Shown here in pieces: positions 1-32,172 of a stretch of DNA of 32,172 nt. This stretch comes from a virus, in the IMG/VR virus record IMGVR_UViG_3300028283_000023, positions 1 to 32,172 of that record; one strand, written 5' to 3'. Both the position numbers and the translations under genes were made by a program. Each line of letters opens with the position of its first letter. Positions within the stretch are counted from its first letter, which is position 1. The notes below the pieces were generated by a model that saw nothing but the letters and a program-made list of their open reading frames with translations, made no database searches and was not told where the DNA came from.

Positions 1-179
1 AACCTATCTTTTATCTCGTCAGGTATTCTTATATCATAAAATTTAATCTCGCTTACATAAGGAGCTTGAACGCCTTTTGCATGAGTTCCTTCAATTTCAT
101 ACTTCCAAGAATTTATATCTTTAATGAAATCTTCATGCTTGTCTGGACTTGCTAACATTCCGAATATTATATTGCTCAT
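1..179 (-). CDS. Small hypothetical protein, 3' end outside the window
   Basis: An open frame runs leftward from ATG at 179 to the window edge, giving about 59 residues, so the C-terminus is missing. It begins MSNIIFGMLASPDKHEDF and I recognise no motif. Its ATG overlaps the TAA stop of the upstream gene as TAATG, the coupling used throughout this operon, which supports it as a real gene. Confidence 0.6.
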   Translation of the reverse strand, partial: MSNIIFGMLASPDKHEDFIKDINSWKYEIEGTHAKGVQAPYVSEIKFYDIRIPDEIKDR

Positions 180-364
180 TACTTTTTCCTCTTTTTTTTA
201 TCTGAAAGTTTAATCATTCTTCGTGCAATTTCTTCGCCAATAGCATAATTAGGTACTGTTATTATAGAGTTACTTTTTATTTTTAATTTCTTTTCAATAG
301 CAAGAAGTCTTGTATCTAAATCAATTGCAACGTTATCAAATGTTAATCCATCATATTTATGCAT
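179..364 (-). CDS. Hypothetical protein, 61 aa
   Basis: A 61-residue protein with a strongly basic C-terminal tail (SDKKKRKK) and a helical middle. No family is recognised. It is coupled to its neighbours at both ends by TAATG overlaps, so it is translated as part of the leftward early operon. The lysine-rich end could bind nucleic acid, but that is inference from charge only. Confidence 0.65.
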   Translation of the reverse strand: MHKYDGLTFDNVAIDLDTRLLAIEKKLKIKSNSIITVPNYAIGEEIARRMIKLSDKKKRKK

Positions 365-774
365 TACTCTTTTCCCCGGTTATTCTTTTTCTGTTCGATT
401 AATAGATTCAACTTCTCTTCTTTCGGAATAGCTTGTTTTGTCTTTGCTGCATGGTCATCAATAAGTCTTCGATAAACATCATTAGCGGTTGGGTCCTTTG
501 CAACGATTAACTTATGCATTTTAAGAGCAATCTCCCAAGTAGGGTAAACATACGGAATATCTTTTCTTCCCTCTCCCCTGAAGGTTTCTACTGCCATGGT
601 TTCGATTGTAGTAATAAAAGTAGTTCCTGGCTTATCTATTCCTTTGAATATAGGCAAATTGATAGAATCGCAAGTTGAAATCATTAAAGATTTATTCGAA
701 AGATAGCCATTAAAGACATAGTCTTGAACTGCATTCATCGTTTCTGGGAAAGGCTCTTCTTTTTCTTCACTCAT
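364..774 (-). CDS. Hypothetical protein, 136 aa
   Basis: A mixed alpha/beta soluble protein of 136 residues with an acidic N-terminus and a charged, lysine-rich C-terminus. No catalytic motif or metal-binding pattern is apparent. The start overlaps the TGA stop of the upstream gene as ATGA, placing it in the continuous leftward operon. Function unknown. Confidence 0.7.
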   Translation of the reverse strand: MSEEKEEPFPETMNAVQDYVFNGYLSNKSLMISTCDSINLPIFKGIDKPGTTFITTIETMAVETFRGEGRKDIPYVYPTWEIALKMHKLIVAKDPTANDVYRRLIDDHAAKTKQAIPKEEKLNLLIEQKKNNRGKE

Positions 775-1262
775 TGTTTATACCTTTTATCATGCAATCT
801 TCTATCTGGGACGGTTGTATCGACTTCATAAGTTCTTCGCTCTTTATCTTTTTCAACTGTGAAAATTATTTGATGCTTTTCATCTTCAGTCTTTACACTC
901 GTAATCTTGGGAGTGAGAAACTTCATAACTTTTCTATAACAGCCTAAGTCTGACCAATCACAAGCGTGTTCCATTCTCGGATCAGTTGTCACAGAAATTG
1001 CAGCACGAAGACATACTTTACAATATTTGAACTCTTTCACTTTATCTTTCGGTACGTCTTTTAGAATTATCTTCATATCTTTTTCTGTCTCTTCAATGGT
1101 AATATCACAGAGAGGAATGATTATGTTTTGATATTCATCCTCCCCAATAAAATTACCACTCGAGAATCTGTCCTTGATTTCCTTATTCCCCCGAATAAGA
1201 GTGACAAATAATAGAGTGCGAACGTCTGGTTTATCTTCTTTAATTGAGTTTGTGTGTGACAA
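771..1262 (-). CDS. Hypothetical protein with a cysteine cluster, 163 aa
   Basis: A TTG start at 1262 is chosen because a GAGGGT ribosome binding site lies about 6 nt upstream and no ATG fits. The central part holds CKVC followed about 20 residues later by two further cysteines (ACDWSDLGC), a possible zinc site. Flanking segments look like beta strands. It overlaps the end of the RHH gene by 23 bp. No family is recognised. Confidence 0.65.
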   Translation of the reverse strand: MSHTNSIKEDKPDVRTLLFVTLIRGNKEIKDRFSSGNFIGEDEYQNIIIPLCDITIEETEKDMKIILKDVPKDKVKEFKYCKVCLRAAISVTTDPRMEHACDWSDLGCYRKVMKFLTPKITSVKTEDEKHQIIFTVEKDKERRTYEVDTTVPDRRLHDKRYKQ

Positions 1263-1479
1263 AGTTACCCTCGCATTTTAAATTAACTAATCTATCAGGA
1301 TATTCAAAAGCGTAAACGTCGCCAGGTTGCATATTAGAAATATCTTTTATAGTCTTTTGATTTCGTTTGTCTAAGTCAATTAAATATTTCAGATAAGCAT
1401 TTGCAGATTTAAATTTTCTTTTAATAGAAACTAATTTAACTTGAGAATGAACATCATCATCAACGAGTAAGTGAGCCAT
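1240..1479 (-). CDS. RHH-like small DNA-binding protein
   Basis: A 79-residue protein whose first 40 residues fit a ribbon-helix-helix fold: a short strand (HLLVDDDVHSQV), a helix, then a turn and second helix (SANAYLKYLID). RHH proteins are dimeric DNA-binding regulators and are common in archaeal viruses. The C-terminal half is beta-like and of unknown role. No ribosome binding site precedes the ATG. Instead a TATA box (1503-1510) is centred about 27 nt upstream, pointing to a leaderless mRNA and a separate transcription unit for this regulator and the genes after it. Confidence 0.6.
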   Translation of the reverse strand: MAHLLVDDDVHSQVKLVSIKRKFKSANAYLKYLIDLDKRNQKTIKDISNMQPGDVYAFEYPDRLVNLKCEGNFVTHKLN

Positions 1480-1502
1480 GCTTAATTTATTAACATATTA
1501 AC

Positions 1503-1510
1503 TATTTAAA
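1503..1510 (-). promoter_or_regulatory. TATA box, probable leaderless promoter of the RHH gene
   Basis: TTTAAATA on the minus strand, centred about 27 nt before the ATG at 1479. This is the usual archaeal TATA-to-start distance, so transcription would begin at or beside the ATG. Confidence 0.6.
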
Positions 1511-1533
1511 CTTTTCTATTCTATAAGAACACA

Positions 1534-2547
1534 TTATAATAAATTTTCTAAAATATACTCTATTACATTGACAGTTACTGCATTACCTAGCTGTTTATAT
1601 CGCTGACTATCAGAAACACCTTCAGTCCAATTATCAGGAAACCCCTGCAGCCTTTCACATTCTAAAGGAGTCAATCTTCTTATTCTAGAAGTTGAAACAT
1701 AATGAGGACTCGTATCTAAACAAAAGCAATGCTCTTCACTAGATAATAATCCAGTACCACCTTTTAATGGATCGCCACATCTAGGGCTATGGCTTATAAT
1801 ACAAATCCCATGCTGATCCTGACCAGTAAGAGTAAATGATTCTTCACCCGGCTCTTTGAATCTTCTTCCGTTCTGACGTTTATTTGTCCTGTTCGGTGTG
1901 AGTACTGGGATTACTAGATAGTTATCATCTCTGCCCATCTTGTGCATTCTTCTTGTTAGACATTGTGCGGTTTGAATTTCCACCCTCCCTTGGTTGGTTT
2001 CATCAGTGTTTGTACAAATTTGTCCGATAGGAAATACTTGTCTGCTACGTGTTCCTCTAAGATGTCCAATAATGAACACTCTTTCTCTATTCTGAGGGAC
2101 ACCGAAAAATTTGCTGTTAAGCACCACCCATTTAATATTATACCCCAACTCTTCCAACGTTTGAATGATTGTGGAGAAAGTTTTCCCCGACTCGTGACTG
2201 AGTAACCCTTTAACGTTTTCAAGTAATAAAAACTTAGGTCTTTTAATCTTAATAATTCTTGCAATTTCAAAAAACAATGTCCCTCTTGTATCTTCAAAAC
2301 CTCGCCTGTTTCCAGCAATACTGAATGCTTGACAAGGAAATCCTCCACAGAGCAAATCAAAGTCTGGTAATCCGTCTGCATTAATTGTTGTTGCATTTCC
2401 ATAATTTTTAACCTCATCTCCAAAATTCTTTTTATAAGTCTGAATTGAATATTTATCTATCTCAGAATAGCCAATACAATCATGCCCTTTTCTATTTAAT
2501 GCTAAATCAAATCCACCAATTCCAGAAAACATTGATAAATATTTCAT
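1534..2547 (-). CDS. C5-cytosine-specific DNA methyltransferase
   Basis: Transfers a methyl group from S-adenosylmethionine to carbon 5 of cytosine in a specific DNA site. The 337 residues show the family's motifs in order: motif I FSGIGGFDLA (residues 7-16), motif IV with catalytic Cys72 in GGFPCQAFS, motif VI ENVKG (110-114), motif VIII QNRERVFIIG, a variable target-recognition region (about 180-270) and motif X GNAVTVNV near the end. No cognate restriction endonuclease is adjacent, so it is an orphan enzyme, probably protecting viral DNA from host restriction. It follows a Lar-like gene with an ATGA overlap. The target site cannot be read from sequence. Confidence 0.95.
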   Translation of the reverse strand: MKYLSMFSGIGGFDLALNRKGHDCIGYSEIDKYSIQTYKKNFGDEVKNYGNATTINADGLPDFDLLCGGFPCQAFSIAGNRRGFEDTRGTLFFEIARIIKIKRPKFLLLENVKGLLSHESGKTFSTIIQTLEELGYNIKWVVLNSKFFGVPQNRERVFIIGHLRGTRSRQVFPIGQICTNTDETNQGRVEIQTAQCLTRRMHKMGRDDNYLVIPVLTPNRTNKRQNGRRFKEPGEESFTLTGQDQHGICIISHSPRCGDPLKGGTGLLSSEEHCFCLDTSPHYVSTSRIRRLTPLECERLQGFPDNWTEGVSDSQRYKQLGNAVTVNVIEYILENLL

Positions 2548-2762
2548 GTTGACAGATACTCATTCCATTTATTTTTAATTACATCATGCAGATATTCTTT
2601 ATCTGTTATCATTTCTTTTCCGCATTTCATACACTGCATCTTGATTTGTGTCTTATACACACACTCGCCCTTATTCACTAAACCTTTACTTTTACAGTAA
2701 CAACATTCCAGAGGTAAACTTCTTATTTTTTCAAGTAGCGGTCGGTCTGGATTAATAGCCAT
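2544..2762 (-). CDS. Lar-like zinc-ribbon protein (putative restriction alleviation)
   Basis: A 72-residue protein with CYCKSKG, a second CMKCGKEM knuckle about 23 residues later and a terminal NKWNEY. This arrangement resembles the phage Lar/restriction-alleviation zinc-ribbon family (two CxxC pairs followed by a WN motif). Start at 2762 is preferred over ATG 2765 because it gives about 5 nt to the GAGGT site. It is coupled to the downstream methyltransferase by ATGA. A shared anti-restriction role is inferred from this pairing; a plain zinc-ribbon function is the alternative. Confidence 0.6.
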   Translation of the reverse strand: MAINPDRPLLEKIRSLPLECCYCKSKGLVNKGECVYKTQIKMQCMKCGKEMITDKEYLHDVIKNKWNEYLST

Positions 2763-2771
2763 CATAACCTC

Positions 2772-2820
2772 GAAAAGAAAAAGAGCCGGATGTGTGTGGG
2801 TGATAAAATATTTCCGGCTC
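2772..2820 (-). terminator. Hairpin plus T-tract (terminator or attenuator)
   Basis: GAGCCGGA (2783-2790) and TCCGGCTC (2813-2820) form a perfect 8-bp stem around a 22-nt loop. On the minus strand the stem is followed at once by TTTTTCTTTTC and then by the ribosome binding site of the Lar-like gene. It looks like an intrinsic terminator or attenuator within the operon. Confidence 0.5.
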
Positions 2821-2831
2821 CCAGAGAAAAT

Positions 2832-2849
2832 TCTTTCATGCCTGAAAGA
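2832..2849. repeat. Short perfect inverted repeat
   Basis: TCTTTCA-TGCC-TGAAAGA is a 7-bp stem with a 4-nt loop, lying 12 bp from the preceding hairpin. It could be an operator or an RNA hairpin; the function is unknown. Confidence 0.5.
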
Positions 2850-2855
2850 GCGTGA

Positions 2856-2924
2856 TTATTCTTCTTCAATACTGAAAACATAGTCTCCCTCTTTTTCATT
2901 GTAAGTTAAATAAGCGACTTTCAT
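2856..2924 (-). CDS. 22-residue acidic peptide
   Basis: Encodes MKVAYLTYNEKEGDYVFSIE plus two acidic residues. The ATG overlaps the stop of the upstream mini membrane protein as ATGA, the coupling pattern of neighbouring real genes. Its short length makes it uncertain. Function unknown. Confidence 0.4.
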   Translation of the reverse strand: MKVAYLTYNEKEGDYVFSIEEE

Positions 2925-3010
2925 AAACATTCAAGTCCAATCTTTATTGTGATATAACACATTAACGCAAGCAATAAATAAAATAATAATTCAATCAAAG
3001 GATCCGCCAT
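2921..3010 (-). CDS. 29-residue single-pass membrane peptide
   Basis: A tiny ORF with a strong ribosome binding site (GAGGAGA, about 3 nt before the ATG at 3010). The protein is almost one hydrophobic helix (LIELLFYLLLALMCYITI). It overlaps the 3' end of the preceding gene and is coupled to the next by ATGA. Probably a viral micro-membrane protein of unknown function. Confidence 0.5.
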   Translation of the reverse strand: MADPLIELLFYLLLALMCYITIKIGLECL

Positions 3011-3224
3011 AACTCTCCTCAGTAGATTCTTTCGATTGATTGTGAACAACTCGAGCATACCAAATTCCATTATCGGTCCATGAATTAACATCGACCACTC
3101 TTGTTTTCTTTATGAATTTATTTACCCTTCTTTGAAAGTCGTCTCGTGATTCTAGTATTCTTCTGCCAAATAACATATTTCTGTCTTCTTCTGTTTCCTG
3201 TTCAAATAACTCAATCTTCATCAT
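2991..3224 (-). CDS. Hypothetical protein, 77 aa
   Basis: A small charged protein with an N-terminal acidic helix, a basic middle (RRVNKFIKKTR) and a beta-like C-terminal half (NGIWYARVVH). A GGGGTAA site sits about 6 nt before the ATG. No family is recognised. Confidence 0.6.
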   Translation of the reverse strand: MMKIELFEQETEEDRNMLFGRRILESRDDFQRRVNKFIKKTRVVDVNSWTDNGIWYARVVHNQSKESTEESYGGSFD

Positions 3225-3227
3225 ATT

Positions 3228-3380
3228 TTACCCCTTGTATTCTTGAATGATTAATTTCTCATCAAGTATTGTTCTGAAATGTATTTTAGTTTCTGGCTTA
3301 TCTTTATTTAAAGTAACTGGCAAATCTCCGTGCTGTTCTTTTTCATAAAGTAAATGGTCTATCATTTCACTTATTTTCAT
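3228..3380 (-). CDS. Hypothetical protein, 50 aa
   Basis: A 50-residue ORF starting MKISEMIDHLLYEKEQHGDL. A GAGATGAT site precedes the ATG, and the start overlaps the upstream gene by 14 bp. The next gene begins four bases after its stop. The pattern 'helix, HGDLPV, strand' is seen in small phage proteins, but I assign no function. Confidence 0.55.
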   Translation of the reverse strand: MKISEMIDHLLYEKEQHGDLPVTLNKDKPETKIHFRTILDEKLIIQEYKG

Positions 3381-3666
3381 TTGTATCATCTCGATTTTTT
3401 AATAAGGTTTTTAATTCTGGATTGAATTCATTGTTCATGGAAGTTTCAATATCGTATATTCTTAACTTCAAATCATAGTGACCAATGACAATCAATGATC
3501 CGCAAAGTACAATCATGAACAGAGATAATATCTTCCAGTTGTATAAATTAAATACTTTAAGAAAGACTGCAAACATCATCCCGTGATTGATAATAGACAA
3601 AGGAATATTAATATGACTCAGTGCTCTATTCCAACATAACTTTAAATAAATCAGTTTCTTAATCAT
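3367..3666 (-). CDS. Two-pass membrane protein, 99 aa
   Basis: Two hydrophobic segments, about residues 20-40 and 44-64, are followed by a soluble acidic tail that ends in NENK. The ATG overlaps the previous stop as ATGA. A small integral membrane protein of the early operon; function unknown. Confidence 0.6.
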   Translation of the reverse strand: MIKKLIYLKLCWNRALSHINIPLSIINHGMMFAVFLKVFNLYNWKILSLFMIVLCGSLIVIGHYDLKLRIYDIETSMNNEFNPELKTLLKNRDDTNENK

Positions 3667-3863
3667 GGAGTGCCTCTCGATTGCATCTCTTTAATTTTAG
3701 CCATCACACTTTTTATTCTTCCTTGCTCTAAGCTTATTTTATATTTATATGCATTGATTCTAGTTTGGCAGTCCATCTTTTCTCTTCGCCATTCTCTCAA
3801 CTGTTTTGGAGAATATGGAATTAAAATCTGTTCATGTTCTGGAATTAGTTCAATTGGAATCAT
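3663..3863 (-). CDS. Hypothetical protein, 66 aa
   Basis: Start at 3863 (MIPIELIPEHEQ) is preferred over an in-frame codon at 3878 because GAGGAGA lies just upstream and the gene then does not overlap its neighbour. The C-terminal two thirds is one long basic helix (LREWRREKMDCQTRINAYKY). A coiled coil or nucleic-acid-binding helix is possible. Confidence 0.6.
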   Translation of the reverse strand: MIPIELIPEHEQILIPYSPKQLREWRREKMDCQTRINAYKYKISLEQGRIKSVMAKIKEMQSRGTP

Positions 3864-3864
3864 A

Positions 3865-4077
3865 TCACTTCTCCTCAATGCCTAACTCTTTTAATACCTC
3901 TTTCATATAAATCTCATGCCATCCATATCTTTTACTAATCTTCTCAATCGCTTCTCGGACATGAACTTTATCGAGACAAGTTTGACTAATAACATTCTCA
4001 TCATATAAATTTACAGTTACTTCACTCTTTAATGTATTATTATTTTTCAAACTTGGAAAGTTATTTTCAAACGTCAT
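3865..4077 (-). CDS. Hypothetical protein, 70 aa, preceded by a structured RNA leader
   Basis: A 70-residue protein with a disordered polar N-terminus (NNFPSLKNNN) and a helical C-terminus (VREAIEKISKRYGW). A strong AAGGGGTTGA site lies upstream of ATG 4077. The 107-nt gap before it, filled by the GC-rich structured element at 4096-4185, is exceptional in an operon where genes normally overlap. Its translation may therefore be controlled by that element. Confidence 0.65.
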   Translation of the reverse strand: MTFENNFPSLKNNNTLKSEVTVNLYDENVISQTCLDKVHVREAIEKISKRYGWHEIYMKEVLKELGIEEK

Positions 4078-4095
4078 TCATTTCAACCCCTTGAT

Positions 4096-4185
4096 GGAAC
4101 CTGACGGAATTGCACCGCCCGTGCGTAAAGCTCTAACCACACTTAAGTGGCTCCCTACTACAACACATGGTCACTAGACAGTTCC
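4096..4185 (-). ncRNA. GC-rich tRNA-like structured RNA or cis-regulatory leader
   Basis: A 90-nt segment, visibly richer in G and C than its surroundings, fills the gap between two coding regions. Ends GGAACTG and AGGTTCC pair over 6 bp like an acceptor stem. Immediately inside the 3' strand is a 5-bp stem with a 7-nt loop (GGCGG, TGCAATT, CCGTC), matching a tRNA T-arm in size and position. A central hairpin (AGCCA / TGGTT) carries CTTAAGTG, which contains a Leu(UAA)-like CUUAAGU. However, the loop is 8 nt and no D-arm with GG is evident. The 3' end lies 4 nt before the ribosome binding site of the next gene. Either a degenerate tRNA or a structured leader. Confidence 0.5.
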
Positions 4186-4307
4186 TAAATAAACACTTGA
4201 TTATAAATTAAATAACCTACAATAAAAACAAGGAATATTAATAAAATAATATAACAGATAAATAAGATTGACATCCCGACTTCAATAATATCTTCAAACT
4301 CAATCAT
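4185..4307 (-). CDS. 40-residue single-pass membrane protein
   Basis: Encodes an acidic 10-residue head (MIEFEDIIEV) and then one long hydrophobic helix covering most of the rest. A GGTGGTAA site precedes the ATG by about 4 nt, and the gene follows the winged-helix gene by 3 bp. Small viral membrane protein; function unknown. Confidence 0.55.
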   Translation of the reverse strand: MIEFEDIIEVGMSILFICYIILLIFLVFIVGYLIYNQVFI

Positions 4308-4310
4308 CGT

Positions 4311-4742
4311 TTACCACCTAAGTTTATCAGATAATCTGATTACTGATCCTTTGCTTGAATAACTAACAAGCCCTAAGCTTTCCAGTATAACTAGCGGAAA
4401 ATAATAATCTTGAAAATAGTATTTCCCTCTGAACTTGCCCCCATTATAACACTCACACATCATTTCAACAGTTGTATTCTCTTTGTCAGCAATTCCATTT
4501 CTAATGATTAACTTCTTCCAGAGATACCTTGCTTCAACCTGAAAACCTATTTCATTATCAAGCAAGATATTCCAAAGTTCGAACACATTATTCTTTTTGA
4601 TATACTTCGATTGTTCGGTTACTGATCCGCTATGTTTATCTTTCAAGTGAGTGATTACCCTGAAATAATCATGGCCTTCAAAGATTGAAAGTTCATCTTT
4701 ACTTTTCCAGTTCTGCGTATAGATAACTTCAGAATCGCTCAA
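4311..4742 (-). CDS. Winged-helix-like protein, 143 aa
   Basis: The start is taken as TTG 4742, about 7 nt after GAGAGGT and overlapping the upstream stop as TTGA; the GTG at 4751 would touch the binding site. Residues from about 50 on read as helices and a wing: VFELWNILLDNE, ARYLWKKLIIRNGI, then PLVILESLGLVSYSS and a hairpin ending in IRLSDKLRW. This resembles winged-helix DNA-binding domains of archaeal regulators. The exact family is not certain. Confidence 0.5.
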   Translation of the reverse strand: MSDSEVIYTQNWKSKDELSIFEGHDYFRVITHLKDKHSGSVTEQSKYIKKNNVFELWNILLDNEIGFQVEARYLWKKLIIRNGIADKENTTVEMMCECYNGGKFRGKYYFQDYYFPLVILESLGLVSYSSKGSVIRLSDKLRW

Positions 4743-4924
4743 ATTAAACACCTCTCTTTTAATTTCTTCATTGAATCAGCATTAAAGCATAAGCCACAAA
4801 GCCAGACGCCTTTTACAACTTCAACTCTTCTCTGACACTCAAAAGAATGAATAGGTACTTTACACATCGCACAGACTTCCTCTTTCTTTTCCGGCATCAA
4901 AACAATTTCAGCAATATCTATCAT
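4739..4924 (-). CDS. Small zinc-finger protein, 61 aa
   Basis: CAMC, a lone cysteine (HSFEC) and CGLC about 27 residues after the first pair suggest a treble-clef or zinc-ribbon finger; the helix after the last pair (FNADSMKKLKERC) fits. The start is set at ATG 4924, the first Met that leaves most of the upstream membrane gene free (17-bp overlap). The upstream GAGAGG touches this ATG, so the start is not settled. Confidence 0.55.
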   Translation of the reverse strand: MIDIAEIVLMPEKKEEVCAMCKVPIHSFECQRRVEVVKGVWLCGLCFNADSMKKLKERCLI

Positions 4925-5279
4925 CCTCTCTTTCTTTTTCTGTAATGTACCAATCATCAGTAAGCATCCAGTAAGGCATACCAAATATAAAATTTGCAAC
5001 TAAGCCTATAAATAGCACACACCATGAAATGCTTTCAAAATAATATACCTCTTGATGTTGTAACATCCATTCTCTTTCTGCATAGGTTTTCTGTGCGTCG
5101 TAATATGTCACAACCGCTTGAGACAATCCATTGTCAGTCCCATACGCACGAGTGTTGATTGTATTCATATAATACTGGTCCGCACTTATTTCATACCCTG
5201 CATTAATAAATCCAACAACAAATAAAATTAAAAAAATAGATATATGAATAATGATTCCTAGTAAGTTTCTAAATCTCAT
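4908..5279 (-). CDS. Two-pass membrane protein, 123 aa
   Basis: A first hydrophobic helix at about residues 6-26 follows a basic start (MRFRN), which suits insertion. A soluble loop of about 55 residues follows, with repeated Tyr and Gln (YYDAQKTYAEREW). A second helix lies at about 85-106. The loop could face outward. TAATG coupling to the upstream gene. No family is recognised. Confidence 0.65.
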   Translation of the reverse strand: MRFRNLLGIIIHISIFLILFVVGFINAGYEISADQYYMNTINTRAYGTDNGLSQAVVTYYDAQKTYAEREWMLQHQEVYYFESISWCVLFIGLVANFIFGMPYWMLTDDWYITEKEREDDRYC

Positions 5280-5578
5280 TAATATCTTACCCCACGAATT
5301 GTTCTTGATAAACTATTTATGTGTTCAATTGAAGGTAATTCATAAGATTGTATTTCTTCTCTATCATTTTTCCTATTACATGATTTAGTGAATGCACTAG
5401 AAATCAAAGTTTTCTTCCAAGCGTTTTCATCTTCCATTAATGTTAATAATTTTCTATTCTCTTCTTTCAGTTCTTCATTTGTTTTCTTAAGCTCAGTAAG
5501 CTGTTTTGCTGTTACTTCAGAAAATTCTTTGTACCTTTTCAAATCATATTCAAGTTCTTTATAGGTTTGTCTTTTCAA
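5279..5578 (-). CDS. Coiled-coil protein, 99 aa
   Basis: TTG start at 5578 with GGTGAG upstream; the TTG overlaps the previous stop as TTGA. Residues about 8-52 form an uninterrupted amphipathic, Glu/Lys-rich helix with leucine heptads (LTELKKTNEELKEENRKLL). The C-terminal half is polar and ends IRGVRY. Probably oligomeric; function unknown. Confidence 0.6.
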   Translation of the reverse strand: MKRQTYKELEYDLKRYKEFSEVTAKQLTELKKTNEELKEENRKLLTLMEDENAWKKTLISSAFTKSCNRKNDREEIQSYELPSIEHINSLSRTIRGVRY

Positions 5579-5904
5579 GCTCTCACCACGACTATTTTAA
5601 ATGGATAATTTGCAATCTTTTCTTTTATACTATCTTCGCTTTCTGAATGAACCACTTCATAACAAATCGGTTCAACTAAACTCGTAATTAAAATATCAGG
5701 TCTCTTCTGTGAGTTCTGCAATTCTGCTTCACAAACAAATGCAATCCCTTCTTTTTTCATGTTATAACAAATCTCGCACTTCTTCATTTCATGTTCAAGC
5801 GTATTGCCTGAATTAATAGTCGGTTGATTATGAATTATTTTCTTATAAGGATTCAAAAATCTCCGGACATTATTATTAATTATAGCCTGATTTCTGTGCT
5901 GCAA
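5575..5904 (-). CDS. Putative restriction-endonuclease-fold protein, 109 aa
   Basis: TTG start at 5904, about 5 nt after GAGGTCA. The C-terminal half follows a nuclease-like core: strand (GIAFVCEAEL), then RPDIL, strand YEVVHSESEDSIKEK and a closing strand YPFKIVVVRA. The D...E-x-V spacing resembles PD-(D/E)XK folds, but the usual lysine is replaced by Val, so activity is doubtful. The N-terminal half is Asn-rich with a CEIC pair (CxxC). Assignment rests on pattern only. Confidence 0.45.
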   Translation of the reverse strand: MQHRNQAIINNNVRRFLNPYKKIIHNQPTINSGNTLEHEMKKCEICYNMKKEGIAFVCEAELQNSQKRPDILITSLVEPICYEVVHSESEDSIKEKIANYPFKIVVVRA

Positions 5905-6083
5905 GATTTGACCTCTTTCGTTCGATTCTTTACTTCAAGCTCTTCTGCTTCAAGGAACATTAAATCAGTTGTTAAATGACCTATCCTTGCATTTGTAGAA
6001 GCAAGATTTACTTGATACATACTTCTTAAAACCTTCAGAGCATTAATTTCTTCAACCATCATTGTTCTTTGCATTACTGACAT
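5880..6083 (-). CDS. Hypothetical helical protein, 67 aa
   Basis: Almost entirely helical by residue pattern, with two amphipathic helices (EEINALKVLRSMYQ and LTTDLMFLEAEELEVK). TAATG overlap with the upstream gene and a 25-bp overlap with the downstream one. No family is recognised. Confidence 0.6.
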   Translation of the reverse strand: MSVMQRTMMVEEINALKVLRSMYQVNLASTNARIGHLTTDLMFLEAEELEVKNRTKEVKSCSTEIRL

Positions 6084-6307
6084 TATTTCACTCTTTGAAG
6101 TACTCTTCTTTTAAAATAAATAAACGGGACCATATCTCCTGACATTATTTGTTTTGCAAATGTACCAAGCTTAGTATGTTCATTTTTAGTTTTAGCATGG
6201 ATAACAATTTGTGCTTTTAAGATTGCATCAGCACCTTTTGGAGCTGATTCAATAGTAAAGTTTGAACAATATACTTGAAAGCCATTTTCCTCTTCTTTTT
6301 TTTTCAT
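6083..6307 (-). CDS. Hypothetical protein, 74 aa
   Basis: A small alpha/beta protein: acidic-basic start, two strands (FQVYCSNFTIES and KAQIVIHAKT), then a basic end. A GAGTGATGA site precedes the ATG and overlaps the stop of the SWIM gene. Function unknown. Confidence 0.6.
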   Translation of the reverse strand: MKKKEEENGFQVYCSNFTIESAPKGADAILKAQIVIHAKTKNEHTKLGTFAKQIMSGDMVPFIYFKRRVLQRVK

Positions 6308-6314
6308 AGTTTCA

Positions 6315-6566
6315 TCACTCTTTTTCTATCATTGGTTTTGCGGGATTTCCAAATAAAAAAATTTCACAAGCGAGAACGTGACAACACGGTGTGTTATAGC
6401 AATACGCCAAACATTCGCATGACCATTCTCGCTTGTGCTTTTTAAAAAATACTCTAAATTTCTTATCTACCAACATAATCGTGTGAGCATCTGAATCCGA
6501 TTCTCTTTTTACTTTTCCGTTCATTACTAAACTTCTGGCATAAAAATAAGAATCAGCTGAGCTCAT
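6315..6566 (-). CDS. SWIM zinc-finger protein
   Basis: An 83-residue protein carrying the SWIM signature CxCx(n)CxH (CECLAYCYNTPCCHVLAC), preceded by the usual beta strands (KFRVFFKKHKREW). SWIM fingers mediate DNA or protein binding and are frequent in archaea as short stand-alone proteins. The first 30 residues form a helical lead-in. TAATG coupling to the upstream gene. The partner is unknown; the operon context suggests DNA metabolism or regulation. Confidence 0.8.
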   Translation of the reverse strand: MSSADSYFYARSLVMNGKVKRESDSDAHTIMLVDKKFRVFFKKHKREWSCECLAYCYNTPCCHVLACEIFLFGNPAKPMIEKE

Positions 6567-6865
6567 TATCGTTTATGTTTTACTCCTGCTTTTTTCTCAG
6601 CTTTCTCTTTTTCCTTTTCTATCTTAACAGCTTCTTCAGCTTTCTTGAACTCTTCAAGCAACTTCTGGTCTTCCTTAATTGTTAATGCAACAACTTGGCC
6701 AGTAGTAAATCCTGAAAGAGGTTCAATACTTTTTAGGACCATAACGTTTCCGAATCTGTCTTCACATTTCATGACAAACTCTTCTTTAGTTATTTTGTCG
6801 CCTTGCTTGTTCACTTTAGTTTCTGTACTCTTCTTGATGCTTTTTATCTTCATTCCGTTTGCCAT
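6566..6865 (-). CDS. Conserved-looking early protein, 99 aa
   Basis: The start at 6865 (MANGMKIKSIKK) is chosen because GAGGGGA lies just upstream, unlike the in-frame codon at 6877. A beta-rich N-terminal part (EEFVMKCEDRFGNVMVLKSI) is followed by a long Glu/Lys helix and a basic tail. Together with the next gene it may form a small barrel plus helix nucleic-acid-handling pair; this is inference. Confidence 0.6.
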   Translation of the reverse strand: MANGMKIKSIKKSTETKVNKQGDKITKEEFVMKCEDRFGNVMVLKSIEPLSGFTTGQVVALTIKEDQKLLEEFKKAEEAVKIEKEKEKAEKKAGVKHKR

Positions 6866-6873
6866 GTTTCCCC

Positions 6874-7251
6874 TCACTGGACTATTTCACTATCTTCAAT
6901 CGGTTCGTTATTTATGATGGTTTTCCCATCGTTACCAACCGGATAAGCAAGAAGTTTCTTTTTCACTTCGCCTTTGCTATTTTTTGTTTTTTCAACATGA
7001 AACTCAACCCTCTTTTCAACCCAGTTACTAGAATCATATCCCCATACATCGGCAAGATTCTTATTAGTTTCCTGGTTGATAAAAAGGTTCTTTAAAATTT
7101 TATTAAAGCTTACTGTAATCTCAAAAGCCTTTCCGTTCTTAGTATCTATATATTGTCCTTCATTTACAATAATACCAAACTTATTTGTTGATGCTTCAAC
7201 GTGTTCTGGTTTTAGATATTTCCCTTCTGCATTTGCTTGTGTGTTTACCAT
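6874..7251 (-). CDS. Putative OB-fold-like DNA-handling protein, 125 aa
   Basis: ATG 7251 (MVNTQANAEGKYLKPEHV) is preferred because CGGAG sits 9 nt upstream; earlier in-frame codons lack a good site. The middle reads as strands, followed by NLADVWGYDSSNWVEKRVEF, a pattern I associate with early phage proteins near single-strand-binding genes. The end is acidic (EPIEDSEIVQ), as in many single-stranded DNA-binding proteins. Binding is inferred, not shown. Confidence 0.5.
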   Translation of the reverse strand: MVNTQANAEGKYLKPEHVEASTNKFGIIVNEGQYIDTKNGKAFEITVSFNKILKNLFINQETNKNLADVWGYDSSNWVEKRVEFHVEKTKNSKGEVKKKLLAYPVGNDGKTIINNEPIEDSEIVQ

Positions 7252-7292
7252 TGTTTTGTTCTCCGTCATCGCCTGTGCTTTGTAGCGTTGGC

Positions 7293-7616
7293 TTATTGAC
7301 AATTAGTTTTGTATTTCTCTTTTTCTTCTTCGTGCTTTTGTAAATATTCAAATTTATCTTTCACTTTTGTTGATTTTAAACAAATTGAATCGTGAGCTAA
7401 TCCAACAAATAATTCAACAGAGTTTGGCGTTAAAGTATTTCCTAGAGCAAGAAATAAGGTATTAATGCCTTGGCTTTGTTCTGCAGGAAAATCTTCATAT
7501 TTATCCATTACTTTTTTTAGATTTATTAAAAATGGATGTATTGTTTCAAGTAGCTCATTTGACATTTCTTGAACAACTTTCTTATTTAATTCTGAACTGC
7601 TCATTCCAATTACCAT
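7293..7616 (-). CDS. Hypothetical helical protein, 107 aa
   Basis: All-helical by pattern, with several amphipathic helices and a charged C-terminus (LQKHEEEKEKYKTNCQ). A GAGG site lies about 8 nt upstream of ATG 7616. No motif is recognised. Confidence 0.65.
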   Translation of the reverse strand: MVIGMSSSELNKKVVQEMSNELLETIHPFLINLKKVMDKYEDFPAEQSQGINTLFLALGNTLTPNSVELFVGLAHDSICLKSTKVKDKFEYLQKHEEEKEKYKTNCQ

Positions 7617-7619
7617 TGT

Positions 7620-8039
7620 TTAGCCTCGATTTATAATTATTGTTTCATGATTGCTTTCTAATAAAAAGATGTATTTGATTACTTTGAACTCTTGCTCTAA
7701 CTTTTCAAGTTCAGTTCTATCTTCAAAGATTGACTCTGCTAAGTTTTGATGTTCGCTATATAATGCAGTGAGTTGATTATTATTTCGGCTTCTTGATTTT
7801 AATTCAGCTTCTCGCATTTCAATATTACTATAAACGTTTTTGCCTTCAGGAGTCTTTTCTGCAAAGATTTCTTTTGCAATCCCATTCTTAATGAATGAAA
7901 TATTCTCATCTAAGTTTCTTTGTTTGTTTTCGAGAGCATGAACTTTCTTTTTCTGTTCTGCAATCTTATCAGGTAAACTAATTAGTTTATCTTTCATTTC
8001 TTCAATTGTTGTTACAGTTATTGTTTTTTCATTGTTCAT
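7620..8039 (-). CDS. Coiled-coil protein, 139 aa
   Basis: Long helices with heptad leucines and many Glu/Lys/Gln residues at about 28-60 and 85-122, separated by a short turn (KTPEGKNVYSN), so a helical hairpin is likely. TAATG overlap with the upstream 59-residue gene. Function unknown; such proteins in early phage operons often act as assembly or replication accessories. Confidence 0.65.
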   Translation of the reverse strand: MNNEKTITVTTIEEMKDKLISLPDKIAEQKKKVHALENKQRNLDENISFIKNGIAKEIFAEKTPEGKNVYSNIEMREAELKSRSRNNNQLTALYSEHQNLAESIFEDRTELEKLEQEFKVIKYIFLLESNHETIIINRG

Positions 8040-8218
8040 TATTTCACCATTTTTCGTATATGCGAGTAAGCATATTTAAGCTTTGTTACTTCCGCAAGTA
8101 TCATTTCTCTATCAAGAGAATTCTCAGCAAGAACTGTCAAGTTATGAATAGATAGATATAAAGCATTTACTGACTCATGGTCTTTTTTATTCGTCCATTC
8201 TTTCATAGTAGTTGCCAT
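8039..8218 (-). CDS. Hypothetical helical protein, 59 aa
   Basis: An ORF starting MATTMKEWTNKKDHESV and ending in a basic stretch. Both ends form TAATG overlaps with flanking genes, which is strong support for expression despite the short length. Mostly alpha-helical; no family is recognised. Confidence 0.6.
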   Translation of the reverse strand: MATTMKEWTNKKDHESVNALYLSIHNLTVLAENSLDREMILAEVTKLKYAYSHIRKMVK

Positions 8219-8541
8219 TAATTCACTCTCGCAATTGAGACGTTCACGCCTTTATTCTGTGCGTCTGTTCCTGTTATGTCTCTAATAGTATAAGAGTATT
8301 CAAGACCTCTATCCATGGCTTCTGCAAAATCTACTGCGTGCATTTTAGCTAAATACCCGAGATGTTTATCTACACCGTTAATTGTCATCATGAACTTTAC
8401 TGCGTTAGAATCAAATTTATTATCAGGCTCACGTTCAAGAAATCCAGTCATCCCAACCTTTAAATCTGGAATGTTTCTTTGTCTTCCTTCGAATGAAATG
8501 CCTAAAATTTTTGTGTACATTTCTTGTTCTTTTTGTTCCAT
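8218..8541 (-). CDS. Stand-alone HIRAN-domain protein
   Basis: A 107-residue protein made almost entirely of a HIRAN domain: GISFEGRQ, then LKVGMTGFLEREPDNKFDSNAVKF split over strands, and HLGYLAK followed by the terminal helix and strands. HIRAN domains bind single-stranded DNA ends and stalled forks and are usually fused to helicases such as HLTF. Here it stands alone. Start ATG 8541 is chosen over GTG 8550 because GAGGTG then has a normal spacing. A TATA box lies about 54 bp upstream, so this gene probably heads its own transcript. Confidence 0.8.
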   Translation of the reverse strand: MEQKEQEMYTKILGISFEGRQRNIPDLKVGMTGFLEREPDNKFDSNAVKFMMTINGVDKHLGYLAKMHAVDFAEAMDRGLEYSYTIRDITGTDAQNKGVNVSIARVN

Positions 8542-8590
8542 CGTGAGCACCTCGCCCTTTTTTACGATTTATTTTATTAATATATTAACA

Positions 8591-8600
8591 TATATATAAA
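8591..8600 (-). promoter_or_regulatory. TATA box of the HIRAN-led operon
   Basis: TTTATATATA on the minus strand, centred about 54 bp before ATG 8541, giving an expected leader of about 27 nt that includes GAGGTG. It lies just downstream of the zinc-ribbon gene. Confidence 0.6.
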
Positions 8601-8605
8601 TGTTT

Positions 8606-8716
8606 TTATTCGCATTCTTCAGTATGTCCGCAAACAGGACAGACGTATCTTTCTGGAAACTTTGTCTTTGGTTTTGGTATCATTGTTGATCCGCATTTAC
8701 AGTAGAGTTCATTCAT
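8606..8716 (-). CDS. 36-residue zinc ribbon
   Basis: A mini-protein with two knuckles, CKCGS and CPVCGH, separated by 17 residues including a basic-proline linker: a complete rubredoxin-like zinc ribbon. GAGGA is about 8 nt before ATG 8716. Zinc ribbons of this size are widespread in archaea; role unknown. Confidence 0.65.
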   Translation of the reverse strand: MNELYCKCGSTMIPKPKTKFPERYVCPVCGHTEECE

Positions 8717-8721
8717 TAGTT

Positions 8722-9159
8722 TCATTCCTCTTTTAATTGAATATATTCAGGTTCTTGGTAAGACATTCTTTCACTTTTTATAAAAGAGTCACATTTACAT
8801 CGATTCATTTTTTTTTGTATTCTTTCTTCAAATGTATATCTTATTTTTCTTGTGTTCAAATTAACGCATTCGCGTTTATTTCTATTAGTATGTCTCCAGT
8901 TATCGCATTTCATACAGTTTAGATATGTTGTTGTTGAGACTTTTTGTTGTTGAATAGTCTTATTTTTTGCTGCATTTTCTAATGCTTTTTTCCCCAATTT
9001 AACCATCTCTTGGTCCAATTCTGGAAATTCTCTTTCTTGCTTTATTTTCAAATCATTAATATTTATATCTTGACTAATAGCACTTTTTATAAGATGTGAA
9101 TAAAAACCGTCGTCCATTATATCATCTGTCGGTTTTAGTTCTGGTTTTCCTATTGGCAT
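8722..9159 (-). CDS. Putative zinc-binding protein, 145 aa
   Basis: ATG 9159 (MPIGKPELKPTDD) follows GAGGA closely. The N-terminal half is helical; the C-terminal half carries CMKCDNWRHTN, a third Cys (RECVNLN) and CKCDSF, enough ligands for a zinc finger, surrounded by many Arg/Lys residues. DNA or RNA binding is likely by analogy. No family is recognised. The upstream 50-residue gene ends 1 bp before this start. Confidence 0.55.
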   Translation of the reverse strand: MPIGKPELKPTDDIMDDGFYSHLIKSAISQDININDLKIKQEREFPELDQEMVKLGKKALENAAKNKTIQQQKVSTTTYLNCMKCDNWRHTNRNKRECVNLNTRKIRYTFEERIQKKMNRCKCDSFIKSERMSYQEPEYIQLKEE

Positions 9160-9160
9160 C

Positions 9161-9313
9161 TTATTCCTCATTGTATCTTTCGTGACAGAACTTCTCAAAT
9201 TCATCACTATGATTTTCAATAAAATCTCTGCGTAAACTTCCAATATGGTCAGTAAGCCAATCGTTATAGTGCTCTTCCATAGGTTTTAGATTGTATTCTT
9301 CAGGGTCGCTCAT
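9161..9313 (-). CDS. Hypothetical protein, 50 aa
   Basis: A charged helical peptide beginning MSDPEEYNLKPMEEHYNDW. Its ATG overlaps the stop of the upstream gene as ATGA, and its own tail provides the GAGGA site of the following gene. Function unknown. Confidence 0.55.
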   Translation of the reverse strand: MSDPEEYNLKPMEEHYNDWLTDHIGSLRRDFIENHSDEFEKFCHERYNEE

Positions 9314-9621
9314 TGTTCCACAACCTTGATACCTGGGAAGGTTTTCTTAGTAGCTATGAAAAAACTATCATTAAACAGCTTTTCCCCTTCTTTATTTGTG
9401 GTATTGCCAGTTTGAGGATGGTCTAACCCTGAAGGGTACCCATTAGCGTGACTTGGTCTAATTTGTGGCTTTTCTGGGCTGTTTTCTGCTTGCATGGTAT
9501 CAAACACCTTACCAGATAAATAAGCAAAGCCTGACTGAGATATGCCGCCAAGGTCCCGAAGTTGGCGTAAATTAGCAATAACTAGGTCTTTCTGTTGGTT
9601 TATTAGTTGTGAGGTTTTCAT
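9310..9621 (-). CDS. First gene of the leftward early operon, hypothetical, 103 aa
   Basis: A soluble protein with a helical N-terminus (LINQQKDLVIANLRQLRDL) and a polar, Pro/Asn/Gly-rich C-terminus that looks partly disordered. GGGGAG precedes the ATG, and a clear archaeal TATA box is about 57 bp upstream. As the promoter-proximal gene it may be expressed immediately after infection. No family is recognised. Confidence 0.65.
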   Translation of the reverse strand: MKTSQLINQQKDLVIANLRQLRDLGGISQSGFAYLSGKVFDTMQAENSPEKPQIRPSHANGYPSGLDHPQTGNTTNKEGEKLFNDSFFIATKKTFPGIKVVEQ

Positions 9622-9673
9622 GTTTTTTTGCTCCCCGAGTTTTATCGGTGATACTACTATTATTGGCTATTGT

Positions 9674-9683
9674 CTATATAAAT
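9674..9683 (-). promoter_or_regulatory. Archaeal TATA box, main leftward early promoter
   Basis: ATTTATATAG on the minus strand, centred about 57 bp before ATG 9621. The expected start site near 9651 would give a leader of about 30 nt with a GGGGAG ribosome binding site. Confidence 0.7.
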
Positions 9684-9772
9684 CTAGCGACGAGCATACT
9701 ATTATGAAATGCTAAGAATTATCTATAAACTATCAAAAAGTAAAGGTTTTTAGGATAACTTCCTTTATTTCT

Positions 9773-9823
9773 AGCATTTTTAAATAAAGTTACCGACGAT
9801 AGAGCATTTTTGTATAAAGTAAA
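9773..9823. repeat. Direct repeat pair AGCATTTTT-nn-ATAAAGT
   Basis: Two near-identical 18-bp copies, starting at 9773 and 9803, are 30 bp apart centre to centre, about three helical turns. Candidate binding sites for a regulator or initiator. Confidence 0.5.
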
Positions 9824-9872
9824 GATATATACCAAATTCGTTTTGTATATCTATTAATACCATAAAATAAAT

Positions 9873-9904
9873 AATCTAAGCTCAAAATTATTTAAATCTA
9901 AGCT
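9873..9904. repeat. Direct repeat AATCTAAGCT x2
   Basis: Two identical 10-bp copies spaced 22 bp apart, about two helical turns, with a degenerate partial copy (TAAGCAT) following. A typical layout for a dimeric regulator such as an RHH protein. Confidence 0.5.
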
Positions 9905-10032
9905 AAGCATCGTCTGTAATGTAAATAAATAAATAATAAATAAATAATTAGATATAGATATAGATATAATATAGTAAAGGATTATTTATTTTAAATAAAT
10001 AAATAATATTAGGCTTAAATTATTTAACAAGA

Positions 10033-10040
10033 TTTATATA
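10033..10040 (+). promoter_or_regulatory. Archaeal TATA box, rightward operon promoter
   Basis: TTTATATA centred about 41 bp before ATG 10078, predicting a start near 10063, just before the GGAG site at 10064-10067. Confidence 0.65.
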
Positions 10041-10077
10041 TTAGTTAATTAATTTAGACTAAAGGAGTTGATATGAT

Positions 10078-10287
10078 ATGAGTGAAAAGATAGAGAAACT
10101 GGAAGTTCTGAAAGGAAATTCTACCTATTATTATACAGGGGTAGTGACCGAAACTAAAGATGGATGGATCCATATTGAGACAATTAAAGGGGAATCCCTA
10201 AACTTTAGAAGAGAACAAATCATGGGAAGATTAGAGTTGAGAGGAGATGAGAAGCATGGCAAAGACAATAACCACAGTTTATATTGA
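10078..10287 (+). CDS. Sm-like or SH3-like small barrel protein, 69 aa
   Basis: Residues about 12-57 alternate like a five-stranded small barrel: TYYYTGVVTETKDGW, then IHIETIKGESLNF and EQIMGRLEL. The x-G-x-V strand followed by DGWIhIeT resembles Sm/Hfq-like folds, which bind RNA or DNA. The last 15 residues are charged and overlap the next gene by 32 bp. It opens a three-gene rightward operon with two RHH-like proteins, suggesting a regulatory role. The assignment is by strand pattern only. Confidence 0.5.
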   Translation: MSEKIEKLEVLKGNSTYYYTGVVTETKDGWIHIETIKGESLNFRREQIMGRLELRGDEKHGKDNNHSLY

Positions 10288-10630
10288 AAATGAATTTAAA
10301 GAAATAATTAAAGATTCTAAATTAAATCTATCTGATTGGATTAATGAACAACTTAGAAAAGAGTTTAATGGAATAGAACCAATTTCAAAAGAGATAGAAA
10401 AACACCTTTCAAGTGTTGAAATTCTAAAAGAAAAAATTAAAGACTTTAAGAACCAAGCAAGAAAAAGAATAAAACTTTGTTCTGAAGCAGAAATAACTCT
10501 TCTAAAAGAGCTCTCTATAAGCAGAACAAAAGGGTATATTCCCCACGCATTATATCAAAGGTATTTAACAGAAACAAAGAAGTATATTCCTTATGGGGAA
10601 TTTATAGAAATTCTTTCAGAATTAGAATAA
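10256..10630 (+). CDS. RHH-like regulator with coiled coil, 124 aa
   Basis: ATG 10256 is preferred because GGAGATGAG lies about 5 nt upstream; an ATG at 10247 sits inside that site. The N-terminus matches ribbon-helix-helix spacing: strand TITTVYIENEF, helix KEIIKDSKL, turn with NLSDWINEQLRKEF. A coiled coil (about 42-75) and a C-terminal helical domain follow. Probably a dimeric DNA-binding regulator of the adjacent divergent promoters. Confidence 0.55.
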   Translation: MAKTITTVYIENEFKEIIKDSKLNLSDWINEQLRKEFNGIEPISKEIEKHLSSVEILKEKIKDFKNQARKRIKLCSEAEITLLKELSISRTKGYIPHALYQRYLTETKKYIPYGEFIEILSELE

Positions 10631-10648
10631 AAGAACGGAGATGAAAAT

Positions 10649-11074
10649 ATGAAAAACAGAAAGAAACAAATAATAGTAAAGGTAAGTGCTCAAACATACG
10701 AATTAATACAAGAAATGAAACATAATCTAGAAATAAATATTAATAATTTTTTAGAAAATAAAGTAAATAACTTTTTCTCTTCAGCCAACTATCAGTTAGA
10801 AGAAATGGAAGATAGCTATGAAAAGGTTATGTCATTAAAAGATGAGTATAATATTGCCTTTAGAGATTATCCTAGAGCAGTAATCAAATTAAGAGAAAAA
10901 ATAAATCAAGCAAAAAAAGAAAAAAAAGAAAGCGACCTTCAAGAAGCAAGAGGATGTAAACTTATATATCAAGTAAGCAATGAAATAAAAAAAGAAAATG
11001 AACGCAAATTTGAAAGAGACTATATGAAATGTTTTAATGCGTCTAATAAGAAAGATATTTCAGATAATAAATAA
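10649..11074 (+). CDS. RHH-like regulator with long charged helix, 141 aa
   Basis: The first 40 residues repeat the RHH-like pattern (strand QIIVKVSAQTYELI, then helix, NINNFLENKVNNFF), and the rest is a long Lys/Glu helix. CGGAGATGA precedes the ATG. Same layout as the upstream gene, so the two may be distant paralogues acting on the same control region. A T-rich terminator follows the stop. Confidence 0.5.
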   Translation: MKNRKKQIIVKVSAQTYELIQEMKHNLEININNFLENKVNNFFSSANYQLEEMEDSYEKVMSLKDEYNIAFRDYPRAVIKLREKINQAKKEKKESDLQEARGCKLIYQVSNEIKKENERKFERDYMKCFNASNKKDISDNK

Positions 11075-11100
11075 TTTTTACCTTTTTTTATTTATTTTTT
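11075..11100 (+). terminator. T-rich terminator between convergent genes
   Basis: A run of T with few interruptions (TTTTTACC then TTTTTTTATTTATTTTTT) directly after the stop of the last rightward gene, on the coding strand. Oligo-T termination is typical of archaea. Confidence 0.6.
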
Positions 11101-11452
11101 ATACCATTTCATACTCAAAAGAATCTGGTGTATAAATTGCAATGATCCGCTGCGAATAGCTTCTATTAAGAATATCTCGCATATACTCTTCGCCAGAAAG
11201 TAACTGTCTTCTTGCCTTTCCTCTCTGGCTCCAACTATGTTTAAGTTCAATACAATAACCGCCATTATTCCAATCTAAACAAAGTAAGTCGCAAAGTGTA
11301 TGAAAGTCACCATTCTTTCCGTGAGGAATCCAAATAGGCTCTCTAATGATAGAAATGATATTGTCTCGATTAATCCCTATCTCATCCAAATGATTGACTA
11401 AATACGTTAGTCGGCTGTCATGCTCTTGCTGTCTATATTCAGCTTTATACAT
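11099..11452 (-). CDS. PD-(D/E)XK-like nuclease, 117 aa
   Basis: The core reads LCDLLCLDWNNGGYCIELK: an acidic residue at the start of one strand and E-x-K on the next, the signature of PD-(D/E)XK nucleases. It is followed by a basic-Gln helix (RGKARRQLLSGEEYM) and strand RIIAIYTPD, as in RecB-like or VRR-type cores. ATG 11452 is chosen since the TTG 9 nt upstream overlaps the previous stop; no clear binding site is seen. As the last gene of the lysis block it could act in DNA degradation, resolution or defence. The substrate is unknown. Confidence 0.6.
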   Translation of the reverse strand: MYKAEYRQQEHDSRLTYLVNHLDEIGINRDNIISIIREPIWIPHGKNGDFHTLCDLLCLDWNNGGYCIELKHSWSQRGKARRQLLSGEEYMRDILNRSYSQRIIAIYTPDSFEYEMV

Positions 11453-11453
11453 T

Positions 11454-11993
11454 TTATTCAATAGCTAAATAATCAGATTCATTGAACCTATACTTCTCTT
11501 CGATTGTAGTATAAGGGACCAAGAATTTCTTATTTGCAACATCAATCATAAATTCTTGATTGTTTGTTTCATCGCGATACACTAGAAACGCTCTATCTTG
11601 GTTATTTACTGCGATATATAATTGTTCAGGTAAAGCGCCAATATATTTTAATGCTGCATACGTTAGCACTGTAAGGCCTTTAGAATTGACAGTAGTAAAC
11701 ACATATGTTTCTCTTGGCGTAAACCAGACTTCTTTCTTTGCCGGATCATAAGTAGTCTGTTTTGAGATAAACGTTGCAATCTGCCTGCATAACGAACTTG
11801 AGAACTTTACTCGCTTTATTTCAGCCAGAGATTTAACCATACTTCCAGGGATTGATTGACTATTCAATTTTAGCCATTCGCATAATTCAGAATCTTCTTT
11901 TGTGAATCCTTCTTTCCCCAGTAAATAAAGGATCACGGTTTTCCATTGTCCTTCAGCAATCAATTTCGTTATTAATTTTATACTCATTTCCAT
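11454..11993 (-). CDS. Transglutaminase-fold protein, probably catalytically dead
   Basis: A 179-residue protein whose second half reads like a transglutaminase core: ATFISKQTTYDP, EVWFTPRETY, NSKGLTVLTYAALKYIGA, RAFLVYRD and FMIDVANKK. Against the neighbouring gene, the catalytic Cys falls on Ser104, His falls on Ala135, and only Asp151 is kept. GAGGGA lies upstream of ATG 11993. It may be a binding or regulatory partner of the intact enzyme next door. The alignment was made by eye, so the family call is moderate. Confidence 0.5.
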   Translation of the reverse strand: MEMSIKLITKLIAEGQWKTVILYLLGKEGFTKEDSELCEWLKLNSQSIPGSMVKSLAEIKRVKFSSSLCRQIATFISKQTTYDPAKKEVWFTPRETYVFTTVNSKGLTVLTYAALKYIGALPEQLYIAVNNQDRAFLVYRDETNNQEFMIDVANKKFLVPYTTIEEKYRFNESDYLAIE

Positions 11994-12006
11994 GTTTTTT
12001 CCCTCG

Positions 12007-12606
12007 TTAGTTTTTAATTATCTTGACACAAATTTCTTGATTGAATAAATACCAGATAGTCAGGTATTGTTTGAGACTGTTGAAATCAGCTCTATCTTTT
12101 ACAGATACTAAGCTTGTAAGATAAGAAGCGTCTAAGCTAACTATCTTTTCATGTTCGGTTGAATAGTATAGGCACCAGAAGTGACCGCCTTCAGGCATTT
12201 GACCAATTGCACAGAATATCTTAAACTCAATAATTCCGGCCAGATAACATAAAGTGTAAACTAAAGTGTTCTGGTCATCACAATCGCCAAATCCATCTTT
12301 TAGAATTAATTCTGCATCTTTCCAATCTTCAGTAGTTTCACTTTTGTATTTGATATTATTCTTTACCCAGGATAAGCAATTGATTGCAGTCTCATCATCA
12401 GAACTGCCACGAAGTGACCATGCTAAATTCTGTAATTTCTCAGATGGCTTTTCAATCTGTTTCTTTAAGTGATTGTTTAAAGTAGAATATTCTCTAAACT
12501 TTTCATTAATCAGCCATGAAATTGTACTGAAGATAAAACTATTGTTCACTAGAGAAAGATTATAAACTTCCAGTAATTTCGTATAAAATGGTTTTGAGCC
12601 ACTCAT
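12007..12606 (-). CDS. Transglutaminase-like cysteine protease (possible endolysin)
   Basis: A 199-residue protein with the transglutaminase-like triad: Cys109 in GDCDD, His142 in GGHFWC and Asp159 in SLDAS, with NCLSWVKNNIKY before it as usual for the fold. Such enzymes cleave amide bonds; the archaeal pseudomurein endoisopeptidases share this fold, although no pseudomurein-binding repeats are present here. It follows a holin-like gene with an ATGA overlap, so an envelope-degrading lysis role is the best inference. A virion-associated or maturation protease is the alternative. Confidence 0.65.
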   Translation of the reverse strand: MSGSKPFYTKLLEVYNLSLVNNSFIFSTISWLINEKFREYSTLNNHLKKQIEKPSEKLQNLAWSLRGSSDDETAINCLSWVKNNIKYKSETTEDWKDAELILKDGFGDCDDQNTLVYTLCYLAGIIEFKIFCAIGQMPEGGHFWCLYYSTEHEKIVSLDASYLTSLVSVKDRADFNSLKQYLTIWYLFNQEICVKIIKN

Positions 12607-12845
12607 TTCTTTTTTCCCACGACTTGGATTTTAAGAGAGTCTGTATAGTTGCTATTAGCAGTAAACTTTCGTATTGTTTCAATAGCAAGTCCTGCAGCAG
12701 TTGCAACAATCGGAGAGTAAACGCCAAAGTCAAATACTTGGAACACTTGAAGAACTGCAATAGCAGCAGCTGATCCGCCGAATACTAATACTCGCATCCC
12801 TAACTTTTTCCAATCGATTTCATTTAAACTCATTGCATCTGACAT
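12603..12845 (-). CDS. Holin-like two-helix membrane protein
   Basis: ATG 12845 has AGGAGATGA upstream and avoids overlap with the gene before it, so it is preferred to an in-frame codon at 12935. The 80 residues hold two hydrophobic, Ala/Gly-rich helices (about 17-38 and 41-60), a turn and a basic tail ending VVGKKK, the usual layout of small holins. The position between coiled-coil anchors and a putative lysis enzyme supports this. Holins form pores that release the lysis enzyme. Confidence 0.6.
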   Translation of the reverse strand: MSDAMSLNEIDWKKLGMRVLVFGGSAAAIAVLQVFQVFDFGVYSPIVATAAGLAIETIRKFTANSNYTDSLKIQVVGKKK

Positions 12846-12856
12846 AATTTCATCTC

Positions 12857-13162
12857 CTAGGGCATAACACCATTCATCTTTAATATTAAATAAGCGAGAG
12901 CAATTGCAATCCCTGCCTCTTTTGCAGTCTTCCATAATCGGTTGTCTACTTTTGACAATGATTTCTCTAAAGAATTAACACGCTCATTTGAAGCATATTT
13001 CCTATCTGCGGAATTTATAAAATTGCGTAAGTCAGACCGAAGACCATCAACATTTTTGTCAATGTTGTTTAATCTTTCAGTCATCGTTGCAATCTCAGCT
13101 TCTTTTAGACAGTCGTGTTCTGATTTTGACATCTTCTCAGTATCAGTTTTTGGATTTACCAT
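12857..13162 (-). CDS. Coiled-coil protein with C-terminal membrane anchor (copy 2)
   Basis: 101 residues: a polar head, a coiled coil (about 20-75; TMTERLNNIDKNVDGLRSDL) and one C-terminal helix (AGIAIALAYLILKMNGVMP). The layout resembles XhlA-type phage proteins that sit in the membrane beside holins. It is paralogous to the gene at 13364-13654. No ribosome binding site is clear; TATA-like boxes about 22-33 nt upstream suggest a near-leaderless transcript. Likely part of the lysis or cell-surface module. Confidence 0.6.
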   Translation of the reverse strand: MVNPKTDTEKMSKSEHDCLKEAEIATMTERLNNIDKNVDGLRSDLRNFINSADRKYASNERVNSLEKSLSKVDNRLWKTAKEAGIAIALAYLILKMNGVMP

Positions 13163-13180
13163 TTAAAACACTATCTTTGA

Positions 13181-13200
13181 TTATAATAGTAATTTATAAT
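13181..13200 (-). promoter_or_regulatory. TATA-like boxes before copy-2 anchor gene
   Basis: Two overlapping AT boxes on the minus strand (ATTATAAATT and ATTATAAT), centred about 33 and 22 nt before ATG 13162, which lacks a ribosome binding site. Confidence 0.4.
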
Positions 13201-13350
13201 CTACTGTGCAGGATTCATTTGTGCTTCTAAGTCATCAATTTGTTTCTGGACCATTAATCCTTGAAGCTTAGCTTGTTCTGTTTGCGTTTCTTTTTGTTTC
13301 ACTAATACAACCATTCGTTGTGTATTTATTTGTTCTTGTGTTACTACCAT
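13201..13350 (-). CDS. 49-residue Gln-rich peptide (copy 2)
   Basis: A short helical protein rich in Gln and Val (MVVTQEQINTQRMVVLVKQK at its start), ending NPAQ. GGAGATGA is about 7 nt before ATG 13350. An in-frame ATG at 13359 lies too close to that site. It is paralogous and of identical length to the gene at 13734-13883, which strongly supports both as genes. Function unknown. Confidence 0.6.
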   Translation of the reverse strand: MVVTQEQINTQRMVVLVKQKETQTEQAKLQGLMVQKQIDDLEAQMNPAQ

Positions 13351-13363
13351 GTTTTTCATCTCC

Positions 13364-13654
13364 CTAGTATATTCCGAATAATTTGCCTAGAACACCGACT
13401 GCAACTCCCCACTTTGTAACTTCCCACATAACAGAATAAAATCTATTTTCTTGTTTCTTAACTTCGGTATCTTGAGAAGTTAAGGCTTTTTCTAAGTTAC
13501 TAACTCGTTCATTAGTAGCATATTTCTTATCAGCAGTACTTATAAAATACTGGAAATCAGTACGTAACGCATCAACATTTTTGTCAATGTTTTTTATGCG
13601 TTCAGTCATGAGAGCAATCTCGGTTTCTTTATTACAGGGATGCGAACTTGTCAT
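13364..13654 (-). CDS. Coiled-coil protein with C-terminal membrane anchor (copy 1)
   Basis: 96 residues: a polar head, a coiled coil (about 11-68; LMTERIKNIDKNVDALRTDF) and a C-terminal hydrophobic segment (VTKWGVAVGVLGKLFGIY). It is paralogous to the gene at 12857-13162. AAGGAGAGAT precedes the ATG, and a duplicated TATA element lies upstream. Probably membrane-anchored and oligomeric, in the lysis or host-interface block. Confidence 0.6.
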   Translation of the reverse strand: MTSSHPCNKETEIALMTERIKNIDKNVDALRTDFQYFISTADKKYATNERVSNLEKALTSQDTEVKKQENRFYSVMWEVTKWGVAVGVLGKLFGIY

Positions 13655-13678
13655 TATTTATTCTATCTCTCCTTCGAT

Positions 13679-13731
13679 TAAATAATTTATATAGTTATCT
13701 TTCAAAATAACTATTTATATTGTTATCTTTT
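13679..13731 (-). promoter_or_regulatory. Duplicated TATA promoter element
   Basis: Two direct copies of AAGATAAC-n-ATATAAAT lie back to back, about 27 bp apart. The upstream copy (TATA near 13716) would give a leader containing the AAGGAGAG site of the gene at 13654. The nearer copy (near 13688) would start inside that site. Confidence 0.5.
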
Positions 13732-13733
13732 AT

Positions 13734-13883
13734 TTATTCAGTTGGAGTTTCAACTGGAGTTAAACTATCAATCTGTTGTTGAAGCATCATTTGCTGTAAT
13801 TCATACTGTAATTGGTGTGCTTCTTTTTGTTTTAATAATGTAACTAATCTTTTTGCTTTTATATCTGCCATTGTTATTACCAT
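13734..13883 (-). CDS. 49-residue Gln-rich peptide (copy 1)
   Basis: A helical peptide starting MVITMADIKAKRLVTLLKQK, with a Gln-rich middle and an acidic Pro/Thr end. GAGGT precedes the ATG with the same spacer as the tail genes. It is the counterpart of the gene at 13201-13350. It directly follows the beta-solenoid fibre gene, so it may be a fibre accessory or the first gene of the lysis block. Confidence 0.6.
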   Translation of the reverse strand: MVITMADIKAKRLVTLLKQKEAHQLQYELQQMMLQQQIDSLTPVETPTE

Positions 13884-13896
13884 GTTTTTACCTCGT

Positions 13897-15294
13897 TTAA
13901 TATTCTGTTATTGTTACTCCTGATAATATCGTTGTTGGAACTAAGGTCCCTGTTAATAAATCTTCATTAAATGTATATGTTGTTGCTAATTCTACTTTTG
14001 ATACTGTTGGATTTGAAAAAGCATCAGAAGCAATACCATAATATATACCACTCGACACGTCTTGTATTTGACTAGCGGACATTGAAGAAAATAAAATTAT
14101 TGCGTTAGTATAATTAGTTGTTATACTTCCAATTCTAATATGAATTTCACCGTAGTTATCGGTACACGTTCCATCATGTTTATGTATAATTCCACCGACG
14201 TTATTTGTAATTACATAACCATCATTACGATAAACTTTACCGTGATTGTATGTCAATACTCCTGTAGATTCGTTATAATTCACTTCGCCTGTTCCTGTAT
14301 TATCGGCAACATCGCCATAATTTAAATCAATAACACCATCATTCTGAGTCACATAACTTTTCCCAGCTCCAGCGTCACCGAAATTATATCGTATAATACC
14401 ACCGACGGCATTATAACCAACGCTTCCATAATAACCACCCCATGCCCCATTATCGCCATTGTCAACAATACCCCCAGAATAATTTGTCGTTACACTACCG
14501 GCAACATTATTACAATATCCGTAATTATCCGTACAAATTCCATTCGGAGCATTTAAACAAAATCCGCTAGTTTCGTTTGTGTTAATAATACCACCGCTCT
14601 GTGTTTGTCCAACGTAACTATAATTAATATTAACTATTCCGTTATTATAAATTATATCGTAGTAATTTCTTCCGACATAACCGCCATAAGCAATATTGTT
14701 AGCAGTACCGTAGTTATCGTCGATAGTACCATAAACAACGTTAACACTACAACCGCTACCGTTAAAGTTAACAGTACCGCCCAAAGATATTTCTTCGACG
14801 TATGCACCATTATAATTATTATTAACGTATCCATTGACATAATAAATATACCCGCTTTGGTCGTTCCAATCGACTTGACCGTTATGATTGTTTATAAATC
14901 CGAAATTATATGGTATATATCCGTCGTTTGTTGTAACGGTAGAGCCTTGATAATTACCGTATGATATTTGCCCGCCCGACTCGAGCCAGTCGATAGTACC
15001 GTAATTTTCATAAACAGTACCAATACCCCTATTTATAGTACTATTATTAACATAAGTATATCCAGAATTATCGTATATTGTTCCGTCATTAATAAAAATA
15101 ATACCGTAATTAATTTGTATATATCCGAGATTTTGTTCGCATACTTCACCCATAGGTATCGAGTCAAGAATACTATCACCGTTTAGAATTAAAGAAGTAT
15201 CGCCATTAGCTTGATATGGTACGACTCCACCGCTCCAAGTCGATGTGTCTGTATAATTACCGCCGCCCGTACCGTTTGAATATATTTGTACCAT
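13897..15294 (-). CDS. Asn/Gly-repeat beta-solenoid tail fibre
   Basis: 465 residues. After a short N-terminal head (GNYTDTSTWSGGVVP) residues about 60-400 repeat the pattern 'N-x-G-x-hydrophobic' every 6-12 residues (for example INYGIIFINDGTIYDNSG), forming ladders of Asn and Gly. This is typical of beta-helix or beta-solenoid fibres. The C-terminal 60 residues lack the repeat and may be a cap or trimerisation domain. Codons are visibly richer in CG pairs than the neighbours, suggesting separate acquisition. It is the last gene of the fibre cluster, so a receptor-binding role is likely. Confidence 0.65.
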   Translation of the reverse strand: MVQIYSNGTGGGNYTDTSTWSGGVVPYQANGDTSLILNGDSILDSIPMGEVCEQNLGYIQINYGIIFINDGTIYDNSGYTYVNNSTINRGIGTVYENYGTIDWLESGGQISYGNYQGSTVTTNDGYIPYNFGFINNHNGQVDWNDQSGYIYYVNGYVNNNYNGAYVEEISLGGTVNFNGSGCSVNVVYGTIDDNYGTANNIAYGGYVGRNYYDIIYNNGIVNINYSYVGQTQSGGIINTNETSGFCLNAPNGICTDNYGYCNNVAGSVTTNYSGGIVDNGDNGAWGGYYGSVGYNAVGGIIRYNFGDAGAGKSYVTQNDGVIDLNYGDVADNTGTGEVNYNESTGVLTYNHGKVYRNDGYVITNNVGGIIHKHDGTCTDNYGEIHIRIGSITTNYTNAIILFSSMSASQIQDVSSGIYYGIASDAFSNPTVSKVELATTYTFNEDLLTGTLVPTTILSGVTITEY

Positions 15295-15295
15295 G

Positions 15296-16765
15296 TTAAT
15301 TAACCGTATAAGTTATTGTTATTGTCCATACTTTATTTACTACTGGAGCAGAAGTCATATTTAAATATAATTCTAATGTTGTAGCTATTGAATCTGTTAT
15401 TGCTCCTGAGGAATAATTTCCTGATGTTGTTGAAATATTTCTAACTCTAGTCGGTGAACCGCCTGGAAAAGCACCAGTACCACGAGCATTACATTTGTAA
15501 ATTGACGCTGATAATTGTGATGATGGATTAGCTTCGGTACTTGCTACGGTTATAGAAGTTATTTTTATTCCTGCTCCACGTTCTTTAAATGGAATTTTCT
15601 TATAAGGACTTACGGTGTATAAACTTCCTAAATCGCCGTCTATAACAATCGTTTTACTTAATGAGGTATTCAATTGTGTTTGTATTGCACTTGTAACTCC
15701 TTTCACATAAGAAAGTTCTGTTAATGACGGGTATGTTGCAACTGCAAGAGTTTGTAATTTTTTATTTGCATCAGTAGAAACAATTTGAGATGCTGTCAAA
15801 GTATTTTGAATAGGTTGTCCATTATTGATTGTCTGAGGAGTTGTTTGGTCTAATGCAAGTAATCCTGTATGGCCAGATGAATCGCCAGTATTTGTTCCAG
15901 ATACATTATCAAGAGCAGTTCTATTTGAGTGTGCAATATCTGAATGAGTAAATGCAGATAAGTGAGAACTTACAGCAGAACTTCCAGTATCAGAATTTGT
16001 AATTTCTAGTTTATCAGAACTTTCTGCAAGAGTAATTCCTGTTCCTGCAACAGTTTTATCTTTCAAATATCCATTAGTAGAATCATTTGCATCATACTTT
16101 ACTTTATCATTTGTATCGGTATCTGTTGCAGCGATTGTGAAATTAGGATAAGTCCCTGTTATTGTAATATTATTTCCTTGAGTTAGTGAAACAGTTTTAT
16201 CAAATTTATTAGTTGCTCCCTCAGAAATACCATCAGTATCATCACTTGATTTATGGAAAATATCTGCATGCACATAAGTTGATTCGTGAGTAGAAACTGC
16301 AGATGTTCCTTTATCAGTATTTGTTATTGTGAAATTTGGATAAGTTCCAGTTGCAGATATTCCCGTTCCAGAAGTTAGAGAAACTGGTTTATCATAAAGA
16401 TTTGTTGCTCCTTCAGATAAATCATCTGTTGTTTTTGTTCCTAGCCTAGTATCAAAATCAGAATTGAAATCAGCAGAATCATATTTTAAATCAAGAGCAT
16501 CTTGCAAATCGGTTTGGTCACTTAAAATTCCGTTAATATCTCCCCAAGATAAATCATAAAATTCCAAGCCAGATTCATCTGCTTTTACAATTAAAAGTTT
16601 ATTACCTTGCCCAGTATAAGAATGAGGAACATCTAACAACTGTAAGAAAGAATCTGCATCGTAATGAGTAACCGTAAACTCTACATCAATCAAAGATTCA
16701 TCAATTATATCGATAGTAATCGGCAACTCATCGACAATATCAATCGTAATATTCTCATCAGTCAT
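15296..16765 (-). CDS. Tail fibre protein with repeated modules
   Basis: 489 residues. The N-terminal part carries FLQLLDVPHSYTGQGNKLLI, the phage fibre motif in which a short helix is followed by SYTGQ. Next come three copies of a module containing DLSEGATNLYDKPVSLT and GTYPNFTITNTD variants, then coil-like SSAVSSHLSAFTHSDIAHSN segments. The C-terminal 130 residues form a beta-rich knob. Fibres of this type attach the tail to the host surface. Its start overlaps the upstream BppU-like gene by 8 bp. Confidence 0.8.
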   Translation of the reverse strand: MTDENITIDIVDELPITIDIIDESLIDVEFTVTHYDADSFLQLLDVPHSYTGQGNKLLIVKADESGLEFYDLSWGDINGILSDQTDLQDALDLKYDSADFNSDFDTRLGTKTTDDLSEGATNLYDKPVSLTSGTGISATGTYPNFTITNTDKGTSAVSTHESTYVHADIFHKSSDDTDGISEGATNKFDKTVSLTQGNNITITGTYPNFTIAATDTDTNDKVKYDANDSTNGYLKDKTVAGTGITLAESSDKLEITNSDTGSSAVSSHLSAFTHSDIAHSNRTALDNVSGTNTGDSSGHTGLLALDQTTPQTINNGQPIQNTLTASQIVSTDANKKLQTLAVATYPSLTELSYVKGVTSAIQTQLNTSLSKTIVIDGDLGSLYTVSPYKKIPFKERGAGIKITSITVASTEANPSSQLSASIYKCNARGTGAFPGGSPTRVRNISTTSGNYSSGAITDSIATTLELYLNMTSAPVVNKVWTITITYTVN

Positions 16766-17117
16766 TTTGTTGAGTAGCTCCTAAAGTTACATTAAATTTA
16801 CCGTTTGCAGTGTCTAAGACTGAAGCACTACCTGGTGCAAGGATTCGGACATTATAAACGTAGGTCCCATCATCAACTTCTGTATCATCTTTAGTTAATA
16901 CTATCCGCGCGATTCCAATATTGAAATCCGTTCCAGTAGTTACTACTTTCTTAATGATTGCTTTTGCATCCGTCTGATCCGTGTCAGGAGTTTCCTTAAC
17001 TGTGAAAATAACAGTATAGCCAGTAATATCTTTTACTGCACCGTTTTCTTTGATAGTACATTTAATACTTTTACTAGTTCCACGATTGCAATTTAATGTT
17101 CCAGTTTGTGTTACCAT
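16758..17117 (-). CDS. BppU N-terminal-like baseplate protein
   Basis: 119 residues of beta-sandwich pattern: RGTSKSIKCTIKENGAV, DITGYTVIFTVKET, then IGIARIVLTKDDTEVDDGTY and a closing strand. This matches the Ig-like domain found at the N-terminus of baseplate upper proteins, which docks fibres on the baseplate. GAGGT lies upstream. Here it stands alone between two fibre genes, probably as an adaptor. Confidence 0.6.
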   Translation of the reverse strand: MVTQTGTLNCNRGTSKSIKCTIKENGAVKDITGYTVIFTVKETPDTDQTDAKAIIKKVVTTGTDFNIGIARIVLTKDDTEVDDGTYVYNVRILAPGSASVLDTANGKFNVTLGATQQND

Positions 17118-17129
17118 GTTTTACCTCTT

Positions 17130-18116
17130 TTACTTAATTAAAGCAACACCATATCCTGCGAATGATGCATAGTTACTTGTATCTGTTCCACCTAAATTGA
17201 AAGTCAATCTTAATGAGCCAGAACTTAATGTGCTTATATCAATAACTTTTGTATAATCTTTATCTGCGATAGTATTTGTCCCATCACTAACACTAACAGT
17301 CATTGAACCAGTCCCATAAAATGTTTTACTTGTATAAAGTGCTAATGCTTTTTCAGTTCCATCTAAAGTAATTCCTGTATCTGAAATAACAGTTGCAGTA
17401 CCAACATAATAATTTAAAGTAGTTACAGCACTACTCCAACTCGAAGGAGAAGTTGTGCAACTTGCAGTGCATCTTATTCTTATTCCTTGTGTTGTTGCAT
17501 TAAGAGTGTATAATGCTGCATAACTAGAAGCTGCAGTATATCCTGTTTTTGAATCTAAAGTTGCGACATCAGACCAGGTTGAACCATTATAGGTTTGTAA
17601 ATATATTGCTGAGGAATTATGAGATGCCCCACTTGTTGCTGAAGAAGTTGCAGAGATTAATATTTTTCCGATATATCTTGAAGAAAATGTTTTACCAATA
17701 TAATTGTCGCCACTAGTTCCTGTGCCTCCAGATGCAGTAGCACTTGTGGTATCATCTAAATCAAAAGCATAAGTTGGATTTGTAAATGTTCCGTTTACAG
17801 TAGTATCAGCACCATTCACAATTAGATTTGAATATTGTCCATCGTGTGTAGTTCCAAAAGTTCCGTAATAAGCAGTAGATGAAGCTGAGATTGTTGAGTT
17901 TTTTCCAACTCTTGCATTTATTACTTCTGCACCAAGTAAATCAACGTTAGTAAAAGTTCCTGCTGATAAAAGTTTATAAGGAATTTGTGCAACTGGGATT
18001 AAAGCTAACCCTTTAATTTGCAAATCATTATTTGTATCATTTGCATCAACTGCTTCAATAGTTTCCCCGTCTATGTAATCAGAACCACCTAATAAGTCAT
18101 TTCTTACAGCACACAT
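17130..18116 (-). CDS. Tail fibre with galactose-binding-like domain
   Basis: 328 residues, Ser/Thr-rich and beta-rich. Residues about 98-240 look like a jelly-roll of the F5/8 type: NPTYAFDLDDTTSATA, YIGKTFSS, IYLQTYNGSTWSDVATLDS and ATTQGIRIRCTASC. Such domains bind sugars. The C-terminal 90 residues are a further beta domain ending in a strand cluster. Likely a receptor-binding protein. Its GGTGAT ribosome binding site lies inside the end of the HNH gene. Confidence 0.6.
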   Translation of the reverse strand: MCAVRNDLLGGSDYIDGETIEAVDANDTNNDLQIKGLALIPVAQIPYKLLSAGTFTNVDLLGAEVINARVGKNSTISASSTAYYGTFGTTHDGQYSNLIVNGADTTVNGTFTNPTYAFDLDDTTSATASGGTGTSGDNYIGKTFSSRYIGKILISATSSATSGASHNSSAIYLQTYNGSTWSDVATLDSKTGYTAASSYAALYTLNATTQGIRIRCTASCTTSPSSWSSAVTTLNYYVGTATVISDTGITLDGTEKALALYTSKTFYGTGSMTVSVSDGTNTIADKDYTKVIDISTLSSGSLRLTFNLGGTDTSNYASFAGYGVALIK

Positions 18117-18704
18117 TTAAATCACCGCACATCTTTTTATTTTAAACTTTTGTTCTATCGACCAATGTAAGTCTATATGTACTTTATGAGGTAATAAAAC
18201 TAAATTTTCAATTTTATTATCTAATTTATTTTGATTAATATGATGAATATCATATCCCTCAGGAATAGGAATCTGGTTTTCTTGAATCCAAACTATTTTA
18301 TGAACAGGAATATGTTTCCCATTAACCCACCGTTTTAAATAACCAAAATGGATATAATCTCCTTTTGAAATTCTGCCCCCTTTAATACTTTGATTATCTT
18401 TTTTTGTAAGCCCTTTATTCCATCCTTTCTGACCGATATGACATAAACTCATTTTTTTAAGTGTTTCTAGAGTATGTGTTTTCCCTTGCATTGGATGTTT
18501 ATATCCTTTTGAAAATAATAATTTCCCTGCATCTGAAGTACTTCTTCGTGGGATATTATTTCTTTTTAAAATTCTCAATACAGTTGGTTTTGAAATATTT
18601 AAATTCTTTGCAATAGTAAAACTGCCAAGTTCCTCTACTATATACATATCAATGACTTTCTCCTGAATGTCTTTTGGTGTTCGATTATAGTCCCCTTGCG
18701 CCAT
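18117..18704 (-). CDS. Free-standing HNH homing endonuclease
   Basis: 195 residues with three parts: an N-terminal helix-turn-helix (SFTIAKNLNISKPTVLRILK), a NUMOD3-like motif (HPMQGKTHTLETLKKMS), and an HNH core VHKIVWIQENQ...GYDIHHINQNKLDNKIENLVLLP. The catalytic His pair and the Asn are present. Such enzymes cut DNA at a target and spread by recombination. It sits neatly between two tail genes without breaking either, reusing the upstream gene's end for its GGAGAGTGA site. Confidence 0.9.
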   Translation of the reverse strand: MAQGDYNRTPKDIQEKVIDMYIVEELGSFTIAKNLNISKPTVLRILKRNNIPRRSTSDAGKLLFSKGYKHPMQGKTHTLETLKKMSLCHIGQKGWNKGLTKKDNQSIKGGRISKGDYIHFGYLKRWVNGKHIPVHKIVWIQENQIPIPEGYDIHHINQNKLDNKIENLVLLPHKVHIDLHWSIEQKFKIKRCAVI

Positions 18705-18706
18705 GA

Positions 18707-19078
18707 TTATTCACTCTCCTGAGTAATAGTAAATTTAACTTCTTCATCAATCCATAATTCTTTGCTTGATGTCTTTACTAATGAATTAATTAAGAATCGT
18801 GATTTAAGATTTCCAGATGAGATTGCATCAAAACAACCTGCTTCAACAAGAGTGCTTCCATTGGCTTCTGTTGAATTAAAATATCCAGAGATAATTACTG
18901 AACTCGTTAATTCCTGATATGTTTGAATCGCTTTTCTTAAAACTGGAGTTGTTAAATCTGTGTCAGAAATTGCCGGAGTAGAGTTTCCAGTACCAACGCC
19001 AAAATGAGTAAACTCTGTAATAGTCTTTGTTTTTGCAACTTGCAAGATTTCTGCAATAAATCCAGTAGTAAATACCAT
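18707..19078 (-). CDS. Baseplate or tail fibre-associated protein, 123 aa
   Basis: Contains THFGVGTGNSTPAISDTDL, the phage baseplate/fibre motif in which a strand is followed by GxGxxxPxxxDT. ATG 19078 is favoured: it overlaps the upstream stop as TAATG and has GAGGA about 7 nt before it, whereas ATG 19084 is too close. The rest is beta-rich. Probably a structural connector between the tail hub and fibres. Confidence 0.65.
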   Translation of the reverse strand: MVFTTGFIAEILQVAKTKTITEFTHFGVGTGNSTPAISDTDLTTPVLRKAIQTYQELTSSVIISGYFNSTEANGSTLVEAGCFDAISSGNLKSRFLINSLVKTSSKELWIDEEVKFTITQESE

Positions 19079-21477
19079 TAGCATTCCTCATATATCTTGA
19101 TATAAATTACTTCTTGAGCAAGAGTTACAGCCGAAAGTTTTATTGATCCGTTCGTATAAGTAGTATCTTCTATGTCAAGTTCTACATCTCCACTCGGGCT
19201 ATAAATCTTTATATACCTATCTGAGAACCTGACATTGAGTATTTTATCGCCTGTCCATGATAAGCCAGTTTGTGAAATTAAAGTAGTCTCACTTCCTGAA
19301 ACTATCTTCTTAAGATAGACTGCTGCATTATCAATTTGTAAGATATAAGAATTATTATCATCAGTTCTTCTGAAATACATCTTAAGCGAGCCAGAAGCCT
19401 TATGGTTCCATGATAATTGTATCTTGCCATTATCGCTTACATATGTAGAACCGTTGATAAAAAGAGCACTAGCGGCAGCCGGAATCTGTAAACGTAAACT
19501 AGTTACAACAACTGATCCGGTTAAAGTCCAGTTTGTTGTTAATGTATAATTTCCACTAGCGTATGAAGAAAACACATCACCAAGACGTCTATCTCCGAAT
19601 TTAGAACCGCCAAACGTAGAAATCCCAAATCTAGCAGAATCATAATAATCTCGCCAGAACGCATAATCCCTGCACTGAACAACAATAGGGATACTATAAG
19701 AATCATAATTGTAATACTGCAATAAATCTTCTGACGTGCTTTGATTTTCTAAAGATTTTAATCTGTCCATTATTTCATTTTGCCATTCGAAGATTGAGAA
19801 ATCCTCAACGCCAATCTTATACTCAACAGTATTACTTGAGAATGAATATTTGATTTCATTTATTGCAAAGTTTTTATTTAATGCAGGAGATTCATATTCA
19901 TCGACTATATTTATTACCGACGAAGTATTCAATGCAGTATTATAATCTAATTTTTTAAAAATAGTGCCTGTCTGTGGCGTATCTTTAAATGATAAATAGT
20001 TCTGGCCATAAGCTCTTGCATCAGTATGATTTTTAATGGATCTATTTGTTAAAATAACTTCTCTCACTTTTTCATTATTACTTGCAGAAGTAACATAAAC
20101 CTTTATATCAATTTGATAATCATATTTACAGATAATAGTATGACCAACCGTTCTTCCTGTTTTGAATTTTAATAATTTTTTATCAACATCAATATAATAA
20201 TCTCCAGTGACTGTTGCGCCAATAACTTCAGGAGCAACTAAAGTACCATTATCGGTAACTGAAATGTTTCCAATTGGATTATGTACCAAAGTGAAATCTG
20301 TCTGGCTTGCAGTTGCTGTGAAAGTATCAGGACTATTAATATTTGAGAATACTATTTTATCTCCAACAACAGTAACAGTATTTATCACATTGTCTTGATT
20401 ATAATCCCATGCAGGCTTTTCTGCAGCATTATTCTTGACAGAGTACGAAACACCAGAGATTACATATCCAGGTGGTTGAAATATTGCTTCTTTGTAAGGA
20501 GTAGTATAAAATACCCATCCAGTTAATTTTGTTAGTGTCTTAATAACTTCTGCAACTGTTTGTTGTTTAAATTTAATCTTTGTTATTGTAACTCCAGTTA
20601 TAGCCGCTGAAGTACAGACTAAAGAAGAATATTTATGAATAACAAATTGTAAAATAGCTTCTGGTGACATATTTTCTAAAACTTCATTAACATATCTATC
20701 AATTAGCTCGTCACCGTAACTGTAACAAGTATATGAATTAAGTCCATCTCCTGTTTCTGGTTTGTTTACTACTCCACCAAATACTGGAACAGTGTCATAG
20801 TACCACATAACCTCATTATCAAATACAGGAGATAATCCATCTCTCGCTATTGTGTAAATGCAATCGACTGATAATTTTGTCAAGGAACTTTTTCCTTTGT
20901 CTTGATAAACTGCATTTGTTATGTAACTAGTAATATCAACTTCTGAATTTATCCAGTTAATAGTGAAAGAGGAAACAACGCAAGTATCAGAATAGAAATA
21001 TGCACTTGCATAACCTGAAGAAAATGTTGAGTCTGTAACAGTCCCGAGATATGTTCCATTAGCCCAGAAATAATATTTATTTAATATTTTTCTTATTTTA
21101 ATATTAATAAATGAACGGGCATCATAAATAAATGACCAGGGAGTACCTGAAATCAATGTATATGTTCCAGATACTTTTTTATATACATTAGCTATCGTTC
21201 CAGTATCGCATTGAAATAAATATCCATTATCCTTGTCTTGAATATTAAAAAATATTCTAGTGTAGGGTGTTGCTGCAGATGTTGATTTAAAAGAAACATT
21301 TATCTCCCAGAAATCGCCACTTATTTGAGTTGCATTTCTATACTGTATATCTTGAGTGTTATCACAAACAATTGTTGCCTTTCCAGAAGCATAAGAATAT
21401 GAAGATGTTCCAGTACCTATCTTAACCCAGTTTTGTAAGTTATCTTCAAACTTTTTGATTACTAATTTATTTGCCAT
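19078..21477 (-). CDS. Tail hub / tail-associated protein with LamG-like ends
   Basis: 799 residues. Residues 1-170 (DNLQNWVKIGTGTSSYSYAS onward) and about 640-799 (YTLTTNWTLTG to the end) both read as LamG-like jelly-rolls. The middle resembles tail hub proteins: ITNAVYQDKGKSSLTKLSVD, then PVFGGVVNKPETGDGLNSYT and TVAEVIKTLTKLTGWVFYT. It therefore combines a hub ring with surface-binding ends. Position after tape measure and Dit-like genes supports this role. GAGGGA precedes the ATG. Confidence 0.75.
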   Translation of the reverse strand: MANKLVIKKFEDNLQNWVKIGTGTSSYSYASGKATIVCDNTQDIQYRNATQISGDFWEINVSFKSTSAATPYTRIFFNIQDKDNGYLFQCDTGTIANVYKKVSGTYTLISGTPWSFIYDARSFINIKIRKILNKYYFWANGTYLGTVTDSTFSSGYASAYFYSDTCVVSSFTINWINSEVDITSYITNAVYQDKGKSSLTKLSVDCIYTIARDGLSPVFDNEVMWYYDTVPVFGGVVNKPETGDGLNSYTCYSYGDELIDRYVNEVLENMSPEAILQFVIHKYSSLVCTSAAITGVTITKIKFKQQTVAEVIKTLTKLTGWVFYTTPYKEAIFQPPGYVISGVSYSVKNNAAEKPAWDYNQDNVINTVTVVGDKIVFSNINSPDTFTATASQTDFTLVHNPIGNISVTDNGTLVAPEVIGATVTGDYYIDVDKKLLKFKTGRTVGHTIICKYDYQIDIKVYVTSASNNEKVREVILTNRSIKNHTDARAYGQNYLSFKDTPQTGTIFKKLDYNTALNTSSVINIVDEYESPALNKNFAINEIKYSFSSNTVEYKIGVEDFSIFEWQNEIMDRLKSLENQSTSEDLLQYYNYDSYSIPIVVQCRDYAFWRDYYDSARFGISTFGGSKFGDRRLGDVFSSYASGNYTLTTNWTLTGSVVVTSLRLQIPAAASALFINGSTYVSDNGKIQLSWNHKASGSLKMYFRRTDDNNSYILQIDNAAVYLKKIVSGSETTLISQTGLSWTGDKILNVRFSDRYIKIYSPSGDVELDIEDTTYTNGSIKLSAVTLAQEVIYIKIYEEC

Positions 21478-21484
21478 TATTCCC

Positions 21485-21940
21485 TCATGTATAATCTGTG
21501 AAAACTTTTCCTATTTTAAAAGAAAAATTACAAGTGTACATTAAGGGTTCATCGCCTTGTTTTGAAATTTCAATCTCATCTAATTTGCCAGAATAAGTAA
21601 CTCCGGCTTCATCAACAAATTCATTTTTTCCAATTGAATATTTAATAATATTTAATAAATAATATTTTTGAGCTTCAAGACCTTTATCGCCAACATAACC
21701 AGGAGCAGTACCTAAAGTGAAATCATCACTTCTTGCCATGATTATAAAAGAACCTTGGATGAATCGTTTTTCTCCAGAAAAGTCAATAACTTGTGTATCT
21801 TCTGATCCGGTAAAAGGAAGAGATATATCTATTGTACTTTGAGATACTCGTTCCTTCATTATTAAAAAACCATCTATCACATATTTATATTTTGTTGTAG
21901 GATTTACGGTGTCACAGATTCTTAGTTCAGCACTTACCAT
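21485..21940 (-). CDS. Dit-like distal tail protein, 151 aa
   Basis: A beta-rich 151-residue protein (KYKYVIDGFLIMKERVSQST, then IDFSGEKRFIQGSFIIMARS and LMYTCNFSFKIGKVF). It lies between tape measure and tail hub, where distal tail or LysM-less baseplate proteins are encoded. GAGGT lies upstream; it overlaps the tape measure by 7 bp. The exact family is not certain. Confidence 0.55.
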   Translation of the reverse strand: MVSAELRICDTVNPTTKYKYVIDGFLIMKERVSQSTIDISLPFTGSEDTQVIDFSGEKRFIQGSFIIMARSDDFTLGTAPGYVGDKGLEAQKYYLLNIIKYSIGKNEFVDEAGVTYSGKLDEIEISKQGDEPLMYTCNFSFKIGKVFTDYT

Positions 21941-22956
21941 CGTGAATAACCTCGCATTTCTAAACTGATAGCTTGAGAGATTTTATCTATTGTTGAATTG
22001 TCAGCATTGCCATTAACATTAACAGTGATATTATTTGTTTGTCCACCACTTGAACCGACAGTATTTCCTCGTGAAACATTCTCCCCTGCGTGCATTTGAT
22101 ACAACCCATCTTCAGGGATAATCCCACCGAACGCTTTAGGTGGGAATAATTCATCAGCCATTCTATTCCATTCATTCTGCCAAGTTGCATCATCGATTCC
22201 TCTAACTAAAGAAGTCGGTGAATTTGTTGCTGCACTTCCAGAATAATTCCCACTAGAACTTTTCTTACTCCAGTTTATGCTTAATAATTTTTCAACGACA
22301 TCTTTCACAGTCATTCCCATCTTTTCAAGTTGGCCAGTACTAATGCCAGTTACTTCTGACATTACTCTAAGTAACTCACTATTTCTATCAAGGGGCAGAC
22401 TTAATTGATCCACACTATAACCGAACTCTTTTAATAATGGAGCCATAGAATCAAGTTCATCAGAAGTAATTAAAACATTATTCCCCAATTCAACTAATTG
22501 TGAAACTGGAATAATTTCTTCACCACTTCCTTTCCCAGACGATGTAAATAAATTTTTAAGTTCTGAAAATGCATCTTGGATTCCTTGAGTAGAATGGTCA
22601 CCGAATGGATTTGTAAAAAATCCGGACAACCATTTAATCGCTTCCCAGAACACACTCCCTATTTTATTAAGAGTTATCATTAAAGAAAGTACACCCTTAA
22701 TAAGAGCCATTGCAATAATCATAACAAAATCAAGAACAGCTTTTATTGGCAAAGAAAGCGCTTCAATTATCATTCCAATCCCAAATAATTTTCCAAGCAT
22801 ACCAGAAAGTAAACCAGTTTGTTTCTTCTGTTCTTTACCTTGCTTTTCATCTTCTATTGAAGCCTTTGGAGCTTTTGAACTACCATTACCACCAGATGGT
22901 CCGCTAACACTAGAAGTGTCAGAAAAGAATTTTATTCGAACTGGATATTCTATCAA
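21934..22956 (-). CDS. Short tape measure protein
   Basis: TTG start at 22956 with GAGG about 8 nt upstream. A polar N-terminus is followed by hydrophobic helices (about 48-110; GMIIEALSLPIKAVLDFVMI and ALIKGVLSLMITL), then helices and the typical tail AFGGIIPEDGLYQMHAGENV...NNITVNVNGNADNSTIDK. These features mark tape measure proteins. At 340 residues it is short; at about 0.15 nm per residue the tail would be near 50 nm. Confidence 0.8.
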   Translation of the reverse strand: MIEYPVRIKFFSDTSSVSGPSGGNGSSKAPKASIEDEKQGKEQKKQTGLLSGMLGKLFGIGMIIEALSLPIKAVLDFVMIIAMALIKGVLSLMITLNKIGSVFWEAIKWLSGFFTNPFGDHSTQGIQDAFSELKNLFTSSGKGSGEEIIPVSQLVELGNNVLITSDELDSMAPLLKEFGYSVDQLSLPLDRNSELLRVMSEVTGISTGQLEKMGMTVKDVVEKLLSINWSKKSSSGNYSGSAATNSPTSLVRGIDDATWQNEWNRMADELFPPKAFGGIIPEDGLYQMHAGENVSRGNTVGSSGGQTNNITVNVNGNADNSTIDKISQAISLEMRGYSRW

Positions 22957-22966
22957 GTTGTTTTCC

Positions 22967-23191
22967 TCATCGCCTTACAGACGCTTCTCGTTCTTGTCTT
23001 ATTAATTGTTGATTCTTAAGTTCTATCAGTAAATTTGCTTCTCGTGCTGAAATATCATTTATATCAATTGTTACGCCAATTGATAATAATGATAATAATC
23101 TTGCAACTGTTTTTATTTCATGGTTATTTGTTTTACCACTATTCACTGCTATTATTATCTCCAGTTTTTCCTTGGTTGTTATTTCGCCCAA
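22967..23191 (-). CDS. Tail assembly chaperone, frameshift extension (T-like)
   Basis: A 74-residue frame lying just upstream of the tape measure and overlapping the preceding chaperone by about 50 bp in the +1 frame. It opens with a TTG that has no ribosome binding site, so independent initiation is unlikely; expression as a fusion is favoured. The product is helical (VARLLSLLSIGVTIDINDIS). This mirrors lambda G/GT-type chaperones that guide tape measure and tube assembly. Confidence 0.6.
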   Translation of the reverse strand: MGEITTKEKLEIIIAVNSGKTNNHEIKTVARLLSLLSIGVTIDINDISAREANLLIELKNQQLIRQEREASVRR

Positions 23192-23489
23192 GAAAGGAAC
23201 TCAATCGAGTTCCTATCACTTCCTCGATTGATTCTGAAATAATATCTTCTTCTTTAAGCTTTTTATCAGCCCAGAGATATTCTCTCATCTTCATTCTTAG
23301 CTCAGGAAGTTTGTTCCCTGAAATTTCCATCTCATCCATTTTTCTAGGATTTACTTTCACGTCACTAAGTAAGTGTCCCATCAAAGCATCAGCTTGTCTT
23401 GGTAAAAGGTATTTATATAATTTCAATTCGCCTTCAGTACCATCCTGAAGCATTACTTTGTGCATTTCTGTTAATCTTTCAATGACCAT
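23139..23489 (-). CDS. Tail assembly chaperone (G-like)
   Basis: ATG 23489 follows GAGGGGA, so it is preferred over the in-frame codon at 23528. 116 residues, alpha/beta, starting MVIERLTEMHKVMLQDGTEG and ending in a polar Asn/Ser tail. Its 3' end holds CAA GGA AAA ACT, where a +1 slip on AAAA would join it to the next frame, giving a product of about 173 residues. Position between tube and tape measure genes fits the family. Confidence 0.65.
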   Translation of the reverse strand: MVIERLTEMHKVMLQDGTEGELKLYKYLLPRQADALMGHLLSDVKVNPRKMDEMEISGNKLPELRMKMREYLWADKKLKEEDIISESIEEVIGTRLSSFLGRNNNQGKTGDNNSSE

Positions 23490-23526
23490 ATTTTCCCCTC
23501 GTAAAGTCTTTTTTTGTAATTTTTCC

Positions 23527-23560
23527 ACAAAAATGTAAAATAAAAAGCTAAAATAAAAGA
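23527..23560 (-). terminator. T-rich terminator after tail tube gene
   Basis: On the minus strand, directly after the tail tube stop: TTTTATTTTAGCTTTTTATT and further T runs. Likely an oligo-T archaeal terminator limiting read-through into the chaperone genes. Confidence 0.5.
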
Positions 23561-23561
23561 T

Positions 23562-24500
23562 TTAAGCTGTATTTGAAATAGTTGCAGATATTCCTCGAGC
23601 GAGTAGAGTAAATGCTGCAAGAGAGACTTCTGAAGTTTTATCGAAGTCCATCCCGAGAGTATTTAGTTTAACTCCTGTCAAAGATATTGTGTCAATTATT
23701 ACGCCACGTTTTAATGTAATAGAAGCAGTTACATCTGCTCTCGTGTCTGTTTGTGACGTTCCACCCATGATTGCATTAAGATAAGCACGTTGACCAGTGA
23801 TTGAACCTGATCCGGTAACAGTTAAAGGTCCCTCAATTATCTTTGAAATCAACCTTCTGTCGCCAGTGCCAACAGCTTCAAGAAATCTTTTAGGTACACA
23901 TTTTCTGTCAATGTCCAATGAGATTGATTCTAATTCAACAGCAGTTGTTGAATTATAAACAAAGTAACAATCTTCAGCAATCAAAGGTTCAACAGTTGAA
24001 ACAGTTGGTGTAAACGTGGTAGTGTCTGCAACCTTTCGAGCAGTCCATGTTCCAGTTATTACAACAGTATTTCCATTCTGCGCAGATATTGAAAACTTAG
24101 AATATTTTAATCCTGAGATTAACATATAATCATCAGCATCGCCAGACTCATCGATTACTTTTACACAATAACTTGGAAGAGTATTTGAAACTGCTAGAGC
24201 CCAAGGACTTGCGCCAGTTCCTGACCCGGATGCTTCACTTCCTAAGATTGCTTTAAGTTCTCTTCCAGAAGTAACTTCCCATTCATGAGTTCCAGAAATA
24301 GCCATTACACCATCAATGTTCACTGTTGCTTGTGGGCCTGCACTTTCTAATCCAAAAGATTGAGTTGTTGAAGTATCAATATTCCATGAGAATTTTTTAG
24401 TAACTCCGAATACTGCTTCTGCACCAGTACCACCGCCATAAGTAACTTCTGTTAATAGTTGGATTTTATTCGAAACTCCGCTTGCTGCATAGGATGCCAT
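23562..24500 (-). CDS. Major tail tube protein
   Basis: A 312-residue beta-rich protein with a start characteristic of tube proteins (SNKIQLLTEVTYGGGTGAEA), an ISGTHEWEVTSGRELKAILG core and a later VEPLIAEDCYFVYNST segment. It lies between tail terminator and chaperones, the usual place of the tube gene. The strong GTGAGGT site and a T-rich terminator after the stop suggest high expression. Hexamers of this protein stack to form the tail. Confidence 0.75.
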   Translation of the reverse strand: MASYAASGVSNKIQLLTEVTYGGGTGAEAVFGVTKKFSWNIDTSTTQSFGLESAGPQATVNIDGVMAISGTHEWEVTSGRELKAILGSEASGSGTGASPWALAVSNTLPSYCVKVIDESGDADDYMLISGLKYSKFSISAQNGNTVVITGTWTARKVADTTTFTPTVSTVEPLIAEDCYFVYNSTTAVELESISLDIDRKCVPKRFLEAVGTGDRRLISKIIEGPLTVTGSGSITGQRAYLNAIMGGTSQTDTRADVTASITLKRGVIIDTISLTGVKLNTLGMDFDKTSEVSLAAFTLLARGISATISNTA

Positions 24501-24503
24501 GTT

Positions 24504-24959
24504 TTACCTCACTAAAGTATTTTTATATATTAACTGTCGAATAAGCACGTCATCAGCCACGATTGTATTCTCGGCTTCTAGGACTGCTCTAAACACATGA
24601 ACTTGTGATAATAGACTCGCTATCGATGCAGGAAGTCTTAAAGCTTCCATGACATCAAGAGATAAGTCATTCAAGAACTCTGGCGGAGTCATTCCATTCC
24701 ATTTAGTTCTTGGCACTCGAATTTGAATTTCTACTCGTACCGTTTGCCTTTGTCGATATGTTCCGATTTCGTGCGATTCAACCGGACAACTAAAAGACAA
24801 AACGCTTATTCTTGGATAGTGTGAAGGACCAATTGTTGCAGCAGGCAAGTCATCATAAATCCATTGGGTTCCTGCGGATCTGCGCGAGGAGTTTGGGTCT
24901 TCGACGTTTAGCTCGAGAATGCTTTTATATTCACTAATTACATCATGAACGCCTGACAT
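24504..24959 (-). CDS. Tail terminator / completion-like protein, 151 aa
   Basis: An alpha/beta protein with a central IGTYRQRQTVRVEIQIRVPR strand region and a helix (LNDLSLDVMEALRL), as in proteins that cap the tail and join it to the head. It sits between the gp10-like and tail tube genes. CGGAGTG precedes the ATG, and the recurring promoter motif at 25008-25020 is about 50 bp upstream. Confidence 0.6.
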   Translation of the reverse strand: MSGVHDVISEYKSILELNVEDPNSSRRSAGTQWIYDDLPAATIGPSHYPRISVLSFSCPVESHEIGTYRQRQTVRVEIQIRVPRTKWNGMTPPEFLNDLSLDVMEALRLPASIASLLSQVHVFRAVLEAENTIVADDVLIRQLIYKNTLVR

Positions 24960-25007
24960 TTAAACACTCCGAGCCGCTTGCTCTTAGTATTATTTTATTC
25001 TGTAAAC

Positions 25008-25020
25008 TTTAAATACCTAT
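25008..25020 (-). promoter_or_regulatory. Recurring promoter motif, copy 1
   Basis: ATAGGTATTTAAA on the minus strand, identical to the copies at 28230 and 30691. It overlaps the TAG stop of the gp10-like gene and would give the tail-terminator gene a leader of about 25 nt. Confidence 0.6.
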
Positions 25021-25430
25021 CTTTGTAATATTTCTTTTAAGATTCTCTCTGCTTTTATTGCGCCATTAAGAAACATCGCTCTGCCTTCAGTACCTGGATG
25101 ATGGACTAATTTCTTCGGTGTGCCTGCACCAACCCAATACAGAGCTTTTTTATCTTTCGGTTTTATTAAATGAGGTAAAGTTCCAATTTCTACGTACTCA
25201 CAATATTTTAAATTAGAACCTATAATCCATGAGCCGTCTTGGTCTTTCTCAATAACAATAGAATTCTTTAATCTTCCACCGGTTCTTGTCGGTTGCCATT
25301 CATCGCCAACAACCGTTTCAGCAACTGGAGTGTTTGAAGCAACTTCTGCATGAGTTGCAAATGCTACTTCAGTTACAATTTTATTTAATTCAGCATAGAA
25401 CTTTTTCTCTGTCTCTTCAAAAGATGCCAT
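25017..25430 (-). CDS. HK97 gp10-like tail component
   Basis: ATG 25430 (MASFEETEKKFY) has AAGGCGA upstream and is chosen over the codon at 25493. 137 residues with the family's hallmark pattern: GGRLKNSIVIEKD, YCEYVEIGTLPHLIKPKDKK, then LVHHPGTEGRAMFLNGA. These proteins help join head and tail. It overlaps the connector gene by 14 bp. Confidence 0.8.
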   Translation of the reverse strand: MASFEETEKKFYAELNKIVTEVAFATHAEVASNTPVAETVVGDEWQPTRTGGRLKNSIVIEKDQDGSWIIGSNLKYCEYVEIGTLPHLIKPKDKKALYWVGAGTPKKLVHHPGTEGRAMFLNGAIKAERILKEILQR

Positions 25431-25971
25431 AATTCGCCTTATTATCTGTAAACTTTGCAACGTGCAATTTTGTCGCAAGCCTAGAGTATTCATAAGTTTG
25501 GTCTTTTAATGAATCGTAAACTGCTTTACTTACAGCGTTACTTGTATCAATTAAAGAGACAGCGAATATCTTCTCAGCAGCCATATAATTTGCATAGTCA
25601 TCAAAAAATGCAGGGATATACTCGAATGCAATCTTATCACCACTTAGTAAATTCATAGTAGAAGAAAAGGTGAGCACAGAGTCCGAGTATGAGTAATCAG
25701 TTGTCTTAACTCGTAAGACGCCATTAACATAAACGGTTGGCTCTGTGCCACTCTTCACGGGGAAATAAGTATTATATGATTTATTAGATGCTCCAGTACT
25801 TGGGATAGTTGTTGCAAAGGTTGCTTCTTCATAGAATTTATTGCCATGCCTTGCTTTGATAAATCGTTCAGCTTCTTCAAGACGCATAGTAACACTTGCT
25901 TCGTCTAGTTGTTCTCTAGACCGACCAAGTAATTCATACACTCTTTCAACTGATCCGATTGTGATTACCAT
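25417..25971 (-). CDS. Head-tail connector protein, 184 aa
   Basis: An N-terminal helical part (VYELLGRSREQLDEASVTM, then EEAERFIKARHG) and C-terminal helices (DDYANYMAAEKIFAV), with a beta insertion between (PTVYVNGVLRVKTTDYSYSD), as in gp6-like connectors. There is no strong binding site; the gene starts 3 bp after its neighbour ends, so translation is likely coupled. Confidence 0.65.
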   Translation of the reverse strand: MVITIGSVERVYELLGRSREQLDEASVTMRLEEAERFIKARHGNKFYEEATFATTIPSTGASNKSYNTYFPVKSGTEPTVYVNGVLRVKTTDYSYSDSVLTFSSTMNLLSGDKIAFEYIPAFFDDYANYMAAEKIFAVSLIDTSNAVSKAVYDSLKDQTYEYSRLATKLHVAKFTDNKANYGIF

Positions 25972-25974
25972 AAA

Positions 25975-26235
25975 TTATGCCCAGGTCTTTTGCTTCTTTG
26001 ATACTGTCTCTTTTATTGTCGGAGCAGTTGTCCCGTCAATAACATGAGATTCTTTATTGATTGTGATTATTGAAAGCATTCCGCCGTCAGATGCAGCGAT
26101 TATCCGTCCTTTGAAATCTTCAAATATCTCTTTAGAGATTGTTTTAGTTTCATAAGGTCCGAACACCAAATGAAAGCCATTAATGCAAGTAAGATTTAAT
26201 AAGCGATTCTTTGTATTTTGTAAAGTTACTGTCAT
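25975..26235 (-). CDS. Small head-region protein, 86 aa
   Basis: Beta-rich: RLLNLTCINGFHLVFGPYET and then GRIIAASDGGMLSIITINK, with a basic tail. GAGGGGA precedes the ATG. Encoded between capsid and connector, where decoration or head-completion proteins lie, but no family is recognised. Confidence 0.55.
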   Translation of the reverse strand: MTVTLQNTKNRLLNLTCINGFHLVFGPYETKTISKEIFEDFKGRIIAASDGGMLSIITINKESHVIDGTTAPTIKETVSKKQKTWA

Positions 26236-26255
26236 GATTCCCCTCGTGTGTATAG

Positions 26256-26288
26256 ATAATAAAATAAGAAATAAAAAAATAAAAAAAT
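26256..26288 (-). terminator. T-rich terminator after major capsid gene
   Basis: The minus strand reads TTTTTTTATTTTTTTATTTC and more T-rich sequence within 10 bp of the capsid gene stop. A clear oligo-T terminator, placed before the next gene's GAGGGGA site. Confidence 0.65.
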
Positions 26289-26294
26289 GCTTAC

Positions 26295-27293
26295 CTAGTA
26301 AGCGTTTTCTTCTACTCTGTAGATTGCTTTAGGTTGAACGATTCCTACACCATAAGCATGAGCAGCGATAACTTCAAAGGCAAGGTAATTGCTTACTCTT
26401 CCATCGAAAGTTTCTACTCCGCCCTTACGGATCAGGTATCCTGCAAACTTTGAATCTACTAAGTAGATGTCATCGTCATCAACTTGCTGAGATACAACAA
26501 CTTTCATTCCTAAGATTGCTTGAGGAATTGGGTAGTGAGTTGTTTCGTTACCTTTCATTACCATTGAACCGATTACGTTGGTTGTTCCTGCAAGGTTGCC
26601 AAGAGCAATTATAGTATATTCAGTTTCTGGTGAGATGATTAACATATCAGGCTCAGCATAGTTTTTCAATGCGTCTCTTCGGCCTGCAGCTAAGGTTGCA
26701 AAGGTCACAGTTGTGGTTGTTCCAAGTTTGGTGTGATTACCAAGAGCAGTTGTAGTTGATGCTTTGAAAGCAGCAATAACATCTGAATCAATTTTTCGTT
26801 CGATTGCAGTTCCTAACTGGCCTAACTCTTCAGCAAGCATATCAACATTAGCAAATTGTAACAATTCATGTTCAATTTGTTGTTTTGCATAACTGTACCG
26901 TAAAGTGACAGTTGTGCTTTGATATGAACCAGTGTCGCTTGTTAATTCACCATTGTCTGGTAAATCTGAAGCAGTTACTAATGCATTTCTTAAAGGAATT
27001 TTGATTGAATCATATCCTTTTCCAGGAGCAGTCATTGATTTAATCGCACCAACAGCAGCAAGTTTTGGTTGTAACCGTTGTTCAATAAATCCACTGATTG
27101 CAGTTGAATAAACATCGCCTTCATCAATGCTTAAGTCTTCTTTAGCTACATTGAATTTCTTAGCTAAATTTTCCCGAACATCTACACCACGAGCCTTGAG
27201 AGATTCAACAAGAACTTTTCCAAGTTTATATGTATTCTCTCGAGGTCGAGTTGTGTGTTGGCTTTCACTTAATGTGCTTACATATTGTGTCAT
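26295..27293 (-). CDS. Major capsid protein, HK97 fold
   Basis: 332 residues. The N-terminal 75 are helical (KLGKVLVESLKARGVDV...), like the scaffold-type delta region. Then come family-typical segments: GYDSIKIPLRNALVTASDLP, TVTLRYSYAKQQIEHELLQF and AIERKIDSDVIAAF, the central AEPDMLIISPETEY, and the C-terminal DDIYLVDSKFAGYLIRKGGV. It follows the prohead protease and ends in a T-rich terminator. GAGGT lies upstream. Forms the icosahedral head shell. Confidence 0.9.
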   Translation of the reverse strand: MTQYVSTLSESQHTTRPRENTYKLGKVLVESLKARGVDVRENLAKKFNVAKEDLSIDEGDVYSTAISGFIEQRLQPKLAAVGAIKSMTAPGKGYDSIKIPLRNALVTASDLPDNGELTSDTGSYQSTTVTLRYSYAKQQIEHELLQFANVDMLAEELGQLGTAIERKIDSDVIAAFKASTTTALGNHTKLGTTTTVTFATLAAGRRDALKNYAEPDMLIISPETEYTIIALGNLAGTTNVIGSMVMKGNETTHYPIPQAILGMKVVVSQQVDDDDIYLVDSKFAGYLIRKGGVETFDGRVSNYLAFEVIAAHAYGVGIVQPKAIYRVEENAY

Positions 27294-27298
27294 GCTTT

Positions 27299-28207
27299 TT
27301 ACCTCAATTTGAGTTCTGTGAACTCTCTCTTTAAATCCTCGGTGGTGATGATTTTATCCACTTTATTGAAAGATTCAGTCATCACGCTCTGTTTATCTTT
27401 CTTGATAGCTTCTTCAACTTTCTTGTCGTTGCTATCAGCAGGAACTTCATCTTTTGGTGGCTCTTCTTTTGGTTCCTCTTTTTCTTTAGGTTCCATTTCC
27501 TTAATCTTTGCTGCGCACGCTTCGAGTTGTTTACTCATCGCATCTGCTGCAGCTTCTAATTTAGCCATTCGCTCTTCCATTGAAGGAACATCTTTCTTTG
27601 GTTCTTCTTTAGGTTCTTCAGTTGGAGCATCAGTTTTTGGTTGTTCTTCTTCAGTCATTATTTGTGCCTCACTTTGTTTGACCGTGCATTCGCTTTTCTG
27701 CTTCTCTTTAAGCATTTCAACGACAGTCGCAGTCGTGTCAGCAAAACCCGGGATAGTGACAACAGATAATTCATAAAATTCGTGTATATTCGCATGAGTA
27801 ACACCTTCTTCGTCGATGAAAGAAGTTTGCGGATCAAAAGACGCCTGGATACTAACATTCTTTAAATCGCCTCGTTCAAGTTTTCTCGCAACCCAACCGA
27901 GTGGACCTATCCTGTCAATATCCATTTTGTAAGTCATACCTTGTTCGGTAATCGTTACATCTTCGACGTGACCAATTACGCTTTCAGAATTGTGATTGAA
28001 TAGTACAGGGCGACCAATAAGAGACTGAAATGTTCGCTTCACCGATTCAGACCCATACATAAACCCATTTCTAGATGCAACATTAAACGGAAGAGCAAGA
28101 CCAGACACTTTGATTGATTCACTATTCTCAGAAATAGTTTTGTCTGTTTGAACAGTTCCAGTTGAGACAGATTCTACAGCAATATTGAACTTCTTAAAAT
28201 CGACCAT
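27299..28207 (-). CDS. Prohead protease (U35-like) fused to scaffold-like tail
   Basis: Residues about 30-160 form a U35-type protease: IGRPVLFNHNSESVIGHV with His72, VSIQASF with Ser119, and HEFYELSVVTIPGFADT with His142 and Glu residues. Residues about 175-302 are a Glu/Lys/Pro-rich, coiled-coil segment (EERMAKLEAAADAMSKQLE) like scaffolds. One polypeptide thus supplies both assembly roles. No strong binding site is present; the promoter motif at 28230 is about 27 nt upstream, suggesting a leaderless transcript. Confidence 0.85.
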   Translation of the reverse strand: MVDFKKFNIAVESVSTGTVQTDKTISENSESIKVSGLALPFNVASRNGFMYGSESVKRTFQSLIGRPVLFNHNSESVIGHVEDVTITEQGMTYKMDIDRIGPLGWVARKLERGDLKNVSIQASFDPQTSFIDEEGVTHANIHEFYELSVVTIPGFADTTATVVEMLKEKQKSECTVKQSEAQIMTEEEQPKTDAPTEEPKEEPKKDVPSMEERMAKLEAAADAMSKQLEACAAKIKEMEPKEKEEPKEEPPKDEVPADSNDKKVEEAIKKDKQSVMTESFNKVDKIITTEDLKREFTELKLR

Positions 28208-28229
28208 AGCCTAACTATTTGAATTAAAA

Positions 28230-28242
28230 TTTAAATACCTAT
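28230..28242 (-). promoter_or_regulatory. Recurring promoter motif, copy 2
   Basis: ATAGGTATTTAAA on the minus strand; its TATTTAAA is centred about 27 nt before ATG 28207 and it overlaps the TAG stop of the winged-helix gene. Expected to drive the protease and capsid genes. Confidence 0.65.
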
Positions 28243-28463
28243 CTTTTAATAATAAAATATGCGTACTGCAAAGAACGAACGTTTGTTTCTGTTTTCACTT
28301 GTATCCTTGTGACTTGATTATTCTTAAGATATAGATTCTGAAGGATTCTTTTCACGCTTCTGTAAGTAACGTGACGCTGTTGTTTTATCTTAGCATAAAT
28401 CTCCATAGTGGTGACGGGTTCGGGGGATTCCTGTATTATATCGAGAACATCAAAATAAAACAT
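28239..28463 (-). CDS. Winged-helix protein inside the head operon, 74 aa
   Basis: A complete small winged helix: helix FDVLDIIQESPE, helix TTMEIYAKIKQQ, recognition helix SVKRILQNLYLKNN and a wing TRIQVKTETNVRSLQYAYFI. Winged helices bind DNA, and a late regulator is a natural role; a packaging-site binder is an alternative. It starts directly after the MuF-like stop, and its stop overlaps a promoter motif. Confidence 0.7.
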   Translation of the reverse strand: MFYFDVLDIIQESPEPVTTMEIYAKIKQQRHVTYRSVKRILQNLYLKNNQVTRIQVKTETNVRSLQYAYFIIKR

Positions 28464-29279
28464 CTATTGTCCCTCTGGATTAAATTGTGTTATACTGACG
28501 ATGACACAGCGACAGTTGATATGCGAGTCTCTGACGGGAATTGGGCTTTTATGAATAGTATAAGTCTTGCCATCAAAACCAACCCAATCCATAAATCCTT
28601 CTTCGCCAATATTAAAAATATGTCTGTGTAAAGATTTATCTAACGGAGCAACTCTATCATCGCCTGCACTTAGCCATTGATATTTTTTAATTCCATTATC
28701 TTTCATTGTTTTATACATTGCAGTTTGATGTGCTCTTTGCGTTTCTGTTCTTGCAATTACTATCGCTTTATTCCTAGAAAAGTTATCTATCTTTGAAACA
28801 ATATCATCTGCCATCTGTGAATAAGATTTGCCGGATAAGATTCCTTTTGTCAATTCTGCTTTAATTATTTCTTCTTGCTGAGCATTAATCTTTGCCAGTA
28901 GTTTCATATTAAAGTTCTTGATTTCTTCAATGGGACCCTTATATTCTGGTACATCGAACTTAAGTTTATTTCCTTTCGTGTCCATTACCCTACTTGATCC
29001 ATGCATGAACACAGCAGTAAAATATTTTGTGAGTTTGTCAAATAACTTATTCAATCGTAAAGTGTATGAATCGAGGTAATCTTTCAAAGCTTCTTTATTC
29101 TTGTAAGGGTTCAAAGAAAGATTGATCCGTTCTTTCATTTCCTTTTCATTGAATACTGCTTTGTAAATATCCTCAGTGTAAGAATTAATTAATTTAGAAT
29201 ACCCATAATTTCTATTGCGAAGTATTCTCTGGACTGCTAAATATCTTCGCTCACTTTTATTGAGTTTTTTGCTCTGCAT
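28464..29279 (-). CDS. MuF-like minor head (head morphogenesis) protein
   Basis: 271 residues. The C-terminal 100 contain the SPP1 gp7/MuF signature: VIARTETQRAHQTAMYK (about 174-190), QWLSAGDDRVAPLDKSLH and PVRDSHINCRCVIVSI. The N-terminal half is helical. Such proteins bind the portal inside the head. It overlaps the portal gene by 23 bp. Confidence 0.9.
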   Translation of the reverse strand: MQSKKLNKSERRYLAVQRILRNRNYGYSKLINSYTEDIYKAVFNEKEMKERINLSLNPYKNKEALKDYLDSYTLRLNKLFDKLTKYFTAVFMHGSSRVMDTKGNKLKFDVPEYKGPIEEIKNFNMKLLAKINAQQEEIIKAELTKGILSGKSYSQMADDIVSKIDNFSRNKAIVIARTETQRAHQTAMYKTMKDNGIKKYQWLSAGDDRVAPLDKSLHRHIFNIGEEGFMDWVGFDGKTYTIHKSPIPVRDSHINCRCVIVSITQFNPEGQ

Positions 29280-30666
29280 TGTTTTGATTAAACGCTCCAG
29301 AGTCAGAACCTAGACCTAATAAACCAGCTTGCTGATTTAATTCATTACTATAACTATCTCCTATTTCCCCGTCTGGTTCAAGACCAATGATTTCGCGCGC
29401 TTCGTTAAGTGTGATTAATCCGGATGTGAATGATTTTATTGCCATGTCAGCCTTTTCTAATGATTGACCTAAATCAAACTCACCGAACTTAATACTGAAT
29501 TGTTCCATTTTAATATTTTTCCCGTGAGTAGAACATAAATAAATGATTTCTTTCTTAATCTGGTATTCAAGTTCAAGTCTTTCAGAATGTATCTGTAATA
29601 AGAACGCTTCTTTCTGGTCTCTAGATACTGCGTAGTTTGTCTCTTCGCCATGCATAATAAAACTTGGAGCTAAAGCAACAGTAATCTTTTTCTTTAGATA
29701 ATCAACAAATGGTTGGAATGAAATATCTTTGCCATTATAAGATAAATCATCAACTTTAATCTGTTCGCCTAATACCGGATTCTCAATGTCAGATAATTGT
29801 GATAACTGATTCCCTAAATCTTCAGCAGCCTTTGCAGCAGTTGCATCAATTCTTCCATCTTGCATTGTCCGCATTAACTGGATGATTTTCTTAGGTACTG
29901 CTTTGTGTCTAGCGATTACTGCGATAGCTCGCTCAATCTCTAAAAGAATTTCGATGTCATTAATTACAGAACAAACGGGACCTCTTCCATAAACTGGAAT
30001 TTCTGCAACGCCTAGTTTTAGATGAAACATCTTATCCTTATTTATTTTTACGCCTTTAATCGTTCGTCTTCTATCTCCGTAGTATTGAATGGTAGTAATA
30101 TCACCAACTGTCTTTTCAGGTACTTCTTGAACATAGAAGTCTATTAATTCGTATTTATCAAGTTCGATATAAATTCGTTCCGGGTGTGAAAGGTATTTGT
30201 AGAACACAACTTTCTTATCTTCTCCCCTGATCCGTTCAGCGTACCAATTGCCACACTTAATTAAATCGCAACCGATAAACGTGGGGTATCTAGCTAAGTT
30301 CGTGTCTTGAATCAATTGATTAATAAAATCAGCTATCCCTGGAACTTCTGAAACTGCAGTGAAACTTCCGCCAAGCATAAAGTTTGCTCTGGTAGTTGTT
30401 GCGCTATTAATATATGAATTATAATAGAATCCTTTCTGGGCAATCTGCATCTCTTCATGCGGATATAAAATTCTGTTCTTGTAAATGTCAGATACAAACT
30501 TGCTTCCGTACCCGGTGATATTTCCGTTAATTAATCCTTTAATCCAATCTTGAGAAAGTTGTGTGTTTTCTTTCACAACTGTTGGCGTAGTAACTGCAAC
30601 TTCTTTAATCTGTTTCTTTTTGCCAAACATACTCTTTAAGTTAGAAAGTTGAAACATTTGTGCCAT
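29257..30666 (-). CDS. Portal protein
   Basis: 469 residues with the phage portal layout: a basic head (SMFGKKKQIKE), then YNSYINSATTTRANFMLGGS, CDLIKCGNWYAERIRGED, the crown/stem part AVPKKIIQLMRTM, AVSRDQKEAFLLQIHSERLE and the C-terminal helical DMAIKSFTSGLITLNEAREI. Twelve copies form the DNA entry ring. ATG 30666 lacks a good binding site; the recurring promoter motif is centred about 28 nt upstream. Confidence 0.85.
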   Translation of the reverse strand: MAQMFQLSNLKSMFGKKKQIKEVAVTTPTVVKENTQLSQDWIKGLINGNITGYGSKFVSDIYKNRILYPHEEMQIAQKGFYYNSYINSATTTRANFMLGGSFTAVSEVPGIADFINQLIQDTNLARYPTFIGCDLIKCGNWYAERIRGEDKKVVFYKYLSHPERIYIELDKYELIDFYVQEVPEKTVGDITTIQYYGDRRRTIKGVKINKDKMFHLKLGVAEIPVYGRGPVCSVINDIEILLEIERAIAVIARHKAVPKKIIQLMRTMQDGRIDATAAKAAEDLGNQLSQLSDIENPVLGEQIKVDDLSYNGKDISFQPFVDYLKKKITVALAPSFIMHGEETNYAVSRDQKEAFLLQIHSERLELEYQIKKEIIYLCSTHGKNIKMEQFSIKFGEFDLGQSLEKADMAIKSFTSGLITLNEAREIIGLEPDGEIGDSYSNELNQQAGLLGLGSDSGAFNQNNAEQKTQ

Positions 30667-30690
30667 AATACAGCCTTTTATGATTTAAGT

Positions 30691-30703
30691 TTTAAATACC
30701 TAT
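30691..30703 (-). promoter_or_regulatory. Recurring promoter motif, copy 3
   Basis: ATAGGTATTTAAA on the minus strand in the 43-bp gap between terminase and portal, with TATTTAAA centred about 28 nt before the portal ATG. Identical to copies 1 and 2. Confidence 0.65.
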
Positions 30704-30709
30704 CCGAAT

Positions 30710-31903
30710 TTATCGAAATAATATAGCTTTACTTAATTTAGGAGATACATATTCAACGTGACGGATTGCATCGCTTAGGGCATAGCGTATGACGTCAATT
30801 AAATGGTCTTGTACGCCAACTGGCTCATCTAAACGAACACCGTTTTTATCCACTTTCCATTTGTAATTTTTTACTTCTTTTATTCCATTAACAGAATCTT
30901 TTGTTATTAGTAACTTATGCATCTTAATGAAATTGATTCCTTGAAGAACGCTGCCTTTCTCTTTCTTGACTGAATGAATATTGTACCCTGCCCGATAAAT
31001 CTCTTCGATTATCTCAGGCCTTGCACTATCTGCGAATATTAAATCTGTCTTCTTTAATTTTCCTTGCTCAACAAGTTTGTCAAGCTCTAATACTATTAAA
31101 TCACTTGTCAGGTTGCACTTATACAATAACTCATCAAAGACTATCCCTTTCTTGTGATACTTCACTCTTCCCATAGCTGTCGGATCATTGTACCCGAAAT
31201 CAAGACCAAAAGTCTCAACGCCCTCCCATTCGTAATCATCCGTATAATCCCAAGAAGTAAAGATACTAGACTCAGAGATTCCCCTTTCGCCCATACCGTA
31301 AATAAGCCAGTAATTATAATCTGTTTCTTTGTACGCAAGAATCTCATTCTTAATACGGCTATCTAAAAATGGATTATCCCTAAAAGTTGTTTTATAGAAC
31401 TTGCAGTCTTTCCTGGTTAAGACATGGTCATACAGCCAATGAAAAGAATCAGACGGATTGTAATCTAAGATAGTCATCTTATTAGTTCGCATATTCAATT
31501 GCTTGAAATCTTCATAATTAAACTCATTTGCTTCATTCAAAAATAAATAATCTCTTTTCATACCTCTGACCTTTTGCTCCTGGTCAACTGAAAAAAATCT
31601 GAAAATATTACCATTAAGATGATAAATATGATTCGAGCGGTCATGATGCAGTTCGTTATATAATCCGCACTTATGCAATATCTCAAAGAAATCAAACATG
31701 ACAGAAGCTCTAAGTGAGGGGAAAGTCTTTCTTCCTATATCTATTATCTGATTGTTCCAATTAGACAAAGATTTAGATATTAACCAAATAAGAATATTAT
31801 AAGTTTTTCCTGCCCTTGCACCACCCTGATTTACAAGAATGGCAGAACCAGACAAATACGCTTCTTCACAATAATCGTAAATACAAGTAGTTTTTAATCT
31901 CAT
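30710..31903 (-). CDS. terL: Terminase large subunit
   Basis: The DNA-packaging motor and headful or site nuclease. 397 residues: the ATPase domain has Walker A GGARAGKT (27-34) and Walker B YLFLNEANE (119-127). The RNase H-like nuclease domain has Asp235 in FGLDFGYND, Asp292 in IFADSARPE and a third acidic residue in GVQDHLIDVIRYAL near 366-370. It overlaps the small subunit by ATGA. Resembles the PBSX/Terminase_3 type. Confidence 0.95.
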   Translation of the reverse strand: MRLKTTCIYDYCEEAYLSGSAILVNQGGARAGKTYNILIWLISKSLSNWNNQIIDIGRKTFPSLRASVMFDFFEILHKCGLYNELHHDRSNHIYHLNGNIFRFFSVDQEQKVRGMKRDYLFLNEANEFNYEDFKQLNMRTNKMTILDYNPSDSFHWLYDHVLTRKDCKFYKTTFRDNPFLDSRIKNEILAYKETDYNYWLIYGMGERGISESSIFTSWDYTDDYEWEGVETFGLDFGYNDPTAMGRVKYHKKGIVFDELLYKCNLTSDLIVLELDKLVEQGKLKKTDLIFADSARPEIIEEIYRAGYNIHSVKKEKGSVLQGINFIKMHKLLITKDSVNGIKEVKNYKWKVDKNGVRLDEPVGVQDHLIDVIRYALSDAIRHVEYVSPKLSKAILFR

Positions 31904-32172
31904 TCTTCTGCATTTTCATTTGACCGAATAATCTCTATCTCAAGTTTATTAGTATTCTGAGTATTGCCTGAATGCTGTATCTCTTGCCGTTCAATATATC
32001 CACGGTCTTTCATCTTAGTCTTTGCATAGAAAATTAACATAGTTCTATCTTTCTCTTGCATACAAGAAACGATTTGACTTTCAACCCAATCTTTAAAAGA
32101 TTCTTTTGCTTCATTAACTAATTCCTGGAACCCTTCAACTTCATCAAGCCAGACATAAAAGGTCCCACGGTT
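31900..32172 (-). CDS. terS: Terminase small subunit, N-terminus outside the window
   Basis: The frame is open to the window edge, giving the last 90 residues. The pattern TFYVWLDEVEGFQELVNEAK, then DWVESQIVSCMQEKDRTMLI, FYAKTKMKDRGYIERQE and HSGNTQNTNKLEIEI is typical of small terminase C-terminal parts. Located just before terL with an ATGA overlap. The DNA-binding N-terminus is not in the window. Confidence 0.8.
   Translation of the reverse strand, partial: NRGTFYVWLDEVEGFQELVNEAKESFKDWVESQIVSCMQEKDRTMLIFYAKTKMKDRGYIERQEIQHSGNTQNTNKLEIEIIRSNENAEE

Follow-up and report, generated by a model that had tools for sequence, protein, structure and literature searches.

A GC-rich intergenic element of a tailed phage contig that probably derives from a class II tRNA

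A short GC-rich gap between two genes of a viral contig, which was analysed over its full length of 32,172 nt (the window), was found to contain an element that probably represents a tRNA-derived RNA. It is most similar to class II tRNA-Leu(UAA) and has the alternative T-loop UGCAAUU of some viral tRNAs. We favour this reading because an acceptor/T-arm minihelix is present in tRNA register, the T-arm is a genuine viral one, and the length and variable arm are those of class II, and also because CUUAA occurs in the anticodon-like loop and the element is positioned between co-directional genes. Ordinary decoding has probably been lost, because the element has no D-arm, no 7-nt anticodon loop, no pair 7-66, and no encoded CCA.

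The terminase, portal, and head genes of the source contig, a 32-kb viral record, showed that it belongs to a tailed phage. Its TerL has relatives in IMG/VR that reach 51% identity and another, at 39%, in one uncultured Bacteroidetes bin. The phage genes are nearly all on the minus strand, and most of them abut or overlap. The preliminary description of this DNA had pointed to a 107-nt GC-rich gap in this tight operon, and the gap is real: positions 4078-4184 have 50% GC, while every other non-coding gap that reaches 15 nt has 12-35%, making it the only GC-rich one. The 92-nt core of the element has 51% GC as compared to 33.8% for the contig; only 0.07% of all 92-nt segments are equally GC-rich, and two further sites that approach this value lie in coding sequence. 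The element is on the operon strand (minus, 4185-4092), and the ribosome-binding site of the downstream gene begins three bases past A73, just outside the fold (Table 1). No relatives of the proteins of the neighbouring genes were found, and the TerL relatives (up to 51% identity) were without the early region. Few early proteins have a clear family; one in the early operon (8218-8550) is a HIRAN-domain protein (Pfam E 1.7e-9). In addition, a 144-bp part of a DNA cytosine methyltransferase gene (1534-2547) is 76% identical at the DNA level to Bacillus phage SPR, yet the TerL resembles those of phages of Bacteroidota.

Table 1. Features of the gap and its surroundings (positions in the window) and members of the related viral RNA family
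Feature	Position	Strand	Basis or remark
Upstream membrane-like ORF, 40 aa	4185..4307	-	stop codon TAG shares its G with the element (G1)
Downstream ORF, 70 aa, family unknown	3865..4077	-	ORF and protein searches
Ribosome-binding site AAGGGG of the downstream gene	4087..4092	-	sequence
Whole tRNA-like element as modelled (R1): A, acceptor, D region, anticodon-like arm, variable arm, T-arm, acceptor, A-TCA	4092..4186	-	GC 51%, fold, geometry, model searches
Acceptor 5' strand GGAACTG; G1 is the final base of the upstream stop TAG	4179..4185	-	6/7 pairs with 4102-4096
D-arm region, 26 nt, without standard D-arm	4153..4178	-	3-bp GTC/GAC mini-hairpin
Anticodon-like hairpin AGCCA/TGGTT, loop CTTAAGTG (8 nt)	4135..4152	-	sequence; 6-bp version in minimum-energy fold
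Long variable region, 15 nt, class II size	4120..4134	-	sequence; tRNA-Leu(UAA) of L115 has 14 nt
T-arm GGCGG-TGCAATT-CCGTC, 17 nt	4103..4119	-	identical to T-arms of called viral tRNAs
Acceptor 3' strand AGGTTCC, flush with T-arm	4096..4102	-	fold
A73, then TCA where CCA is expected	4092..4095	-	sequence
Flanking direct repeat copy 1, AACCCCTTGAT (plus-strand letters)	4085..4095	.	9/11 identical to copy 2
Flanking direct repeat copy 2, AAACACTTGAT (plus-strand letters)	4191..4201	.	spacing 106
Members of the viral tRNA-like family (R3)			L136, L137, L139, L140, L143, L144, L146, L147, L156, L162, L165, L170, L174, L180, L182, L186, L191-L193, L195, L198, L200, L201, L203, L206, L211, L219-L222, L226, L228, L234, L240, L246-L248

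Folded without constraints, the minus strand gave a minimum-energy structure consisting of a 6-bp acceptor, an abutting T-arm with a 5-bp stem and a 7-nt loop, and a long central arm. The pairable acceptor-like end and the T-arm-like hairpin of the preliminary description were thus both present in their expected places, the only defect of the 7-bp acceptor being the mismatch G7-A66 and the T-stem having all five pairs. The central hairpin with a Leu(UAA)-type loop was also recovered, as the CUUAAGUG hairpin, with UAA in frame with C32 and U33. As had been claimed, a clear D-arm was absent and the anticodon-like loop had 8 nt; the latter can alternatively be drawn as a 6-nt loop on a 6-bp stem, and neither version is the standard 7-nt loop on a 5-bp stem. 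The D-stem and a D-loop matching the T-loop were missing, with the 3-bp mini-hairpin and the motif TAGTGA being all that was seen; TAGTGA and GTAGTA in the D region are similar to D-loop motifs accompanying UGCAA T-loops. Comparison with shuffled sequences, a check that had been proposed, gave a divided result: the minus strand has a tRNA-like fold, but its stability is marginal, with z -1.6 and p 0.065 over 4095-4186 and z -1.1 when longer stretches are taken. The plus-strand RNA showed no excess stability over shuffles (z about 0). Fold energy by itself is unconvincing.

Standard tRNA searches did not recognise the element. ARAGORN and the Rfam tRNA model (RF00005) reported no tRNA there at gathering and lenient thresholds, even at E 10, and the covariance-model search against Rfam that had been suggested as a test was accordingly negative. 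Lowering the ARAGORN thresholds yielded several mutually inconsistent tRNAs, which were not used, and Rfam matches to U4 and plastid models (12-13 bits) were regarded as chance. When a class II tRNA model was trained on five genuine tRNAs, the element scored 7.0 bits (E 6.7) and ranked third in the window, with two coding sites above it, whereas with the same model class I tRNAs outside the training set scored 34-52 bits and real tRNAs overall 34-89 bits. These noise-level scores, together with a p value of only 0.065 for the fold, are what would be expected if the gap were a GC-rich structured intergenic leader or a scrap of foreign DNA with a coincidental tRNA look. The standard tests and the loose geometry given below, taken alone, would have meant such a chance resemblance.

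A peptide-coding region, the competing explanation named in the preliminary description, is extremely improbable. A 27-codon ORF on the plus strand (4097-4180) and a 19-codon GTG ORF on the minus strand (4142-4083) are both open, the latter with GGGAG upstream, but both are trivially short, and the plus-strand ORF is without a ribosome-binding site and opposes the operon. None of the six frames had the codon usage of phage genes, the best scoring -15.7 bits as compared to +5.6 (sd 5.1) for real phage genes.

The balance was tipped from chance toward a tRNA by the results on the T-arm, on the geometry, and with a model of the element alone. In IMG/VR, the exact 17-nt T-arm occurred in 17 contigs, and in 7 of them it was the T-arm of an ARAGORN-called tRNA (six tRNA-Met and one tRNA-Thr; L115, L116, L117, L118, L122, L129, and L130). 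Two further contigs carry the exact arm in a tRNA-like RNA, namely L124 and L131, the latter being a member of the viral tRNA-like family described below. In controls with a stem pair changed but kept complementary, tRNA T-arms made up 9/91 and 1/18 of the matches, while two unpaired stem combinations gave none (0/12). Judging from these comparisons, TGCAATT is a genuine viral T-loop, because the exact arm is found in called tRNAs and the paired controls recover tRNA T-arms where the unpaired ones do not. The tRNA-like RNA of L124 (704-810, plus strand) is of Met(CAU) type and 107 nt long, and its anticodon loop is interrupted by a hairpin resembling a tRNA intron.

The same T-loop was accompanied by a change in the D-loop. 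At the fetched loci, 49 of 307 called tRNAs had a TGCAA-type T-loop, a frequency that is not representative as the loci were partly chosen for the T-arm; the contrast inside the set is informative. A D-loop GG was present in 4 of the 49 TGCAA-type tRNAs as compared to 227 of the 258 others, and the former tend toward AGUAG, ACAG, or AGCAG in its place. This loss of GG is as expected if the contact between D-loop and T-loop were rewired into an alternative tRNA elbow. UGCAA-type tRNAs can be seen, for example, at L115 c6269-6343 and L116 c5371-5445 and in the tRNA arrays of L157 and L164. A viral contig also carries a permuted tmRNA (RF04321; L176 1363-1708, minus strand), and the 3' ends with a UGCAAUU T-loop in L159, L160, L188, and L252 are near-identical to that of this tmRNA.

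The geometry of the element was compared with dinucleotide shuffles of its sequence (n = 30,000) using a genuine T-loop rule (T[TG]CRANY), the geometry criteria having been chosen after the element had been seen. An acceptor with a flush T-arm and genuine T-loop arose in 3 of the 30,000 shuffles, and the full geometry including the anticodon-like hairpin in one. Among contigs that had been fetched for their TerL only (795 kb), a single non-tRNA match to the geometry was found, and it does not fold in this way. With a looser T-loop rule, similar geometry is met about once per 30 kb, which fits a coincidental resemblance. The rarity of the full geometry, the exact viral tRNA T-arm, and the coincidence of the element with both gene boundaries and the only GC-rich gap make chance an unlikely explanation.

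A covariance model built from the window element alone, with no tRNA included (R1), was searched against 761 kb. The 60 matches consisted of 8 tRNAs and 44 other sites with the shared T-arm and 8 sites without it. The eight lacking CGGTGCAATTCCG were five called tRNAs and three others, tRNAs being 0.6% of the strands searched; this recovery of tRNAs is in part a consequence of the geometry, and it and the geometry test are not independent. The best match without the shared T-arm was a tRNA-Leu(UAA) in L115, a single and marginal hit (21.7 bits, E 0.008) whose isotype fits three features of the element, namely the loop CUUAA, A73, and a variable region of 15 nt. By eye, two of the three other matches (L116 884-959 and L119 2372-2466, both minus strand) resemble tRNAs with unusual T-arms that ARAGORN does not call. 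DNA searches for homologues covered phages, plasmids, IMG/VR, and 395 genomes from the phylum to which a TerL-relative MAG belongs, and gave only chance-level short matches; no homologue was found via the neighbouring proteins or the element's own model. Three prophage contigs (L120 c7260, L125 c4111, and L128 6070) share GGGCGGTGCAATTCCGTCGGTTTCC, close to the 3' end of the element, for which a 7-bp partner may exist 88 nt upstream. They are at most possible relatives: 25 of 28 nt are common at the 3' end, yet they fold differently.

The tRNA-Leu(UAA) of L115 (3007-2921) shares with the element the acceptor/T-arm register, the 5-bp anticodon stem, CUUAA, A73, and a variable arm of similar size (14 nt versus 15 nt). 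Unlike this tRNA, the element has an 8-nt loop, a 26-nt D region without a D-arm, G-A at 7-66, a TCA end, and the UGCAAUU T-loop, and only 21.7 bits connect the two. The viral tRNA-Met and tRNA-Thr with UGCAAUU have a 17-nt T-arm identical to that of the element; unlike the element, they are class I, with a D-arm and a short variable loop. The earlier proposal of a decayed tRNA is therefore retained in part: a Leu(UAA)-type origin is the best supported by the T-arm, the geometry, and the R1 matches, but UGCAAUU is a genuine viral variant and not a decayed TTC loop. A still working, unusual tRNA, such as a tRNA-Leu with an 8-nt loop that supplements or replaces the host tRNA, would agree with the 91-nt length, the class II variable arm, A73, the start of the loop with CUUAA, and the Leu(UAA) identity of the best true-tRNA match of R1 without the shared T-arm. 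Phage tRNAs with altered anticodon loops have been proposed to resist anticodon nucleases (PMC10264068), and a tRNA with an 8-nt loop is known from yeast mitochondria (PMC7609411). The missing D-arm, the 7-66 mismatch, TCA instead of CCA, and the noise-level class II score nevertheless make a working tRNA quite unlikely.

The T-loop also occurs in a separate group of viral RNAs. The control pattern GSCGGTGCAATTCCGSC gave at least 120 matches, many of which were neither tRNA nor tmRNA. For GCCGGTGCAATTCCGGC, 41 of 86 sites had, 55-180 nt upstream, a perfect 7-nt partner for the 7 nt directly after the T-arm, as compared to 0-3 sites in five shifted controls, and 35 of the 41 partnered sites had GACAGnGA 13-18 nt past the 5' end. 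About 40 viral contigs carry this covarying tRNA-like family with T-loop UGCAA and D-loop ACAGUGA (Table 1). Its layout comprises a covarying 7-bp acceptor, a 5-bp D-stem with the loop GACAGUGA, a variable domain of 20-140 nt, and the T-arm GCCGG-UGCAAUU-CCGGC, and TTATG often precedes it. In 20 aligned members, 6 of the 7 pairs of the acceptor, which had been a selection criterion, showed both-side changes; the D-stem, which had not been one, was 97% paired with both-side changes in 4 of 5 pairs. The family model (R3) found 1-4 copies per record in all 30 viral records checked, many of which are 34-40 kb. Rfam 15 gave no match at the family sites in the members scanned, ARAGORN called none of them, a BLAST search with one member had no match among annotated phages, and no description was found in the open-access literature searched; the family is apparently undescribed. 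In L146, several copies lie on both strands within about 1.4 kb (6220-7572), and this phage also encodes the RNA ligase RtcB. An association of RtcB with the family was rejected, as it was seen in 1 of 30 records.

The preliminary description had offered a new viral RNA as its second reading, which is conceivable: there is a distinct family of tRNA-like viral RNAs that has this T-loop, but the element fails the model of that family. Family members (L136, L147, L200, L234, and others) have an acceptor and a flush T-arm with UGCAAUU in the same architecture, they are likewise GC-rich intergenic RNAs of tailed phages, and one of them, L131, has the T-arm of the element; moreover, TAGTGA directly follows the acceptor of the element in the manner of the D-loop CAGTGA. 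The members differ in their conserved D-loop (GACAGUGA in most) and 5-bp D-stem, both missing from the element. The match of the element to R3 was confined to T-arm positions 100-112 and reached 13.7 bits, with an E value of 0.13 when the contig was searched and 8e-4 when the search was restricted to the element's own 200 nt, for which reason full membership was rejected, and no TerL relative carries a member. That the element is a variant of this family is very unlikely. A broader idea, which we regard as doubtful though conceivable, is that the element may be an outlier of widespread, undescribed viral RNAs that mimic tRNAs; these would combine a minihelix and a rewired elbow (UGCAA T-loop with a YAG-type D-loop, not GG) with a decoding half replaced by variable sequence, and would act, after processing, as decoys or adaptors toward host factors that bind tRNA. 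tmRNA and permuted tmRNA (RF04321, L176) share the UGCAAUU T-arm and acceptor with the element as well. No Rfam or ARAGORN match to tmRNA was obtained in the window, and no tag frame or pseudoknots were recognised in the element, unlike tmRNA.

Returning to a tRNA-derived RNA as the preferred reading, the flanks of the element give a suggestive hint of insertion. They contain an 11-nt imperfect direct repeat (Table 1); flank matches this good occurred in 0.2-6% of controls (p 0.002-0.06), the figure varying with the control used and the length of the flanks, and are statistically weak. When the flanks are joined at ATCAAG, the upstream ORF continues in frame and overlaps the downstream start, like other gene pairs of the operon. 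A small GC-rich cassette may thus have entered between two formerly overlapping genes, as the repeats and the read-through join suggest. A MITE is doubtful, since no tidy inverted repeats were seen at the ends and no second copy was found.

The acceptor/T-arm minihelix is the part of a tRNA that is recognised by RNase P and 3' tRNA-processing nucleases. If the element is transcribed together with the operon, host RNase P and a 3' tRNA nuclease could cut at the minihelix and release an RNA of about 91 nt, and the downstream mRNA would then begin at its ribosome-binding site (tRNA punctuation). The released RNA may serve as a decoy, e.g. against a tRNA-targeting defence, or the element may be a functionless relic. 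Its reuse as a leader that controls translation, proposed in the preliminary description, is speculative; the ribosome-binding site is outside the fold, though close to it.

Overall, origin from a tRNA is likely, and a working tRNA is unlikely. These results indicate that phage tRNA-derived RNAs can escape ARAGORN and Rfam, partly because both expect a TTC T-loop and a GG D-loop. Relaxing this assumption revealed that many viral tRNAs have an alternative elbow and brought to light a covarying viral tRNA-like family without an Rfam entry. If they are real RNAs, they would be natural probes of the tRNA features that are read by host RNase P, tRNA nucleases, and tRNA-targeting defences.
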